64,000 nt of DNA from an uncultured delta proteobacterium. Lineage in GTDB: Bacteria; Myxococcota_A; UBA9160; JAFDET01. The notes beneath the pieces are model-generated. The model saw only the letters and a list, made by a program, of their open reading frames with translations, did not search any database and was not told the DNA's origin. Made by a program: the position numbers and the translations under genes. Where the stretch lies: the NCBI GenBank assembly GCA_947259215.1, contig CAMYLJ010000005.1:71482-135481 (forward strand), in the 5' to 3' direction. The first letter of the stretch is position 1, and every line of letters begins with the position of its first letter. Below, piece by piece: positions 1 to 64,000 of this stretch.

Positions 1-37
1 AGTTCAGAAACTGCCCGCTGCGGGCAGTTTCTGAACT
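1..37. repeat. Perfect inverted repeat (18-nt arms) at left edge
   Basis: Bases 1-18 are the exact reverse complement of 20-37, with a single unpaired base at 19. The arms contain AGAAACTGC / GCAGTTTCT, a core also found in the 71-bp palindrome at 37217-37287. The repeat supplies the last residues and the TGA stop of the leftmost reading frame. It may continue beyond the window edge. A direct repeat TTCTGAAC follows at 29-36 and 38-45. Confidence 0.9.
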
Positions 38-231
38 TCTGAACCAACGTCCCCTAAGCCCTTCAGGCGCGCGAGCACGGCGTCACGTCCCGTCACGTCC
101 GAGTCGGGCGTTCCGTCCGGCCGGTAGACGGCGTCTTCGGTGAAGTACTGCTCGAGCCGGGTCCAGTCGTCGTCCGCCAGCGAGAGCTCGAAGGCTTCGG
201 CGTAGGCGCGGTAGCGATCGGCGGTGCTCAT
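4..231 (-). CDS. NTF2/SnoaL-like protein, C-terminally truncated by a palindromic element
   Basis: The 75-residue product starts like a SnoaL/NTF2-like cone-fold protein: a helical AYAEAFELSLADDDW segment followed by LEQYFTEDAVYRPDG. Such proteins bind or isomerise small hydrophobic ligands and are normally about 120-140 residues. Here the beta-sheet half is missing. The last ten or so residues (VQKLPAAGSF) are encoded by the perfect palindrome at 1-37, so the frame is probably a truncated gene rather than a natural short one. An AAGGAG ribosome site lies 8 nt before the ATG, and a TACGCT -10-like hexamer lies 21 nt before it. Whether the rest of the gene lies left of the window cannot be seen. 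Confidence 0.6.
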   Translation of the reverse strand: MSTADRYRAYAEAFELSLADDDWTRLEQYFTEDAVYRPDGTPDSDVTGRDAVLARLKGLGDVGSEVQKLPAAGSF

Positions 232-252
232 GGGGGGTCTCCTTCGCCCCGA

Positions 253-258
253 AGCGTA
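253..258 (-). promoter_or_regulatory. Putative -10 element (TACGCT)
   Basis: TACGCT on the minus strand, 21 nt before the ATG of the truncated NTF2-like gene and followed by an AAGGAG ribosome site. It matches the TANNNT pattern seen before many genes here. No clear -35 is visible. Confidence 0.35.
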
Positions 259-297
259 CGCCAGCGCGCGGTCCGCTCCCAGCCCGGCGCCGCGTGG

Positions 298-303
298 TAG
301 GCT
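298..303 (+). promoter_or_regulatory. Putative -10 element (TAGGCT)
   Basis: TAGGCT, 19 nt before the GTG of the small secreted protein, with a GGGAG ribosome site between. It is one of the recurring TANNNT hexamers. Confidence 0.35.
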
Positions 304-322
304 CGCGCGGGAGCCCGGACCC

Positions 323-652
323 GTGACGCGACTCCTTCTCGCCGTCCTGCTCGTCGGACGCTGTTGCATCCCCATCGCCCCGGGCGACGGCACCGCCTTC
401 GTGCGGGGCCGGATCGACCCGCCGGCCAGCGAGTCCGCGTGCAGCGTGCGCATCCTCCAGCGCCAGACGCGCGAGGAGATCGGCGACTTTTCCGTGGAGG
501 GAGCGTTCCAGCTGGAGGTGCCGGTGTCGAAGTGCCCGGATGCATACGTGGCCGAGGTCTTCTGCGGCGGCACCCTCGTGCGGGTGGTGGCCTTCGACTA
601 CCCGCGCGAGGCCTCGGCGGTGCGACCGCTGAACCTGGGTCCCGTGCATTAG
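323..652 (+). CDS. Small exported protein of unknown function
   Basis: The 109-residue product starts with a basic residue and a hydrophobic segment (TRLLLAVLLVGRCC) that looks like a signal peptide. A cysteine pair sits at its end, but the residues before it do not make a good lipobox. The mature part is beta-rich (TAFVRGRIDPP, FSVEGAFQLEVPV, VAEVFCGGTLVRVVAFDYP) and has further cysteines. It recalls a single Ig-like or carboxypeptidase-regulatory fold, but no family is recognised. The GTG start is chosen because the signal segment begins there, a GGGAG ribosome site precedes it, and a TAGGCT promoter-like hexamer lies just upstream. Confidence 0.6.
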   Translation: MTRLLLAVLLVGRCCIPIAPGDGTAFVRGRIDPPASESACSVRILQRQTREEIGDFSVEGAFQLEVPVSKCPDAYVAEVFCGGTLVRVVAFDYPREASAVRPLNLGPVH

Positions 653-657
653 GTGAG

Positions 658-685
658 CTCCGCTCGCCTGCGGCTCGCTGCGCGC
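658..685. repeat. Dispersed repeat, copy 1
   Basis: A 28-nt sequence beginning CTCCGCTCGCC and ending CGGCTCGCTGCGCGC, in the gap after the small secreted gene. A copy at 23774-23801 differs at one base. It can fold on itself through GCTCGC-type half sites and looks like a small intergenic repeat. Its function is unknown. Confidence 0.6.
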
Positions 686-770
686 CCGGCGGCGGTGCTC
701 GGGAGACCGCCAGGCTGTGGGGCGCCGGGCTTGCGCGATGTGCCGCTTCGGGCCTCCCGATGGCGCGTGG

Positions 771-776
771 TAGGCT
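771..776 (+). promoter_or_regulatory. Putative -10 element (TAGGCT)
   Basis: TAGGCT, 21 nt before the flavodoxin-like ATG, with a GGGAGG ribosome site between. Confidence 0.35.
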
Positions 777-797
777 GGGCTGCGGACGGGAGGTGGC

Positions 798-1382
798 ATG
801 ACCACGGTCGCGGTCGTCTACCACACGGGCAGCGGCCACACGAAGCTCATGGCGGAGGCGGTGCAGCGCGGCGCGGCCTCCGTCGACGGCGTGGAGGCGC
901 AGATCCACGCCATCCAGGGCGGCGACATCAACCTGGGCCGCTGGTCCAACGACGCGATCCTGGAAGCGCTCGATGCCGCCGACGCCATCCTCTTCGGCTG
1001 CCCCACCTACATGGGGGGCGTGTCGGCCCAGATGAAGGCGTTCCTCGACGCCACCCTGCCGCGCTGGGCCCCGCGCACCTGGGTGGACAAGCTGGCGGCG
1101 GGCTTCACCGTGTCTTCGACGCCGAGCGGCGACAAGCTGAACGCCTTGCAGGACCTGGTGGTCGCGGCCCTGCAGATGGGCATGATCTGGGTGGGGCAGG
1201 AGCAGATCCCGCTGAACGACCGCGGTCTGAACCGCCTGAGCTTCTACCTGGGCGCGGCGGGCCAGGCGCAGTACGGTGGCCCCGAGGTGGCGGTCCACGC
1301 CGAAGACCTGGCCACCGGCGAGGTCCTCGGCGAGCGCGTCGCGCGCATCGCGGCGCAGTGGGTGGCGGGTCGCGGCGCCTGA
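798..1382 (+). CDS. Flavodoxin-like NAD(P)H:quinone oxidoreductase family protein
   Basis: The 194-residue product has a flavodoxin fold. The FMN phosphate loop is YHTGSGHTKLMAEAV at residues 8-22. LFGCPTYMGGVSAQMKAFLD at about 70-90 is the second FMN-contact loop, and VSSTPSGDKLNALQ the third. This arrangement resembles the WrbA/flavodoxin_2 group, which carries out two-electron reduction of quinones or similar acceptors in the cytosol. Substrate is not predictable. The ATG has a good GGGAGG ribosome site. It is followed closely by a membrane protein gene that appears to have its own promoter. Confidence 0.85.
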   Translation: MTTVAVVYHTGSGHTKLMAEAVQRGAASVDGVEAQIHAIQGGDINLGRWSNDAILEALDAADAILFGCPTYMGGVSAQMKAFLDATLPRWAPRTWVDKLAAGFTVSSTPSGDKLNALQDLVVAALQMGMIWVGQEQIPLNDRGLNRLSFYLGAAGQAQYGGPEVAVHAEDLATGEVLGERVARIAAQWVAGRGA

Positions 1383-1397
1383 TCTCCGACCGCGGGG

Positions 1398-1403
1398 TAT
1401 CCT
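1398..1403 (+). promoter_or_regulatory. Putative -10 element of a leaderless transcript (TATCCT)
   Basis: TATCCT ends 6 nt before the GTG start of the membrane protein gene. A transcript starting at the usual distance would begin at the start codon itself. No Shine-Dalgarno sequence fits in the gap. Confidence 0.45.
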
Positions 1404-1409
1404 CCCGGC

Positions 1410-1820
1410 GTGGTGCCGGCGACTCCCGCTCCCGATCGCCCCGTCTGGATGACCGCCCTCGCGGTCTTCTGCCTGCTGGCGCTGGGCGTGAACGTCGCGC
1501 GCGACCTCTTCCTTCCCGAGACCCGCGACATGGAGGTCTGGCTCGGCTTCGAGGTCACCGGGCGCGCGGCGCACCTGAGCGCGCCGCTGCACTGGGCGAT
1601 CTTCGCGATCGGGGCCTGGGGCGCGTGGAAGGCGCGCGCGTGGCTGGTTCCCGCGGCGGCCGGCTACGTCTTCTACGTGGCGATCTCGCACCTGGTGTGG
1701 AGCGAGGTCAGCCCGCACGGGCGCGGCTGGCCGATCGGGCTGGCCCAGGCCGCCGCGATCTCGCTGGCCGGCGTGCTGCTGCTGCGCGCCCGGCCTCAGC
1801 GGGGCGGGGAGAGCTTGTAG
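1410..1820 (+). CDS. Small integral membrane protein, unknown function
   Basis: The 136-residue product has about four hydrophobic helices: VWMTALAVFCLLALGVNV, LHWAIFAIGAWGAWKA, WLVPAAAGYVFYVAISHLVW and GLAQAAAISLAGVLLLRA. A charged loop (RDLFLPETRDMEVW) separates the first two. No family is recognised. GTG is taken as the start because a TATCCT hexamer lies exactly 6 nt before it. The 3' end overlaps the convergent thioesterase gene by 25 bp. Confidence 0.6.
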   Translation: MVPATPAPDRPVWMTALAVFCLLALGVNVARDLFLPETRDMEVWLGFEVTGRAAHLSAPLHWAIFAIGAWGAWKARAWLVPAAAGYVFYVAISHLVWSEVSPHGRGWPIGLAQAAAISLAGVLLLRARPQRGGESL

Positions 1821-2239
1821 GTCACGAGCGCCACCGCGACCTCGCGTCCGTCCGGGTCGCGCACGCTCACCTCCGCCGTCGACACCTCGCGTCCCCGTCG
1901 CCGGACCCGGGCGTGGGCGACGAGGTCGAGGCCGCGCCCCGCGGAGAGGAAGTTCACGTTGAAGCCAATGGTGCTGCCGCGGGATCCGGCGGGGATGTGG
2001 GGGCTGGCCCAGAAGCAGGCGGTCGCGGCCACGTCCACCAGCGCGGCGATGGCTCCTCCGTGGACGGTGTCGCCGAGGGTGGTGAGTTCCTCGCGGAAGG
2101 GCAGCTGCACGCGGACCTCGTCCTCCCGCACCTCGAGCAGCTCGACGCCGAGGAGCCGCCCGTAGGGCGAGCGCACGATCAGCTTCTCCACCGTCGCGCT
2201 CACCGCCTGCATGCGCTCGCCCGTGTCAGGCGTCGCCAT
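1796..2239 (-). CDS. PaaI-family hot-dog thioesterase
   Basis: The 147-residue single hot-dog domain protein is of the PaaI/YdiI type. The signature is TTLGDTVHGGAIAALVDVAA at about 54-73, where HGG and the following acidic residue form the acyl-CoA thioester site. SRGSTIGFNVNFLSAGRG is the central strand with the substrate-facing residues. Such enzymes hydrolyse acyl- or aryl-acyl-CoA in the cytosol. A possible 19-codon leader frame (2285 down to 2226) lies between a TAGGAT promoter-like hexamer at 2315-2320 and this start, and overlaps the first codons of the gene. Confidence 0.85.
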   Translation of the reverse strand: MATPDTGERMQAVSATVEKLIVRSPYGRLLGVELLEVREDEVRVQLPFREELTTLGDTVHGGAIAALVDVAATACFWASPHIPAGSRGSTIGFNVNFLSAGRGLDLVAHARVRRRGREVSTAEVSVRDPDGREVAVALVTYKLSPPR

Positions 2240-2341
2240 GGAGGGCCTCGAACTCCGTGGGGAACTCCTCGCTGCGGGCGGCCATGAAGATCCTCGGGCT
2301 CGGCTGCTGGAGGAATCCTAGCCGCCCCGATCCCCGGTTTC

Positions 2342-2911
2342 CTACGGCCGTCCTCGCGACTCGCCGCGCGCCACCGCGGCGGCGATCAGGTGCGCCAGCC
2401 GCAAGGGCTCTGGCAGGTCCGACTTGCCGCGGCACGCCTGCACCAGCCGGGCGGCTTCCTCGGGCGTGGTACCCGCAGCGCCGGCGTAGAGGCCGCCCTT
2501 CAGGAGGCGAGGCTCCGGTGCGCGCGTCACCAGCTCCCGGCGCCCGTGCAGGCCCGCGCTGCGCAGCGCCTCGAGCAGCGGTTCGTCCCGGGGCTTGCGC
2601 CGGTTCACCACGATCACGGGCAGGCCGAGCCGCTCCGCCAGCAGGGGCACGTCCACCACGCCGAGGCCCGCGGCCGTGATGCCGCCGAGGAGCACGCCCT
2701 GGAGCGCGGGACGGAAGCGCAGCTCGCCGACCCAGCCGGCCAGGTACGCGGTCAGCCCGTCGCCGTCCACGGGGAAGCGGGTGATCGCGACCGCCTCCAC
2801 CAGGTCCGGCCCCTCCATCATGACGCCGACGATCGGAACGTCGGCGCTCACGCCCTTCTCGAAGGGACCGTCGTCGATGCCCAGCAGATGGGGCCGCGGC
2901 GGGACCGGCAT
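2342..2911 (-). CDS. DUF99 (UPF0215) family protein, endonuclease V-like fold
   Basis: The 189-residue product matches the DUF99 family. HLLGIDDGPFEKG sits at the N-terminus, followed by VPIVGVMMEGPDLVEAVAITRFPVDGDG, LQGVLLGGITAAGLGVVD and VIVVNRRKPRDEPL. The family shares a fold with endonuclease V, but its function is not established and it is best known from archaea. The reading frame looks complete. The ATG lies exactly 6 nt after a TAGACT hexamer with no ribosome site, so it is probably leaderless. It is divergent from the AEC transporter gene across 73 bp. Confidence 0.8.
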   Translation of the reverse strand: MPVPPRPHLLGIDDGPFEKGVSADVPIVGVMMEGPDLVEAVAITRFPVDGDGLTAYLAGWVGELRFRPALQGVLLGGITAAGLGVVDVPLLAERLGLPVIVVNRRKPRDEPLLEALRSAGLHGRRELVTRAPEPRLLKGGLYAGAAGTTPEEAARLVQACRGKSDLPEPLRLAHLIAAAVARGESRGRP

Positions 2912-2917
2912 GGCGCG

Positions 2918-2923
2918 AGTCTA
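2918..2923 (-). promoter_or_regulatory. Putative -10 element of a leaderless transcript (TAGACT)
   Basis: TAGACT on the minus strand ends 6 nt before the DUF99 ATG. There is no Shine-Dalgarno sequence between. Confidence 0.5.
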
Positions 2924-2984
2924 TCGGCTCCAAAGGACGGCGCAGCGCTGGCGCCGCTGCCGGCACGCCGGTATTCCCTCTGCC

Positions 2985-3854
2985 GTGTCGTTGGTGCTGG
3001 AAACGGTGATCCCGGTCTTCGCGATCGTGGCGCTCGGCTACTGGCTGGCCGGCCGGCGGCCGCTCGACGTGAGGACGCTGGCCGACGTGGCGCTGATGGT
3101 GACGTCTCCGGCGCTCGTCTTCTCCGTGCTGTCCCGCACCACGTTCGATCCGGGGCAGTGGGCGCTGCTGGCCGCAGGCGCCGCTTGGATCTGCGCCGTC
3201 ACCGGCCTGCTGGCCTGGCTCTACGTGCGCCGGGCCGGTCCCGGGCTGCGAGGCCTGATGCTGCCGAGCGTCTTCTGGAACGCGGGCAACATGGGGCTCC
3301 CGTGCGCGCGCCTGGCCTTCGGGGAGCCGGGACTGGAGGCGGCCATCCTGGTCATGGTCGTCGTCGCCATTCTCAACTTCAGCGTCGGGATCTGGATCGC
3401 GGCGGGGCGCGGGGGCGGAGGCGAGGTGGTGCGGCAGCCGCTGGTGTGGGCGGCGCTGGCCGGGCTGGTCGTCGCGGGGACGGGCCTCGTCCTGCCGCGC
3501 GTGGCGCGCGAGCCGGTGGACATGCTGGGCGCCATGGCGATCCCGCTGATGCTCCTCAACCTGGGGCTCCAGCTGCGCCGGCTCCAGCTCGAGGACGCGC
3601 GCCACGCCGTGGTCTGCGTCTGCATCCGGATCGGGGGCGGCGTGACGGCGGCGGTGGCCTTCGTGGCGGTCCTCGGCGTCGGCGGGGTCGAGCGGCAGGT
3701 GCTGCTGCTGGCCGGGGCCCTGCCGGCGGCGGTCATGAACGTGGTGCTGGCCCAACGCTACGACGTCAGCCCCACTCCGGTGGCCTCGGCCATCGTGCTC
3801 TCCACCTTGGCGAGCCTGGTCTCGATACCAGCTATCCTGCTGTGGGTGACCTGA
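2985..3854 (+). CDS. AEC-family (auxin efflux carrier) transporter
   Basis: The 289-residue integral membrane protein has about eight to ten predicted helices in two repeats. The first (SLVLETVIPVFAIVALGYWL) is the typical AEC start. SVFWNAGNMGLPCARLAFGE is the conserved NxGxxGLP loop. GAMAIPLMLLNLGLQL and GALPAAVMNVVLAQRYD belong to the second half. The family exports small organic anions, but the substrate here is unknown. GTG is preferred over a long upstream extension because it starts just before the first helix. The next gene follows after 19 bp. Confidence 0.85.
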   Translation: MSLVLETVIPVFAIVALGYWLAGRRPLDVRTLADVALMVTSPALVFSVLSRTTFDPGQWALLAAGAAWICAVTGLLAWLYVRRAGPGLRGLMLPSVFWNAGNMGLPCARLAFGEPGLEAAILVMVVVAILNFSVGIWIAAGRGGGGEVVRQPLVWAALAGLVVAGTGLVLPRVAREPVDMLGAMAIPLMLLNLGLQLRRLQLEDARHAVVCVCIRIGGGVTAAVAFVAVLGVGGVERQVLLLAGALPAAVMNVVLAQRYDVSPTPVASAIVLSTLASLVSIPAILLWVT

Positions 3855-3873
3855 CGTCGCCAAGGAGCCCTCG

Positions 3874-4272
3874 ATGGAACGCATCCTCGGTCCCTACCGC
3901 GGAACCCTCTACGCCATCCTGCGCGGCGCCGCGGGCCTGCTGTTCGCGTGCCACGGGGCGGCGAAGCTCTTCGGCTGGTTCGGGGGCAGCCCGATGGAGC
4001 CGCCGCTGCTCTACGTGGCCGGCGGGATCGAGCTGGTCGGCGGGTTGCTGGTGGCCGCCGGCCTCTTCACCAGCTACGCGGCCTTCCTGTGCAGCGGCAT
4101 GATGGCCGTGGCCTACTTCATGGCCCACCAGGGCCAGGGCCTGCTGCCGATCGTGAACCGCGGCGAGCTGGCCGCGATCTACGCCTGGCTCTTCCTCTTC
4201 ATCGCCGCCACCGGCTCCGGCCCCATCAGCATCGACGCCGCACGCGGCGGGTCGGGAGAGGTGCCCCGCTAG
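3874..4272 (+). CDS. DoxX family membrane protein
   Basis: The 132-residue four-helix membrane protein has the DoxX pattern: GLLFACHGAAKLFGWFGGSP at about 20-39, GGIELVGGLLVAAGLFTSYAA, and AYFMAHQGQGLLPIVNRGE. DoxX-like proteins sit in the inner membrane and are often linked to thiol homeostasis or oxidative stress. An AAGGAG ribosome site precedes the ATG. The stop codon abuts the glutathione-transferase start, so the gene probably begins the thiol/selenoprotein operon that follows. Confidence 0.85.
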   Translation: MERILGPYRGTLYAILRGAAGLLFACHGAAKLFGWFGGSPMEPPLLYVAGGIELVGGLLVAAGLFTSYAAFLCSGMMAVAYFMAHQGQGLLPIVNRGELAAIYAWLFLFIAATGSGPISIDAARGGSGEVPR

Positions 4273-4277
4273 TGGGG

Positions 4278-5246
4278 ATGCTCGTCGGCGGCACGTGGCA
4301 GGACGTCGGGTACGACACGAAGTCGTCCGGGGGCCGCTTCGTGCGCAACGAGAGCGCGTTCCGCGACCGCATCGCCGCCGACGGATCGACGGCGTTCCCG
4401 CCGGCGCTCGACCGCTACCACCTGTACGTGTCGCTCGCCTGTCCCTGGGCGCACCGCACGCTGATCTTCCGGGCCCTGAAGCGACTCGAGAAGGCGCTCC
4501 CGGTCTCGGTGGTGCACCCGCTGATGCTGGAGAACGGCTGGGAGTTCGGGGCGTACCCGGGGGCCACGGGCGATCCGCTCTTCGGCTCCGATTACCTGCA
4601 TCAGGTCTACACGCGCGCGAATCCCAACTACACCGGGCGCGTCACGGTGCCGGTGCTGTGGGACACGCGGGCCGGGACCATCGTCTGCAACGAGTCCGCC
4701 GAGATCATCCGCATGTTCAACACCGAGTTCGACGGCCTCGACGGGGTCGGGAACCCGGACCTCGACCTCTACCCCGAAGATCTGCGGGACGAGATCGACG
4801 CCCTGAACGCCCGGGTGTACGAAGCCGTGAACAACGGCGTCTACAAGTGCGGCTTCGCGACCGCCCAGGAGGCCTACGACGAGGCCTTCGAAGCCCTATT
4901 CGCCGAGCTCGACGCCCTGGAGGCCCGGCTCGAGGGGCGCCGCTGGCTCTTCGGCGAGCGTCAGACCGAGGCGGACTGGCGGCTCTTCACCACCCTGGTG
5001 CGCTTCGACCCGGTGTACGTCGGCCACTTCAAGTGCAACCTGCGGCGGATCGCGGACTACCCGAACCTGTCGCGGTACCTGAAGGACCTCTACGCAGTCC
5101 CGGGCGTGGCGGCGACGGTGGACTTCGACCACATCAAGCGCCACTACTACGCCAGTCACCGCAGCATCAACCCGACCGGCATCGTGCCCCGGGGGCCGGA
5201 GCTGGACCTCTCGGCGTCCGTCGCGGAGGGCGCGTCCCGTGGCTGA
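4278..5246 (+). CDS. Glutathionyl-hydroquinone reductase (Xi-class GST, YqjG/PcpF type)
   Basis: The 322-residue enzyme reduces glutathionyl-hydroquinones through a catalytic cysteine. LACPWAHRTLIFRALK carries that cysteine at residue 55, in the position of the CPWAH signature of Xi GSTs. IVCNESAEIIRMFN is the glutathione-binding NES segment. The helical C-terminal domain contains ALNARVYEAVNNGVYKCGFA and EADWRLFTTLVRFDPVYVGHFKCN. The length matches YqjG. GTG at 4272 is an alternative start, overlapping the DoxX stop by one base. The 3' end overlaps the selenoprotein gene by 8 bp, so the two are almost certainly co-translated. Confidence 0.9.
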   Translation: MLVGGTWQDVGYDTKSSGGRFVRNESAFRDRIAADGSTAFPPALDRYHLYVSLACPWAHRTLIFRALKRLEKALPVSVVHPLMLENGWEFGAYPGATGDPLFGSDYLHQVYTRANPNYTGRVTVPVLWDTRAGTIVCNESAEIIRMFNTEFDGLDGVGNPDLDLYPEDLRDEIDALNARVYEAVNNGVYKCGFATAQEAYDEAFEALFAELDALEARLEGRRWLFGERQTEADWRLFTTLVRFDPVYVGHFKCNLRRIADYPNLSRYLKDLYAVPGVAATVDFDHIKRHYYASHRSINPTGIVPRGPELDLSASVAEGASRG

Positions 5247-5799
5247 AGCGGCCGTCGGCAGCGCCGCCCCGGACCCGATCCTGCGCGAGGGCGCGGACGA
5301 GCGCGAGGCGCGGCTTTCGGAGCACTGGCGGGAGGCGCCGGTGGTGGCGGTCTTCCTGCGCCACTTCGGCTGACCCTACTGTCGTCGGCACCTCGTGCAG
5401 GTGCAGCGCGACCTGGAGGAGTTCGAGCAGCGCGATGCGAAGGTGGTGGCGATCGGCATGGGCACCGGCGCCGAGGCCGCGGCGATGGCCGAGCGGCTGG
5501 AGCTCGGCTTCCCGCTGCTCGGGGACCCCGGACACGAGGCCTACGACGCTTTCGGGCTCGGCCGGGACGGCTGGTACGGCCTGCTGGTGCGCCCCTTCCT
5601 GGCGCACCCGCTGCGCGCCACCCGCGACATCGCCGACGCCGACCTCAAGGCCTCGGCCAGCCCGCGCAGCGACGTCCAGCGCCTGGGCGGCGTCGCGATC
5701 GTGGACCGCGACGGCGCGCTCCGCTACCTGCGCCGCGCCGAGCGCAGTGACGACCAGCCTCCGAACGCCGAGCTCCTGGCCGCGCTGGACCGCCTCTAG
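5239..5799 (+). CDS. Selenocysteine-containing peroxiredoxin-like protein (AhpC/TSA 2, SelU/AAED1 type)
   Basis: The 186-codon gene is complete only if TGA at 5371-5373 is read as selenocysteine (residue 45). The redox motif is then FLRHFGUPYC, a UxxC version of the CxxC of PRXL2/SelU-type thioredoxin-fold proteins. Downstream segments fit the fold: VVAIGMGTGAEAAAMAERL, FPLLGDPGHEAYDAFGLGR and GGVAIVDRDGALRYLRR. Homology continues unbroken across the TGA. A hairpin with a 6-bp stem lies 15-31 nt after it. The gene overlaps the GST by 8 bp and is followed by selD, itself a selenoprotein gene. The role is probably thiol peroxidase or disulfide reduction; the substrate is unknown. Standard gene callers would split or start it late. 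Confidence 0.9.
5388..5404 (+). promoter_or_regulatory. Candidate bacterial SECIS hairpin for the Prx-like selenoprotein
   Basis: GCACCT (5388-5393) pairs with AGGTGC (5399-5404) around the loop CGTGC, inside the coding frame. The loop centre is about 22 nt after the TGA, within the range expected for SelB-dependent bacterial SECIS elements. Confidence 0.7.
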
Positions 5800-5918
5800 C
5801 CCGACGCGGCTCGCCTGGGCGTCGCGTAACGACTGCATCGATTCCCGTGCGGAGAGCAACGCGGCGCCGGTGGAAGCCGGCCCGCTCCGTCTCCGCCGTT
5901 TCGACCGAAGGAGAAGCG

Positions 5919-6962
5919 ATGGCTGAGATCCGGCTGACGGACCTCGTTCCCGCCGGCGGTTGAGCCCGCAAGCTGGGCGCGGAGGACCTGGTCCAGGTCC
6001 TGAAGGAAGTCGAGCCGTTTGCGCACTCCTGGGTGGACCCCGACGTGGGGCCGCTCGAGGACGCGGCACTCCTGCGTCCGGAATCCGGCCCGCCCCTCGT
6101 CTTCACGGTGGATTTCATCACCCCGATCGTGGACGAGCCCGAGGCCTTCGGCGCCATCGCGGCGGCCAACGCGCTCTCCGACGTCTACGCCATGGGCGGC
6201 CAGCCCCAGGTCGCTCTCGCTGTCTGTGGTGTGCCCGAGGGAAAGCTCCCGACCGAGGTCGTGGCCCGCATCTTCCGCGGCGGCCGCGACAAGGCGGCGG
6301 AGGCGGGCTGCGCCATCGTGGGCGGCCACACGGTGCTCGACCCGGAGCTGAAGTACGGCCTGTGCGTGATCGGCAGCCTGGCCCCGGGCGCGCGGCTCAC
6401 CCAGACCGGCGCGCGTCCCGGGGATCGGCTGGTGCTGACGAAGCCCATCGGTACCGGGCTCGCGGCCCAGGCGATCAAGAAGCAGCGCTTGGCGGAGGCC
6501 GACGTGGCACGCGTCGTCGAGCTGATGGCCACCCTCAATCGCGACGCCCGGGACGCCGCGCTGGCGGCCGGCGCCCGCGCGGCCACCGACATCACCGGCT
6601 TCGGCCTGCTCGGCCACCTGCATCACCTGCTCCTGGGCTGTGGGCACGCGGCGCGGATCGAGGCCGGCGCGGTGCCCCTGCTGCCGTTCGCGCGCGCGCT
6701 GGCGGAAGCGGGGCTCGTGCCCGGGGGCAGCCGGCGGAACCTGGACTACGTGACCCCCCATGCGGAGTTCGCCTCCGGGCTGGGCGAGGTGGGGCGCCTG
6801 CTGCTGGCCGACGCCCAGACGTCTGGAGGGCTCCTGCTGGCGGTTCCGCCGCAGAACGAGGCCCGGCTCGTGGAAGAGCTCGCCTCCCGCGGGGCACCGG
6901 CGCGGGCCGTGATCGGCGAGATCCTCGAAGGCGAAGCAGGTAGACTCTTCGTCCGGGAGTGA
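5919..6962 (+). CDS. selD: Selenide, water dikinase SelD, itself a selenoprotein
   Basis: SelD makes selenophosphate from selenide and ATP, the selenium donor for selenocysteine synthesis. The 347-codon gene starts at an ATG with an AAGGAG site and has TGA at codon 15. It reads PAGGUARKLG, where the catalytic Cys is replaced by Sec and Lys18 is the conserved catalytic lysine. The glycine-rich ATP-binding segments follow: VDFITPIVDEPEAFGAIAAA, VYAMGGQP, GCAIVGGHTV and ATDITGFGLLGHL. An 8-bp hairpin follows the TGA. The neighbour upstream is another selenoprotein gene. Synthesis of this SelD needs existing selenophosphate, giving positive autodependence. Confidence 0.96.
5983..6001 (+). promoter_or_regulatory. 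Candidate bacterial SECIS hairpin for selD
   Basis: AGGACCTG (5983-5990) pairs with CAGGTCCT (5994-6001), leaving loop GTC, or a larger loop with GGTC if the top pairs open. The centre is 29 nt after the Sec TGA at 5961-5963. The GGTC-containing apex recalls the GGUCU loop of the E. coli fdhF element. Confidence 0.7.
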
Positions 6963-6976
6963 GGGAGAGGAAGACC

Positions 6977-8320
6977 ATGGCCACGTCCAATGTCGAAGAG
7001 TCCCTGCCGTTCCACCTGCGCGGCAACTTCGCGCCGGTGTCCGAGGAGGTCACGGCCAGCGACCTGGAGGTGCGCGGCGCGATCCCGCCGGAGCTGGCCG
7101 GCTGCTACTGCCGCAACGGTCCCAACCCGCGCTCGGGCGACTCGCCGCACTGGTTCTTCGGCGACGGCATGATCCACGGCCTGGCCTTCGAGGGCGGCGA
7201 GGCGCGCTGGTACCGCAACCGCTGGGTGCGCACGCGGCCGTTCGTCGAGGGCGACGAGAACGCCATCATGGTGAGCGACGAGGGCATCCGCGACCTCACC
7301 GTCGCCAAGGCGAACACCCACGTGATCGGACACGCCGGCAAGCTGCTGGCGCTGGTGGAGAGCTCGCTTCCGACGGAGCTCACGCGGGAGCTCGAGACCG
7401 TGGGCATCTACGACTTCGGCGGCCGCCTGGCGACCGCGATGACCGCGCATCCGAAGATCTGCCCGACGACCGGCGAGCTGCACTTCTTCGGCTACTCCTT
7501 CATCCCGCCCTACCTGACGTACCACGTGGCGGACGCCTCCGGCGCCCTGGTGAAGAGCGAAGAGATCCCGGGACCCGGACCGACGATGATGCACGACTTC
7601 GCCATCACCGGGAGCCAGGTGGTGTTCCTGGACCTGCCCATCGTCTTCAGCCCCGAGCAGCTGGCCCTGGGCACCATGCCCTACGCCTGGAACGACGACT
7701 ACGGCGCGCGCCTCGGGGTCATGCCCCGGGGCGGCACGGGCGCGGACGTGCGCTGGTTCGAGATCGACCCTTGCTACATCTTCCATCCCCTGAACGCCTT
7801 CGACGAGGGCGATCAGGTGGTGCTGGATGTGGCGCGCTACCCGGAGCTCTGGCGCGAAGGCCCGGCGGACTTCCGGACCTCGTCGCTGCACCGCTTCCGC
7901 ATCGACCGGGGCTCGGGCCGGGTGTCCGAAGCGGCGCTCGACGACCGCGGCGTGGAGTTTCCGCGCGTGGATCCGCGCCGGGAGGGGCGTCCGCATCGCT
8001 TCGGCTACGTGGTCCAGTACGAGAACGGCCCGGACGCGCCCGCCTTCAACGCCCTGATCCAGTACGACCTGGAGCGCGGCAGCTCGCGCCGGCACGACTT
8101 CGGGCCCGGACGCGTGCCGGGGGAGGCGGTCTTCGTGCCGGCTTCCGCCGACTCCGCGGAGGACGAGGGCTGGGCACTGACCCTGGTCTACGACGAGGCT
8201 CGCAACGGCAGCGAGCTGGTGATCCTCGACGCCACGAGCTTCGACAAGCCGCCCGTGGCGAGCATCGCGCTGCCCCAACGGGTGCCCTTCGGCTTCCACG
8301 GGAGCTGGGTGCCGGCCTGA
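6977..8320 (+). CDS. Carotenoid oxygenase (RPE65/CCD family)
   Basis: The 447-residue iron(II) dioxygenase cleaves carotenoids, apocarotenoids or stilbene-type alkenes. It has the seven-bladed propeller organisation and the four histidine ligands: AHPK, MMHDFAIT, FHPLNAF, and the C-terminal GFHGSWVP. GCYCRNGPNPR and HWFFGDGMIHG near the N-terminus are family hallmarks. The length is typical. It lies 14 nt after selD with a GGAGAGG-type ribosome site, so it may be co-transcribed, although no functional tie to selenium is known. Confidence 0.92.
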   Translation: MATSNVEESLPFHLRGNFAPVSEEVTASDLEVRGAIPPELAGCYCRNGPNPRSGDSPHWFFGDGMIHGLAFEGGEARWYRNRWVRTRPFVEGDENAIMVSDEGIRDLTVAKANTHVIGHAGKLLALVESSLPTELTRELETVGIYDFGGRLATAMTAHPKICPTTGELHFFGYSFIPPYLTYHVADASGALVKSEEIPGPGPTMMHDFAITGSQVVFLDLPIVFSPEQLALGTMPYAWNDDYGARLGVMPRGGTGADVRWFEIDPCYIFHPLNAFDEGDQVVLDVARYPELWREGPADFRTSSLHRFRIDRGSGRVSEAALDDRGVEFPRVDPRREGRPHRFGYVVQYENGPDAPAFNALIQYDLERGSSRRHDFGPGRVPGEAVFVPASADSAEDEGWALTLVYDEARNGSELVILDATSFDKPPVASIALPQRVPFGFHGSWVPA

Positions 8321-8363
8321 GCCGGGAGCGTGGATCCGCGCTCGACCGTCGGGCCACCTCGGG

Positions 8364-9716
8364 CTAGCTCGTCGCCTTCTCCCGCATGGTGACGAACTCT
8401 TCTGCGGCGGTCGGATGGATGCCGACGGTGGCATCGAACTGCGCCTTGGTGGCGCCTGCCTTCAGCGCCACGGCGAAGCCCTGGATGATCTCGCCCGCGT
8501 CGGCGCCCACCATGTGCACGCCCACGACCCGGTTGCTCTCCGGCTCGACGACGAGCTTCATCAGGCTCTCCTCGTCGCGGCCGGTGAGCGTGTGCTTCAG
8601 GGGCCGGAAGCGGGAGCGGTAGACGTCCACCGCGCCGTAGCGTTCCCGGGCCTCGGCCTCGGTCAGGCCCACGCTGGCGAGGGGCGGCTGGCAGAAGATG
8701 CAGGACGCGACGTCGGCGTGGTCCGGGCGGGTGGGCTCGCCGCCGAAGACCGTCCGCACGAAGGCCATGGCCTCGTGGATCGCCACCGGCGTCAGCTGGA
8801 GCCGGTTCGTGACGTCGCCGATGGCCCAGATGTTCGGGACCCGCGTGCGCGAGTACGCGTCCACCACCACGGCGCCGTTCGCGTCGAGCTCGACTCCCGC
8901 CTCTTCCAGGCCGAGATCCGCGCTCAGCGGGTGGCGCCCGATGGCGAACAGCACCTCGTCCGCCTCCAGCCGGCTGCCGTCGCTGACATCGACCCGGATG
9001 GCGTCCCCGGCGCGCTCCAGGGCGACCGCGTTGGAGTCGAAGCGCAGCTCGATCCCGCGCTTGCGCATCTCCTGGGCCACCTGGGCGCGGGCGTCGTCGT
9101 CGAAGCCGCGCAGGAAGAGCGGGCCGCGGTAGAGCTGGGTGACCTCGGCGCCCATGCCGTGGAAGATGCCCGCGAACTCGACGGCGATGTAGCCACCGCC
9201 CACGACCACCACGCGCCGCGGTAGGCGCTTCAGGTGGAAGGCTTCGTTGGAGGTGATGCCGAGCTCGCCGCCCGGGATCTCGGGGAGCGAGGGCCAGCCC
9301 CCGGTGGCCACCAGGATGTGCTCGGCGCGGTAGCGCTCCTCGCCCACCGCCACGGTGTGGGGGTCCACCAGGCGCGCGCGCCCCGCGATCCGACGCACGC
9401 CCGCCTGGTCCAGCAGCTGGGCGTAGATGCCGTTCAGGCGCGCGATCTCGCGGTTCTTGTTGGCGAGGAGCGTCTCCCAGTCGAAGGCGCCGCGGGGCAT
9501 GCTCCAGCCGAGTCCCGCGGCGTCGTGGGCGTCCTCGGCCACGTGGGAGGCGTACACGAAGAGCTTCTTCGGGATGCAGCCGACGTTGACGCAGGTGCCG
9601 CCGAGGTCGCGCTCCTCCGCCACAGCGACCCGCGCGCCGTCTGCCGCGGCCATGCGCGCCGCGCGCACGCCTCCGGAGCCGGCGCCCAGTACGAAGAGGT
9701 CGAGGTCCTGGCTCAC
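8364..9716 (-). CDS. gor: Glutathione-disulfide reductase
   Basis: The 450-residue flavoprotein disulfide reductase regenerates GSH with NADPH. FAD-binding LFVLGAGSGGVRAARMAA lies at the N-terminus. The redox pair is GGTCVNVGCIPKKL (Cys42, Cys47). The NAD(P)-binding segment is VVVVGGGYIAVEFAG. The C-terminal catalytic HPTAAEE marks the dimer-interface histidine and glutamate. VNVGC and the C-terminus favour glutathione reductase over lipoamide dehydrogenase. The GTG start overlaps the aldehyde dehydrogenase stop by 4 bp (GTGA), so the two form an operon. Confidence 0.9.
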   Translation of the reverse strand: MSQDLDLFVLGAGSGGVRAARMAAADGARVAVAEERDLGGTCVNVGCIPKKLFVYASHVAEDAHDAAGLGWSMPRGAFDWETLLANKNREIARLNGIYAQLLDQAGVRRIAGRARLVDPHTVAVGEERYRAEHILVATGGWPSLPEIPGGELGITSNEAFHLKRLPRRVVVVGGGYIAVEFAGIFHGMGAEVTQLYRGPLFLRGFDDDARAQVAQEMRKRGIELRFDSNAVALERAGDAIRVDVSDGSRLEADEVLFAIGRHPLSADLGLEEAGVELDANGAVVVDAYSRTRVPNIWAIGDVTNRLQLTPVAIHEAMAFVRTVFGGEPTRPDHADVASCIFCQPPLASVGLTEAEARERYGAVDVYRSRFRPLKHTLTGRDEESLMKLVVEPESNRVVGVHMVGADAGEIIQGFAVALKAGATKAQFDATVGIHPTAAEEFVTMREKATS

Positions 9717-11125
9717 GTGAGGAACTTCTTCACCAGGCGGGTCTTCAGCGCGCCGTAGGGCGGGTACATCAGCTTCAGGTCGGGGCGCCAGCTCTTGGTC
9801 AGCACGGACTTGCGGTGGCTGAAGGTCTCGAAGCTGGCGCGCCCGTGGTAGTCGCCCATGCCGCTCGGCCCGACGCCGCCGAACGGAAGCTCCGCGCTCG
9901 CCAGATGCCAGATGGTGGCGTTCACGCAGACGCCTCCGGAGCTCGTCTCCTCTACCACGCGCTCTTCGTGGGCCGGGTCCCGGGTGAAGACGTAGAGCGC
10001 GAGCGGCTTCTCGCGGGCGTTCACGAAGGCGATCGCCTGCCCGAGATCCGACACGGGCAGCACCGGCAGGATGGGCCCGAAGATCTCGTCGCGCATGAGG
10101 GGCGAGTCCGGCGAGACGTCGCGCACGATCGTGGGTGCGAGGTAGCGGTCGTGAGAGTCCTGGACCCCGCCGATCACGATGTGCTCGTCCTCCAGCAGAC
10201 GTGCGAGCCGCGCGTGGTGGCGCTCGTTGACGATGCGCCCGTAGCTCTGGCTCTGGCGCGGGTCGTCGCCGTAGAACGTCTTGACCGCTGCGGCCAGCGC
10301 TTCGAGCAGCGGCTCCTCCTGGGATTCGTGCACCAGTACGTAGTCTGGCGCCACGCAGGTCTGCCCGGCGTTCAGGAACTTTCCCCACGCGATCCGGCGG
10401 GCGACCCGCTCCAGATCGATGTCGGCGTCCACGATGCACGGGCTCTTCCCGCCGAGCTCGAGGGTCACCGGCGTCAGGTGCTGCGCCGCCGCTTGCATCA
10501 CCACGCGCGCCACGTGGCCGTTTCCGGTGTAGAAGATGTGGTCGAAGCGCTCGGCCAGGAGCGCCGTCGTCTCGTCCACGCCGCCTTCCACCAGCGTTAC
10601 TGCCTCCGGGTCGAGGTACTGCGGCACCAGGCTCGCCAGGGCGGCCGAGGTGTGCGGTGTCAGCTCGGAGGGCTTCAGCACCGCGGCGTTGCCCGCTGCC
10701 AGGGCACCCACCAGCGGCGAAAGCAGGAGCTGCACCGGATAGTTCCAGGGCGAGATGACGAGCACCACGCCCAGGGGCTCGCGCACGATGCGCCCGCGCC
10801 CCGGACGCACGTTCATCGCCAGCCGCACCTTCTCGGGTCGCATCCAGCGGTCGAGCTGCTTCAGCGCCAGGTCCGCCTCGGCCTTCACGGCTCCCACGTC
10901 GGCGGTCCAGGCTTCGAAGGCCGGCCTGCCCAGGTCGGCGTGCAGGGCCTGCACCAGGGTCTCACCGCCTTCGGCCAGCAACCGCTTCAGGGCCCGGAGC
11001 TGCTCGCGGCGCCACTCGGCGGAACGGGTGCGTCCCGCGTCGAAGGCGGCGCGGACGCGCTTCACCCGCTCCGGGATCAGGGCGAGGGCGGTTTCGGGTC
11101 GGGGCAAGACGGCGGCGACGCTCAT
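9713..11125 (-). CDS. Class 3-type aldehyde dehydrogenase
   Basis: The 470-residue NAD(P)-dependent enzyme oxidises fatty or aromatic aldehydes to acids. Key elements are ISPWNYPVQLLLSPLVGAL for cofactor binding, Glu223 in TLELGGKSP, and catalytic Cys257 in LNAGQTCVAPDY. GVCVNATIWH and PFGGVGPSGMGDYHGR are also present. The short N-terminus and overall length match the ALDH3/coniferyl/fatty aldehyde group. An AAGGAGG site precedes the ATG, and a TAGAAT hexamer lies 28 nt upstream. It is translationally coupled to glutathione reductase. Confidence 0.9.
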   Translation of the reverse strand: MSVAAVLPRPETALALIPERVKRVRAAFDAGRTRSAEWRREQLRALKRLLAEGGETLVQALHADLGRPAFEAWTADVGAVKAEADLALKQLDRWMRPEKVRLAMNVRPGRGRIVREPLGVVLVISPWNYPVQLLLSPLVGALAAGNAAVLKPSELTPHTSAALASLVPQYLDPEAVTLVEGGVDETTALLAERFDHIFYTGNGHVARVVMQAAAQHLTPVTLELGGKSPCIVDADIDLERVARRIAWGKFLNAGQTCVAPDYVLVHESQEEPLLEALAAAVKTFYGDDPRQSQSYGRIVNERHHARLARLLEDEHIVIGGVQDSHDRYLAPTIVRDVSPDSPLMRDEIFGPILPVLPVSDLGQAIAFVNAREKPLALYVFTRDPAHEERVVEETSSGGVCVNATIWHLASAELPFGGVGPSGMGDYHGRASFETFSHRKSVLTKSWRPDLKLMYPPYGALKTRLVKKFLT

Positions 11126-11153
11126 GGGGGAGGCCTCCTTGGCTGCGCGAGGG

Positions 11154-11159
11154 ATTCTA
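11154..11159 (-). promoter_or_regulatory. Putative -10 element (TAGAAT)
   Basis: TAGAAT on the minus strand, 28 nt before the aldehyde dehydrogenase ATG, with an AAGGAGG ribosome site between. It lies in the 79-bp divergent gap with yqgE. Confidence 0.4.
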
Positions 11160-11190
11160 TCGCAGGCCCGGGTCGTGCCGGCGCCCCTGC

Positions 11191-11196
11191 TACGCT
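11191..11196 (+). promoter_or_regulatory. Putative -10 element of a near-leaderless transcript (TACGCT)
   Basis: TACGCT ends 8 nt before the yqgE ATG. No ribosome site is present in the gap. Confidence 0.45.
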
Positions 11197-11204
11197 CGCA
11201 CGCG

Positions 11205-11846
11205 ATGGCGGCCGTGCTCTCGAGCCCCTTGGCTGCGGTGCTCGTCGCCCTCGGCCTGGCGGCCGGATGGGGCGGGGCGGCCCCCGCGCCGCGCCCGCCC
11301 TCGCCGCGCCCGCCGGGCTCCGCGCCGCTGGCCGCCGCCCGTCTGCTGGTCGCGATGCCCCAGGTGGGAGGGCCCTTCTTCGGCCGCTCGGTGGTGCTGT
11401 TGCTAGAGTACGACGAGACCGGGGCCGTGGGCCTGGTCGTGAACCGACCGCTCGACATCCCCCTGGAGAAGGCGTTGCCGGAGGTGGAGGAGCTTCGGGG
11501 GCGGGATCACCGCCTCTACCTGGGCGGGCCCGTGGAGCGGGCGCGGATCATGCTGCTCGTGCGGGCGGAGGAGGCGCCGCCCGGCGCGACCCGGGTGTTC
11601 GGCGACGTCTACAGCAGTGGCACGCTCGAGACCCTGCGGCACGCGGTGGCTGCGGGCCTGCCGAACGAGCGGCTGCACGTGCACGCGGGGTACGCGGGCT
11701 GGGCCCCGGGCCAGCTGGACGCCGAGGTGGCGAGCGGCGGCTGGCTGGTGGTTCCGGCCAACGCCAGCGCCATCTTCGAGACGCCGCCCGACGCCATCTG
11801 GCAGGACCTGATGCGCGGGGGCGCCGGGCGCTGGGTGCGTCGCTAG
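11205..11846 (+). CDS. yqgE: YqgE/AlgH (UPF0301) family protein with an N-terminal export-like segment
   Basis: The 213-residue product carries the UPF0301 domain from about residue 45: LLVAMPQVGGPFFGRSVVLL, GAVGLVVNRPLDIPLEKALP, LYLGGPVERARIMLLVR and HVHAGYAGWAPGQLDAEV. Family members are normally cytosolic and about 185 residues long. Here roughly 28 extra residues at the start (AAVLSSPLAAVLVALGLAAG) form a hydrophobic, signal-peptide-like stretch followed by a Pro/Ala-rich linker. That implies export or membrane anchoring, which is unusual. The function of the family is not firmly established. The stop overlaps the convergent lipoprotein stop in a shared CTAG. Confidence 0.85.
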   Translation: MAAVLSSPLAAVLVALGLAAGWGGAAPAPRPPSPRPPGSAPLAAARLLVAMPQVGGPFFGRSVVLLLEYDETGAVGLVVNRPLDIPLEKALPEVEELRGRDHRLYLGGPVERARIMLLVRAEEAPPGATRVFGDVYSSGTLETLRHAVAAGLPNERLHVHAGYAGWAPGQLDAEVASGGWLVVPANASAIFETPPDAIWQDLMRGGAGRWVRR

Positions 11847-12583
11847 GGGGCCGGCGCCGCGGCGTTGAGGCGCTCCCAGGTGGCGGCGTCGAGCTCGCCC
11901 GTCTCGGCCAGTCCCTGGCTGCGCTGGAAGGCGCGCACGCAGGCGCGGGTCTGCGGGTTCAGCACGCCGTCCGGCTCGCCGCAGTCGAAGCCGCGGCCGT
12001 TGAGGCGGTGCTGGCCCGTCCGGATCAGGGGATCGTCCAGGGATGCGGGCGGGGGCAGCGGTTCGCTCGGATCCAGCGTGGGAGGCGTCGCGAGCGGCGG
12101 GGGAGGCGGCGCGCCTTGCGCGGGACACAGCGCGCCATTGACGGCGCGCACACCGGTCACGCTCACGCTGGCCCGCACCACCTGGTCCGTGCCGGCGAGG
12201 CGGCTGGTCCACTCGCTTCGGCCCTTGCGCCCGGGGTCGATCCGCGCCGCGGCGGTGCCCTGCTCGCGCGAGACCTCGCGGCCGGCGAGGTCGTAGCCGC
12301 GCACGTCGAGGCGCACCTCCTCCAGGGAGAGCGGGCTCGCGTTCTGGAGTTGGAGCTGCACCAGCAGGTAGAAGGACGAGCCGTAGCGGAACTCGCCGGC
12401 GCCGGCGCGCACCACGTCCACGTCGCACTCAGGCAGGCCCCGGGCGAAAGCCGGGAACTGACGCTGGAGCACCACCAGGTTGCCGAGGGAGCCCTGGGAG
12501 TCCTTGATGACGCCGCGGGGCAGGTAGACGCAGGCGAGGCCGAGCGCCGCCAGGGCCGCGCACGCCGGCGCCGCCCGCCTCAG
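11843..12583 (-). CDS. Lipoprotein-like protein with YcfL-type and peptidoglycan-binding domains
   Basis: The 246-residue frame opens with a short basic and hydrophobic segment ending ALGLAC, a plausible though imperfect lipobox. A middle domain (SSFYLLVQLQLQNASPLSLEEV, then VRGYDLAGREV) resembles DUF1425/YcfL. After a proline-rich linker the C-terminus is a peptidoglycan-binding type 1 domain (GEPDGVLNPQTRACVRAFQ, LAETGELDAATWERL). No ATG, GTG or TTG fits the N-terminus. The best start is a CTG whose last two bases are the first two of the methyltransferase stop (CTGA), suggesting reinitiation. A role at the cell envelope is inferred. Confidence 0.65.
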   Translation of the reverse strand: MRRAAPACAALAALGLACVYLPRGVIKDSQGSLGNLVVLQRQFPAFARGLPECDVDVVRAGAGEFRYGSSFYLLVQLQLQNASPLSLEEVRLDVRGYDLAGREVSREQGTAAARIDPGRKGRSEWTSRLAGTDQVVRASVSVTGVRAVNGALCPAQGAPPPPPLATPPTLDPSEPLPPPASLDDPLIRTGQHRLNGRGFDCGEPDGVLNPQTRACVRAFQRSQGLAETGELDAATWERLNAAAPAP

Positions 12584-13407
12584 CGGATCCCCGCCACGTA
12601 GGCGATCCAGGCCGGATCGTCCGGCGCGTGCTCGCGCCGCGTGAAGACGCCGTTGCCCTCGTTGGTCTTCGTGTCGGTGTTCTCCCAGTAGACGGCCACG
12701 TCGCGGAATCCGGCCTCGCGCAGCAGCTCCTGGAGCTCCGGCAGGCTCCACAGGCGCCACTCGTAGCTGAAGGCCCGGCGCATGCGGCTTCCGTCGGGGA
12801 AGTCGAAGTGGATGTGGTTGGTGACGTCGTGGGTGATGGGGTCGAAGAGGTCCTGGTCCCACTCGTAGTCGAAGCCTTCCAGCTCGCGGGTCTCGGTCTG
12901 GCGGCGCTGGGCGTCGGCGCCACCGTAGACGTCGATGGCGAAGAGGCCGCCTCGGCGCAGGCTGGTGCGCGCCTTCTTGAAGTAGGCCAGCAGCTCCGGC
13001 CGGGTCTTGAAGAGGAAGTAGGAGAAGTTGAACGCCACCGTGATGTCGACCGGCGGCGTGCGGGCGGAGCGCACGTCGGCCCGCAGGAGGTGGACGCGCT
13101 GCTGCTTCGCGGGGGGGAGAGCGCCGAGGTTCCGCTCGCGGCCCCACTCAAGAGGCTCGGGATCGAGATCGATGCCCCAGGCGCGTCCGTTCGGGATCCG
13201 GCGCACCCACTCGCAGGCCAGGAGCGCGGTGCCGCAGAAGTCCTCGCGCAGGTCGCGCGGCGGGCGTCCCGCGCGGGCGCGATAGAGCCGGCGCAGCAGG
13301 CTGACGTCCGCCTCGGGCTGCTGGACGCTGCGCTGGTAGAGGTCGTACTTGTCGGCGCGGCGGGCGTTCAGCCCGCGCGGGCGGCGGCGCGCGCGTGCGG
13401 TGGGCAT
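12580..13407 (-). CDS. Class I SAM-dependent methyltransferase
   Basis: The 275-residue product has a Rossmann methyltransferase core. DLREDFCGTALLACEWV is motif I, WGIDLDPEPLEWGRERNL motif II, VHLLRADVRS binds adenine, and ITVAFNFSYFLFKTRPELLAYF motif IV. The C-terminal half contains FDYEWDQDLFDPITHDVTNH and EYEWRLW-like strands typical of small-molecule methyltransferases. The substrate is not predictable. The gene leads into the lipoprotein gene through a CTGA overlap. Confidence 0.8.
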   Translation of the reverse strand: MPTARARRRPRGLNARRADKYDLYQRSVQQPEADVSLLRRLYRARAGRPPRDLREDFCGTALLACEWVRRIPNGRAWGIDLDPEPLEWGRERNLGALPPAKQQRVHLLRADVRSARTPPVDITVAFNFSYFLFKTRPELLAYFKKARTSLRRGGLFAIDVYGGADAQRRQTETRELEGFDYEWDQDLFDPITHDVTNHIHFDFPDGSRMRRAFSYEWRLWSLPELQELLREAGFRDVAVYWENTDTKTNEGNGVFTRREHAPDDPAWIAYVAGIR

Positions 13408-13463
13408 CGGGTCCCAGGGAGTAGCGCGCTTCGCCGCAGCCAGCTAGCTGCGATGGGCCTCGA

Positions 13464-14309
13464 TCAGGTCAGGATCCGGTAGACCACGGTCCCCCGCGCA
13501 ACGAGCTTGCGCGAGTCCGCACGGGCCACGTTCACCGCGGCGAAGAAGATCTCGCCGTCTCGCTGCAAGCAGCGCCCGTACCCGACCAGGTCGCCGGGCG
13601 GCGGGAGGGCCGGGATCTGGGCCTGGAGGGTCGGGGTCGAGGCCTTGTAGGGACCGGGGCCGCACTCGGCCCAGGCGGCCATCGCGCCGGTGGTGTCGAG
13701 CAGCGCCAGCACCGCGCCCTCGTGACTGCCTCCGGCCAGGTCGCCGTTGGCGTCGGAGCCGGGCATGACCAGGCGCGACGTCCCGCCGGTCATGTGCTCG
13801 ACCGCGATGCCGCGCGCAGCCATGAAGGGGATCCGCCCGAGGTGCGGTCCCATGCTGCCGGGGTCGGCGCGGCCGTGGTCCGGCGGGACCTCTGCCCGCT
13901 CCGGCGGCTCCGCCCCGCTGCGGCCGCGCACCAGGGCGGTGGCGTGGGCGATCGGCTTGCCGGCGTCCGTCGCCACGTCCACCTCGACGAAGCAGAGCTC
14001 CTTGCCCCGCCGCAGCAGGCGCGCCTCGGCGCCGACGGCTTCGCCCTTGGCGGCCGAGAGGTAGCCCACCTGGATGGCCGCCAGGTGCCACGGGCCGAGC
14101 TCGGGGCCCAGCGCGGCGCGCGCGACGGCCTGGCTCCCGATGGCGCAGAGCGAGGCCGCCACCCCGCCGTGCAGCGCCTTGCCGGGGTTCGAGTTGGCGT
14201 CGGCGTAGGGCAGGGCGAGACGCGCCTTCTCCTGCGAGAGCTCCACCAGCTGCACGCCCAGGGCGGCCGCGTAGGGCGACTCCTCGACCCAGCGTCGAAC
14301 GTCGTCCAC
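13464..14309 (-). CDS. Tandem hot-dog thioesterase (PaaI-like duplication)
   Basis: The 281-residue product contains two hot-dog domains in one chain. The first carries ANSNPGKALHGGVAASLCAIGSQA (about 40-63). The second carries ANGDLAGGSHEGAVLALLDTTGA (about 180-202). Both are versions of the (N/D)xxGxxHGG active-site helix. The second has HEG instead of HGG. Such proteins act on acyl-CoA esters. The GTG start is 2 bp after the stop of the zinc alcohol dehydrogenase, so the two form an operon. Confidence 0.85.
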   Translation of the reverse strand: MDDVRRWVEESPYAAALGVQLVELSQEKARLALPYADANSNPGKALHGGVAASLCAIGSQAVARAALGPELGPWHLAAIQVGYLSAAKGEAVGAEARLLRRGKELCFVEVDVATDAGKPIAHATALVRGRSGAEPPERAEVPPDHGRADPGSMGPHLGRIPFMAARGIAVEHMTGGTSRLVMPGSDANGDLAGGSHEGAVLALLDTTGAMAAWAECGPGPYKASTPTLQAQIPALPPPGDLVGYGRCLQRDGEIFFAAVNVARADSRKLVARGTVVYRILT

Positions 14310-14311
14310 GG

Positions 14312-15385
14312 CTAGTCGTGCCCCGGCAGCAGGCACGAGTGGATCGAGCGCGGGCCCTGCGCCTCGCCGGCCAGGGTGTGGATGGCCTCCTCGGCGTCGC
14401 GCAGGCCGAAGGCGTGGGTGTGCATCGCCTCCACGGGAACCCGACGCGACTCGATCAGGCGGATCGCGCTGCGGTAGCCGCTCGAGGTGACGCCGATCGC
14501 TCCCTGCACGCGGATCTCCTTCAGCACGATCTTGTCGGACACGAACTCGGGGATCGGCTTGAATCCCTTCACACCGGCCAGCACGACGGTGCCGCCCATG
14601 GCGGCGTAGTCGAGGGCGCCCGCCACGGGCTCGGTGGCGTAGGCGGAGACGTCCACCACCACGTCGGCCCCGCGCCCGTCGCTGAGCTCGCGGATGCGCC
14701 GCTTCGGGTCCTCGTTCTCCACGTCGATCGTGTGGTCCGCGCCGAACTTGCGCGCCAGTTCGAGCTTCGGCGCGTCGGCGGTGAGGCCGGTCACGATGAT
14801 GGTGCCGGCGCCGACCTCGCGACAGGCGATCACGCTGGCCAGCCCGCGCTGGCCGGGGCCGAGGATCACGACCGTGTCGCCCGGCTGCGTCTGCGGGATC
14901 TCCACCGCCCAGCGGAAGCCGGCGCCGAGCGGGTTGAACATCACCGCCAGCTCGGGCGGCAGGCGCGGGTCGATCTTGTGCACGATCGAGGCCGGATCCA
15001 GGAACAGGTACTCCGCGTAGGCGCCCCACAGGCCCGGTGCCGTGTCGAGCGGGATGTAGGAGTAGATCCGGCGCGTCTCGCAGAGGTGGTAGCGGCCTGC
15101 CAGGCACGCGGGACAGAAGCGGCAGGAGAGCATGGTCTCCACCGCGACCCGATCGCCCACGTCGACGCCCCAGCGCCGGGCCGCGCCGTCGCCGATGGCC
15201 TCGATCGTGCCGAGCGGCTCGTGTCCGGGCACCACCGGCATGGGGGTTCGCAGCACGCCCTCGTACTGCTCCACGTCGCTCCCGCAGATGCCGCAGGCCT
15301 CGACGCGCAGGAGGGCGCTGTCGTGGCCGATCTCCGGGACCGGCAGGTCCCGGGGCTCCAGGCTCCGGGGAGCGGTCTGGACCAT
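14312..15385 (-). CDS. Zinc-dependent medium-chain alcohol dehydrogenase
   Basis: The 357-residue MDR enzyme is NAD(P)-dependent. The catalytic zinc site is ACGICGSDVEQY with PGHEPLGTIEAIG. Structural zinc cysteines are in LSCRFCPACLAGRYHLC. The Rossmann segment is VVILGPGQRGLASVIACREVGA. VDVSAYATEPVAGALDYAAMGG and the TIDVENEDPKRRI region are typical of threonine/sorbitol dehydrogenase-like enzymes. It is divergent from the luciferase-like gene over about 108 bp and is coupled to the tandem thioesterase. Confidence 0.88.
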   Translation of the reverse strand: MVQTAPRSLEPRDLPVPEIGHDSALLRVEACGICGSDVEQYEGVLRTPMPVVPGHEPLGTIEAIGDGAARRWGVDVGDRVAVETMLSCRFCPACLAGRYHLCETRRIYSYIPLDTAPGLWGAYAEYLFLDPASIVHKIDPRLPPELAVMFNPLGAGFRWAVEIPQTQPGDTVVILGPGQRGLASVIACREVGAGTIIVTGLTADAPKLELARKFGADHTIDVENEDPKRRIRELSDGRGADVVVDVSAYATEPVAGALDYAAMGGTVVLAGVKGFKPIPEFVSDKIVLKEIRVQGAIGVTSSGYRSAIRLIESRRVPVEAMHTHAFGLRDAEEAIHTLAGEAQGPRSIHSCLLPGHD

Positions 15386-15420
15386 GGCAAGGCAGGTTCG
15401 AGCCACCGGCTCCCATCCGA

Positions 15421-15449
15421 TCGACCGGGGTGACTTCCGATCGTATGAT
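15421..15449 (+). promoter_or_regulatory. Putative sigma-70-type promoter for the LLM/amidohydrolase/phosphotriesterase operon
   Basis: TCGACC (15421-15426) and TATGAT (15444-15449) are separated by 17 bp, a good -35/-10 arrangement. The ATG follows 44 nt later with a GGGAG ribosome site. Confidence 0.5.
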
Positions 15450-15493
15450 GTGCGGCTGAGGGTGACAAGCGCCGGCCGCGCGAGGGAGCTCCG

Positions 15494-16558
15494 ATGAAGT
15501 TCGCCGTGTTCAGCCTGATGCAGTGGCCCGAGGACCGGAGCCAGGGCGACGTCTACCACAACGAGCTGGCGCAGCTCGAGGCGGCGGAGTCCCAGGGCTA
15601 CGACGCCGTCTGGCTGGCCGAGCACCACTTCTCCCGCTACGGGATCGGGCCCTCGATCCACCTGACCGCGGCGCACCTGGCCGCGCGCACGCAGCGGGTC
15701 CGGATCGGGACCGCGGTCACGATCGCGCCCTTCTTCCATCCCCTGCGGATCGCGGAAGAGATCGCCATGCTCGATCGCCTCTCCGACGGCCGCATCGACT
15801 GGGGCGTGGGGCGCGGCTACCAGGGCCACGAGTTCGCGGGCTTCGGTGTCGACATCCGCAAGAGCCACCTGCTCTTCCGCGAGCAGCTCGACGTGGTGAC
15901 GCGCGCCTGGAGCGGCGAGCCCTTCGCCTGGCAGGGCGAGCACTACGCCTTCCCGGAGCTCCAGGTCCTGCCCACGCCGGTGCAGGAGCCCCATCCGCCG
16001 ATCTGGGTGGCGGCCATCTCGCCGGAGACCCTGGGGTGGGCCGCGGACCAGGGGCACGCGGTCCTGACCGACCAGTTCGCACCCTTCCACAAGATCGCCG
16101 AGAGCCGCGAGTTCTACTGCGAGCGCCTGGCGCGGGCGGGGTTCGACCCGGCCGCACGCCCGATCCCGACCTTGCGCCACGTCTACGTGGGAGAGAGCCT
16201 GGCGCGCGCGCGCGAGGAGGCCGGGCCGGCGCTGCTCTGGTATTACCGCGCGCTCGCGCGGGTGGGCTCGCCCGCCAGCCACACCGGGACGCTGCCGGAG
16301 AACTACTCCTTCTACCGCGTGCTGGGCGAGGAGGGCCTCGATCCGGACCGGGACCGGGACGGCTTCCTCGCCTACCTGTTCGAGAACTGCGCCATCGTCG
16401 GCGACGAGGCGTACGTGCGCGACAAGCTGGAAGAGCTGCAGGAGCGCATCCGCCTCGACTACCTGATCGCCTGGCAGAACTTCGGCGGACTCCCCCACGA
16501 GGCGAGCCTGGCCTCCCAGCGTCGGCTGATCGAAAAGATCGCCCCCGCGTTCGCCTGA
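15494..16558 (+). CDS. Luciferase-like (LLM class) flavin-dependent monooxygenase
   Basis: The 354-residue TIM-barrel enzyme is of the bacterial luciferase superfamily and uses reduced FMN or F420. MKFAVFSLMQWPEDRSQGD and YDAVWLAEHHFSRYGIGPS are classic N-terminal signatures. VRIGTAVTIAPFFHPLRIAEE, GRIDWGVGRGYQGHEFAGFG and HPPIWVAAISPETLGWAADQ line the flavin site. The AEHHF form points to an FMN-type alkanal or sulfonate-like monooxygenase. It is the first of three codirectional genes that end at a clear terminator. Confidence 0.88.
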   Translation: MKFAVFSLMQWPEDRSQGDVYHNELAQLEAAESQGYDAVWLAEHHFSRYGIGPSIHLTAAHLAARTQRVRIGTAVTIAPFFHPLRIAEEIAMLDRLSDGRIDWGVGRGYQGHEFAGFGVDIRKSHLLFREQLDVVTRAWSGEPFAWQGEHYAFPELQVLPTPVQEPHPPIWVAAISPETLGWAADQGHAVLTDQFAPFHKIAESREFYCERLARAGFDPAARPIPTLRHVYVGESLARAREEAGPALLWYYRALARVGSPASHTGTLPENYSFYRVLGEEGLDPDRDRDGFLAYLFENCAIVGDEAYVRDKLEELQERIRLDYLIAWQNFGGLPHEASLASQRRLIEKIAPAFA

Positions 16559-16583
16559 GCGTCCCCGCAATGGAGATGAGCTG

Positions 16584-17753
16584 ATGAATCCGTTGCCGCG
16601 CCTGCCCTACTCCGGCGCCGTCGATGCCGACGGCCACGTGCTCGAGGCGCCGGACCTGTGGGAGCGCTACCTGGAGCCGAAGTACCGCGACCGCGCCCTC
16701 CGCATCTGCAGCGACGAGCGCGGCCTGGAGTATCTGGAGATCGACGGGCGGAAGTCGAAGCTCCTGCGCAACGGGTTTCCCACCGGCCTGGGTTTCATGG
16801 ACCGCCTGGCTGGCATCGTGTACGAGCGCGAGCCCCGCACCGGCATCCCCTACGTGGACATGGCGCCCCTGGGCGCCATGGACCCGAAGGAGCGCATCCA
16901 ACGTCTCGACCTGGAGAACATCGCGCGCACCATCCTGTACCCGACGCTCTCCATCTTGTGGATTGCGGAGTGCCCCGACGAGGCGCTGACCCAGGCCTAC
17001 GTGCGCGCCTACAACCGCTGGATCGTCGACTTCTGCGCCGATTCGGAGGGGCGCCTGGTGCCGGTGGCCCAGCTCTCCCTGGGCGATCCCGAGGCCGCGG
17101 AGGCCGAGCTGCGCCGCGCGGCCGCGGACGGCGTGGCGGGTGTGTGGGCGCCCACCTTCTCGTGGACCCGCAAACCCGTGGCGCACCCCGAGCACCACCG
17201 GGTCTTCGCCGCGGCGGAGGAGCTGGGCCTGCCCTTCGGCATCCATCCCTGCTTCGAGCCCAAGTGGTGCGCTCCCGGCCGCTACGGCGAGTACACGAAC
17301 TCGGCCCACGCCTTCTTCCTCAACGTCACGGCGCCGGACGCCGTGCGTCACGCCTTCACGTCGTTCTTCGAGTACGGCGTCTTCGACCGCTTTCCGGCGC
17401 TCAAGCTGGTCGTGCTCGAGGCCGGCGCGGGCTGGATCGGCTACTGGCTCGACCGCATGGACGCGGTCTGGGAATCCATCCAGGGGCGCAACGTGCGCGA
17501 GCGCCTCGAGGAGAAGCCGAGCGTCTACTTCCGGCGCCAGTGCTGGATCTCCGGCGACCCCGACGAGAGCAGCCTGGCCCCCGTCATCTCCGCCGTGGGC
17601 GCCGATCGCTTCTTCTGGGCCTCCGACTTCCCGCACCCGGACCACCCGCCGGAGTACGTCCCCAACCTGGAGAAGTTGATCGAGGCCCTACCGGAGCCCG
17701 AACGCGCGGGCGTCCTCGGCGCCAACGCCCTCGCGGTCTACGGGTTGAGCTAG
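16584..17753 (+). CDS. Amidohydrolase 2 (ACMSD-like) family protein
   Basis: The 389-residue metal-dependent TIM-barrel hydrolase or decarboxylase has VDADGHVLEAPDLWERY at the N-terminus (an HxH-like DGH variant), FGIHPCFEP with a metal histidine, and the terminal ASDFPHPDH aspartate site. EAGAGWIGYWLDRMDA is common in the family. It probably decarboxylates or hydrolyses an aromatic or cyclic acid. It lies 25 bp after the monooxygenase and 40 bp before the phosphotriesterase-like gene, suggesting one degradative pathway. Confidence 0.85.
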   Translation: MNPLPRLPYSGAVDADGHVLEAPDLWERYLEPKYRDRALRICSDERGLEYLEIDGRKSKLLRNGFPTGLGFMDRLAGIVYEREPRTGIPYVDMAPLGAMDPKERIQRLDLENIARTILYPTLSILWIAECPDEALTQAYVRAYNRWIVDFCADSEGRLVPVAQLSLGDPEAAEAELRRAAADGVAGVWAPTFSWTRKPVAHPEHHRVFAAAEELGLPFGIHPCFEPKWCAPGRYGEYTNSAHAFFLNVTAPDAVRHAFTSFFEYGVFDRFPALKLVVLEAGAGWIGYWLDRMDAVWESIQGRNVRERLEEKPSVYFRRQCWISGDPDESSLAPVISAVGADRFFWASDFPHPDHPPEYVPNLEKLIEALPEPERAGVLGANALAVYGLS

Positions 17754-17781
17754 GCGGGAGCCTCCGCCTCCAACGACCGTG

Positions 17782-17787
17782 TAGACT
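17782..17787 (+). promoter_or_regulatory. Putative -10 element of a leaderless transcript (TAGACT)
   Basis: TAGACT ends 6 nt before the ATG of the phosphotriesterase-like gene, which has no ribosome site. It could give that gene a second, internal promoter within the operon. Confidence 0.45.
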
Positions 17788-17793
17788 CCCGCG

Positions 17794-18735
17794 ATGCCGA
17801 CCGTCCACACCGTCCAAGGCCCCATCGACACCGCCGACCTCGGCTTCACCCTGATGCACGAGCACATCCTGCTGGCCAACTGGTCCATGCGGGCGGCCTT
17901 CGACGACTGGGTGAAGATCGACGAGCACATCGACTACGCGGCCGGCGAGCTGCGCTCCGCCCGGGAGCGCGGCGTTCGGACCATCGTGGACCTGACCGCC
18001 GTGAACCTGGGGCGCGACGTGCACGTGATCCAGGAGGTGGCCGCCCGGGCCGAGGTCCAGGTGGTGGCGTGCACCGGCTTCTACTGGCACGAGGAGCCGT
18101 GGATGATCGGCTGGGAGACGGACCGGCTGGTGGAGTGGCTGATCCGGGACATCAGCGACGGGATCCAGGGCACGTCCATGCGCGCCGGCATCATCAAGTG
18201 CGCGACGGACCACCTGGGAGCGACGCCCGGCAACCAGAAGCTGCTGGAGGTGGCCGCCCGTCTGCACCGCCAGACGGGGGTCCCGATCTCGACGCACACC
18301 TCGTGCGAGCACCGCACCGGTGTGGCGCAGATCCGGCTCTTCCAGGAGGAGGGGGTGGACCTCTCGCGGGTGGTGATCGGGCACTGCGGCGACACCGAGG
18401 ACCTGGACTACCTGGAGGAGATCCTCGGGTCGGGCGCCTTCATCGGGATGGACCGTTTCGGGCTGAACCCGATGCTCCCGATGGAGCGGCGGGTCAGCGT
18501 GGTCGCGCGCCTGTGCGAGCGCGGGTACGCCGACCGGATGGTGCTCTCCCACGATGCCTGCTGTCACATCGACTGGCTCCCGGGCGGGCGCCCCGGGCTG
18601 CCGCAGTGGAACTTCCGGCACATCCCGGACGACGTGCTGCCGGCGTTGCAGAAGGAGGGGGTGACGGAGGCTGCGATCCGGCAGATGACCGTGGAGAACC
18701 CGCGGCGGATCTTCGAGCGGCAGGGCAGCTACTAG
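17794..18735 (+). CDS. Phosphotriesterase-family (PTE/PLL) metal hydrolase
   Basis: The 313-residue binuclear zinc amidohydrolase-fold enzyme has complete ligands: His22 and His24 in LMHEHI, a bridging lysine at 135 (GIIKCATD), His168 (STHTS), His197 (IGHCGD) and Asp254 (SHDACC). Family members hydrolyse lactones, phosphotriesters or related esters. Native substrates are mostly lactones. It is the third gene of the unit. There is no ribosome site, but a TAGACT lies 6 nt before the ATG. A terminator follows the gene about 80 bp later. Confidence 0.92.
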   Translation: MPTVHTVQGPIDTADLGFTLMHEHILLANWSMRAAFDDWVKIDEHIDYAAGELRSARERGVRTIVDLTAVNLGRDVHVIQEVAARAEVQVVACTGFYWHEEPWMIGWETDRLVEWLIRDISDGIQGTSMRAGIIKCATDHLGATPGNQKLLEVAARLHRQTGVPISTHTSCEHRTGVAQIRLFQEEGVDLSRVVIGHCGDTEDLDYLEEILGSGAFIGMDRFGLNPMLPMERRVSVVARLCERGYADRMVLSHDACCHIDWLPGGRPGLPQWNFRHIPDDVLPALQKEGVTEAAIRQMTVENPRRIFERQGSY

Positions 18736-18813
18736 CGGCTGGCACGACGAAGGTGGGGCGAAATTCCGTTGCGAATCTCCGATGCGAATCGCGCCCCGAA
18801 GACCCGAAAAACA

Positions 18814-18840
18814 AAACCCGCCAGGAGGCGGGTTTCTTTT
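18814..18840 (+). terminator. Rho-independent terminator of the three-gene operon
   Basis: AAACCCGCC and GGCGGGTTT form a stem around AGGA, followed by CTTTT. It is the clearest terminator in the window and lies 78 bp after the phosphotriesterase-like stop. Confidence 0.9.
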
Positions 18841-18887
18841 GCGACGAACAATCTCAATTCTAGCACAGCTTGCACCGGGCGCAATGG

Positions 18888-18980
18888 CCTGACGAAAAAT
18901 CGTCCGATCTGGCCTGCCAGCGCTCCCAAACGAGCAGTTTGGGCATCGAAAACGCCGATTTCGGCGCCAAATTCGTCAGG
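18888..18980. repeat. Nested inverted repeats between phosphotriesterase and MATE genes
   Basis: CCTGACGAA (18888-18896) is repeated in inverse as TTCGTCAGG (18972-18980), the latter including the MATE stop codon. Inside lie a hairpin CCCAAAC/GTTTGGG (18925-18943) and a hairpin CGCCGA/TCGGCG (18953-18966). The stretch is notably less G+C rich than its surroundings. The rest of the gap (18736-18813 and 18841-18887) shows nothing recognisable. Confidence 0.7.
18949..18968 (-). terminator. Probable Rho-independent terminator of the MATE gene
   Basis: On the minus strand, CGCCGA pairs with TCGGCG across AA and is followed directly by TTTT. It lies just after the MATE stop. Confidence 0.65.
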
Positions 18981-20328
18981 GTGAGGAAGGCCCGGTGACG
19001 AGATGCGCGGGGCCCCGCACGCGCAGGCGGGCGACGAGCAGCGCCGCCACCACGGCCAGCCCGAGCGCGAGCCCCCACCAGATCCCTGCCAGTCCCCAGC
19101 CGCCGCGCAGTGCCAGCCAGCCGCCGATGGGAAGGCCCAGCAGCCAGTAGCCGACCAGGTTGTAGACGGCGGCCGGCCGCGTGTCCCCCATGCCGCGCAG
19201 CACCCCGCAGCCCACCACCTGGGTGCCGTCGAAGATCGCGAAGGCGGCGGCGATGGGCAGGATGGCCGCCGAGGTGGACAGGATCTCCGGGTCGCGGGCG
19301 AAGATCGCCGGCAGCTGCTGGCGCAGCAGCACGAACAGGGCCGCGAAGCCGGCCATCACGCTGGCCCCCATCCCCACGGCGACCCAGGCCGCGCGCTGGG
19401 CGGCCGCGTGCTGGCTCGCACCCAGCAGGTTGCCCACGCGGGTGGCCGCGCCCTGGGAGATGCCGAGGGGGAACATGAACGCCAGCGCCGCCAGGTTGAG
19501 GGTGACGGTGTGGGCCGCCACCGCCACCGGGTCGATCCAGCCCGACAGCAAGGTGGACGCTCCGAAGGCCCAGATCTCGAACCCTACGGTGGCGGCGATG
19601 GGGACCCCGTAGGCGAGGACCTTGCGCAGCCCCTGCCAGCTGGCCGCGGCCCGGCTCCACGGCTGCCAGGCTCCGGCGTGCAGGTCGAAGCCCCGGATCA
19701 TGGCCAGCAGCAGGCCGAACAGGATCACCCGCGTCAGCGCGGTCGCGAGGCCCGCTCCCACCACGCCCAGGGCCGGGAAGCCCAGGTGGCCGAAGATCAG
19801 GGCCCAGTTCGCGAGGGCGTTGAAGAGGTTGGCTGCCAGCACCACCCACATGGCCGGACGCATGATCTCGCGGCCCTGCAGGTACTGGCGCATCGCCACG
19901 AAGAGCAGGATGAAGGGGACGCTCGGGATCTGCACGAGCACGTAGCGGTGGGCCGCGTCGACGAGCGCCGGCTCCTGCTCGGCCAGGGTCAGGAACGGGC
20001 CGGCCAGCAGCCACAGCCCGCCCAGCAGGAGCGAGAGCCAGCCGGCGAGCACCAGGCCGCGCTGGAGTGCGAGCCCGCAGCGGCGTCCGTCGCCGGCGCC
20101 GTGGGCCTGAGCGACGATCGGGTCCAGTCCGAAGAGCACGCCCTGGATGAAGAGGAAGGTTCCGTGGACCCAGACGTTGCCGATCGACACGGCGGCCAGG
20201 GCGTCGACGCCCACGCGCCCCACCATGGCCGTGTCGATCGCTCCCATCAGCATGGTGCCGAGGTTGGCCACCACGACGGGGAAGGCCAGGCGGGCGAGCG
20301 TGCGGCTCTCGGCGCGCAGGGGGGACAT
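18976..20328 (-). CDS. MATE family multidrug/metabolite efflux protein
   Basis: The 450-residue protein has about twelve membrane helices in two six-helix halves. LARLAFPVVVANLGTMLMGA and DTAMVGRVGVDALAAVSIGN are the NorM/DinF-type first-helix signatures. GLDPIVAQAHGAGDG is a conserved loop, and GGVLRGMGDTR-like CGVLRGMGDTR sits in the C-terminal half. It exports cationic or organic compounds using a Na+ or H+ gradient. The substrate is unknown. A TACCCT hexamer lies 23 nt upstream. The gene is monocistronic and followed by its own terminator-like hairpin. Confidence 0.9.
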   Translation of the reverse strand: MSPLRAESRTLARLAFPVVVANLGTMLMGAIDTAMVGRVGVDALAAVSIGNVWVHGTFLFIQGVLFGLDPIVAQAHGAGDGRRCGLALQRGLVLAGWLSLLLGGLWLLAGPFLTLAEQEPALVDAAHRYVLVQIPSVPFILLFVAMRQYLQGREIMRPAMWVVLAANLFNALANWALIFGHLGFPALGVVGAGLATALTRVILFGLLLAMIRGFDLHAGAWQPWSRAAASWQGLRKVLAYGVPIAATVGFEIWAFGASTLLSGWIDPVAVAAHTVTLNLAALAFMFPLGISQGAATRVGNLLGASQHAAAQRAAWVAVGMGASVMAGFAALFVLLRQQLPAIFARDPEILSTSAAILPIAAAFAIFDGTQVVGCGVLRGMGDTRPAAVYNLVGYWLLGLPIGGWLALRGGWGLAGIWWGLALGLAVVAALLVARLRVRGPAHLVTGPSSP

Positions 20329-20351
20329 GCGGGTGGCTCCGGAGTCCGCGA

Positions 20352-20357
20352 AGGGTA
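20352..20357 (-). promoter_or_regulatory. Putative -10 element (TACCCT)
   Basis: TACCCT on the minus strand, 23 nt before the MATE ATG, in the divergent gap with hemF. Confidence 0.3.
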
Positions 20358-20414
20358 GCCGCGTTGCCCCGGATCGCCCCGGCGCGGCGCACCGACCGCG
20401 CGCAGGCCGTGGGG

Positions 20415-20420
20415 TAGACT
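20415..20420 (+). promoter_or_regulatory. Putative -10 element of a leaderless transcript (TAGACT)
   Basis: TAGACT ends exactly 6 nt before the hemF ATG, and there is no ribosome site. A CCGACC sequence 18 bp upstream could act as a weak -35. Confidence 0.5.
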
Positions 20421-20426
20421 GCGCCC

Positions 20427-21347
20427 ATGAGCGGGACCCGGTTCGCCGACGTGAAGCAGTACATGCTCGGGCTGCAGGACCGCATCTGCGCCGCGCTCGA
20501 GGAGGTGGACGGGGGCGCGTGCTTTCGGGAAGAACGCTTCGAGGGCCCGGGCGGCACCCTGGCGCGACCGCGTGTGCTGGAGGAGGGCGACGCCATCGAG
20601 AAATCGGCGGTGCACTTCACGCACTCGGCCGGCGAGCGACTGCCGCCCGCCGCGACCGACCGCCGTCCCGAGCTGGCCGGCGCCCCATTCGAGGCGGTTG
20701 CCGTCTCCCTGATCGTCCACCCGCGCAATCCCTACGCGCCGACGTCCCACATGAACGTGCGCTTCTTCGAGGGGCGGCCCGCGGATGCCGAGTCCATCTG
20801 GTGGATCGGGGGAGGCTTCGACCTGACCCCGTTCTACGGCTTCGCCGAGGACTGCGTGCACTGGCATCGCAGCGCGCGGGACGCCTGCGCGCCCCTCGGT
20901 CCCGACGCCTACCCGCGCTTCAAGAAGTGGTGCGACGAGTACTTCACGCTCGGCCACCGCGGGGAGGCGCGCGGGATCGGCGGGATCTTCTTCGACGACC
21001 TGGACGGCCCGGACTTCGCGACCTGCTTCGACTTCCTGAAGAGCGTCGGCGACGCCTACCTGGAGGCGTACCTGCCCATCCTGCGCCGACGCAAGGACAC
21101 GCCCTACGGTGCCCGGGAGCGCGACTTCCAGCTCTGGCGCCGTGGCCGCTACGCCGAGTTCAACCTGGCGATCGACCGGGGCACGAAGTACGGCCTCCAG
21201 TCCGGCCGCCGCGTCGAGAGCGTGCTGGCCTCGCTGCCGCCGCTGGTGCGCTGGCGCTACGACTGGCAGCCCGAGCCCGACAGCCCCGAAGCCCGCCTGG
21301 TCGACGACTTCCTCGCCCCCCGCGACTGGCTGGCGTCGGGCGACTAG
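20427..21347 (+). CDS. hemF: Oxygen-dependent coproporphyrinogen III oxidase
   Basis: The 306-residue enzyme converts coproporphyrinogen III to protoporphyrinogen IX with O2, in aerobic heme synthesis. Family blocks are intact: [72 protein letters not shown] and [19 protein letters not shown]. The length is normal. It points to aerobic life. The gene stands alone and shares a CTAG stop overlap with the convergent acyl-CoA dehydrogenase. Confidence 0.97.
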
Positions 21348-22588
21348 GAGGCGGGGCCGCTGGGGACGTCGCGGAAGGCGACGTCCTTGTCGAGGCGGGT
21401 CTCCGGGGGCAGGCGCAGCACGCGCTCGGCGATGATGTTGCGCAGGATCTCGTCGGTGCCGCCGGCGATGCGCAGGCCGGGCGCCGCCAGCAGGGCCTCC
21501 TGCCACGAGCCCTGCTGCAGCGCCGCCTCGACGCCGATGGCGCCGGCCTGGGCCTGGATGTCCATGCCGAACGAGCCCATGTCCTGCAGCAGCTTGGCGC
21601 CCACGAGCTTGGCCATGCTGGCCTCGGGTCCGGGCATCCCGCCGCGGGAGAGCGCCGTCAGACTGCGCAGCCCGGTGTACTCCACTCCCTTGCGCCGCAC
21701 GTAGAAGTCGGCGATCTGCTGGCGCACCGCCGAGTCCTCGATCGCCGGCCGGCCGTCGATCTCGAGCTCGTGGCTCAGCTGCATCAGGTCTGCGAAGAGG
21801 TTGCCCTGGCCCCCGCCGCCGCCGATGGACGCGCGCTCGTTCATCAAGGTGGTGATGGCCACCGCCCAGCCGTTGCCCACGGCGTCGAGCCGGTTGGCGT
21901 CGGGGACGCGCAGGTCGTTGAAGAACACCTCGTTGAAGCCCGTGGCCCGGTTGATCTGCACGATCGGCCGCACCTCGATCCCGGGCGCGTGCATGTCGAT
22001 CACGAAGTAGGAGAGCCCGGCGTGCTTCGGCACGTTGGGGTCGGTGCGCAGGACCAGAACGCCCCAGTCGGCGATGTGGGCGAACGTGGTCCAGATCTTC
22101 TGGCCGTTCACCACCCAGTCGTCCCCGTCGCGCACCGCGGTGGTGCGCAGCCCCGCCAGGTCCGAGCCCGCCGCCGGCTCGCTGAAGAGCTGGCACCAGA
22201 TCTCCTCGCCCGAGACGAGCTTCGGGATCCACTGGGTCTTCTGCTGCTCCGTGCCGTGGGCCAGGACCGTGGGCCCCGCCATGCCGAGACCGATCGAGAA
22301 GATCGGCGCTGGCGTCTTGATCCGCGCCTCCTCCTGGCCCCAGATCACCGACTGCATGGCGTTGCCGCCGCGGCCGCCGTACTCCTCGGGCCAGGTGATG
22401 CAGGCCCAGCGCGCATCGGCCTTCTTCTTCTGCCAGGCCTTGGCCTGTTCGATGTAGTTCTCGCCGTAGCGCTCGGACAGCACGCCCATGGCGTTCTCGT
22501 CCGGGTCGCGCAGCTCGCCGTTGGCCTCGAGCCAGGTGCGGGCCTCATTGCGGAAGGCAGCCTCTTCGGGGGTGTCGTTGAAGTCCAT
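21344..22588 (-). CDS. Acyl-CoA dehydrogenase, large partner of a probable heteromeric pair
   Basis: The 414-residue flavoprotein has the FAD/substrate blocks [39 protein letters not shown] and [27 protein letters not shown] carries a Glu at the helix-G position. The C-terminal cofactor segment is [20 protein letters not shown]. It belongs to the FadE-type group used for cholesterol, long or branched side chains in actinobacteria and relatives. The gene lies 16 bp after a smaller acyl-CoA dehydrogenase, an arrangement typical of alpha2beta2 enzymes. Confidence 0.9.
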
Positions 22589-22604
22589 CGTCGGGTTCCT
22601 TCCG

Positions 22605-23714
22605 CTACTTCGACTGGGCGTCCAGGCGACGCACCAGCTTGTCGCGCCACTCGCGGGCGCTGCCGAGCGCCAGGCCGAGGGCCTTGGCGCGGCGATAGAA
22701 GAGATGGCAGTCGTACTCCCAGGTGAAGCCGACGCCGCCGTGAAGCTGCACCATCTCGACCGCCGCCAGCTCCAGCGCATCCGTGGCGCTGATGCGCGCG
22801 CCGGCGGCCGCCACCGGCAGCTCCGGCTCGTCGCCGGAGAGCGCCCAGGCGCCGTAGTAGGCGTTCGAGCGCGCCAGCTCGATGGCAACCCAGATGTCGG
22901 CCAGCCGGTGCTTGATCGCCTGGAAGGAGGCCACCGGCCGACCGAAGGCGTAGCGGCCCAGGGTGAACTCCTTGGTGATCTCGAACGCGCGCTCGGCCGC
23001 GCCCAGCTGCTCGAAGGCCATCAGCACCGCCGCCCGGTCGAGCAGCGCCTCGGCCAGCGCCCAGCCCTGGCCGGCCCCGCCGAGGAGCTCGGCGGGCGCA
23101 TTCTCGAAGCTCAGCGTCGCCTGGGGCCGCGCGCCGTCGAACGAGTCGACCGGCTCGCGCTTCACGCCGTCGGCGGACAGGTCGGCCAGCACCAGCGACA
23201 CGCCCTCCGGCGTGCGCGCCGCCACCACCGCCAGGCCTGCGGCCATGCCGTCGGGCACCGGAACCTTCGTGCCCGTGAGGGCGCCGTTCTCGAAGCGCGC
23301 CTGCACCGACGCCTCCGACACGATGCCCGGCTTCTCCGCCAGGGCCAGGGTGCCGATCCGCTCGCCCGAGGCCAGCTTGGGGAGCAGCGCCTGCTGCTGC
23401 GTCTCGCTGCCGGCGCGCAGCACCGCCTCGCTGGCCAGGTAGACCGAGGAGGAGAAGGGGATGGGCGCCAGGGCCCGGCCCACCTCCTCCGCGATCAGGC
23501 AGAGTTCCAGGTGGCCGAAGCCGGCCCCGCCGTGCTCTTCGGGGATGACCGCCCCGAGCCAGCCCAGCTCGGCGGCGCCCTTCCACAGGTCCGGCGCGTA
23601 GGGCTTGTCCGACTCCAGGACGTCGCGGCAGACCGCGAGGGGCGAGTGCTCCTCCAGGTAGTCGCGCACGGTCTTCTGGAGAAGCTTCTGATCCTCGGAG
23701 AAATCGAAGTTCAT
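22605..23714 (-). CDS. Acyl-CoA dehydrogenase, small partner of a probable heteromeric pair
   Basis: The 369-residue FadE-like protein begins MNFDFSEDQKLLQKTVRDYL, then GAVIPEEHGGAGFGHLELCL and FGRPVASFQAIKHRLADIW. At the helix-G position where its partner has NER, this protein has LDRAA, so it may lack a standard catalytic base. The C-terminus (LHGGVGFTWEYDCHLFYRRA) matches small subunits of two-component acyl-CoA dehydrogenases. A TAGAAT hexamer lies 38 nt upstream. It probably forms a complex with the next gene product. Confidence 0.88.
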   Translation of the reverse strand: MNFDFSEDQKLLQKTVRDYLEEHSPLAVCRDVLESDKPYAPDLWKGAAELGWLGAVIPEEHGGAGFGHLELCLIAEEVGRALAPIPFSSSVYLASEAVLRAGSETQQQALLPKLASGERIGTLALAEKPGIVSEASVQARFENGALTGTKVPVPDGMAAGLAVVAARTPEGVSLVLADLSADGVKREPVDSFDGARPQATLSFENAPAELLGGAGQGWALAEALLDRAAVLMAFEQLGAAERAFEITKEFTLGRYAFGRPVASFQAIKHRLADIWVAIELARSNAYYGAWALSGDEPELPVAAAGARISATDALELAAVEMVQLHGGVGFTWEYDCHLFYRRAKALGLALGSAREWRDKLVRRLDAQSK

Positions 23715-23752
23715 CCGGAGGGTTCTCCCGTTGGTTGACTCGCGAGTCAAGG

Positions 23753-23758
23753 ATTCTA
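23753..23758 (-). promoter_or_regulatory. Putative -10 element (TAGAAT)
   Basis: TAGAAT on the minus strand, 38 nt before the small acyl-CoA dehydrogenase ATG. Just downstream lies the palindrome TTGACTCGCGAGTCAA (23735-23750), which could be an operator for a regulator of this pair. Confidence 0.45.
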
Positions 23759-23773
23759 GCCGCCAGGTCATGA

Positions 23774-23801
23774 CTCCGCTCGCCTTCGGCTCGCTGCGCG
23801 C
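23774..23801. repeat. Dispersed repeat, copy 2
   Basis: 27 of 28 bases match the sequence at 658-685 (CTCCGCTCGCC ... GGCTCGCTGCGCGC). Like copy 1, it lies in an intergenic gap before a plus-strand gene. Confidence 0.6.
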
Positions 23802-23870
23802 GCCGCAGAGCGGCGCTTGCGGCCTCGGCTTCCCGTGGTTCGTCGGCGCGGGTGCGGCGAGTGGTGTCGC

Positions 23871-23876
23871 TACGCT
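23871..23876 (+). promoter_or_regulatory. Putative -10 element of a near-leaderless transcript (TACGCT)
   Basis: TACGCT ends 9 nt before the ATG of the phosphatase gene. No ribosome site is present. Confidence 0.4.
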
Positions 23877-23885
23877 GCTCCTGCG

Positions 23886-24497
23886 ATGACCATCTACCTG
23901 ATCCGGCATGGGGAGACCGAGCTGAACGCCCGGCGGGTGGTGCAGGTGCCGGAAACCCCGCTCTCGGCGCGGGGGATCGAGCAGGCGGGGCGGCTGGCGG
24001 CGCGGATCGCCGAGGCCGGGATCCGCGCGATCCTGGCCAGCGACTACATCCGGGCGGCGATGACCGCGGAGCGGATCGCCCAGGTCACCGGCCTGCCCAT
24101 CGCCCACGAGCCGTTGCTCCGGGAGCGCCACTTCGGCGATCTGCGGGGAGTTGCGTACGACGAGCTCGAGGCCCGGGGGATCGAGCCGTTCCACGAGGAC
24201 TACGCGCCGCCGGCGGGCGAGACCTGGGACGCCTTCCACGCGCGGGTGGATCGGGCCTGGGAGGCGGTCGGGCGTGCGGCCGCGGCCGGCGAGGGTGACC
24301 TGGCGGTGGTGACCCACGGGCTCGTGTGCCACTCGATCGTGCGCCGGCATCTCGGCGAGCGCCCGGACCCGAACGCGGCGCTCGCGTTCCCCAACACCTC
24401 CGTGACCGAGATCGCGGGTCCCCCGTGGCGCGCCCGCGTGGTCGGCTGCGACGCGCACCTGGACGAGCCGCGAGGCGAGGGCGGCGGCGCGGTCTAG
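23886..24497 (+). CDS. Histidine phosphatase (phosphoglycerate mutase-like) family protein
   Basis: The 203-residue product has the catalytic LIRHGETELNARR at 5-17, where His8 is the phospho-acceptor. ILASDYIRAAMTAERIAQ carries the second arginine, RERHFGDLRGVAYDEL holds the acid, and VVTHGLVCHSIV holds the second histidine. It resembles CobC/GpmB-like broad phosphatases. The substrate is not predictable. The start follows a TACGCT hexamer without a ribosome site. The stop overlaps the convergent SDR stop in CTAG. Confidence 0.88.
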   Translation: MTIYLIRHGETELNARRVVQVPETPLSARGIEQAGRLAARIAEAGIRAILASDYIRAAMTAERIAQVTGLPIAHEPLLRERHFGDLRGVAYDELEARGIEPFHEDYAPPAGETWDAFHARVDRAWEAVGRAAAAGEGDLAVVTHGLVCHSIVRRHLGERPDPNAALAFPNTSVTEIAGPPWRARVVGCDAHLDEPRGEGGGAV

Positions 24498-25294
24498 CCG
24501 ATCCGCGCGCTCTGCCCCCCGTCGACGGGGAGTGCGACGCCGGTGATGAAGCCCGCCTCGTCCGAGGCCAGGAAGAGGGCCGCGTGGGCGACGTCCCAGG
24601 CGCTGCCCATGCGGGCCCGCAGCGGCACCTGGGCGTCGCGGCGCCGGATGAGCTCCTCCTTGGGCATGCCGAGCGCGCGCGAGATGCCCTCGATCGCCAT
24701 GGGCGTGTTCATCAGCCCCGGCATGATGACGTTGGCGCGGATCCCGTACTTCGCGTTGTCGATCGCGAGCGCCTGGGTGTAGGCGTTCAAGCCGGCCTTG
24801 GAGGTCTTGTACGCCACGATCGGCGCCGAGCACACCGCCGCCACCGACGAGATGTTGACGATCGAGCCGCCCTCCTGGGCGCGCATCACGGGCAGCACGT
24901 GCTTGCAGGGCAGGACGGCGCTCTTCAGGTTCACCGCCAGGATGCGATCCCAGGCCGCCTCGTCCAGATGGGCGGGCCCGGTATCGCCGGTGCCGATGCC
25001 CACGTTGTTGTGGAGGACGTCGATGCGTCCATGGCGGCCGGCGGTGTGGTCGATGAGGCGGCGGCAGTCGTCTTCGTTCGTGGCGTCGGCCTCCAAGGCC
25101 TCGGCATGGCCTCCCTCGCCCCGGATCAGCGCAACCGTCTCCTCCGCGGAGGCGCCATCGCGGTCCACCGCGACGACCCGGGCTCCTTCCCGCGCGAACA
25201 GGATCGCCGTGGCGCGGCCGTTGCCGATCGTGTCCCCGGGCGTCTGGCCGGCGCCGACCACGACGGCGACCTTGCCGGCGAGGCGGCCGCTCAC
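24494..25294 (-). CDS. Short-chain dehydrogenase/reductase
   Basis: The 266-residue classical SDR has a cofactor motif VVVGAGQTPGDTIGNGRATA, a TGxxxGxG variant with an insertion. VLHNNVGIG replaces the NNAG segment. The catalytic Ser is in VNISSVAAVCSAP, with YKTSKAG for Tyr-xxx-Lys. GFITGVALPVDGGQSAR is a classical end. NAD(P)-dependent oxidoreductase of unknown substrate. The GTG start overlaps the upstream carboxymuconolactone decarboxylase-like stop by 4 bp, so the pair is co-translated. Confidence 0.88.
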   Translation of the reverse strand: MSGRLAGKVAVVVGAGQTPGDTIGNGRATAILFAREGARVVAVDRDGASAEETVALIRGEGGHAEALEADATNEDDCRRLIDHTAGRHGRIDVLHNNVGIGTGDTGPAHLDEAAWDRILAVNLKSAVLPCKHVLPVMRAQEGGSIVNISSVAAVCSAPIVAYKTSKAGLNAYTQALAIDNAKYGIRANVIMPGLMNTPMAIEGISRALGMPKEELIRRRDAQVPLRARMGSAWDVAHAALFLASDEAGFITGVALPVDGGQSARIG

Positions 25295-25830
25295 CGCGGC
25301 AGGCTCGCCAGCCCCTGCTCGGGCTGGACGCCGAGGGTGTTCAGCGCCATGCAGACCAGGGTGTACTGGCCGACGGTGAACACGAGGTCCATGCGCTGCT
25401 GCACATCGAGCCCGGCCAGGCGCTCCCAGGTGGCGTCCGATACGAAGGCGTCGGCGTGCAGCTCGTCGCTGGCGTCGAGCAGCGCCCGGTCGAGCTCGCT
25501 CCAGCCCTCCGCCTTCGACCCCGCCGGAATGCGGTCGATCTCCGCCTGGCTGAGGCCGGCGGCGAGGCCGATCTGCACGTGCTGTCCCCACTCGTAGCCC
25601 GCGCGGCACAGCCAGCCGATCCGCAGGATCACGAGCTCGCGTTCACGCGGCGGCAGGCTCGATTTGGCGAGCACGTGGTTGCCGAACACGAGCCAGCGCT
25701 TCATCAGCTTGGGGTGGTGGGCCAGGGTGCGAAAGATGTTCAGGATCGGGCCGCCCCCGAAGGTCTCTCTCACCTCCGGCGGCAGCTCGGCGTCGCTCAG
25801 GGGGGCGAGCCGCGGTTCGTTCAGGCGCAT
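25291..25830 (-). CDS. Carboxymuconolactone decarboxylase (AhpD-like) family protein
   Basis: The 179-residue all-helical product has a CMD domain. HPKLMKRWLVFGNHVLAKSS precedes PPRERELVILRIGWLCRAGYEWGQHV, where the AhpD-like CxxC is reduced to a single cysteine (LCRAGYEWGQH). That argues against peroxidase-partner activity and for a decarboxylase- or hydratase-like role. A strong AAGGAGG ribosome site precedes the ATG. It forms a two-gene operon with the SDR. Confidence 0.85.
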   Translation of the reverse strand: MRLNEPRLAPLSDAELPPEVRETFGGGPILNIFRTLAHHPKLMKRWLVFGNHVLAKSSLPPRERELVILRIGWLCRAGYEWGQHVQIGLAAGLSQAEIDRIPAGSKAEGWSELDRALLDASDELHADAFVSDATWERLAGLDVQQRMDLVFTVGQYTLVCMALNTLGVQPEQGLASLPR

Positions 25831-25977
25831 GGAGATCCTCCTTCGGGCACGATACACGAGCGGGATTTCCGAGGTCCGGTCGAGGCGCCCGGGAGAAAGT
25901 CTCTAGAAACCCCGGGGGCAGGGTCGGGAAGGGGATTGAACGGGCTCGCGGACGTGTGCGATAAAGCAAAGACCTGA

Positions 25978-26583
25978 CGCGCGGCGCGGTGCCGGGGCGA
26001 GGGTGCGTTCGGCGGCACAGGACAGGCGACGACCTCATCGGACCTGGATCTGGACGGGCTCGCGGGTTACTGCGAGACCCTCGCCGGCACCGGCCCCGCA
26101 CATCCCGACACGGACCACGACGGCGTGCTCGACGGCAGCGACGCCGAGCCGCTCGATCTCTTCACGCCATTTCCGGAGAGCTGGAAGCTGGCGCGGGATC
26201 CCGACTTCGCGGGCGCGGCCGGGAGCTACAGCACCGCCCAGACGCTGCACATCCTGGTCTGAAGCGGTCCGGTCGGGGCCGGTGCCACGGTCGCCAGCTA
26301 CACACTCGGCCTGGACAACTGGGCCATCAGTGGTCCCCTCAGCGACCTGTGCGACGGTAGCTACACCGCCGCGGTGCCCCTGGCGGGCTTCCAGCACACG
26401 GGGTCCACCCCGCTGGCCCTGCAGCTGGATGGAAACGGCAGCCAGTACGTCCCGAGCGCGACGATCTACGTCGTCGCCACGGGCGGAGGCCGCTGCGGGC
26501 TCGGGGCCAAGCTCGCCCTGCTGCTGCCCGCGCTTGGGTGGCTGCGCCGCCGCTGTGCGAGCCGGCTGCGAGGCGCCGACTAG
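25978..26583 (+). pseudogene. Remnant of a surface-anchored calcium-binding-type protein gene
   Basis: One reading frame encodes YCETLAGTGPAHPDTDHDG with a thrombospondin type 3-like acidic repeat (DTDHDGVLDGSD). A beta-rich domain follows (ASYTLGLDNWAISG, TAAVPLAGFQHTGSTPL). The end is a C-terminal sorting-type tail: RCGLGAKLALLLPALGWLRRR, a hydrophobic helix with an arginine cluster. The frame has no usable start codon after the TGA at 25975. It is also broken by a TGA at 26260-26262, between HILV and SGPV, where Trp would fit. No good hairpin follows that TGA, so decay is preferred over selenocysteine. The bases between 25831 and 25977 hold only the upstream region of the divergent gene. 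Confidence 0.6.
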
Positions 26584-26607
26584 CACGACCCTCGCTGCGG
26601 ATCCGTG

Positions 26608-26613
26608 TATCCT
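26608..26613 (+). promoter_or_regulatory. Putative -10 element (TATCCT)
   Basis: TATCCT, 21 nt before the beta-propeller ATG, with a GGAAGGAG ribosome site between. Confidence 0.4.
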
Positions 26614-26634
26614 GTCGGAGGCGGAAGGAGCGCG

Positions 26635-27315
26635 ATGGAGATCGAGACCGGGGAGGTCGCTCTCTTCGTGTCCACGAAGAAGGGGTTCTGGTGCCTGCGC
26701 GGCGATGCCGATCGCCGAAGCTGGAGCGTCGAGGGGCCGGACTTCCTCGGCCACATCGTGAACCACACGCTGCTCGACCCGCGGGACCGGCACACCCTGC
26801 TCGTCGCGGCGCGCACGGGCCACCTGGGCCCGACGATCTTCCGCTCGAGCGACCGGGGCAAGAGCTGGCAGGAGGCGTCGCAGCCCCCGGCCTTCCCCAA
26901 GCAGGAAGGCGGTCGCGCGGTGCACCACGTCTTCTGTCTCCAGCCTGGCCACGCGAGCCAGCCCGGCGTCTGGTACGCGGGCACCTCGCCCGAGGGCCTC
27001 TTCCGCAGCGAAGACGGCGGCGACACCTGGGCGCCCGTCTCGGGCCTCCACGACCACCCGCGCTACCCCGACTGGACCGTGCTCGAGGAGGGGGACGGAA
27101 CCCCCGACGGCCCCATCCGGGGACTGCCCTCGGACCAGGCCTGGTACACGGTGCTGCGGCAGGCCATGAGCACCGACGCCCACGACCCGCTCGGGGTCTA
27201 CCTGGGTGTCACCTGCGGCGAGGTGTGGGCGAGCATCGACGAGGGCGAAGCCTGGAGCTGCGTCGCAAGCCACCTGCCCTTCGTGCTCGCCGTCGAGGCC
27301 GCGGAGCTCGGGTGA
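26635..27315 (+). CDS. BNR/sialidase-like beta-propeller protein, shortened
   Basis: The 226-residue product carries Asp-box beta-propeller repeats: SSDRGKSWQEA, SEDGGDTWAPVSGLHDH and DEGEAWSCVASHLP. EVALFVSTKKGFWCLRGD is the usual start and LPFVLAVEAAEL the usual end. Related bacterial proteins are about 330-380 residues. Here the middle blades between PDWTV and IRGLPSDQAWYTVLRQAMSTD are absent, an apparent in-frame loss of some 120-150 residues. Function of the family is unknown and it need not be a sialidase. The next gene, encoding a MoaD-like protein, follows after 4 bp. Confidence 0.75.
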   Translation: MEIETGEVALFVSTKKGFWCLRGDADRRSWSVEGPDFLGHIVNHTLLDPRDRHTLLVAARTGHLGPTIFRSSDRGKSWQEASQPPAFPKQEGGRAVHHVFCLQPGHASQPGVWYAGTSPEGLFRSEDGGDTWAPVSGLHDHPRYPDWTVLEEGDGTPDGPIRGLPSDQAWYTVLRQAMSTDAHDPLGVYLGVTCGEVWASIDEGEAWSCVASHLPFVLAVEAAELG

Positions 27316-27319
27316 GGCG

Positions 27320-27580
27320 GTGACGGTCTGGATCCCCCAGCCGCTCTTCTCCTACACGAAGCGCCAGCAGAAGGTCGAGGCGGAAGGCAGCACCCTGGCC
27401 GAGCTGATCGAGGATCTCGACCGCCAGTACCGGGGCATCCGCTTCCGCATCGTCGACGAGCAGGACCGGCTCCGCCCCCACGTCAAGTGCTTCGTGAACC
27501 GCGAGCAGGCGAAGTGCCTCGACCTGCCGCTCGCAGCGACCGACGAGGTTCACATCTGCCAGGCGCTGAGCGGCGGCTAG
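27320..27580 (+). CDS. MoaD/ThiS-family ubiquitin-like protein
   Basis: The 86-residue beta-grasp protein ends in SGG, the Gly-Gly needed for adenylation and thiocarboxylation in sulfur-carrier proteins. Key pieces are LAELIEDLDRQYRGIRFRIVDE, LRPHVKCFVNREQ and AATDEVHICQALSGG. No moaE, thiG or other cofactor-synthesis gene is nearby, so a dedicated molybdopterin role is unlikely. The partner is probably the adjacent beta-propeller protein. A GTG start fits the family N-terminus. The NptA-like gene begins 1 bp after its stop. Confidence 0.85.
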   Translation: MTVWIPQPLFSYTKRQQKVEAEGSTLAELIEDLDRQYRGIRFRIVDEQDRLRPHVKCFVNREQAKCLDLPLAATDEVHICQALSGG

Positions 27581-27581
27581 C

Positions 27582-29288
27582 GTGACTCCCGACCCCGCCG
27601 TGTCCCAGATCGCCCTCGGCCCGCTCGCGATGGGCCTGGTCGGCGGGCTCGCGCTCTTCCTCTTCGGCATGGAGCAGATGACCGGGGGGCTCAAGGCAGC
27701 AGCCGGTGGCGGCATGCGCTCGCTGCTGGCCGGGCTCACTCGGAATCGCTTCCTCGCGCTCTTCACCGGGGCGTTCGTCACCGCGGTGATCCAGTCCTCG
27801 TCGGTGACGACCGTCCTCGTGGTCGGATTCATCTCGGCGGGGCTGATGAGCCTCTCCCAGTCGGTCGGCGTCATCCTCGGCGCGAACATCGGCACCACCA
27901 TCACCGCGCAGGTGATCGCCTTCAAGGTCACCCACTACGCACTGCTCCTCATCGCGCTTGGCTTCGGCGCGAACTTCCTGGGGCGAAGCGAGCGGGTTCG
28001 CCAGATCGGCGCCATGGTGATGGGCCTCGGGCTCGTGTTCTTCGGCATGGGTCTGATGAGCGACGCGACGTCCCCGCTCCGGACCTACGCGCCCTTCGTC
28101 GACGCGATGCGCAGCATGGACCGCGCGGTCTTCGGAATCGTCGCGGGGGCAGCGTTCACCGCGCTGGTGCAGAGCTCGTCGGCGACGACCGGCATCGTGA
28201 TCGTGCTCGCCAGCCAGGGCTTCATCAGCCTCGACGCCGGCATCGCCCTCGCCCTCGGCGCCAACATCGGAACCTGCGTGACGGCGCTGCTCGCGGCGCT
28301 CGGGAAGCCCCGGCCCGCGGTCCAGGCGGCGGGGGTGCACGTCTTCTTCAACGTCGTGGGCGTTCTGGTGTGGGTCCCCTTCATCCCGGAGCTGGCCGAG
28401 TTCGTGCGCTGGATCTCCCCCTCCGCGCCGTTGCTGTCGGGATCCGAGCGGCTCGCGGCGGAGGTGCCGCGCCAGGTGGCCAACGCCCACACGACCTTCA
28501 ACCTGGCCAACTCGCTGCTCATGATCGGCTTCACGCGTCCGATCGCGTCTCTCGTGCGGTGGGTGGTGCCGGATCGGCCGGCCGTGGCCGAGCGCGGCAG
28601 GCCGCTCTATCTCGAGGACGTGTACCTGGGCACGCCCGCCCTGGCGATCGATCGCCTGCGCATGGAGATCGGCCACCTCGGCGAGCTGGTCCGGGGGCTG
28701 CTGCGGACCACCCGGGAAGCGCGGGCAGGTCACCTGCGAGGGCTGGGGCTGACCCAGGGTGCGGCGGACGTTCACGCCCTCTACGCGGCGATTGCCGACT
28801 ACGCCCGGCGCCTGCTGGAGGGGCGCGCCGGCGAAGAGGATACGCGCGACATCGAAGGGATCCTCGAGGTGGCGAACCACCTGCACAACATCGGGGACAC
28901 GATCAGCGTCAACGCCCGCGCCATCTCCACGCAGATGGAGGAGCGGGCCCTGCACGCGAGCGCGCAGACCCGCGACGCGTTCGGGGAGCTCACCGGCCGG
29001 CTCGAGGAGGCCGTGGCCTGGGCGGTCCTGGCCTTCGTCCGGCGGGATCCGGCGCTCGCCGAACGCGTGATCGCCCTCAAGCCCGAGGTGTACCGCGCCG
29101 CGCGCGACATGGAGCGCCAGCTCGCGGCGCACCTGCTCGGCGGAGATGCGCGTCAGCTGCTCAAGTACCGGCTCGAGAGCGAGCTGCTCGAGCTGCTGAA
29201 GCGCATCTACTACTTCGCCAAGCGCATCGCCAAGACCGTGGCCGAGGATGCGCCCGAGCCGGTGGTCGAATCCGAGCTGGCGGCGTAG
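27582..29288 (+). CDS. Na+/phosphate symporter family protein with PhoU-like C-terminal domain
   Basis: The 568-residue protein has two inverted Na/Pi-cotransport repeats. The hallmark QSSS motifs are in TAVIQSSSVTTVLVVGF and TALVQSSSATTGIVIV, each followed by GANIGT. About eight to ten helices occupy residues 1-330. The remainder is helical and PhoU-like (IEGILEVANHLHNIGDTISVNARA), as in YjbB/NptA proteins. It imports or exports phosphate with sodium. The GTG start is 1 bp after the MoaD-like stop. The last codons run into a 16-bp tandem repeat. Confidence 0.92.
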   Translation: MTPDPAVSQIALGPLAMGLVGGLALFLFGMEQMTGGLKAAAGGGMRSLLAGLTRNRFLALFTGAFVTAVIQSSSVTTVLVVGFISAGLMSLSQSVGVILGANIGTTITAQVIAFKVTHYALLLIALGFGANFLGRSERVRQIGAMVMGLGLVFFGMGLMSDATSPLRTYAPFVDAMRSMDRAVFGIVAGAAFTALVQSSSATTGIVIVLASQGFISLDAGIALALGANIGTCVTALLAALGKPRPAVQAAGVHVFFNVVGVLVWVPFIPELAEFVRWISPSAPLLSGSERLAAEVPRQVANAHTTFNLANSLLMIGFTRPIASLVRWVVPDRPAVAERGRPLYLEDVYLGTPALAIDRLRMEIGHLGELVRGLLRTTREARAGHLRGLGLTQGAADVHALYAAIADYARRLLEGRAGEEDTRDIEGILEVANHLHNIGDTISVNARAISTQMEERALHASAQTRDAFGELTGRLEEAVAWAVLAFVRRDPALAERVIALKPEVYRAARDMERQLAAHLLGGDARQLLKYRLESELLELLKRIYYFAKRIAKTVAEDAPEPVVESELAA

Positions 29289-29366
29289 CGAGCTGGCGGC
29301 GTAGCGAGCTGGCAGCGTAGCGAGCTGGCAGCGTAGCGAGCTGGCAGCGTGAGCGAGCTGGCGGCC
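29274..29366. repeat. 16-bp tandem repeat, six copies
   Basis: GAGCTGGCGGCGTAGC units start at 29274, 29290, 29306, 29322, 29338 and 29355. The first includes the NptA stop codon. Copies three to five carry A for G at one site, and the fifth has one extra base. There are no spacers. The unit length is not a multiple of three, so frames shift between copies. Confidence 0.95.
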
Positions 29367-29381
29367 CGAGACGAGCCCGGG

Positions 29382-29630
29382 TCAGGTCCCGTCGCTCTCG
29401 GCCAGGAAAGCGTCCAGGGCGTCCTTCACCTGGGTCGCCTTGTCGCCCTGCCAGCCGCGCACCGCGGTCAGCACGGTGTAGGCCTGTACCGGCAGGGCGT
29501 CGGCGCCGTCGCGCTTCACCGTCTCGAGCGCACGCTCGGCCACCTGGCGCACGGCGCCATTCGGGCACGCGTTCACCACGGTCGTGAAGGCTTCGATCAC
29601 GCCCAGGCGGCGGGGCGGGGCGTCCGACAC
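29382..29630 (-). CDS. Small protein of unknown function
   Basis: The 82-residue product is predicted helical and mostly soluble: LGVIEAFTTVVNACPNGAVR, VAERALETVKRDG and VKDALDAFLAESDG. No family is recognised. The GTG start lies 2 bp after the stop of the HAD hydrolase gene, which supports translation as the last gene of the metH operon. The protein could be a small helical adaptor, but nothing firm can be said. Confidence 0.55.
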   Translation of the reverse strand: MSDAPPRRLGVIEAFTTVVNACPNGAVRQVAERALETVKRDGADALPVQAYTVLTAVRGWQGDKATQVKDALDAFLAESDGT

Positions 29631-29632
29631 GC

Positions 29633-30253
29633 CTACTCCAACGGGAAGCCGAGCAGGTCGGCCAGCTCGCTCAGGGCCGTTTCCGGGTCGTCCACCTTGA
29701 TGGTGTGCATGCCCAGCTCCCGGGCCGGCTTCAGGTTGCGTCCGATGTCGTCCAGGAAGACGGCGCGGGGCGGCTCGAGCTCGAGCTCGCGCAGGACGTG
29801 CTCGTAGATGCGCGGGTCGGGCTTGCGCAGCCCGAGGACGCTCGACTCCACGAAGAGGTCGAAGAGCGGCTCGAGCACGCGGGTGCCGTCACCTTCGCCG
29901 CGCCAGTTGTTGGTGAGGGCGGCGGCGCGCAGGCCGCGACTACGGATCGCGGCCACGGCCGCGAGCATGGCCGGGCGGGGTTGCGCCGCTCCACCCACGC
30001 GCTCCATCAGGATCCGCGCGGAGAGCGGGAGCTCCGCCTCCGCGAACTCCGCGTCGAGCAGGGCGAAGAAGGGCTCGAGCTCCAGCTCGCCGCGTTCCAG
30101 GCGCGCCCAGGCGCCGCCCGGCCCGTTGGCGACGATCAGCCGGTTGACGGAGCCGGCGGCGACTTCGTGCTCCCGCTCGTAGTCGGCGATGGCGTGCAGG
30201 GGCGAGCCCAGCACCACGCCGCCCAGGTCGAAGATGACGGCGCGGTGGCTCAC
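29633..30253 (-). CDS. HAD-superfamily hydrolase
   Basis: The 206-residue product has HAD motif I VIFDLGGVV, in which the second Asp is replaced by Gly-Gly as in several epoxide-hydrolase-N/HAD-IA members. Motif II is ALTNNW, motif III is the lysine in LGLRKPDP, and motif IV is AVFLDDIGRNL. The DLGGVV form is typical of the HAD-1A3/YihX-like group, which dephosphorylates sugar phosphates. The GTG start overlaps the GST stop by 4 bp. Confidence 0.85.
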   Translation of the reverse strand: MSHRAVIFDLGGVVLGSPLHAIADYEREHEVAAGSVNRLIVANGPGGAWARLERGELELEPFFALLDAEFAEAELPLSARILMERVGGAAQPRPAMLAAVAAIRSRGLRAAALTNNWRGEGDGTRVLEPLFDLFVESSVLGLRKPDPRIYEHVLRELELEPPRAVFLDDIGRNLKPARELGMHTIKVDDPETALSELADLLGFPLE

Positions 30254-30990
30254 CGCCGGTCGTCGGCGGAGCCGCGCACGCTCTGGGCGGTCTGGCCGAA
30301 GAGCACCCGCTTGGCCTCCTCGTCCATGCCCCCGCTCTGGCTCTGGGACATCTGCTTGCGGATCTCGAGGCCGAGCGAGAAGCCGCGCTGGACGCCGGGC
30401 CGCTCCTTCATGGCGTCGTACCAGCGGCGGACGTGCTTGTGGTCGTCGAGGCTGATGCCCTGGCGCTCGTGGGGCACCACCCAGCCCCAGCAGGCCATGT
30501 CGGCGATGGAGTACTCGCCGCAGATCCACTCGCGGTCCGCGAGCTGCCCGTCGAGGACGCCGTAGAGACGGCTCGCCTCGTGAGTGTAGCGGTCGATGCC
30601 GTACTGGATCTTCTCGGGCGCGTAGATGCGGAAGTGGTGGTTCTGGCCGAGCATCGGACCCAGCCCGCCCATCTGCCACATCAGCCACTCGAGCACTTCC
30701 TTGCGGCCGCGCGGGTCGTCCAGGCCCGGCAGGAAGCGGCCCGTCTTCTCGGCCAGGTAGATCAGGATGGCGCCGGACTCGAAGACTGCGATCGGCTCCC
30801 CTCCGCCCGGCGGCTCGTGATCGACGATCGCCGGCATGCGGTTGTTGGGGCTGATGGCGAGGAACTCGGGCTCGAACTGCTCGCCGCGCCCGATGTTCAC
30901 GAACTTCGTCTCGTAGGGAAGCGCCATCTCCTCGAGGGCGATGGAGATCTTCCAGCCGTTGGGAGTGGGCCAGTAGTAGAGGTCGATCAC
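30250..30990 (-). CDS. yfcG: Nu-class glutathione transferase/disulfide-bond oxidoreductase (YfcG-like)
   Basis: The 246-residue protein closely follows the YfcG pattern: MIDLYYWPTPNGWKISIALE, then FLAISPNNRMPAIVDHEP, then FESGAILIYLAEKTGRFLPG, and GGLGPMLGQNHHF. YfcG acts as a GSH-dependent disulfide-bond reductase without a catalytic cysteine, using the TPNG region. The C-terminal domain includes YSIADMACWGWVVPHERQG. It lies 10 bp after metH and overlaps the HAD gene. Confidence 0.9.
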   Translation of the reverse strand: MIDLYYWPTPNGWKISIALEEMALPYETKFVNIGRGEQFEPEFLAISPNNRMPAIVDHEPPGGGEPIAVFESGAILIYLAEKTGRFLPGLDDPRGRKEVLEWLMWQMGGLGPMLGQNHHFRIYAPEKIQYGIDRYTHEASRLYGVLDGQLADREWICGEYSIADMACWGWVVPHERQGISLDDHKHVRRWYDAMKERPGVQRGFSLGLEIRKQMSQSQSGGMDEEAKRVLFGQTAQSVRGSADDRR

Positions 30991-31000
30991 GGGGGGCCTC

Positions 31001-34681
<3,681 letters not shown>

Positions 34682-34773
34682 GGCTTCTCCTGCCGGAGCC
34701 GATCGGCCGGCCGGAGCGGCAGGGTAAGTCAAATATCAAGGTATCTCAATACCCGGATGAATAGCGATCTGGA

Positions 34774-34800
34774 TGAGACAGATATTGCTATTATGTCTCA
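34774..34800. promoter_or_regulatory. Putative TetR operator overlapping a promoter
   Basis: TGAGACA (34774-34780) and TGTCTCA (34794-34800) form a 7-bp inverted repeat with a 13-bp AT-rich centre. A TATTAT -10-like hexamer (34789-34794) lies within it, 43 nt before the TetR ATG. This is the expected size and place for an autorepressor site. It also lies 93 bp from the metH start in the divergent direction. Confidence 0.6.
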
Positions 34801-34837
34801 GTCCGCCTAGACTCGCCGTCTCATCTGGAGCCCCCTG

Positions 34838-35410
34838 ATGTCGAGCCCCGACGAGACCCACGCCCGCATCCTGGACGGCGCCATGCGCGCCGTGGCCCGC
34901 CACGGTCTGGGCGGGCTGGCCATGCGCGACGTGGCCGAGCACGCCGGGGTGGCCCGCGGCACGGTCTACCGCCACTTCCCGGATCGCGAGGCGCTGCTGG
35001 CCGAGATGGCCCAGCGCGAGGCCCGCCGCTTCATGGGCGAGTGGCGGGACACCCTGGAGAAGGCGCCCACGGCGGACCGCATCCGCGTGGCCTTCGAGTA
35101 CCCGGCGCGCTTCGCCCGCGAGCACCCGCTGCTGGAGCGGCTGGTGGAGAGCGATCCCGACTACGTGCTGCGGGCGATCCGCGAGAACTACGACGCCATC
35201 AAGATCGTCGTGGCCCAGCTGCTCGGCCCCGTGATCCAGGAGACCGAGTTCGCGCGGCGCGGGATCGTGTCGCTCGAGCAGCTCGTGGACTGGACCTGCC
35301 GGGTGATGATCTCGGTCTTCCTGATTCCGGACACCGCCCAGGCGCCCATGGCCGACGGGCTGGCGAAGATCCACGAGACGCTCACCGGCGGGGCGGCCTC
35401 TTCGAGATGA
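34838..35410 (+). CDS. TetR/AcrR family transcriptional regulator
   Basis: The 190-residue product has an N-terminal TetR helix-turn-helix: HARILDGAMRAVARHGLGG, MRDVAEHAGVARGTVYRHF and PDREALLAEM. The C-terminal half is the helical ligand-binding and dimer domain. It probably represses its own operon through the inverted repeat just upstream. The stop overlaps the SDR start by 4 bp (ATGA), and a phosphotransferase follows, so the effector may be a lipid or acyl-CoA. Confidence 0.9.
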   Translation: MSSPDETHARILDGAMRAVARHGLGGLAMRDVAEHAGVARGTVYRHFPDREALLAEMAQREARRFMGEWRDTLEKAPTADRIRVAFEYPARFAREHPLLERLVESDPDYVLRAIRENYDAIKIVVAQLLGPVIQETEFARRGIVSLEQLVDWTCRVMISVFLIPDTAQAPMADGLAKIHETLTGGAASSR

Positions 35411-36159
35411 AGCCCCTCGACGGCCGCGTGGCCGTCGTGACCGGCGCGTCGCGGGGCATCGGGCGCGCCACTGCAGAGGCGCTGGCCGGCGCCGGCGCCC
35501 GCGTCGCGCTCGTCGCCCGCGGTGCGCCCGAGCTGAAGGAGGCCGCGGACGCCATCGGGCCCGACGCGCTGGCGGTGGCGGCCGACGTGTCCGACCCGGA
35601 CTCCGTGCGCGCCGCCTTCCGCCGGGTGGACGAGACCTGGGGACGCCTCGACGCCCTGGTCTGCAACGCGGCGGTGGCGGTGCCGGCGCGCGTGGAGGAT
35701 GCGGACGACGCCGCCCTGGCGCAGCAGGTGGCGACCAACCTGCTGGGCGCCGTCTACTGCACGCGCCAGGCGATCCCGTCGCTGCGCGCGGCGGGAGGCG
35801 GCGATCTCGTCTACGTCTCGTCGGATGCGGGCGTGGCGCCCTTCCCGCTGCTGGCGGTGTACTCCGCCACGAAGGGCGGGCTCGAGGTCTTCGCCCGGGC
35901 CGTGCGCGCGGAGCTCGCGCCCGACGGGATCCGGGTCTGCCTGCTGCGCCCCGGGCCCACCCTGACCGGCTTCGCGCGGGACTGGGACCCGGGCGCGGCG
36001 GCGGCGGCCCTGGAGGTCTGGCAGGCGGAGGGACACCTGCGTGCGGGAGAGCTTCTCGACTCCGGGACGGTGGCCGAGAGCGTCGTCCACGTCCTGACCC
36101 GGCCTCCCGGGGCGGAGCTGCGCGAGCTCGACGTGCGGCCCACCACGCCGCGCGAGTAG
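35407..36159 (+). CDS. Short-chain dehydrogenase/reductase
   Basis: The 250-residue classical SDR carries VAVVTGASRGIGRATAEALA, LVCNAAVAVPARVEDADD in place of NNAG, VYVSSDAGVAPFPL with catalytic Ser, and YSATKGG. The C-terminus is short and divergent. The overlap with TetR implies co-translation. Its last codons form the TAGCAT promoter-like hexamer of the next gene. Confidence 0.88.
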   Translation: MKPLDGRVAVVTGASRGIGRATAEALAGAGARVALVARGAPELKEAADAIGPDALAVAADVSDPDSVRAAFRRVDETWGRLDALVCNAAVAVPARVEDADDAALAQQVATNLLGAVYCTRQAIPSLRAAGGGDLVYVSSDAGVAPFPLLAVYSATKGGLEVFARAVRAELAPDGIRVCLLRPGPTLTGFARDWDPGAAAAALEVWQAEGHLRAGELLDSGTVAESVVHVLTRPPGAELRELDVRPTTPRE

Positions 36160-36162
36160 CAT
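36157..36162 (+). promoter_or_regulatory. Putative -10 element of a leaderless transcript (TAGCAT)
   Basis: TAGCAT begins with the SDR stop codon and ends 6 nt before the phosphotransferase GTG. There is no ribosome site in between. Confidence 0.35.
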
Positions 36163-36168
36163 GGACGC

Positions 36169-37224
36169 GTGAGCGAGACTCCCCCCGGCATCGATCCCGG
36201 TCCCGTCGGCCGCTTCTTCGCGGGGCACGTCCCGGGCGGCGACGTGCCGCTCTCCTTCGAGCTGATCAGCGGCGGACGCTCGAACCTGACCTACCTCGTG
36301 CGGGGCGGCGGGCGGGAGTGGGTGTTGCGGCGTCCGCCCCTGGGCCACGTGCTCCCCACCGCCCACGACATGAGCCGCGAGCACCGGGTGCTGGCGGCCC
36401 TGGCCGACACGGACGTGCCGGCGCCGCGTCCGTTCGCGCTGTGCGAGGACACGGAGGTGAACGGGGCGCCCTTCTACGTGATGAGCCACTGTCCCGGTGT
36501 GGTGCTGCACGAGGCACTGCCCGAGGGCTTCGCCGAGGACTCCGCGTCGCGCCGGCGGATCAGCCTCGTCCTGGTCGACACCCTCGTGCGGCTGCACGCC
36601 GTGGACTGGCGTGCCGTCGGGCTCGAGGGCTTCGGTCGTCCCGAGGGCTACCTGGAGCGCCAGGTGCGGCGCTGGTCGCAGCAGTGGGAGCGTTCCAAGA
36701 CCCGCGAGCTGGCGGAGGTCGACGAGCTGATCCGGCGCCTGGGCCAGGCGCTGCCCGAGAGCGGCGCCGCCACGATCGTGCACGGCGACTATCGCCTGGG
36801 CAACATCGCGCTCGCGCCGGACGACACCGGCCGGGTGCGGGCGATCTTCGACTGGGAGATGTCGACCCTCGGCGATCCGCTGGCCGACCTCGGCTACAGC
36901 CTGATCTACTGGGCCCAGGAGTCCGACCCGCCCGAGATGCGTACCGGCTTCATGAACGTGACGGCGCAGCGCGGCTTCCTGTCGCGCGCGGAGCTGGTGG
37001 AGACGTACGCCAAGCGAAGCGGCCGGGACGTGGCGGCCGTGGACTTCTACACGGTGCTCGCCCTCTACAAGCTGGCCGTGATCTCCGAGGGCATCTACGC
37101 CCGCTACCTGAAGGGCAAGACCGTCGGCGAGGGATTCGAGAACTACACGGACCAGGCCCCGCACCTCGCCCGCCGCGCCCTCGCCATCGCCGACGCCTCC
37201 CTCGATCCCGCGCTGCGCTCCTAA
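36169..37224 (+). CDS. Phosphotransferase family protein (APH fold, ACAD10-associated type)
   Basis: The 351-residue aminoglycoside phosphotransferase-fold kinase starts at GTG. SGGRSNLTYLVRGGGREWVLRRPP is the nucleotide loop and lysine/arginine strand. The catalytic loop is IVHGDYRLGNIALAPD and the metal site is IFDWEMSTLGDPLADLGY. This subgroup, fused to or beside acyl-CoA dehydrogenases, is thought to phosphorylate hydroxyacyl-CoAs, as in 4-hydroxy acid catabolism. Its stop codon lies in the outer arm of the 71-bp palindrome. Confidence 0.9.
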   Translation: MSETPPGIDPGPVGRFFAGHVPGGDVPLSFELISGGRSNLTYLVRGGGREWVLRRPPLGHVLPTAHDMSREHRVLAALADTDVPAPRPFALCEDTEVNGAPFYVMSHCPGVVLHEALPEGFAEDSASRRRISLVLVDTLVRLHAVDWRAVGLEGFGRPEGYLERQVRRWSQQWERSKTRELAEVDELIRRLGQALPESGAATIVHGDYRLGNIALAPDDTGRVRAIFDWEMSTLGDPLADLGYSLIYWAQESDPPEMRTGFMNVTAQRGFLSRAELVETYAKRSGRDVAAVDFYTVLALYKLAVISEGIYARYLKGKTVGEGFENYTDQAPHLARRALAIADASLDPALRS

Positions 37225-37279
37225 GAAACGGGGACGGTCCCAAGAAACTGCCGCAGTTTCTTGGGACCGTCCCCGTTTC

Positions 37280-37287
<8 letters not shown>
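37217..37287. repeat. 71-bp perfect palindrome between convergent genes
   Basis: Bases 37217-37251 are the exact reverse complement of 37253-37287, around a single central base. The arms contain two AAGAAAC copies and an inner GGGAC-G-GTCCC palindrome. The inner end AAGAAACTGC shares its core with the repeat at 1-37. Both flanking genes end with TCC TAA inside symmetric positions of the arms. It could act as a bidirectional terminator. No T run of standard length follows on either side. Confidence 0.95.
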
Positions 37288-38116
<829 letters not shown>

Positions 38117-38132
38117 GGGGGGATCCTTTCGG

Positions 38133-38402
38133 TCAGGAAGGGGTCGCCGTCTCCATCCGGTCGATGGCGTGCACGGGAGGCGCGTCGCCGGACATGAGCG
38201 GGGTGATCGCCGCGTAGACCAGCTGTTGGCGTTGCACCAGACTCTTGTCCGCGAAGACCGCCGACACCACGCGCACGACGAAGTGCCCGGCGCTCTGGGG
38301 CAGGACCTGGACCTCGGCGCCCTCGACGGCCGCCTCGATCCGCTCGCGCAGCTGGCGCGCCACGTCGTCGGCGTCGGGCTGGCCGATGATCTTCAGCGCC
38401 AC
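38133..38402 (-). CDS. bolA: BolA family protein
   Basis: The 89-residue product shows the BolA pattern: VARQLRERIEAAVEGAEVQV, GHFVVRVVSAVFADKSLVQR and RQQLVYAAITPLM. The helical VxRHRxV-like segment appears as LVQRQQLVY. BolA proteins bind monothiol glutaredoxins and share an Fe-S cluster. The gene sits 3 bp after a CGFS glutaredoxin fusion gene, so the two surely work together. GTG start. Confidence 0.93.
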   Translation of the reverse strand: MALKIIGQPDADDVARQLRERIEAAVEGAEVQVLPQSAGHFVVRVVSAVFADKSLVQRQQLVYAAITPLMSGDAPPVHAIDRMETATPS

Positions 38403-38405
38403 CGT

Positions 38406-39329
38406 TCAGTACCGCGGAACGCTCGGGTCGATCTCCTGACTCCAGGCGTCGATCCCACCCACCACGTTGTGGACGTCGCGGAAGCCGAGCGCCGCGAAGT
38501 GCTCGGCGGCGGCCTGGCTGCGGCCGCCGTGGTGGCAGTGGATCACCAGGGTGGTGTCCTTCGGCAGCCCCTCGATCTCGTGCGCCGTCGCCGGATCCAG
38601 CAGCCGCGCGCCCTCGATCTTCGCCTGCTCGCGCTCCTCGAGGGTGCGCGCGTCCAGGAGCACGAAGGAATCGCCCGCGTCGAGCTTCGCCTTCAGCTCG
38701 TTCACCGTGAGCTGGTTGACGGGCGCCGGGGCATTCGGGTTGTCGATGTGGAAGCCCGGGCCTTCGTCGGTGTCCACGCAGTCGATCTTCAGGCCGTCGG
38801 CGCGGGAGGCGGTCCCCGGATCCATGTGGATCGTGATGCCTGCGGCCTCGACCGAGACGCCCGGCCCCGGCGGGCCCATGTACAGGCTGTGGCCGAAGCG
38901 CGCGTCGATCGAGAGGTGCAGCGCCTGGCCGGGCCGTTGCTCCGCGATCTGGCGCAGGGCCGCGGCGGCGGCGTCGCTGAGCGTCACGTCGGGTGTGATC
39001 GTGGCGGGCGCCTCGACGCCCAGCTTGCCGGCCAGCTCACCCGAGCCGTAGAGCTCGCTCACGATGTCGCAGCCGCCGATGAACTCGCCCTTGACGTAGA
39101 GCTGGGGGATGGTCGGCCAGCTGGAGAAGGCCTTGATGCCGTTGCGGATGTCCGGGTCCGCCAGCACGTCGCAGGTGGCGTAGTCCGGGATCAGGCTGTC
39201 GAGGATCTGGATCACCTGGGCCGAGAACCCGCACTGGGGCGCCGTGCGGTCGCCCTTCATGAAGAGCAAGACCGAGTTGGCTTCGATCAGCGAGGCGATC
39301 CGCTGGCGGGTCGCGTCGTCGAGGTCCAT
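38406..39329 (-). CDS. Monothiol glutaredoxin (Grx4) / IscA-like / rhodanese three-domain fusion
   Basis: The 307-residue product has three parts. Residues 1-105 are a CGFS monothiol glutaredoxin (APQCGFSAQ with Cys33, then WPTIPQLYVKGEFIGGCDIV). Residues about 110-200 resemble an A-type Fe-S carrier (VTLSDAAAAALRQIAEQ ... GLKIDCVDTDEGPGFHIDNP) but lack the three conserved cysteines; GPGF replaces the CGCG-type end. Residues about 205-307 are a rhodanese with catalytic Cys265 in VIHCHHGGRS. A role in Fe-S cluster or sulfur trafficking is likely. It is followed by bolA after 3 bp. Confidence 0.92.
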   Translation of the reverse strand: MDLDDATRQRIASLIEANSVLLFMKGDRTAPQCGFSAQVIQILDSLIPDYATCDVLADPDIRNGIKAFSSWPTIPQLYVKGEFIGGCDIVSELYGSGELAGKLGVEAPATITPDVTLSDAAAAALRQIAEQRPGQALHLSIDARFGHSLYMGPPGPGVSVEAAGITIHMDPGTASRADGLKIDCVDTDEGPGFHIDNPNAPAPVNQLTVNELKAKLDAGDSFVLLDARTLEEREQAKIEGARLLDPATAHEIEGLPKDTTLVIHCHHGGRSQAAAEHFAALGFRDVHNVVGGIDAWSQEIDPSVPRY

Positions 39330-39419
39330 GCCGCGTCTCCTGGATTCGCGTGGGGAAAGCAGGAGGATAGCCCTGGCCGGGGCGACCGTCACGGTGGCGA
39401 CCTTGCGTGAAGGCCGCCC

Positions 39420-40103
39420 TCAGCGCTGGAGCATCTCCTGGGCGTTCTTCACGAAGGCCTCGCTGCCCTCGGCGTCGTCGGTCAGCGCCGGCACCTTGAA
39501 CGGCACCTCGGCGCCCTTGCGGCAGGCGGGCCGCCCGTTCATCTGGCCGAGCCAACGCTGCAGGTGCTCGAGCCCTTCCACGGGCACGCCGGACCACTTG
39601 TAGGTGCGCACCCAGCACCAGTTGGCGATGTCCGCCAGCGAGAAGTCTCCGGCCAGCCACTCGGCGTCGGCGAGCCCGGCGTCCAGCACCTCGAACAGGC
39701 GCCGCGACTCGTTCTGGTAGCGCTCGATGGCGGCCGGGATCTTCTCGGGGAAGTAGCGGTAGAAGACGTTGGCCTGGCCCATCATCGGCCCGACGCCGCC
39801 CATCTGGAACATCAGCCACGAGAGCACGCGCGCGCGGCCGGCGCGATCGCTCGGCAGCAGGCGGCCGGTCTTCTCCGCCAGGTGGACCATGATCGCGCCG
39901 GACTCGAAGATCGGCAGGTCCCCCTCGTCGCCGTCGACGATCGCGGGGATGCGTCCGTTCGGGTTGATCGCGAGGAACCAGGGCTCCTTCTGCTCGTTCG
40001 CGCCCAGGTCGACGGCATGCACCTCGTAGGGGAGTTGGAGCTCCTCGAGGGTGCAGGAGGCCTTCCAACCGTTGGGCGTGGGGGCGGTGTAGAGGGTGAT
40101 CAT
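39420..40103 (-). CDS. Glutathione S-transferase family protein (YfcG/YghU-like)
   Basis: The 227-residue product carries [20 protein letters not shown], then [38 protein letters not shown], and [16 protein letters not shown]. It is a paralogue of the YfcG-like protein at 30250-30990, with the same TPNGW N-terminus. It probably handles GSH-dependent disulfide exchange. It faces another GST gene across 81 bp containing an inverted repeat with overlapping promoter hexamers, and lies 90 bp before the glutaredoxin fusion. Confidence 0.9.
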
Positions 40104-40150
40104 GGGCTCTCCGGCTGCAGCGAGCGGGCGGCGCGCGTGGCGGTGCCTGG

Positions 40151-40169
40151 GGTAGGCTGCCATCCTACC
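40151..40169. promoter_or_regulatory. Inverted repeat with opposed -10-like hexamers between two GST genes
   Basis: GGTAGG (40151-40156) and CCTACC (40164-40169) form an inverted repeat. TAGGCT reads rightwards (40153-40158, 26 nt before the plus-strand GST ATG, with a GGAGG site between). TAGGAT reads leftwards (40167-40162). A shared operator for both GST genes is possible. Confidence 0.4.
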
Positions 40170-40184
40170 GCCGGAGGTCCTCCC

Positions 40185-41189
40185 ATGCCCGACCCCTATC
40201 GCATTTTCGGCGCCGAGGTCTCGCCGTACTCGGTCAAGGTCCGCTCCTACTTCCGCTACAAGGGCGTGCCCCACGAGTGGATCGTGCGCGACGTCTCGAC
40301 CCAGGCCGAGTACCAGAAGTACGCCAAGCTGCCCCTGATTCCGGCGGTGGCCACCCCCGAGGACGAGGGCCTCCAGGACTCGACGCCGATCATCGAGACC
40401 GTCGAGGCTCGCTTCCCCGAGCCCTCGATCCATCCGGGGGATCCGGCCCTCGCGTTCCTCTCCGCCCTGCTCGAGGAGTTCGGGGATGAGTGGGGTAACA
40501 AGTGGATGTTCCACTACCGCTGGGCGCGCGAGGTGGACCAGGACGCGACCGCTTCCCGCATCGCGGAGCTGATGGCGCCGCCCGACGCCGACGACGGGCA
40601 GCGGGCCGGCATCGCGGGGATGGTCAAGAACCGGATGGTGAATCGCACCGGGTTCGTCGGCTCGAGCGAGCAGACCGCGCCCCAGATCGAACAGTCGTTC
40701 CGCGACGGGGTGGCGCAGCTCGAGGCGCACCTGGCCGGGCGCGTCTACCTCTTCGGTGCGCGGCCCGCCTTCGCCGACTTCGGGCTCTGGGGCCAGCTCT
40801 ACAACGCCTGGACCGATCCCACCCCGGGAAGGATCCTGCGCGACCGCACGCCCGCCGTGTGCGCCTGGATCGACCGCATGCTGGAGCCCAAGGCCGAGGG
40901 CGATTTCGAGCGCTGGGAGACCCTGGAGCCGACGCTCGCGCCCTTCCTCGCCGACCAGGTCGGGGCGCTCTTCCTGCCCTGGTCCGACGCCAACGCCCGG
41001 GCCATCGCGGCCGGCGAGGATGAGTTCACGGTCGAGCTGGCGTCGGGCAGCTGGACCCAGAAGCCGCAGAAGTACCACGCCAAGTCGCTCGCGGCCCTGC
41101 GCGAGCGCTACGCCGCCGTGTCCGACCGCTCGGCCCTGGACCCGATCCTCGAGCGGGCCGGCTGCCTGCGCTGGCTGCGAGCGAGCTGA
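40185..41189 (+). CDS. Glutathione S-transferase-fold protein
   Basis: The 334-residue product has an N-terminal thioredoxin-fold domain ([20 protein letters not shown], then [20 protein letters not shown]). A longer helical C-terminal region includes [19 protein letters not shown]-like [18 protein letters not shown]. The SPYS segment takes the place of the usual CPYC, so serine is the likely active residue. The extra length over ordinary GSTs is in the C-terminal half. It starts an operon with the thioredoxin-fusion and UGSC selenoprotein genes, 8 bp before the next start. Confidence 0.85.
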
Positions 41190-41197
41190 GGTCCGCC

Positions 41198-42637
41198 GTG
41201 GCGCTCCCGCGCGAGGGCTTCGTCGCGGTGGTAAAGCGCGACTGCCCGACCTGCGTGGTGGTGGCGCCGGTCCTCGCGGAGCTGGCGGGCAAGGGCCTGC
41301 CGCTCGTGGTCTACAGCCAGGACGATCCGGACTTCCCCGAGGAGGTCGCGCAGCGCGTCCACGACGCCGACCTCGAGGCGTCGTACCGATTCGGGATCGA
41401 GACGGTGCCGAGCTTGCTGCGCCTGGAGGGCGGCCGTGAGACCGGCCGCGCCATCGGCTGGGTGCGCGGCGACTGGGAGGCCCTCACCGGGCTCGAGGGT
41501 CTGGGCGCGGGCCTGCCCGACTGGCGTCCGGGCTGCGGCTCGAAGAGCGTCGAGCCGGAGGTCGCCGACGCGCTGGCGGCGCGTTTCGAAGGCCATCGTC
41601 TGCGCGCGCGCAGGATCGAGCTGGGCGCTCTCGAAGAGGACTGGGAGGCCGCCCACGACCGCGGCTGGAGCGACGGGCTGCCGGTGGTGCCGCCGACCCC
41701 CGAGCGCGTCCTGCGCATGCTTCGCGGAACGACGCGCGACCCCGCGGAGGAACTCGGCGCGATGCCGCCGGATCTGGCGCCGTGCAGCGTCGAGAAGGTC
41801 GCGATCAACGCGGTCCTCGCGGGCTGCCGACCCGAGTACCTGCCCGTGGTGCTGGCCGCGACGGAGGCGGCGCTGGAGGAGCCCTTCTGCCTGCACGGGC
41901 TGCTGGCGACCACCTGGTTCTCGGGCCCGATGGTCGTGGTGAACGGTCCCATCGCGCGCGAGATCGGGATGAACTCCGGCGTGAACGCACTCGGCCAGGG
42001 CAACCGGGCCAACGCCAGCATCGGCCGCGCGCTCCAGCTCGTGGTGCGCAACGTGGGAGGCGGACGCCCGGGCGGTGTGGACCGCGCGACCCTCGGTCAG
42101 CCCGGGAAGTACAGCTTCTGCTTCGCGGAGGACGAGGCCGGCTCGCCCTGGGAGCCCCTGTCCGAGGAGCGCGGAGTCGCCGCCGGACGTTCCGCGGTGA
42201 CGCTGTTCGCCGCCGGCGGCGTCCAGGGCGTGCTCGACCAGCAGTCACGCACCCCGGAGTCCCTGGCTGCGAGCCTGGCCGCCTGCCTGCGCGCGGTCTG
42301 TCACCCGAAGCTTCCGATCCTCACCGATGCCTTCCTGGTGGTGAGCCCCGAGCACGCGCGGGTCTTCCAGGAGGCCGGCTGGTCGAAGGCGCGCCTGCGC
42401 CAGGAGCTGGCCAGCCATCTGGTGGTGCCGGGACGCGAGGCGGTCCGGGGCGCCGGTGGGATCGCCGAGGGCATGCCCGCGGGCTTCGCCGAGGCCGATC
42501 TGCCCAAGTTCCGCGAGGGCGGGCTCCAGGTCGTGCACGCCGGAGGGCGCGCCGGCATGTTCTCCGCCATCATCGGGGGGTGGCCGGCCAGCGGTGCCGT
42601 CGGGAGCGAGCCGGTGACCCGAGAGGTGACGACGTGA
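41198..42637 (+). CDS. Thioredoxin domain fused to a large domain of unknown function, UGSC partner
   Basis: The 479-residue product has a thioredoxin-fold first domain: [20 protein letters not shown] with CPTC (Cys16, Cys19), and cis-Pro71 in ETVPSLLRL. From about residue 145 comes a second domain with strong internal conservation: [79 protein letters not shown] and [15 protein letters not shown] do not know a biochemical function for this second domain. The stop overlaps the UGSC selenoprotein GTG by 4 bp. The CPTC thiols are well placed to recycle the partner Sec/Cys centre. Confidence 0.75.
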
Positions 42638-43161
42638 GCGAGCCGCGCATCCTGCTGGATCCGACCGGCGAGCTGGCTCCCGCGCGCCGGGAGGCGCAAC
42701 CCCGGTTGCCGGGGCTCCAGGGTCGGACCATCGGCCTGCTCGACATCTCGAAGCCGCGCGGCGACGTCTTCCTCGACCGGCTGGCGCAGCGGCTCGAGGC
42801 GTCGGGCGCCGCGGTGGAGCGCTATCGCAAGCCCACCTTCACCCGCGTGGCGCCCGACGACCTGCGCCGCGAGATCGCGACCCGTTGCGACGCGGTGATC
42901 GAGGCGCTGGCGGATTGAGGCTCCTGCACGTCGTGCAGTGTGCACGACACGACGGACCTGGAGCGCCGCGGCGTGCCCGCGATGTTCGTGGCGTCGAGCG
43001 AGTTCGTGGACGCCGCCGAGGCCCAGTGCGAGGCGCTCGGCTTCGCGCCGGAGCGGGTCTTCGTGCCGCACCCGATCCAGGACCGCACGGACGACGAGCT
43101 CGGCGCCCTGGCGGACGCGGCCTTCGATGCCGTCGTCCGGAGCCTGTGCCAGCAGGGCTAG
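42634..43161 (+). CDS. UGSC-motif selenoprotein
   Basis: The 175-codon gene reads through TGA at 42916-42918 as selenocysteine, residue 95: ALADUGSCTSCSVHDTTDLE. This matches the UGSC family named from metagenomic selenoproteomes, whose function is unknown. The first half has GLLDISKPRGDVFLDRLAQR and CDAVIEALAD. The second has GVPAMFVASSEFVDAAEAQ and VFVPHPIQDRT. Protein similarity and GTG-TGA coupling to the previous gene continue on both sides of the TGA. An 8-bp hairpin follows 12-30 nt after it. The UxxC and CxxC pairs overlap (U95, C98, C101). Confidence 0.93.
42930..42948 (+). promoter_or_regulatory. Candidate bacterial SECIS hairpin of the UGSC gene
   Basis: GTCGTGCA (42930-42937) pairs with TGCACGAC (42941-42948) around GTG. 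The loop centre is 21 nt after the Sec TGA. A competing stem CTGCAC/GTGCAG lies just before it, so a switch between folds is conceivable. Confidence 0.75.
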
Positions 43162-43176
43162 GCTCTGCTGCGCGGA

Positions 43177-43920
43177 TCAGCGCCGCTTCTGCCGCTTTGC
43201 GCAGAGCCCCAGCTCCGCCAGCTCGCGCCGCACGCTTCCGGCCCAGTCGCGGTTCGCCAGCGGGCTGGCCGGGCTCGGGTGCAGCACGCGCGACACCCGG
43301 GGCCCCGTTTCCCCCAGGACTTCGCGCGCCCGCGTCTCCGCGAAGGCGCCGATCCCGACCACGTGCTCGGGTTGCAGGATCTCCACCAGACGCAGCAGGT
43401 GACGGTCGCAGGCAGCGAACAGGCGCGCGCGCTCGCCGGCAGGCAGCTTGTCGGGCGTGCGGTTGCGGCCGCTGGCTTCGAGGAAGACCAGGGGGCAGTA
43501 GTTCGCCACGAGGTGCTGGCGGAAGAAGCGCGCCGGGGTTCGCCAGTGCTCGGCGACCGCGCCCCACAGCCGCTGGCCGCTGACCTCAGCGCGCGGGCAG
43601 TCGAAGCCCAGCACGGGCCGCTTCGGGTGTTCGCGCTCGGGCCGCCCGATCGGCACCTCGATCCCCAGCCAGTCGCGCACCATCCCCACGTCGCCGAACG
43701 GGACGCCGGTCTGCACCATGCCGAAGGGGCCCGGGTTCATGCCCAGGAAGACGACGCGCTTCGGCCCCTCGGCGAAGGCGTCGAGGTAGGCGGCGTAGCC
43801 GCGCGGAGCGTAGGCCAGGGGGTTGTAGACGTGGGTTACGGGCCGGGCGAAGCGCAGCCCCGCCACGTCGCGGCACAGCCGGCGCGTGGCCGCCCGCAGC
43901 TTCGGAGCGTGGGAGGCCAC
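43177..43920 (-). CDS. SMUG1-type uracil-DNA glycosylase
   Basis: The 247-residue DNA repair glycosylase removes uracil and oxidised pyrimidines. VVFLGMNPGPFGMVQTGVPFGDV at about 56-78 is the SMUG1 motif (GMNPGPFGM active-site loop). The second motif is VLHPSPASPL around residue 214. VYNPLAYA and VANYCPLVFLE are further family blocks. SMUG1 is mainly animal but is known in some bacteria such as Geobacter relatives. A GTG start is chosen; no earlier good start exists without entering the enoyl-CoA hydratase promoter. Confidence 0.9.
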   Translation of the reverse strand: MASHAPKLRAATRRLCRDVAGLRFARPVTHVYNPLAYAPRGYAAYLDAFAEGPKRVVFLGMNPGPFGMVQTGVPFGDVGMVRDWLGIEVPIGRPEREHPKRPVLGFDCPRAEVSGQRLWGAVAEHWRTPARFFRQHLVANYCPLVFLEASGRNRTPDKLPAGERARLFAACDRHLLRLVEILQPEHVVGIGAFAETRAREVLGETGPRVSRVLHPSPASPLANRDWAGSVRRELAELGLCAKRQKRR

Positions 43921-43991
43921 GCTACGGCGCGCGCGGGCGGCCGCAGCCGCGACGGGAATGGGGCACGGTTCCTCCGGGGTTCCGGCGAGTG

Positions 43992-43997
43992 TACACT
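43992..43997 (+). promoter_or_regulatory. Putative -10 element (TACACT)
   Basis: TACACT, 29 nt before the enoyl-CoA hydratase GTG. A GGAGGAG ribosome site lies between. Confidence 0.4.
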
Positions 43998-44026
43998 CCG
44001 CCCGGGCGTCGGGGAGCGGAGGAGAC

Positions 44027-44863
44027 GTGTACGAGCAGATCCTGTACGAGGTCAAGGACCCGGTGGCCACCATCACCCTGAACCGCCCGGACCGGCTGAA
44101 CGCCTGGACCGACCGCATGGGCGACGAGGTGAAGCACGCCATGGCCCGGGCCGAGGCCGATCCGTCGGTGGTCGGGATCCTCGTGACGGGCGCGGGACGA
44201 GGCTTCTGCGCCGGTGCGGACCTGGGCAACCTGTCCGACATCAGTGAGGGCAGCCGGGAGCGCACGGATCGCGATCCCGCCCTCGAGGCCGACCCCGGCG
44301 ACCCGGAGGCACCGGCCTCGCTGCGCGGCACGTACTCCTACCTGCTCTCGATCCCGAAGCCCGTCGTCGCCGCCATCAACGGCCCCTGCGCCGGCATGGC
44401 GGTGCCCATCGCCTGCTACGCCGACGTACGGCTGGCCTCGGATCGCGCGGTCTTCACGACGGCGTTCTCGCGTCGCGGTCTGATCGCCGAGTGGGGGATC
44501 GGCTGGATCCTGCCGCGCCTGGTCGGTCACGCCCACGCGCTCGACCTGATCGTGTCGGGCCGCAAGATCGATGCCGCCGAAGCGGAGCGGATGGGCCTCG
44601 TGAACCGGGTGGTGCCTCACGACGAGCTGCTGGACACGGCGCGCGGCTACCTGGAGGACCTGGCCGAGAACTGCTCGCCCGCGTCCATGGCCGTGATGAA
44701 GCGACAGGTCTACACGGACCTGATGGAGACCCTCGCCCACGGCGAGCGCGAGTCCATCCGGCTGATGCTCGAGAGCTTCGAGCGACCGGACTTCAAGGAG
44801 GGCGTGCGCTCCTTCCTGGAGAAGCGCCCGCCGCGCTTCCGCCGCCTCGGGGAGGACGGCTGA
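44027..44863 (+). CDS. Enoyl-CoA hydratase/isomerase family protein
   Basis: The 278-residue crotonase-fold enzyme has the first oxyanion loop GILVTGAGRGFCAGADLGNL and the second ALINGPCAG-like VVAAINGPCAGMAVPIACYA. AFSRRGLIAEWGIGWILPRL and GRKIDAAEAERMGLVNRVV follow. An insertion RTDRDPALEADPGDPEAPAS after the first loop is typical of some 2-enoyl or bile-acid/steroid-type members. GTG start with a strong GGAGGA site. It overlaps the following SDR by one base, so they act together in a CoA-ester pathway. Confidence 0.9.
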   Translation: MYEQILYEVKDPVATITLNRPDRLNAWTDRMGDEVKHAMARAEADPSVVGILVTGAGRGFCAGADLGNLSDISEGSRERTDRDPALEADPGDPEAPASLRGTYSYLLSIPKPVVAAINGPCAGMAVPIACYADVRLASDRAVFTTAFSRRGLIAEWGIGWILPRLVGHAHALDLIVSGRKIDAAEAERMGLVNRVVPHDELLDTARGYLEDLAENCSPASMAVMKRQVYTDLMETLAHGERESIRLMLESFERPDFKEGVRSFLEKRPPRFRRLGEDG

Positions 44864-45633
44864 TGGCGTTCTCGGGGCGCGTGGCTCTGGTGACGGGCGC
44901 GGCCAGCGGCATGGGTCGGCTCTCGGCCGAGCGCCTGGCCGCCGCCGGCGCGTCGGTGGCGGCGGTCGACGTGAACGAGGACGGGCTGCGCGAGCTGGCC
45001 GAGGGCCGCGACGGGGTGCGCGCCTTTCCCTGCGACGTCTCGGACGACGCTGCGGTCCGCCAGCTGGTGAAGAGCGTGGAGTCGGAGCTCGGTCCCGTGG
45101 ATCGGGTCATGAACGCGGCCGCCATCGCCCCGTCGGGCCTCCTGGCCGAGCAGGATGTGGCGACCGTCCAGCGTCTCATGCGCATCAACTACGGCGGCGT
45201 CGTGAACGTCACCTACGCCGTCCTGCCCGGCATGCTCGAGCGCGGGAACGGCGACCTGGTGCAGTTCGGCTCGCTGGCGGGCTGGCTGCCCTCGCCGTAC
45301 ATGGGTGCCTACTCCGCCACCAAGTTCGCCGTCAACTCGTTCAGCGAGGTGCTCTACCACGAGAATCGCGGGCGCGGCGTGCGCATCGTGTGCGTCTGCC
45401 CGCCGGTGGTGGAGACGCCGATGCTCGAGCAGATGGCGCAAGAGGGCGCCCGCGAGATGATCCACTCGACCGATGCGATCCAGCCCGGCGTGGTGCTGGA
45501 CTCGATCGAGGAGGCCCTCGATTCCGGAGCTCTCTGGGCGTTTCCCGGGCGCGGCACCGCGGCGGCCTGGCGCATCCGGCGCTTCGCGCCCGGGCTCCTC
45601 TGGCGGCGGCTCCACTCCGTGACCGGCATCTGA
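44863..45633 (+). CDS. Short-chain dehydrogenase/reductase
   Basis: The 256-residue classical SDR carries VALVTGAASGMGRLSAERLA, VMNAAAIAPSGLLAEQDV, VQFGSLAGWLPSPYMG with catalytic Ser, and YSATKFAVNSFSEVL. The C-terminal RRFAPGLLWRRLHSVTG tail suggests membrane contact, as in lipid-acting SDRs. It is second in an operon of enoyl-CoA hydratase, this SDR and a VTT membrane protein. Confidence 0.88.
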   Translation: MAFSGRVALVTGAASGMGRLSAERLAAAGASVAAVDVNEDGLRELAEGRDGVRAFPCDVSDDAAVRQLVKSVESELGPVDRVMNAAAIAPSGLLAEQDVATVQRLMRINYGGVVNVTYAVLPGMLERGNGDLVQFGSLAGWLPSPYMGAYSATKFAVNSFSEVLYHENRGRGVRIVCVCPPVVETPMLEQMAQEGAREMIHSTDAIQPGVVLDSIEEALDSGALWAFPGRGTAAAWRIRRFAPGLLWRRLHSVTGI

Positions 45634-45635
45634 GC

Positions 45636-46334
45636 ATGGCGCGCCGCGGCCCCCTCGTCTTCGCGCTCGTGCTGGCCGCGGCCTTCCTGGTGGGATCGTT
45701 CGTGCGCGGCCAGCTCGACCTCGAGCTGTCGGTCGACTCCATCCGCAGCTTCGTGTCCGACCTCGGCTGGTGGGCGCCGGTGATCTTCATCGCGCTCGTC
45801 ACCTTCCGGCAGTTCCTGCTGCTGCCGTCGGCCCTGCTGCTGACGGCCGGCGGCGTCGCGTTCGGGGCCGGCACGGGCACCGTCCTCGGCGCAGCCGGAG
45901 TGATCCTGTCGGCCTTGATGAAGTTCGGACTCGCGCGGGTCTTCGGGCGCGACTGGCTCGAGGCCCGCTACGGCGACCGCTTCCGCCAGTTCGACCGCCG
46001 CTTGGGGAAGGCGGGGCCCCTGGCGGTGGGCGTGTCCACCGCCCACCCGACAGGCCCCCTCTCACCGTTCCACTGGGGCGCAGGCTTCTCGTCCATGAGT
46101 GTGGGGGTGTTCGCGGCCGTCGTCATCGCGGCCGCGCCGATCCGGGCAGCCGCGCTCTCGTTCTTCGGCGCCCACGTCTTCGAGCCCGGCACACCGCGTT
46201 TCTGGGTGGCGTCGGGCATCCTCGTCGCGACCGTGCTCGTGCCCCTGCTGCACCCGGGTCTGCGCCGACGGATCCTCGGCTGGCTGCAGGACCTGGAAGG
46301 CGATCAGCCGGAGGCGCCGGGCAGCGGCGCGTGA
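45636..46334 (+). CDS. TVP38/TMEM64 (VTT/SNARE-associated) membrane protein
   Basis: The 232-residue integral membrane protein has the VTT/DedA-like core: WWAPVIFIALVTFRQFLLLP, then LLLTAGGVAFGAGTGTVLGA, and FGRDWLEARYGDRFRQFDRR. About five to six helices are predicted. Family members are proposed lipid scramblases or flippases. The gene begins 2 bp after the SDR stop. The last 25 residues are charged and probably cytosolic. Confidence 0.85.
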   Translation: MARRGPLVFALVLAAAFLVGSFVRGQLDLELSVDSIRSFVSDLGWWAPVIFIALVTFRQFLLLPSALLLTAGGVAFGAGTGTVLGAAGVILSALMKFGLARVFGRDWLEARYGDRFRQFDRRLGKAGPLAVGVSTAHPTGPLSPFHWGAGFSSMSVGVFAAVVIAAAPIRAAALSFFGAHVFEPGTPRFWVASGILVATVLVPLLHPGLRRRILGWLQDLEGDQPEAPGSGA

Positions 46335-46410
46335 GCTTCGGCCCACAGGGGCGTTTACCAGCCGGCGATGCGTCGGTCAGGATGGAACTCTCTACCTGGG
46401 AGCAACGGCC

Positions 46411-47373
46411 GTGAGCGACGTTTCGCCTTCGAGGTTCAGTTTCGATTCCACGACGTCCGACGTCCTCGAGGGCGTCGATCTCTCCGGGAGGCGGGCGCTG
46501 GTCACCGGCGCGTCCGGAGGCCTCGGCGAAGAGACGGCCCGCGCGCTCGCGGCATGCGGCGCCCACGTCGTGATGACGGCGCGCGACGTAACCAAGGGCG
46601 AGAGGGCCGCGGAGGGCATCCGCGCCTCGACGGGGAATCCCTCCGTCGAGGTCGATGAGCTCGAGCTCGACTCGCTCGCGAGCGTCCGCTCCTTCGTGAA
46701 ACGCTTCCTCTCGAAGTACGACGCCCTGCACCTGCTCATCAACAACGCGGGCGTCATGATGTGTCCGTTCTCGCGCACCCGTGACGGATTCGAGATGCAG
46801 TTCGGGACCAACCACCTCGGCCACTTCCTGCTGACCTGCCTGCTCGCGCCGGCACTCGTGAGGGGCGCCCCCGCGCGAGTCGTGAACGTGAGCTCGGGCG
46901 GTCACCGCCGTGCCCCGCTGAACTTCGACGATCCGAACTTCGAAACGACCGTGTACGACAAGATGGTCGCCTACGGACAGTCGAAGACGGCAAATGTGCT
47001 CTTCTCGGTCGGGCTCGACCGGCGCCTGCGCGATCGTGGGGTTCGGGCCTTCGCGATCCATCCCGGTGCGATCATGACGGAGCTCGGGCGGCATCTCGTT
47101 CCGGAAGACATCGAGCGGATGCGCGCGCGTTTCCCCGGCGGCAAGATGGTCTTCAAGGAGGTCCCGCAGGGAGCCGCCACCCAGTGTTACGCGGCGACCT
47201 CCCCGGACCTCGACGGCCACGGCGGCCTCTACCTCGAAGACTGCGGCGTCGCAGAGCGGAACGACGACGACGAGAAGCCGCACGGCGTCAAGTCGTACGC
47301 CCTCGACGCCGAGGCTGCGGAGCGTCTCTGGCAGCTCTCCGAGGAGCTCGTGGGCGAACGCCTGGAGCTTTGA
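46411..47373 (+). CDS. Retinol dehydrogenase-like short-chain dehydrogenase
   Basis: The 320-residue extended-loop SDR of the RDH/WWOX type carries RALVTGASGGLGEETARALA, LLINNAGVMMCPFSRTRDGF, FGTNHLGHFLLTCLL, VVNVSSGGHRRAPLNFDDPN with catalytic Ser, and YGQSKTAN. It reduces or oxidises lipophilic alcohols and aldehydes. Codons favour CTC and TCG more than the CTG-rich neighbours, a mild hint of different ancestry. GTG start with a GGGAGC site. Confidence 0.88.
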   Translation: MSDVSPSRFSFDSTTSDVLEGVDLSGRRALVTGASGGLGEETARALAACGAHVVMTARDVTKGERAAEGIRASTGNPSVEVDELELDSLASVRSFVKRFLSKYDALHLLINNAGVMMCPFSRTRDGFEMQFGTNHLGHFLLTCLLAPALVRGAPARVVNVSSGGHRRAPLNFDDPNFETTVYDKMVAYGQSKTANVLFSVGLDRRLRDRGVRAFAIHPGAIMTELGRHLVPEDIERMRARFPGGKMVFKEVPQGAATQCYAATSPDLDGHGGLYLEDCGVAERNDDDEKPHGVKSYALDAEAAERLWQLSEELVGERLEL

Positions 47374-47391
47374 GCCGCCCCGTCAGCGGCG

Positions 47392-48615
47392 TCACGCCCC
47401 GGGGAGGAGCGCGCGCACCTCGGCCACGTCCTCCGGATGCGCGGCGCGCCAGCGATCGCGCGCGGCGCGCGTGGCTGCCAGCTGCGCCTCCAGGTTCTCC
47501 GGAGTGAGCAGTGCGCCGAACCCGTCTGGGTCGGTCGCGATGCCGAAGACGCGGTCGAGCATCCGGTCGCCGATCTCCGCGCGGAAGTGGGCCGGGTCCC
47601 AGAAGCTCTCCAGGCGCACGCCGTGTTCGCCGGCAGGCGGAACCGGCTCGGTCTGCACGGGACCGAAGCCTGTGAAGTCCCACAGCGGGAAGGGCTCGGC
47701 GTCCGCTGCGCGCGCCGCCTCCTGCACCTGCTCCACGAGCTCGCGCTGCCAGCCCTCGAACTCGTCCCACAGGCCAGCTGCCGTCAGAGCCTCCATCAGG
47801 CGTGCATGCACCGGGGAGATCACGAGCCGGAGGTCGATCCCGTCGCGGTGCGCCAGGTCGAGGATCGCGCGCAGGTCGCGCAGGGTGGACTCGCCCGTGC
47901 GCGGATCCACGTAGCGCGGCCCCGGCCCCGGATGGGGGGCGTAGTTGCGGGTCAGGTAGTAGCGCTCGATCAGCCGGAACATCGCCCGCTGGCCCTTGCT
48001 CCGGGCGTCGTCGCGGTATTCGTTCTCCGAGAATCTGCCGTCGGGCAGGAAGCTCGGCTTGCGGGCCGCCTTGTCCTGGTCGCGCAGGGTGCGGCGGCTC
48101 GCGTTCAGGCCGTCCAGGCTCAGCAAGGTGGCGGGGAGGTCGGGGCCGTAGAGGCAGGGTCCGCCGGCCAGGCTCGCCATCCGCTGCCGGTCCTCCGGGT
48201 CGACGCGATGTTCGTCTGCCTCGTAGCTGTAGAAGGGCAGGGTGAGCACCACCACCTTCTGGGGCTCGAGACCATGGGCGTACTCGAAGAAGGCGCGGTG
48301 CTCGGCGACGTTTCCCCCGCGCAGCGCCAGGTTGTAGATGCGGCGCGGGCCGTCCGGCCAGCCCGGGTGCTCCGGGGACAGCGCCAGCGCACGCGAGCTT
48401 CCGATCACCACGGCGTCCGGGCGCTCGCGGCAGGTCCGGTACGCCTTGTACATGCGCTCGCGCTTCACCGCCTCGGCCTTGTAGCCGTTCCAGCCGGGCC
48501 GCGAGATCCAGGCGTAGATGCCGTAGGGATCCACCGCCGCGTTGAAGGCCGCCAAGCTGCCCAGCAGGGCGATCGCCAGCACGAGGTAGATGCGCAGGTA
48601 GCGGTGTGCGTCCAT
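47392..48615 (-). CDS. SGNH-like (AlgJ/DltD-type) protein partner of the MBOAT acyltransferase
   Basis: The 407-residue product has an N-terminal membrane anchor (LRIYLVLAIALLGSLAAFNA) followed by a large extracytoplasmic domain. DAVVIGSSRALALSPEHPGW is a SGNH-type block with the candidate nucleophile Ser in GSSRA. VVVLTLPFYSYEADEHR and LRLVISPVHARLMEAL recall the later blocks. The usual catalytic Asp-x-x-His is not obvious except DPAHF near residue 335. With MBOAT it would acetylate an exported polysaccharide. It is 13 bp after the MBOAT stop. Confidence 0.75.
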   Translation of the reverse strand: MDAHRYLRIYLVLAIALLGSLAAFNAAVDPYGIYAWISRPGWNGYKAEAVKRERMYKAYRTCRERPDAVVIGSSRALALSPEHPGWPDGPRRIYNLALRGGNVAEHRAFFEYAHGLEPQKVVVLTLPFYSYEADEHRVDPEDRQRMASLAGGPCLYGPDLPATLLSLDGLNASRRTLRDQDKAARKPSFLPDGRFSENEYRDDARSKGQRAMFRLIERYYLTRNYAPHPGPGPRYVDPRTGESTLRDLRAILDLAHRDGIDLRLVISPVHARLMEALTAAGLWDEFEGWQRELVEQVQEAARAADAEPFPLWDFTGFGPVQTEPVPPAGEHGVRLESFWDPAHFRAEIGDRMLDRVFGIATDPDGFGALLTPENLEAQLAATRAARDRWRAAHPEDVAEVRALLPGA

Positions 48616-48628
48616 TCGCTCGCCGATC

Positions 48629-50113
48629 CTAGAACTGGAAGTAGAAGAACTCCTGGATGCGGGTCAGGTGCAGCACACCCAGCAGGGTGAGCCCTGCGGT
48701 GATCACGGCCCAGGCCGGCGTCGGGCGCCAGGCGAGCCAGCTCCAACGCTGCGGCAACGGGTCGTTCGGGTGCTGCGGCAGTCGCGGCAGGTACTTCCCG
48801 AAGAGCTGGTGCGTGTTGGGCAGGATCCAGACCCAGGCGGTTACGAAGGCGACGAACAGCACCGCGTCGGCGGGATCCTCGGCGAAGCGCGTGCTCCAGC
48901 CGGAGCCGCCGAAGGTCGCCATCGAGCGCACCACGCTCCAGGAGTCGCCCAGGTCCGCGGCCTGGAAGACCGGCCAGGCGAAGGTCACGGCCAGCATGGT
49001 CACCGCGCGGGCCAGCACCCGACTCCCCGTGGTGCCCGCTCCCGGCAGCCCCCAGCGGCGGCGCAGCAATTGCCAGGCGTGGTTGCCGGCCAGGTACACC
49101 CCGTGCACCGCGCCGAAGGCCACGTAGGTCCAGCCCGCCCCGTGCCACAGGCCGAGGAGCACCATGGTGATCCACAGGTTCAGGTAGCGCCGGGCCTGGC
49201 CCTTCCGGTTTCCGCCCAACGGGATGTAGACGTACTCGCGCAGGAAGCGGCCCAGGGTCATGTGCCAGCGGCGCCAGAACTCCACGATGCTGGTGGCCCG
49301 CAGCGGCGAGTGGAAGTTGATGGGCAGGGTGATGCCGAACATCAGGGCCAGGCCGATGGCCATGTCGGAGTAGCCGGAGAAGTCGAAGTAGACCTGGACG
49401 CCGAAGCACCAGGACGCCATCCAGGCCTCCAGGGTGTTGAGCACCTGTCCACGCGCGACGGCGTCGAATGCCGGCTGCACGAACTCCGCCACGCGGTCGG
49501 CGAAGACGACCTTCTTGCACAGCCCCATCGCGAAGAACGTGATGCCCGCCGCGATCCGGATGGCGTGGGGGTGGAACGTCTCGGGGCGCAGGAACTGGGG
49601 CAGCACCTCGCGGTGGTGGACGATGGGCCCTGCGATGAGCTGCGGGAAGAAGGTCACGAAGAGCGCGTAGTCGAAGGGCTGGTGCTCCTCGGTCTCGTGC
49701 CGCCAGGTGTCCACCAGGTAGGCGATCTGCTGGAACGTGAAGAACGAGATCGCCAGCGGCAGCGCGATCGGGGCCAGGAAGACGGAGGACGACGTGACCT
49801 CGTTCCAGCCCTCCACGAACCAGTTGGCGTACTTGAACCAGCCGAGGACGCCCAGGTTGACCGCCACGCCGAGCGTCAGCACCGCGCGGCTTCGCCGCCG
49901 CGACGTGAGCAGCTGGCCGCAGCCGAAGTTGAACGCCATGGAAAGGGCGATCAACGCCAGGTAGCGCGGGTTCCACCAGCCGTAGAAGAAGAGCGAGGCG
50001 AGCACCAGCCAGCCGAGCGCGGCCCTCGGCCGCGCGTAGTGGGCGAGCGCCAGGAAGACCAGGAAGGTCAGCGGCAGGAAGCAGAAGATGAAGATGTAGG
50101 AGTTGAAGAGCAT
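48629..50113 (-). CDS. MBOAT family O-acyltransferase (AlgI/DltB-like)
   Basis: The 494-residue polytopic protein has about eleven or more helices. LFNSYIFIFCFLPLTFLVFL is the AlgI-type start. ISFFTFQQIAYLVDTWR, FVTFFPQLIAGPIVHHREVL, QVYFDFSGYSDMAIGLA and FHSPLRATSIVEFWRRWHMT are core MBOAT blocks. The catalytic histidine lies in LGLWHGAGWTYVAFGAVHG. It moves acyl groups across the inner membrane to a sugar acceptor with the adjacent SGNH-type protein. No other alginate or polymer genes are near. Confidence 0.93.
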   Translation of the reverse strand: MLFNSYIFIFCFLPLTFLVFLALAHYARPRAALGWLVLASLFFYGWWNPRYLALIALSMAFNFGCGQLLTSRRRSRAVLTLGVAVNLGVLGWFKYANWFVEGWNEVTSSSVFLAPIALPLAISFFTFQQIAYLVDTWRHETEEHQPFDYALFVTFFPQLIAGPIVHHREVLPQFLRPETFHPHAIRIAAGITFFAMGLCKKVVFADRVAEFVQPAFDAVARGQVLNTLEAWMASWCFGVQVYFDFSGYSDMAIGLALMFGITLPINFHSPLRATSIVEFWRRWHMTLGRFLREYVYIPLGGNRKGQARRYLNLWITMVLLGLWHGAGWTYVAFGAVHGVYLAGNHAWQLLRRRWGLPGAGTTGSRVLARAVTMLAVTFAWPVFQAADLGDSWSVVRSMATFGGSGWSTRFAEDPADAVLFVAFVTAWVWILPNTHQLFGKYLPRLPQHPNDPLPQRWSWLAWRPTPAWAVITAGLTLLGVLHLTRIQEFFYFQF

Positions 50114-50150
50114 CGCGCTCGCATCACCCCCCGCGCGACGAGCGGCTCGC

Positions 50151-50156
50151 AGTATA
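50151..50156 (-). promoter_or_regulatory. Putative -10 element (TATACT) for MBOAT
   Basis: TATACT on the minus strand, 37 nt before the MBOAT ATG. No good -35 was found. Confidence 0.4.
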
Positions 50157-50408
50157 GGGCTTGGCGGCGGCACGCAGCCGAGCGGCGCCGGGGACGTGCA
50201 ACTGTCCGGAAATACGGGCCCACTCACGTTCGGTAGCGACGCGGTGCGGGGTCTGCACGCTGCCGCTTTGCGTCCGAGGTGACGGGAATCCGCCACTCCC
50301 CGCGCCTCGCCGCCGACGGGCAGCGTGGGCGCCGCAGGCCGGGAAAGCCCTGGCTGGCCCGGAGCTTCCGCGGTCCGCCTGCCCGCACGCGCGCTCGCGT
50401 CCCGCGTC

Positions 50409-50424
50409 TGGCACGCAGCTTGCT
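50409..50424 (+). promoter_or_regulatory. Sigma-54 (RpoN) -24/-12 promoter
   Basis: TGGCACG, four bases, then TTGCT is a perfect match to the RpoN consensus with exact spacing. It lies 61 nt before the ATG of a small exported protein, on the same strand. The long upstream gap leaves room for activator sites. Confidence 0.8.
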
Positions 50425-50485
50425 CTCTGTCCGCTTCGAAAACGTCTTCCGCCGGGGAAGGGCCTCGGGTGGACGGAGGGACGGG

Positions 50486-50929
50486 ATGCGGGACCGCAAC
50501 GCGAGACGGTTTCAGCGCCGCCAGGCTTGGCCGCCGCCGCGCGCGCTGGTGCTGGCTCTCGCGGTCCTGGTCGGCGCCGGCACTGCCGGCGCCGGCTCCA
50601 TCCCCGTCCTGGACGATTCAGATGAGCCCCGCCTGGTGGAGGGCTCGGGTGTGTTGCTCGTCGACTGGCTCTACGCCGTCGACGTCGCCCGCGTGGGCGT
50701 GATCGACGACCGCGCGCTGGAGCGGGAGCCCGCTCCCCGGCTGCCGGCAGCGCAGGAGCCCGCCGAGAGCCGCTCCCCGACGCCCGCTGGGCGCCCGGCC
50801 TTGGCGAGCATGATCGGAACCGGGCGGGTCGGCGCCGAGGAGCTGTCGCTGCTCGGCGTGCTGGTGGCCTCGTTCGGTCTGGCCCGCTTCTCCGAGCGCT
50901 TCAGTCGAGTCCCAGCTGACGAGCGATGA
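50486..50929 (+). CDS. Small exported protein under a sigma-54 promoter
   Basis: The 147-residue product has a basic N-terminus and a signal-peptide-like stretch (PPPRALVLALAVLVGAGTAG) with a likely AGAGS cleavage area. Then LDDSDEPRLVEGSGVLLVDW, a Pro/Ala-rich middle, and a C-terminal hydrophobic segment (EELSLLGVLVASFGLARFSE). No family is recognised. A GGAGGG site precedes the ATG. The 3' end overlaps the convergent acyl-CoA dehydrogenase by 29 bp. The sigma-54 promoter suggests a conditional envelope role, such as nutrient, motility or surface-structure control. Confidence 0.6.
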   Translation: MRDRNARRFQRRQAWPPPRALVLALAVLVGAGTAGAGSIPVLDDSDEPRLVEGSGVLLVDWLYAVDVARVGVIDDRALEREPAPRLPAAQEPAESRSPTPAGRPALASMIGTGRVGAEELSLLGVLVASFGLARFSERFSRVPADER

Positions 50930-52049
50930 TCAGCTTCATGATCTCGTTCGTGCCCGCGTAGATCGACTGCACCGCGGCGTCGGCGTAGTCCTCGGCGATC
51001 GGGTACTCGCGCATGAAGCCGTAGCCGCCGTGGAGCTGGACGCATTCCCCGGTCAGTCGCTTCTGCAGGTCCGTCGTCCACCACTTGGCCATGCTGGCGC
51101 CCGTTACCACGTCTTCGCCCCGCACGTGGGCCGCGAGCAGCTTGTCCACGAAGGCCGTGCCCACCTCCACCTCGCTGGCGAGCTCCGCCAGCTTGAACTG
51201 GGTGTTCTGGAAGTGGCCGATGGCCTGCCCGAAGGCCTTGCGCTCCTTCACGTAGGCGACGGTGTCCTCGAGCGCCCTGCGGCACGACGCCATCGACGAG
51301 ACGGCGATCGAGAGCCGCTCCTGCTGGAGCTGCTCCATCAGCATGTAGAAGCCCCGTCCCTCGTCGCCCAGCAGGTTCTCGACGGGAACCCGGCAGTCCT
51401 CGAAGAAGAGCTCGCTCGTGTCCTGTCCGCGCAGCCCGAGCTTGTCGAGTCTGCGGCCGCGCTTGAAGCCGGGCGCGTCGGCCTCCACCAGCAGCAGGCT
51501 CATGCCCCGGCGTCCGGGCTGCGCCGCGGGATCGGTCTTCACGGCCACGATGAAGAGGTCTCCGATCTGCCCGTTGGAGATGAAGGTCTTGGCGCCGTCC
51601 ACCAGGTAGTGGTCGCCGTCCCGGATGGCGCGGGTCTGGATGCCCTGGAGGTCCGAGCCGGCGCCTGGCTCCGTCATGGCGATCCCGAGCAGCAGGCTGC
51701 CGTCCACGGCCCCGGGCAGCCAGCGCTGCTTCTGCGCCGCGCTGCCGTAGTGCAGCAGGTAGGGCAGGCAGACGTCCGAGTGCAGGGACATCATCAGCGC
51801 GTGGGCGCGCACCCGCGCGAGCTCCTCGATGATGATGGCGTCGTGCAGGAAGCTCCCGCCAGCGCCGCCGTACTCCTCGGGCACCGCGGCGCCGAGGAGA
51901 CCCGCGGCGCCGACCTTGCGCCAGGTCTCGCGATCGCTCATGCCGGCCGCGTTCCACGCGGCCACCTTGGGGGCGACCTCGGCCTCCACGAAGCGCCGCA
52001 CCTGCTCGCGGAAGACGTCGTGCTCGTCGTCGAAGATGTCGCGCCGCAT
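50901..52049 (-). CDS. Acyl-CoA dehydrogenase, long-chain (LCAD-like)
   Basis: The 382-residue flavoprotein carries LLGAAVPEEYGGAGGSFLHD, GIAMTEPGAGSDLQGIQTRA and HYLVDGAKTFISNGQIGD. QQERLSIAVSS holds Glu at the LCAD catalytic position. ECVQLHGGYGFMREYPI and IYAGTNEIMKLIIARQL also match long-chain members. It catalyses the first step of fatty acid beta-oxidation. It stands alone and faces the small exported gene. Confidence 0.93.
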   Translation of the reverse strand: MRRDIFDDEHDVFREQVRRFVEAEVAPKVAAWNAAGMSDRETWRKVGAAGLLGAAVPEEYGGAGGSFLHDAIIIEELARVRAHALMMSLHSDVCLPYLLHYGSAAQKQRWLPGAVDGSLLLGIAMTEPGAGSDLQGIQTRAIRDGDHYLVDGAKTFISNGQIGDLFIVAVKTDPAAQPGRRGMSLLLVEADAPGFKRGRRLDKLGLRGQDTSELFFEDCRVPVENLLGDEGRGFYMLMEQLQQERLSIAVSSMASCRRALEDTVAYVKERKAFGQAIGHFQNTQFKLAELASEVEVGTAFVDKLLAAHVRGEDVVTGASMAKWWTTDLQKRLTGECVQLHGGYGFMREYPIAEDYADAAVQSIYAGTNEIMKLIIARQLGLD

Positions 52050-52201
52050 CCCCGGAGCGTAGCCCGGCGGCCCTGGCGTCGCTGGGGCCACCGGCAGCCG
52101 CCCGCGCAGGTCCGCGTTCCGCGGCGGGGTTTCCGCGCGGCGCCTCGGTCTAAAGCCCGACGGGGGCGGGTACGAAGAGTCGTGAACGGGAGACTGCGCA
52201 C

Positions 52202-53095
52202 GTGAGCCGCCGGAAGAGCCAGACCCAGATCCTGCAGCTGCCGGAGCGCTACCGCTCCCGGGGCGGCAGCCGCCGCCCGGTGCTGGTAGTGGTGCAGGGG
52301 GACGAGCTGGGTCGGCGCTACCCGCTTCCGGACGGGCGCCTGATCCTGGGTCGGGACCCGGACGGGGTCGACCTGGCGATCCCCGATCCCAGCGTCTCGG
52401 CGCGCCACGCCATGCTCCACGTGGACGCCGAGCGCGAGCGCTTCGGCATCGTCGATCTCGGCAGCCGCAACGGCACCTACCTGAACGGCGCGCCCCTCTC
52501 GAACGGATCGCTGCGCGAAGGGGACAAGGTCTTCGTCGGGACCACGGTCCTGAAGTTCACCTTCCACGATTCGATCGAGGAGCACTTCCACGGCGAGCTG
52601 GACCGGCTGATGCACCTGGACTCGCTGACCGGGCTCTACGTGCGGCGCTGGTTCGACCAGGAGTACCCGAAGGCGTTCGCGCGCGCCCTGGCGCGCGAGC
52701 AGCCGATCAGCCTGGCGATGATGGATCTGGACGGGCTCAAGCAGATCAATGACGAGCACGGCCACCAGCTCGGGTCGCACTGCATCGCCGAGGCCGGCAG
52801 GATCATCAAGGCGTGCCTGCCCGACGGCGCCGCCGGGGCACGCTTCGGTGGCGACGAGTTCGTGGTCTGGTTCGCGGACTGCGGGCTGGAGGCGGCCGTC
52901 CAGGTGGCGGAGACCATCCGTGTCCGCATCGAGAGCTTCGAGTTTCGGCTGGAGAGCGTGGTGGTCGCGCCGACGATCAGCATCGGCCTGGCGGCGCTCG
53001 CGGCCGACGCCCGCCAGCCCGACGAGCTCATGCGGGAAGCCGACGCCGCGCTCTACCGCGCCAAGCAGGCGGGCCGCAACGCGGTCAGCCGCTGA
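52202..53095 (+). CDS. FHA domain-containing diguanylate cyclase
   Basis: The 297-residue product has an FHA domain at about 45-120: LILGRDPDGVDLAIPDPSVS, ARHAML and DLGSRNGTYLNG, which binds phosphothreonine peptides. A GGDEF domain follows at about 140-297, with LDSLTGLYVRRWF, MMDLDGLKQINDEHGHQLGS and catalytic ARFGGDEFVV. The inhibitory RxxD site before GGDEF is absent. It should make c-di-GMP in response to Ser/Thr kinase signalling. It has a GTG start and is divergent from the LCAD-like gene. Confidence 0.93.
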   Translation: MSRRKSQTQILQLPERYRSRGGSRRPVLVVVQGDELGRRYPLPDGRLILGRDPDGVDLAIPDPSVSARHAMLHVDAERERFGIVDLGSRNGTYLNGAPLSNGSLREGDKVFVGTTVLKFTFHDSIEEHFHGELDRLMHLDSLTGLYVRRWFDQEYPKAFARALAREQPISLAMMDLDGLKQINDEHGHQLGSHCIAEAGRIIKACLPDGAAGARFGGDEFVVWFADCGLEAAVQVAETIRVRIESFEFRLESVVVAPTISIGLAALAADARQPDELMREADAALYRAKQAGRNAVSR

Positions 53096-53120
53096 TCCGG
53101 CGGCCGCTGCCGGGAACCGG

Positions 53121-53126
53121 TAGGCT
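53121..53126 (+). promoter_or_regulatory. Putative -10 element of a leaderless transcript (TAGGCT)
   Basis: TAGGCT ends 6 nt before the GTG of the ABC ATPase gene. No ribosome site is present. Confidence 0.45.
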
Positions 53127-53132
53127 CGGGTC

Positions 53133-53900
53133 GTGATCGAGCTCGAGGAGCTCACCAAGCGCTACGCCGACAGCGTGGCGGTGGATCGGCTGAGCCTGCG
53201 CGTCGCGGCGGGCGAGGTGCTGGTGCTGCTCGGCGGATCCGGCTGCGGCAAGACCACCACCCTCAAGATGATCAACCGCCTGATCGAGCCGACGAGCGGG
53301 CGGGTGCGTCTCGACGGTCGCGACACCGCCGAGATCGAGCCCCACAGCCTGCGCCGGGGAATCGGTTACGCGTTCCAGGCGGTCGGGCTCTTCCCGCACA
53401 TGAGCGTGGCCGGGAACATCGGCGTGACGCCGCAGCTCCTGGGTTGGCCGGACGCGCGCGTGCGCGAGCGCGTGGACGCGCTCCTCGAGCTGGTGGAGCT
53501 CGAGCCGGCCGGCTTCCGGGAGCGTCTTCCCCATCAGCTCTCCGGTGGGCAGCAGCAGCGGGTGGGGCTGGCCCGGGCGCTGGCCGCGGAGCCCCGGGTC
53601 CTGTTGCTGGACGAGCCCTTCGGCGCGCTCGATCCGCTGACCCGCGATCGCCTGCAGCAGTCCTTCCAGGCCATCCGCAGCCGCCTGGGCCTGACGGCCG
53701 TCTTCGTGACCCACGACATGGTGGAGGCGCTGCTGCTCGGCGACCGGATCGCGGTGATGCGGGACGGGGCGCTGGTGCAGGTGGGAACTCCGGAACAGCT
53801 GCTGCGTGAGCCGGCCGGCGACTACGTGGCGGACCTGATGGCCACGCCGCGGCGCCAGGCCGAGGTGATGGAGCGCTACCTGGAGGGAGGGGGCCGGTGA
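53133..53900 (+). CDS. Osmoprotectant (betaine/choline-type) ABC transporter ATP-binding protein
   Basis: The 255-residue ATPase carries Walker A LLGGSGCGKTTTLKMINRL, the Q-loop FQAVGLFPHMSV, the signature LSGGQQQRVGLARAL, Walker B VLLLDEPFGALDP, and the switch histidine FVTHD. TLKMINRLIEPTSG and GIGYAFQAVGLFPHM are typical of OpuCA/ProV-like proteins, but the CBS domains of OpuCA are missing. It pairs with the fused permease/binding protein that starts in a 4-bp overlap. Confidence 0.92.
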   Translation: MIELEELTKRYADSVAVDRLSLRVAAGEVLVLLGGSGCGKTTTLKMINRLIEPTSGRVRLDGRDTAEIEPHSLRRGIGYAFQAVGLFPHMSVAGNIGVTPQLLGWPDARVRERVDALLELVELEPAGFRERLPHQLSGGQQQRVGLARALAAEPRVLLLDEPFGALDPLTRDRLQQSFQAIRSRLGLTAVFVTHDMVEALLLGDRIAVMRDGALVQVGTPEQLLREPAGDYVADLMATPRRQAEVMERYLEGGGR

Positions 53901-55453
53901 GCGAGCAGCTGGCGCTGCTGCCGGGCTACGGGATCGCCCACCTCCGGCTCACCCTGGTCGCGCTGGCGGTCGGGGCCGCGCTGTCCGTGCCGGCGGGAAT
54001 CTGGGTCACCCGCCGCAAGAGCCTCGAGCCGGGCATTCTCGGCGTGGCCAGCGTGATCCAGACGATTCCGAGCCTGGCGCTGCTGGCCATCATGGTGCCG
54101 GCCCTGGGCGCGCTCGGGGCGCTCACGGCCAGCTGGTTCGGGGTCTCCCTGCGCAGCATCGGCTACGTGCCCGCCGTGATCGCGCTGACCCTCTACAGCG
54201 TGCTTCCCATCCTGCGCAATACGGTGACGGGGATCGAAGGCGTCGATCCCGCGCTGGTGGAGGCGGCCCGGGGCGTCGGCATGACGCCGGGCCAGCGCCT
54301 GGCGCGCGTGGAGCTGCCCCTGGCGCTGCCCGTGATCGTGGCCGGCGTGCGCACGGCTGCGGTCTGGGTGGTGGGGACCGCCACGCTCTCGACGCCGGTG
54401 GGCGCCACCAGCCTGGGCAACTTCATCTTCAGCGGGCTCCAGACGCGCAACACGACCGCAGTGCTGGTGGGCTGCGTGGCTGCCGCAGCCCTGGCGCTGG
54501 CGCTCGACCAGACGATCCGCCTGCTCGAGGTGGGGGCCCGGCGGCGCAGCCGCGGCTTGCTGGCCGCTGCCGGCGCGGTGCTGCTGCTCCTCTACGGGGT
54601 CACGGCGGCGAGCGTGGCGTTCGAGCGTCTGGGGGGTGGCGAGCGGTCGCTGCGCATCGGCGCCAAGGCGTTCACCGAGCAGTACATCCTGGCCGAGCTG
54701 ATGGCGCAGCAGGTGGCCCGCGGGACGGGCCGCCCGACGGAGATCGTGAGCTCCCTCGGCTCGACGGTCGCCTTCGACGCGCTGCGCAGCGGCGATCTCG
54801 ACGTCTACGTCGACTACTCCGGCACCATCTGGGCCACGATCATGAAGCGCGGTGGCAGCTTCGTGGATCGCGACACGGTGCTGGCCGAGGTCAGCCGCTT
54901 CCTCTCGCGCGAGCACGGGATCCGCGTACTCGGCTCGCTCGGCTTCGAGAACACCTACGCCCTCGGCATGCGCGCGGACCGCGCCGAGAGCCTCGGCCTG
55001 CGGCGCATCGGCGATCTCCCGCGCGTGGCGGAGCGGCTCGAGATCGGCGGCGACTACGAGTTCTTCCAGCGGGCCGAGTGGAAGGCGCTGGTCGAGGCCT
55101 ACGGTCTGGCGTTTCGCGCCGAGCGCAGCATGGACCCGGCCTTGATGTACCAGGCCGTCGCCACCGGCGACGTGGACGTGATCAGCGCCTTCTCCACCGA
55201 CGGGCGCATCGCGGCCTACGACATCGTGCTGCTGCAGGACGAGCGGGGCGTGATCCCGCCCTACGACGCCATCCTGCTGGTGGGCCCGCGCATCGCCGAG
55301 GCGGAGCCCGGGGTGGCGGCGGCGCTCGAGTCGCTGGTCGGAGCGCTCGACGCGGGCACGATGCAGCGCCTGAACCTGGCCGTGGACCGCGACGGGCGTG
55401 CGCCGGCGGACGTGGCCCGCGGCTTCCTGGACGCCGGCCGCGCTCCCGAGTAG
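53897..55453 (+). CDS. Fused permease/substrate-binding protein of an osmoprotectant ABC transporter
   Basis: The 518-residue product fuses a permease (about 1-215) and a binding protein (about 250-518). The permease contains IQTIPSLALLAIMVPALGAL, ILRNTVTGIEGVDPALVEAARGVGM and TLSTPVGATSLGNFIF. The binding protein begins LRIGAKAFTEQYILAELMAQ and contains LRSGDLDVYVDYSGTIW, an aromatic-rich segment of the OpuC type. A helix joins the two. This layout is known from OpuF-type systems for betaine, choline or related compounds. Confidence 0.93.
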   Translation: MSEQLALLPGYGIAHLRLTLVALAVGAALSVPAGIWVTRRKSLEPGILGVASVIQTIPSLALLAIMVPALGALGALTASWFGVSLRSIGYVPAVIALTLYSVLPILRNTVTGIEGVDPALVEAARGVGMTPGQRLARVELPLALPVIVAGVRTAAVWVVGTATLSTPVGATSLGNFIFSGLQTRNTTAVLVGCVAAAALALALDQTIRLLEVGARRRSRGLLAAAGAVLLLLYGVTAASVAFERLGGGERSLRIGAKAFTEQYILAELMAQQVARGTGRPTEIVSSLGSTVAFDALRSGDLDVYVDYSGTIWATIMKRGGSFVDRDTVLAEVSRFLSREHGIRVLGSLGFENTYALGMRADRAESLGLRRIGDLPRVAERLEIGGDYEFFQRAEWKALVEAYGLAFRAERSMDPALMYQAVATGDVDVISAFSTDGRIAAYDIVLLQDERGVIPPYDAILLVGPRIAEAEPGVAAALESLVGALDAGTMQRLNLAVDRDGRAPADVARGFLDAGRAPE

Positions 55454-55456
55454 GCT
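55451..55456 (+). promoter_or_regulatory. Putative -10 element (TAGGCT)
   Basis: TAGGCT overlaps the stop codon of the permease fusion gene. It is followed by an AAGGAG ribosome site (55465-55470) of the thioredoxin-like gene. Confidence 0.3.
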
Positions 55457-55479
55457 CGCTTGCCAAGGAGCTGCACGAC

Positions 55480-55755
55480 GTCACGGACCGGAGCTTCGAG
55501 CTCGAGGTGTGGGGCGAGCACTGTCCCGCCTGCCGCCAGATCTCGCCGATCCTGCGCGAGCTGGCTGGCGAGTACGCAGGACGCGTCAAGGTGGTGAAGG
55601 TCCATGCCGCCGAGAACCCGGCGACCACCGCTCAGTACGGCGTGCGGGCCATGCCGACCGTGCTGGCCTTCGCGGGCGGCAGCGTCGTGGGTCAGCTCGT
55701 CGGCGCCCGCCCCAAGAGCGACTTCGTCGCGCTCGCGGACCGCGCCCTCGTCTGA
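55480..55755 (+). CDS. Thioredoxin-like protein with no canonical start codon
   Basis: A 91-residue thioredoxin domain: FELEVWGEHCPACRQISPIL with CPAC (about residues 15-18), VKVVKVHAAENPATTAQYGV, and cis-Pro in RAMPTVLAFAGG. All catalytic elements are present. An AAGGAG site ends 9 nt before GTC at 55480. No ATG, GTG or TTG occurs in frame between the previous stop region and the domain. Translation from GTC, or a sequence error for GTG, is the simplest reading. It is likely reduced by a thioredoxin reductase elsewhere. Confidence 0.65.
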   Translation, partial: VTDRSFELEVWGEHCPACRQISPILRELAGEYAGRVKVVKVHAAENPATTAQYGVRAMPTVLAFAGGSVVGQLVGARPKSDFVALADRALV

Positions 55756-55771
55756 GCGACGCGCGTGGGGG

Positions 55772-56161
55772 CTAGTGGATCGCGCTCGGCTCGCGCAGCG
55801 TGAAGGCCGCCACCTCGGCGTCGAACTGGTCGCCGCCTTCGGTCACCATGTCGTAGCTCCCGTGCATGCTGCCGAACGGGGTGGGCAGGGGGCACCCCGA
55901 CGTGTACTCGAAGGACTCGCCGGGCTGCAGCAGCGGCTGCTCGCCCACGACGCCCGGCCCCTCCACCTCCTCCACCTGGCCGGTGGCGTCGGTGATGATC
56001 CAGTGGCGGTTGCGGAGCTGGACCGCCTCGCCGCCCTCGTTCGCGATCGTGATCGTGTACAGGAAGAACCACAGGTTGTGGGGCGGGTCGGAGTGCTCCG
56101 GCGAGTAGCGGCTGCGGACGGCGACCCGCACGCCGCGGGTCACGGCTTCGGATGTGGACAC
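55772..56161 (-). CDS. apaG: ApaG family protein
   Basis: The 129-residue DUF525 domain protein has a fibronectin-like beta sandwich. Conserved segments are GVRVAVRSRYSPEHSDP, YTITIANEGGEAVQLRNRHW, GVVGEQPLLQPGESFEYTSG and FGSMHGSYDMVTEGG. Bacterial ApaG is linked to cobalt and magnesium response and pyrophosphate binding; its role is unsettled. GTG start. A TACTCT hexamer (56188-56193) lies 26 nt upstream. Confidence 0.95.
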   Translation of the reverse strand: MSTSEAVTRGVRVAVRSRYSPEHSDPPHNLWFFLYTITIANEGGEAVQLRNRHWIITDATGQVEEVEGPGVVGEQPLLQPGESFEYTSGCPLPTPFGSMHGSYDMVTEGGDQFDAEVAAFTLREPSAIH

Positions 56162-56205
56162 GGCTACCTTGGCTCCTCGGAAGACGGAGAGTAGCAGGAG
56201 GGCAG

Positions 56206-57072
56206 GTGACGGAGAGGGTGCTGGTTGCGGGGTGCGGCTACGTGGGCTCGCAGGCGGCGGTGCGGCTGGCGGCCCGGGGCTGCCAGGTCTTCGGGCTGCG
56301 GCGTCGGCCGCGGGGCCTGCCGGACGGCGTCGTCCCGCTGGCGGCCGATCTGACGGATCCGGGCTCCCTGGCAGACCTGCCGCCGGCGCTGGATCTCGTC
56401 CTGTACGCCGCGTCCGCGGGCGGGGGCGCCGAGGCGGCCTACCAGGAGGCGTACGTGGAGGGGCCCCGCAACCTGCTGGAGGCCCTCGCGCGGAGCGGCC
56501 AGGCGCCGCGGCGCGTGCTCTTCACCTCCAGCACCTCGGTCTACGCCCAGACCGGCGGGGCGTGGGTCGACGAGGACTCCCCCACGGAGCCGCCCCACCC
56601 GACGGGCCGGCTGCTGCTGGCCGGCGAGCGGGTGTTCCGGGACGGGCCCTTTCCGGCCATCCTGCTGCGGCTCGGGGGCATCTACGGGCCGGGGCGGACG
56701 CGGCTGGCGGAGAGCGTGCTCGAAGGCTCCGCCCGCCTGCCGGGCGACGGGCCCCGCTGGACCAACCGCATCCACCGCGACGACGCCGCCGGGGCCGTGG
56801 TGCACCTGGCCTGCGACGTGGCCGAGCCCGCGCCCGTCTATCTGGGCGTCGATCGCGAGCCGGCCGAGCTGGCCGTGGTGCTGCGCTGGCTGGCGGCGGA
56901 GCTCGGCGTGCCCGAGCCGCCGCCGGGGCCGTCGGCTGCCGGGCGCCGCGCCCGGGGCAACCGCCGCTGCTCGAGCGAGCGGCTCGTCGCGTCGGGCTAC
57001 GAGCACCGCTTCCCGACGTTCCGTGAGGGCTACGCGTCGCTTCTGGCGGAGCTCCGCGCGCGCCGCACCTGA
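56206..57072 (+). CDS. NAD(P)-dependent epimerase/dehydratase family protein (YeeZ-like)
   Basis: The 288-residue product carries VLVAGCGYVGSQAAVRLAAR for NAD binding, DLVLYAASAGGGAEAAYQEA in place of the usual NAA, and RVLFTSSTSVYAQTGGAWVD with YAQ replacing the YxxxK tyrosine region. RLGGIYGPGRTRL and NRIHRDDAAGAVVHLACD are typical of atypical extended SDRs such as YeeZ. It has no obvious catalytic Lys, so activity is uncertain. GTG start with a CAGGAGGG site. Confidence 0.85.
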   Translation: MTERVLVAGCGYVGSQAAVRLAARGCQVFGLRRRPRGLPDGVVPLAADLTDPGSLADLPPALDLVLYAASAGGGAEAAYQEAYVEGPRNLLEALARSGQAPRRVLFTSSTSVYAQTGGAWVDEDSPTEPPHPTGRLLLAGERVFRDGPFPAILLRLGGIYGPGRTRLAESVLEGSARLPGDGPRWTNRIHRDDAAGAVVHLACDVAEPAPVYLGVDREPAELAVVLRWLAAELGVPEPPPGPSAAGRRARGNRRCSSERLVASGYEHRFPTFREGYASLLAELRARRT

Positions 57073-57203
57073 TCCGCGAGAAGCGAGGGACGCCATCGAC
57101 GGGGACCACGCTCCCTGTCTGGACTGACGATCGGGCTGTGTGCGAACATGGCCGAGCGGTGGACGGGCTCCCGAGGACTGCGGCGACGGGCGAGGCCGAG
57201 CAG

Positions 57204-59156
57204 GTGACGCGGGGCCTGTCCATCCCTGGTCGTCGTAGCATCTTGGCGGCCGCGCTCCTCCTGGCCGCGCTCGTGGTCGCGTACGTGCCGGCCATCCAGG
57301 GTGGCTTCGTCTGGGACGATCAGGACTACGTCGTCCAGAACGAGAACCTCCGGTCTTTGGCCGGCCTCGGGCGGCTCTGGACCGATCCGCATTCCCTGCC
57401 CCAGTACTACCCGCTCGTGGCCACCTCGTTCTGGCTCGAGTATCGGCTCTGGGAACTCGAGCCCGCGGGCTACCACCTGGTGAACGTCCTGTTGCACGGC
57501 ATCGCCAGCATCCTGTTCTGGCGCGTTCTGGTGGTTCTCGGGGTGCGTGGGGCGTGGGTTGCGGCAGCGGTGTTCGCGCTGCATCCGGTCAATGTCGAAA
57601 GCGTGGCCTGGATCACCGAACGGAAGAATACGCTGTCGGCGGTCTTCTTCCTCGCGACGGCTCTGGTCTACCTCCGCTACGCACTTTCCGAAGGGCCGCG
57701 GTCGGTGCGCCGCGAGCGTCTTCTCTACGTGGGCAGTCTCGTCCTGTTCACCGCCGCGCTTCTCAGCAAGACCACGGCGAGCACGTTGCCCCCCGCCATC
57801 CTGGTGATCGTGTGGTGGAAACGGGGTCGGATCACGTTGGGCGACGTCGTCCCGCTGCTGCCCTTGTTCCTCGCCGCCGTTGTGCTGGGCCTGAACACGG
57901 CGCAGCTCGAACGCACGCACGTCGGCGCCATCGGACCCGAGTGGGACTTTTCCCTCGCGGACCGCTGGTTGATCGCCGGTCGCGCTGTGTGGTTCTACCT
58001 GGGGAAGCTGGCGTTCCCCCACCCGCAAATGTTCTTCTACCCGCGCTGGGAGGTCGACGCGGGCGTCTGGTGGCAGCATCTCTTTCCGCTGACCGCCGTC
58101 GGTCTGGTCGTGCTTCTGTGGGCGTTGCGGGGGCGCATCGGCCGGGGACCGCTGGCCGCGCTGCTGTTCTTTGGCGGCACCCTGTTCCCGGCCCTCGGCT
58201 TCTTCGACACCTACTTCATGCGCTACTCGTTCGTGGCGGACCATTGGCAGTATCTCGCCTGCATGGGGCCGATCGCTCTGGTCGTGTCCGCGGCCGCGCT
58301 GGCGCTGGATCGTCTCGGCGGTCGCCGCCTGCAGGTCGCTGCAGCCGGCGCCGTGCTCGGCGGCTTCGGCGTGCTCACGTGGCAGCAAGCCGGAATCTAC
58401 CGCGACGAGGAAACCCTCTGGAGGGAGGCCATCGCGAGCAACCCGGCCGCCTGGGCCGCCCATGCCAACCTGGGCTTGATCCACATCGCCGCGGGACGCT
58501 TCGAGGACGCGCTCGAGAGCCACGCCCAGGCGTTGGAGCACAACCCCGACGATTCGGCCCTCCAGTTCAACTACGGCTGGACCCTGCACCTGATCGGCCG
58601 GAGCCGCGACGCGCTCCCGTACCTGAATCGATCGCTGCCGAACGAGCGCCTGCACAACCCGCAGCGGGTGCTCTACGTGCTGAGCCAGGCCTGGTCCGCC
58701 GTCGGCGACTTCCCCCGGTCGCTCCGGTACCTCCAGGAGGCCGTCCGCGCCCCGGTGCAGGCGTACATGAAGGGCACCGACGCCGTGGCCATCGCCGCTC
58801 CGTACAACGACCTGGCCTGGGTCCGGGCCGCCCACCCGGCGGGCCGGTTCCGGAATGGTCGTGAGGCAGTACGGCTGGCCGAACGCGCCTGCTCACTGAC
58901 GAAATTCCAGAACCCGCTCATGCTCGATACGCTGGCCGCCGCATACGCGGAGACCGGCGATTTCGAGCGAGCCCTCCGCACCCAGCGCGAGGCGATCGCG
59001 CTGGGCGGCGCTCAGGGCCTGGCGGAGGCGCTCCCTGCGTTCGAGCAACGCCTCGCGGGATACGGCTACGGGAGGCCGGTGCGGGACCGGGAGACCTTCG
59101 GGAGGCCCCGGACGCCGGCCCGAGAAGGCTCCCGCCTACCGGAGATACCCGAGTGA
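57204..59156 (+). CDS. Membrane protein with glycosyltransferase-like core and TPR repeats (PMT/DUF1736-like)
   Basis: The 650-residue product starts just before a first helix (SILAAALLLAALVVAYVPAI). Then GGFVWDDQDYVVQN with the acidic DD loop common to PMT/GT-C glycosyltransferases. It has about ten helices to residue 400, including LHGIASILFWRVLVVL, VFALHPVNVESVAWITERKN and FDTYFMRYSFVADHWQYL. The C-terminal third contains TPR repeats (WAAHANLGLIHIAAGRFEDA, LDTLAAAYAETGDFERALRT). A GTG start at 57138 would add 22 residues. The role is likely in protein or surface glycan modification. Confidence 0.8.
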   Translation: MTRGLSIPGRRSILAAALLLAALVVAYVPAIQGGFVWDDQDYVVQNENLRSLAGLGRLWTDPHSLPQYYPLVATSFWLEYRLWELEPAGYHLVNVLLHGIASILFWRVLVVLGVRGAWVAAAVFALHPVNVESVAWITERKNTLSAVFFLATALVYLRYALSEGPRSVRRERLLYVGSLVLFTAALLSKTTASTLPPAILVIVWWKRGRITLGDVVPLLPLFLAAVVLGLNTAQLERTHVGAIGPEWDFSLADRWLIAGRAVWFYLGKLAFPHPQMFFYPRWEVDAGVWWQHLFPLTAVGLVVLLWALRGRIGRGPLAALLFFGGTLFPALGFFDTYFMRYSFVADHWQYLACMGPIALVVSAAALALDRLGGRRLQVAAAGAVLGGFGVLTWQQAGIYRDEETLWREAIASNPAAWAAHANLGLIHIAAGRFEDALESHAQALEHNPDDSALQFNYGWTLHLIGRSRDALPYLNRSLPNERLHNPQRVLYVLSQAWSAVGDFPRSLRYLQEAVRAPVQAYMKGTDAVAIAAPYNDLAWVRAAHPAGRFRNGREAVRLAERACSLTKFQNPLMLDTLAAAYAETGDFERALRTQREAIALGGAQGLAEALPAFEQRLAGYGYGRPVRDRETFGRPRTPAREGSRLPEIPE

Positions 59157-60620
59157 CCGTAGGGCCTCCCGCTGCGCGGGTTGGAGGCGCGGTGGCGGGA
59201 GGTTCGGGTCTGCGGCCATCTTTTCCAGTCGAGATCGCGCATCCCTCAGGAGTTGCTGCTCCGCGGCGCCCGGGGAGACCGGGTGGGCTTCCGACGGGTC
59301 GCGGGCGAGGTCGTAGGCTTGCTCGCCACCGTCAGATGCGACGATGACCTTGCGGCTCCCGGCGCGAAGAGCCACCAGGCGCCGATCGGAGAGACACACG
59401 ACGCGGTCCTTCTCAGGGATGAATGCGTCGAGCAGGCCCATGTGGACCAGGGGGCGGTAGTACTCGCTGTAGATCTGACGGTCGGCCGGTGGCGAGCCGG
59501 CCGCCAGATTCGCGCCCGGCAGTCCAGGTGGTGTCACGGCTCCGACGACGTCGAGGACGGTGGGCACGATGTCAAGGGAGGACACGGGTTCCGCGATGCG
59601 CACGCCGGCATGGGAGGGACGTTCCGTGTCGCGCGGATAGCGGATGATCAGCGGGACTGCGAGCAGTTCTTCATGCAGGCTCAACTGGTGGTCGACCAGC
59701 AGCGTCTGGCAGAGCTCGTGCTCGCCGAATCCCTCGCCGTGATCCGACGTCACGACGAGGAGACTCGCATCGAGCAGGCGCCGCTCGCGTAGCAGCCCGA
59801 GGAACTGGTCGAGCCAGGAATCCAGATACGCGATTTCCCCATCGTAGAGAGCCACGGCCGTCGCGAGGTCGTCCGGTCGGAGCGAATTCCCGTAGGCTCC
59901 CTTCATGAAGTCACGGTTCGCGCGCTTCACGTCGAGGACGCTCAGAGGCCGGTCCGTGAATCGGTCGCGATAGGAGCCAGGGGGGTGATAGTAGGTGTGG
60001 GCTTCGATCAGGTTGATGAAGAGGAAGAACGGACGCGCATCATCACGACCGTCCAGCCAGCTGCGGATCGCGGCCAGCGTCGCCGCGGCCCCTGCATCCT
60101 CGAAGCCGTGCACATCCGGGTCTACGAAGACGTTGATGTTGAAAGTCCCCTCGGAGACCTGGTCGCGCCAGATCTCGGCGAAGTGATCGAAGCCCTGGCT
60201 CATGCCGGTTCTGGCCGTGAGCCAGGGATTGTTGGTGAAGCCCGCCGTCTCGAACCCGGCCGCCCGGAGATGCTCGGCGAGCGTCACGTGCTCCAGCCCC
60301 AAGGCCAGGTGCTCGTGGTGCGCTTGATGTTGCGACGGCGGGAGGCCGGTGAAGATCGACGCGTGACTCGGCAGGGTCCAGGGCGCCGCCGAGACGGCGG
60401 CCTCGTAGAGCGTGGCTTCGCCTGCCAGAAGGTCGAGGGTGGGGCTGGTTTCGCGCGTGTAGCCATAGGTGCCCAGGTGATCTCTGCGCACGGTATCGAG
60501 AATCAGCACGACGACGTTGGGCGGCCGGGGTCGTCGCGAGCACCCCGTCAGTGGCGCCAGGGCCCCCACGGCGGCCAGGGCCAGGAGGCCGAACGCCGGA
60601 AGGCGCAGCCGGAGAGACAC
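59136..60620 (-). CDS. Sulfatase-like (alkaline phosphatase superfamily) lipoprotein
   Basis: The 494-residue product carries a clear lipobox LTGC at residues 24-27, anchoring it in an envelope membrane. VVVLILDTVRRDHLGTYGY holds the metal aspartates. The nucleophile position is Thr82 in APWTLPSHASIFTG, where sulfatases have a formylglycine Cys or Ser. LLVVTSDHGEGFGEHEL is the second metal motif. Thr suggests a phospho- or phosphoglycerol-type hydrolase/transferase rather than a sulfatase. GTG at 60620 is chosen since TAGGGT lies 7 nt upstream; GTG at 60629 is the alternative. It faces and overlaps the glycosyltransferase-like gene by 21 bp. Confidence 0.85.
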   Translation of the reverse strand: MSLRLRLPAFGLLALAAVGALAPLTGCSRRPRPPNVVVLILDTVRRDHLGTYGYTRETSPTLDLLAGEATLYEAAVSAAPWTLPSHASIFTGLPPSQHQAHHEHLALGLEHVTLAEHLRAAGFETAGFTNNPWLTARTGMSQGFDHFAEIWRDQVSEGTFNINVFVDPDVHGFEDAGAAATLAAIRSWLDGRDDARPFFLFINLIEAHTYYHPPGSYRDRFTDRPLSVLDVKRANRDFMKGAYGNSLRPDDLATAVALYDGEIAYLDSWLDQFLGLLRERRLLDASLLVVTSDHGEGFGEHELCQTLLVDHQLSLHEELLAVPLIIRYPRDTERPSHAGVRIAEPVSSLDIVPTVLDVVGAVTPPGLPGANLAAGSPPADRQIYSEYYRPLVHMGLLDAFIPEKDRVVCLSDRRLVALRAGSRKVIVASDGGEQAYDLARDPSEAHPVSPGAAEQQLLRDARSRLEKMAADPNLPPPRLQPAQREALRSLGYLR

Positions 60621-60627
60621 GGCGAGC

Positions 60628-60633
60628 ACCCTA
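60628..60633 (-). promoter_or_regulatory. Putative -10 element of a near-leaderless transcript (TAGGGT)
   Basis: TAGGGT on the minus strand ends 7 nt before GTG at 60620. It overlaps the alternative GTG at 60629, which argues against that start. Confidence 0.4.
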
Positions 60634-60713
60634 CCGCGCACCCGGTGCGACCGCAACGAACGACCGCGCCGCTCCGGCGTGCGCACGCCGCGCTCTGCGG
60701 GCGGCCTCTTGCG

Positions 60714-61649
60714 CTAGCCGAAGGCCGGCGCCACCTGCTCCGCGAAGAGCCGGGCCGGATCGCGGGTGTCGCGGCCGAAGAACTCGATCACGAAGAGGGT
60801 GCAGCCCAGGTCGACGTGGCGCCGGATCCGTTCGATCACCTGCTCCGGCGTGCCCCAGATGCCGTGCTCCTCGATCGCGCCGCCCATGTGGCCGCCGTAG
60901 ACCTTCTTGGCCTTCTCCAGGTGCTGGCGCGCGCTGGCCTCGTCGCCCGCGAGCACGACCGTGCACTGCTGGGACACCTCGATGGAGTCGAAGTCCCGGC
61001 CGAGCTCGTCGCAACGGCGGCGCAGGGCCTCCACCTTGGTTTCGAGCTGGGGCTGGAAGACCGCCAAGTTGTTCCAGATGTCGGCGCGGCGCACGGCGAT
61101 CCCCATCAGCACCTTCTCGCCGCCGCCCCCGATCAGGATGGGCGGTCGCCGCACCGGCTTGGGCTCGCAGCGCGCGTCCTTGGTCCTGGCGAAGCGGCCG
61201 TCGAAGGTGACCTGCTCCTCGGTCCACATGCGCTTCAGGAGCTCCGCGGTCTCGTCGAGGGCCCGCATGCGGTCGCCCAGGGACGGGAAGTCGCAGCCGT
61301 AGCCCTCGAACTCGGCTTGGAACCAGCCCGCGCCGAGGCCCGCGATCACGCGCCCGCCGGCGATCTGGTCCACGGTCGCGATCTGCTTGGCCAGCACCGC
61401 CGGGTTGCGGAAGTGGGGCGGGGTGACCAGGGTGCCGAGCTCCACGCGCTCGGTGATCGCCGCCACCGCGGCCAGCTGGCTCCACGCCTCGAGGATCGGG
61501 AGCTGCGGCATGGGCACCCCGTACAGGTGATCGCACACCCAGACGGAGTGGAACCCGAGCTGGTCGAACTCGAGCGCGGCGTCCCGCGCCTCCTGCCAGC
61601 TTCGCTTGATCTGGGGCAGCGTGACGCCGAAGCGGACGGGGCGCGACAT
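60714..61649 (-). CDS. LLM class F420- or FMN-dependent oxidoreductase
   Basis: The 311-residue TIM-barrel enzyme carries FGVTLPQIKRSWQEARDAAL, FHSVWVCDHLYGVPMPQLPI, VELGTLVTPPHFRNPAVLAK and RVIAGLGAGWFQAEFEGYG. PPILIGGGGEKVLMGIAVRR is typical of F420-dependent members. The cofactor cannot be proven. An AAGGAGCTCC site precedes the ATG, and TACACT lies 31 nt upstream. It seems a single-gene unit, separate from the LLM enzyme at 15494-16558. Confidence 0.88.
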   Translation of the reverse strand: MSRPVRFGVTLPQIKRSWQEARDAALEFDQLGFHSVWVCDHLYGVPMPQLPILEAWSQLAAVAAITERVELGTLVTPPHFRNPAVLAKQIATVDQIAGGRVIAGLGAGWFQAEFEGYGCDFPSLGDRMRALDETAELLKRMWTEEQVTFDGRFARTKDARCEPKPVRRPPILIGGGGEKVLMGIAVRRADIWNNLAVFQPQLETKVEALRRRCDELGRDFDSIEVSQQCTVVLAGDEASARQHLEKAKKVYGGHMGGAIEEHGIWGTPEQVIERIRRHVDLGCTLFVIEFFGRDTRDPARLFAEQVAPAFG

Positions 61650-61680
61650 GGGGAGCTCCTTGCGACGAAAGCGGGCCGCG

Positions 61681-61686
61681 AGTGTA
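61681..61686 (-). promoter_or_regulatory. Putative -10 element (TACACT)
   Basis: TACACT on the minus strand, 31 nt before the LLM oxidoreductase ATG, with an AAGGAG ribosome site between. Confidence 0.4.
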
Positions 61687-61733
61687 TCAGCCCTTCCGCG
61701 CTCGGCGGCGACGTGTCAAGATCGGGCCTTCCC

Positions 61734-62216
61734 ATGCGTTGCCGCGAGTGCCGGGCGCTCCTCGAGCTGCAAGAGCTGCCGGTGGGCGCCGGCGAGTCCG
61801 GAGGAGTGCGGGTGGAGATCGTCGGAGTGCGCGCCGGGCGCTGCGCCAGCCCCGATCACGCGCCGGAGCCGCCGTATCCGGACTTCGCCGCCGACCTGGT
61901 GGCGGCGGTCGAGGCGGGCGATGCCTTCCCGGCCAGCGCCTCCCGCGGCTGGCTGCGCCGTCGCTCCTGCTGCGGACGCTGCGGCGAGGACCTGGCCGGC
62001 GCCCCGGTCGCTCGGGGCGAGGTGCGTGCCCGCCTGCGCCTGGAGCGCGCCGCCCCGCTCACGGTCTGCGTGGAGGGCCCGGTGCTGGAGTGCCGCGCGT
62101 GCCGGCTGCTCCAGCTTCACCGCGAGACGACGCCGGCGGGGGCCCTCGGCGACGCCGTCCTCGGCGCACTCGCCGAGGCGGGCCTCGCCCCGGCCGGTTC
62201 GTCCCGGGGAGCGTGA
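61734..62216 (+). CDS. Cysteine-rich zinc-ribbon protein of unknown function
   Basis: The 160-residue product begins MRCRECRALLELQELPVG with a CxxC pair. Further cysteines lie in RSCCGRCGEDLAG and LECRACRLLQLHRET, giving two or three likely zinc-binding knuckles. The sequence between (PDFAADLVAAVEAGDAFPAS) is helical. No family is recognised. It could bind nucleic acid or be a small metalloprotein. It precedes an NTF2-like gene by 4 bp, so the two are probably co-expressed. Confidence 0.65.
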   Translation: MRCRECRALLELQELPVGAGESGGVRVEIVGVRAGRCASPDHAPEPPYPDFAADLVAAVEAGDAFPASASRGWLRRRSCCGRCGEDLAGAPVARGEVRARLRLERAAPLTVCVEGPVLECRACRLLQLHRETTPAGALGDAVLGALAEAGLAPAGSSRGA

Positions 62217-62220
62217 GCGC

Positions 62221-62622
62221 GTGTCACCCCCCACGCCCGACCCGGAGCTGGCGCGGATCGCCCTCGAGACCTGGGAGGCGGCGGCCCACGGCGACCGCGA
62301 GCGGCTGGTCGAGCTGTTGGATCCGGATCTCGTGTGGCACGCGTCCGGGCGCGGCCGCTGGTCGGGGCCGCGCCACGGCGTGGCCTCGGTCCTCGACTAC
62401 CTGGGCGCCCTGGGCGAAGCGGCCGACGAGTTCTCCTCCGAGCTGCAGGACGTGCTGGTCTCCGAGCGCATGGCGGCGGTCCTCTTCCACGTGAGCGGCA
62501 GCCGCGGCGGGCGCTCCCTCGAGACCGACTTCATCCTGCTCTTCGAGATCCGCGACGGCCGCGTCCAGCGTCTCTGGTCGATTCCCCGCGATCAGCTGGC
62601 GGTGGACGAGTTCTGGGCGTAG
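62221..62622 (+). CDS. SnoaL/NTF2-like protein
   Basis: The 133-residue cone-fold protein carries LARIALETWEAAAHGDRERL, VELLDPDLVWHASGRGRWSG, GVASVLDYLGALGEAADEFS and FHVSGSRGGRSLETDFILLF. WHASG and the acidic pocket suggest binding of a small hydrophobic ligand or isomerisation. The function is unassigned. Full length, in contrast to the truncated relative at the left window edge. GTG start. Confidence 0.8.
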   Translation: MSPPTPDPELARIALETWEAAAHGDRERLVELLDPDLVWHASGRGRWSGPRHGVASVLDYLGALGEAADEFSSELQDVLVSERMAAVLFHVSGSRGGRSLETDFILLFEIRDGRVQRLWSIPRDQLAVDEFWA

Positions 62623-62723
62623 GCGTTCGCGCGCCGCCAGCGGATCGCCGCGACGCCTTGACCCCCCGTCCCAGCCGTCGCACCGTCTGGGGTGGCCGCC
62701 GACCCGGCCCTCGGGAGACCCCC

Positions 62724-64000
62724 ATGTCCGGCTCCGCCTACGATCGCCTGACCGCCCTCGACTACTCGTTCCTGGCTCTCGAGCGCGAGAACGCCTACAT
62801 GCACGTGGCCTCGACCCAGGTGTACGACGCCGGCCCGTTGCGCCTGGAGGACGGAGGCATCGACTTCCAGGCCTTCCGCAAGCTCAGCGCGAGCGCGCTG
62901 CACCAGATTCCGCGCTACCGCCAGAAGCTGGCCTACATCCCGATCGAGAATCACCCGGTGTGGGTGGACGATCCCAACTTCAACCTCGACTACCACCTGC
63001 GGCACACGTCGCTTCCGCGCCCCGGCTCCGAGGAGCAGCTGAAGCGCCTGTCGGCGCGCATCATGCAGCAGCACCTGGACCGGGGGCGCCCCCTGTGGGA
63101 GATGTGGCTGGTGGAGGGGCTCGAGGACGATCGCTTCGCGGTGATCTCCAAGGTGCACCACTGCATGATCGACGGGGTCTCGGGCGTGGACCTGATGAAG
63201 ATCCTGATGAGCCCGTCGCCGGATCAGCGGATCGCGCCCGAGCCGGAGTACGTGCCGCGACCGGCGCCGTCGGGCTTGCGCCTGCTGGGCGACGAGATCT
63301 GGCGACGCGCCAGCCTGCCGCTGCAGCTCTTCCGCAACGTGGCCGGCGTCTGGCAGGCCGCGCGCGAGGACCGACGGGAGATGACGGTGCGAGCCCGGGC
63401 GTTCGCCGAGGCCCTGGGCTCCACCTTCCGCCGCGCGTCGGGAACGCCGCTGAACCAACCGATCGGCCCGCACCGGCGTTTCGACTGGCACGTGATGGAC
63501 CTGGCGGCCGTGAAGGAGGTGCGCCGCGCCCTGGGCGGCTCGCTCAACGACGTCGTGCTGACGACGGTGACCGGCGCCGTGCGCCGCTTCTTCGAGCGGC
63601 GGGGCGTGGACGTCCGCGAGATGGACTTCCGGATCATGGCGCCGGTGAGCGTGCGCGACGAGTCGGAGGAAGGCGCGCTGGGCAACCGCGTCTCCGCCTG
63701 GATGGTGCCGCTGCCCCTGAAGGAGCGGGACCGCCGGAAGCAGCTGCGCGCCATCTCGCGGGAGACGAAGGAGCTGAAGGAGTCGAAGCAGGCGGTGGGG
63801 GCCGAGCTTCTGGCCCAGGCGGCCGAGTTCGGCTCCTCCACCCTGCTGGCCCTCGGCGCGCGCAACGCGACGCGCCTGCTGCCCTTCAACATGGTGGTGA
63901 CGAACGTCCCCGGCCCCCAGATCCCGCTCTACACCCTGGGCGCGCGCATGCTCGAGGTCTTCCCGCACGTGCCCCTGCTGGACAACCTGGGCCTCGGGAT
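62724..64000 (+). CDS. Wax ester synthase/diacylglycerol acyltransferase (WS/DGAT), 3' end outside window
   Basis: The first 425 residues carry the WS/DGAT fold. The catalytic motif HHCMIDG is at 145-151 (HHxxxDG). LTALDYSFLALERENAYMHV is a typical start. SLNDVVLTTVTGAVRRFFE and MVVTNVPGPQIPLYTLGARM are later family blocks. It esterifies fatty acyl-CoA with fatty alcohols or diacylglycerol, making neutral lipid stores. The window ends before the stop codon. It fits the many acyl-CoA genes in the window. Confidence 0.93.
   Translation, partial: MSGSAYDRLTALDYSFLALERENAYMHVASTQVYDAGPLRLEDGGIDFQAFRKLSASALHQIPRYRQKLAYIPIENHPVWVDDPNFNLDYHLRHTSLPRPGSEEQLKRLSARIMQQHLDRGRPLWEMWLVEGLEDDRFAVISKVHHCMIDGVSGVDLMKILMSPSPDQRIAPEPEYVPRPAPSGLRLLGDEIWRRASLPLQLFRNVAGVWQAAREDRREMTVRARAFAEALGSTFRRASGTPLNQPIGPHRRFDWHVMDLAAVKEVRRALGGSLNDVVLTTVTGAVRRFFERRGVDVREMDFRIMAPVSVRDESEEGALGNRVSAWMVPLPLKERDRRKQLRAISRETKELKESKQAVGAELLAQAAEFGSSTLLALGARNATRLLPFNMVVTNVPGPQIPLYTLGARMLEVFPHVPLLDNLGLG

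Follow-up and report, generated by a model that had tools for sequence, protein, structure and literature searches.

What does a selenoprotein of the UGSC family do, and with which partners? The question is raised by a locus in the genome of an uncultured delta proteobacterium, where the gene for a UGSC-family protein is preceded by one for a thioredoxin fused to a large unnamed domain and by one for a GST-fold protein. The locus lies within a stretch of DNA of 64,000 nucleotides that is called the window below. A preliminary description of this DNA had proposed that the three proteins form a redox or conjugation relay, in which the thioredoxin domain recycles the Sec/Cys center and the GST-fold protein delivers or uses a thiol conjugate.

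Organization of the locus

The three genes were confirmed to run in the same direction (+ strand) and encode, in order, a GST-fold protein of 334 amino acids (40185–41189), which is the first gene of the local operon; a thioredoxin-DUF fusion protein of 479 amino acids with a GTG start codon (41198–42637); and a UGSC-family selenoprotein of 175 amino acids with selenocysteine at position 95 (Sec95; 42634–43161). Their tight spacing is as first described: 8 bp (41190–41197) separate the first two genes, and the second and third overlap by the 4 bp GTGA, in which the GTG start lies at 42634 and the TGA stop occupies 42635–42637. The third protein scores above the cut-offs of both UGSC models, PF24696 (E 1.8e-45; 155.6 bits, cut-off 25) and NF041046 (157 bits, cut-off 125), and by these scores, its motif, and its Sec codon it is a member of that family.

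The in-frame TGA is a selenocysteine codon

The TGA at 42916–42918 (+ strand) is codon 95 of the UGSC gene, with 94 codons upstream and 80 downstream. It is followed by codons for GSCTSC, giving UGSCTSC, and the UGSC (or CGSC) motif is kept in relatives. All 19 aligned UGSC orthologues, which are 60 to 78% identical to the window protein, stay in frame past this codon, and nearly every UGSC gene found in a search of 91 genomes of the window's class contains exactly one internal TGA. Among more distant loci, 79 have TGA at the Sec position, 11 have a Cys codon (TGC or TGT), and one has TAG. The single TAG is from Blastococcus, a genus in which UAG encodes selenocysteine; the Sec-UAG proteins reported for genomes with a Sec-UAG tRNA include some with the UGSC motif (PMC5330540). 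The window's own genome carries a tRNA-Sec, whose anticodon is tca, as well as a SelB that scores over its cut-off; among the class genomes, several of which are incomplete, SelB exceeds the cut-off in 58 of the 67 with UGSC versus 11 of the 24 without it.

A bSECIS-like hairpin is present at 42930–42948 (+ strand), comprising an 8-bp stem (GUCGUGCA/UGCACGAC) and a GUG loop; its first nucleotide is 14 nt from the T of codon 95, and its loop lies 19 nt after the UGA. No SECIS family of Rfam matched the window, and an RNAfold z-score near 0 indicates that the hairpin is not marked by folding energy alone; it was assessed by synonymous-site constraint instead of Rfam. Codons 99 through 105 are identical at the nucleotide level in the 19 orthologues, save for one CAC/CAT difference, and this invariance covers two serine codons and two fourfold sites, whereas other invariant residues vary their codons. 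The mean major-codon frequency is 0.92 for codons 96 through 105 and 0.71 elsewhere (Mann-Whitney p 1.5e-4). This constraint fits what is expected of a bacterial SECIS inside a coding sequence. The TGA at 42916 is thus a Sec codon, as the preliminary description had it, and no homologue with the same gene order was found to have a plain stop there. That the codon is an ordinary stop, in a gene that is truncated or decayed, has next to no probability: we found no point in its favor, and it is opposed by the frame conserved past the TGA, the Cys and TAG variants, the SECIS-like constraint, and the presence of tRNA-Sec and SelB.

An unnamed domain is the near-obligate partner of UGSC

Residues ~142 to 479 of the middle protein have no Pfam or NCBIfam match, and the same is true of the partner domains of 23 relatives that were scanned. 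This portion corresponds to an unnamed domain of ~340 amino acids (DGLP...NAVMAGC...; 41624–42637, + strand) that is conserved across phyla, which bears out the earlier view of it as a large conserved domain with no assignment. Because neither database holds a model for it, many copies, such as those in plasmid records, are annotated only as "hypothetical protein". On a plasmid of Paracoccus ferrooxidans (L171; 7387–7956 and 12359–14134) that also carries selB, it is the UGSC gene, with TGA at its Sec position, that is annotated as two hypothetical proteins. Sequence searches of the PDB with partner-domain, UGSC, and GrdB/PrdB profiles returned no solved relatives. A class I fumarase fold was considered for the unnamed domain and dropped. 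It had headed the Foldseek rows, weakly (TM ~0.2), for a poor first model; it was absent from those for a better second model, which were filled by the UGSC domain, and profile comparison by hhalign gave it a probability of 0.5.

Homologues of the middle protein occur in 70 of the 91 class genomes. UGSC lies within 1 kb, always on the same strand, for 126 of the 136 middle-protein matches in these genomes, and 127 of the 139 UGSC matches are paired with a partner domain. Thus, the objection that the two families might co-occur no more often than chance does not apply. None of the 91 genomes has UGSC without a partner. The reverse occurs in three: in two of them the partner match lies at a contig start, and in the third it is a fragment of 43 residues. 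In five genomes both families are present yet unlinked. Across 284 genomes of the phylum, the identical 48 carry both families, and 47 of these 48 belong to the class. Scanning 84,980 species yielded 80 loci spanning Beta-, Alpha-, and Gammaproteobacteria, Rokubacteria, Chloroflexota, Actinomycetota, haloarchaea, and others; a UGSC homologue is present at 76 of the 80, in one case degenerate.

The two domains are also fused in nature. The 80 loci include 26 UGSC-partner fusions in which only the Sec codon interrupts a single reading frame, and one fusion from the window's class was modeled with a mean pLDDT of 95.6 and a pTM of 0.94, from which the two domains are predicted to hold a fixed arrangement. 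Adjacency, co-occurrence in 48 of 48 genomes, and these fusions support the view that the unnamed domain and UGSC are a functional unit; the former is the near-obligate partner of the latter, and the conserved core of the locus is two genes, not three.

A Global Ocean Sampling survey reported UGSC fused to a conserved domain called Unknown_1, which is probably the partner domain of the window (PMC2398784). In metagenomes from the ocean and from fresh water, UGSC ranked among the selenoprotein families of highest abundance, and the survey called UGSC/Unknown_1 limited to a few aquatic organisms; the partner rule, the thioredoxin fusion, and the relation to GrdB described below are not part of that report (PMC2398784).

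Two or three partner copies, often with a single UGSC, occur at nine loci (L087, L099, L103, L111, L112, L114, L118, L130, and L137), and such sets may form hetero-oligomers.

UGSC is related to the Sec domain of GrdB and PrdB

UGSC has been described as an orphan that is likely thioredoxin-like (PMC2398784). In the fusion model, however, the UGSC domain is a flavodoxin-like alpha/beta structure, and its best PDB rows are of the broad flavodoxin-like kind, with Z values of 8 to 10, which indicate a shared fold class rather than membership of a family. The protein is therefore predicted to be flavodoxin-like rather than to have the published thioredoxin fold.

Profile searches point to a more specific relationship. 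Among 35 diverse UGSC proteins, 20 match TIGR01917 (best 3.7e-4), and five of the seven families most often hit by the 35 are GrdB/PrdB models. When UGSC was compared by hhalign with profiles of GrdB/PrdB from this phylum, the Sec region aligned with a probability of 95 (E 3e-8), whereas unrelated controls gave 0.2 to 0.5. The corresponding sequence in a true GrdB from the class is UGTCTRC, and the UxxCxxC motif that it has in common with the window's UGSC has been noted for GrdB before (PMC13188914). By these alignments, UGSC is homologous to the Sec-bearing C-terminal domain of GrdB (TIGR01917/PF07355) and PrdB.

The locus nevertheless differs from the GrdB/PrdB systems. The similarity to GrdB spans ~80 residues, and the TIGR01917 score of 17.1 bits against a cut-off of 602 shows that this is not a full-length GrdB. 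The 23 partner domains have no Pfam match to a pyruvoyl proprotein of the GrdE/PrdA type, and aligning the partner-domain family with the GrdB/PrdB family by hhalign gave a probability of 0.2%. With no pyruvoyl partner found, the system should be kept apart from the glycine and proline reductases. In addition, grdA and grdC are not evident, the Sec domain of the window's type stands alone or is fused to the unnamed domain, and its hosts are often aerobic.

The window's genome has further matches to the GRDB profile (G000:C2:27361–27801, G000:C14:38139–38561, and G000:C18:3962–4237). The first of these (also L221) reads VPVUPMC and is a PrdB-like selenoprotein of a sort that is common in the class.

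A thioredoxin domain is built into the partner protein

The N-terminal domain of the middle protein (41198–41512, + strand) gave no match to any Pfam thioredoxin model at the thresholds used. Its predicted structure is a thioredoxin fold (VIA Z 10.8, rmsd 2.2, 99 residues), which upholds the claim that a CPTC thioredoxin domain is fused to the large domain. The CPTC redox motif (residues 16–19; 41243–41254, + strand) is invariant in a 16-row alignment, and CPTC, CETC, or CDTC precedes DGLP by ~139 to 165 residues in 20 of 20 thioredoxin-fused class loci. Fold and CxxC are common to this domain and to thioredoxin/CcmG-like proteins; unlike these, it is divergent enough to escape Pfam, has CPTC in place of CGPC, and is fused to the partner. 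The fusion occurs across the orthologue group of the class, and all 80 outside loci that were tested lack it.

The motif of UGSC varies with this fusion. Cys98 (42925–42927, + strand), the proposed resolving cysteine of UxxC, is nearly invariant. Cys101 (42934–42936, + strand), the third cysteine of UxxCxxC, is specific to the thioredoxin-fused group: it is found at 43 of 43 fused loci versus 1 of 19 unfused class loci, where the 43 represent about 31 distinct places, two locus sets overlapping, and the correlation amounts, owing to the relatedness of the loci, to fewer than 62 independent observations and rests largely on one clade. The overlapping UxxC and CxxC pairs first noted in the window therefore hold for the thioredoxin-fused group, but they are not general, since most relatives read UGSCTSW.

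Free thioredoxin genes accompany the pair elsewhere. In Arthrobacter, trxB, trxA, the partner gene, and a Cys-containing UGSC gene form one run in which trxA and the partner gene overlap by 4 bp, and trxB adjoins the pair in Roseovarius, in Variovorax, and at five other loci. Because trxB and trxA precede the pair in Arthrobacter and the third cysteine accompanies the thioredoxin fusion, the proposed recycling of the Sec/Cys center by thioredoxin is plausible.

A candidate reductase

UGSC, the unnamed domain, and the built-in thioredoxin suggest one reductase that is related to the Sec part of glycine reductase. More specifically, UGSC and the unnamed domain would be the two halves of a thioredoxin-recycled, GrdB-like enzyme whose substrate site is in the unnamed domain, a proposal that we regard as evenly balanced between right and wrong. 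The known enzyme offers a model: the selenolate of glycine reductase takes the substrate carbon, cleavage of the selenoether leaves a selenenylsulfide, and thioredoxin serves as the reductant and electron donor (PMC10298544). UGSC is a stand-alone relative of the GrdB/PrdB Sec-bearing C-terminal domain, and its selenolate is predicted to lie where a helix begins after a core strand of the flavodoxin-like domain. By analogy with glycine reductase, a small, probably carboxylated, substrate would bind in the unnamed domain and be attacked by the Sec95 selenolate; the Se-substrate adduct would then be cleaved and a selenenylsulfide would form with Cys98. Cys101, followed by the CPTC domain of the partner protein, would reduce the center, with electrons coming from NADPH through thioredoxin reductase (TrxB).

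The neighboring genes weakly suggest a small organic acid as substrate: of the 80 loci, 29 have genes for solute-binding proteins of carboxylate transporters nearby, 14 for CoA-transferases, and 11 for acyl-CoA dehydrogenases. GrdB-like proteins are also candidates for the C-F cleavage of fluoroacetate (PMC10838667). We put forward more tentatively, and think it somewhat likelier to fail than to hold, the broader proposal that UGSC and the unnamed domain are an unrecognized, widespread group of thioredoxin-recycled Sec/Cys reductases that carry out GrdB-type cleavage of small organic acids or CoA esters in aerobes, archaea, and anaerobes; if so, the window holds the version with a built-in thioredoxin. 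With a near-obligate partner, the relation to GrdB/PrdB, and the built-in thioredoxin, what was an "unknown redox protein" becomes an enzyme that can be tested.

The same thioredoxin association could instead mark UGSC as a thioredoxin-dependent peroxidase or antioxidant selenoprotein, with the partner as its dedicated docking or electron-transfer subunit. A UxxC motif with thioredoxin nearby, the aerobes among the hosts, and the prevailing view that orphan selenoproteins are mostly redox enzymes (PMC9312934, PMC13188914) are all compatible with this. We judge it unlikely, however, given a fold that is flavodoxin-like and not that of a thioredoxin or peroxiredoxin, GrdB and PrdB as the nearest families, and a large conserved partner with carboxylate and CoA genes nearby, which fit metabolism better.

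A different division of labor would make the unnamed domain a catalyst able to act alone, and the Sec/Cys center a redox switch or accessory. In some fused relatives this center has been lost, the sequence reading MGTS in Sporomusa and GGNP in L106, so the unnamed domain may act without it, which favors this alternative, as do the loci with two partner copies for one UGSC. Yet Sec is kept at the center in the great majority of copies, and the 70 class genomes with a partner homologue offer no clear case of a partner without UGSC, the three exceptions being the contig starts and short fragment already mentioned; we consider it quite improbable that the partner is the sole catalyst.

The UGSC part lacks the Sec/Cys center or is unrecognizable in L169 (a Sporomusa plasmid), L170 (a Vibrio plasmid), and L106. 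Genes for aconitase X and DUF126 are located near the partner gene in Sporomusa and Vibrio.

GST is a lineage-specific companion

The first protein of the operon has both GST domains, with matches over cut-off to GST_N_3 (PF13417; 1.6e-11) and GST_C_2 (PF13410; 1.9e-10). Its place in the proposed relay fared less well. Adjacency of the GST gene to the pair is confined to the window's own family f1, in which the gene is operonic in four of four genomes, and, in divergent orientation, to G087; the gene lies 12 to 18 kb from the pair in four genomes of one genus. These arrangements would suit a three-part conjugation relay in which the Sec center reductively cleaves a glutathione conjugate that GST has made or delivered. 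However, orthologues of this GST are found in 73 of the 91 class genomes, including several without UGSC, and in most they are unlinked to the pair; elsewhere, the pair's relatives mostly lack an adjoining GST. A requirement for GST was rejected on these grounds, and we hold the three-part relay to be very unlikely. GST is a lineage-specific local companion outside the conserved core; in family f1 only, it may provide or consume a thiol conjugate.

A second GST gene (39423–40103, − strand) is divergent from the operon GST gene and back to back with it. Also upstream in the window, a gene for a glutaredoxin-rhodanese fusion (38409–39329, − strand), with a sub-threshold match to Fe-S biosynthesis (IscA-type) proteins between its glutaredoxin and rhodanese domains, lies beside a BolA gene (38136–38402, − strand). 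In the relative G018, a Grx gene is located divergently beside the GST gene.
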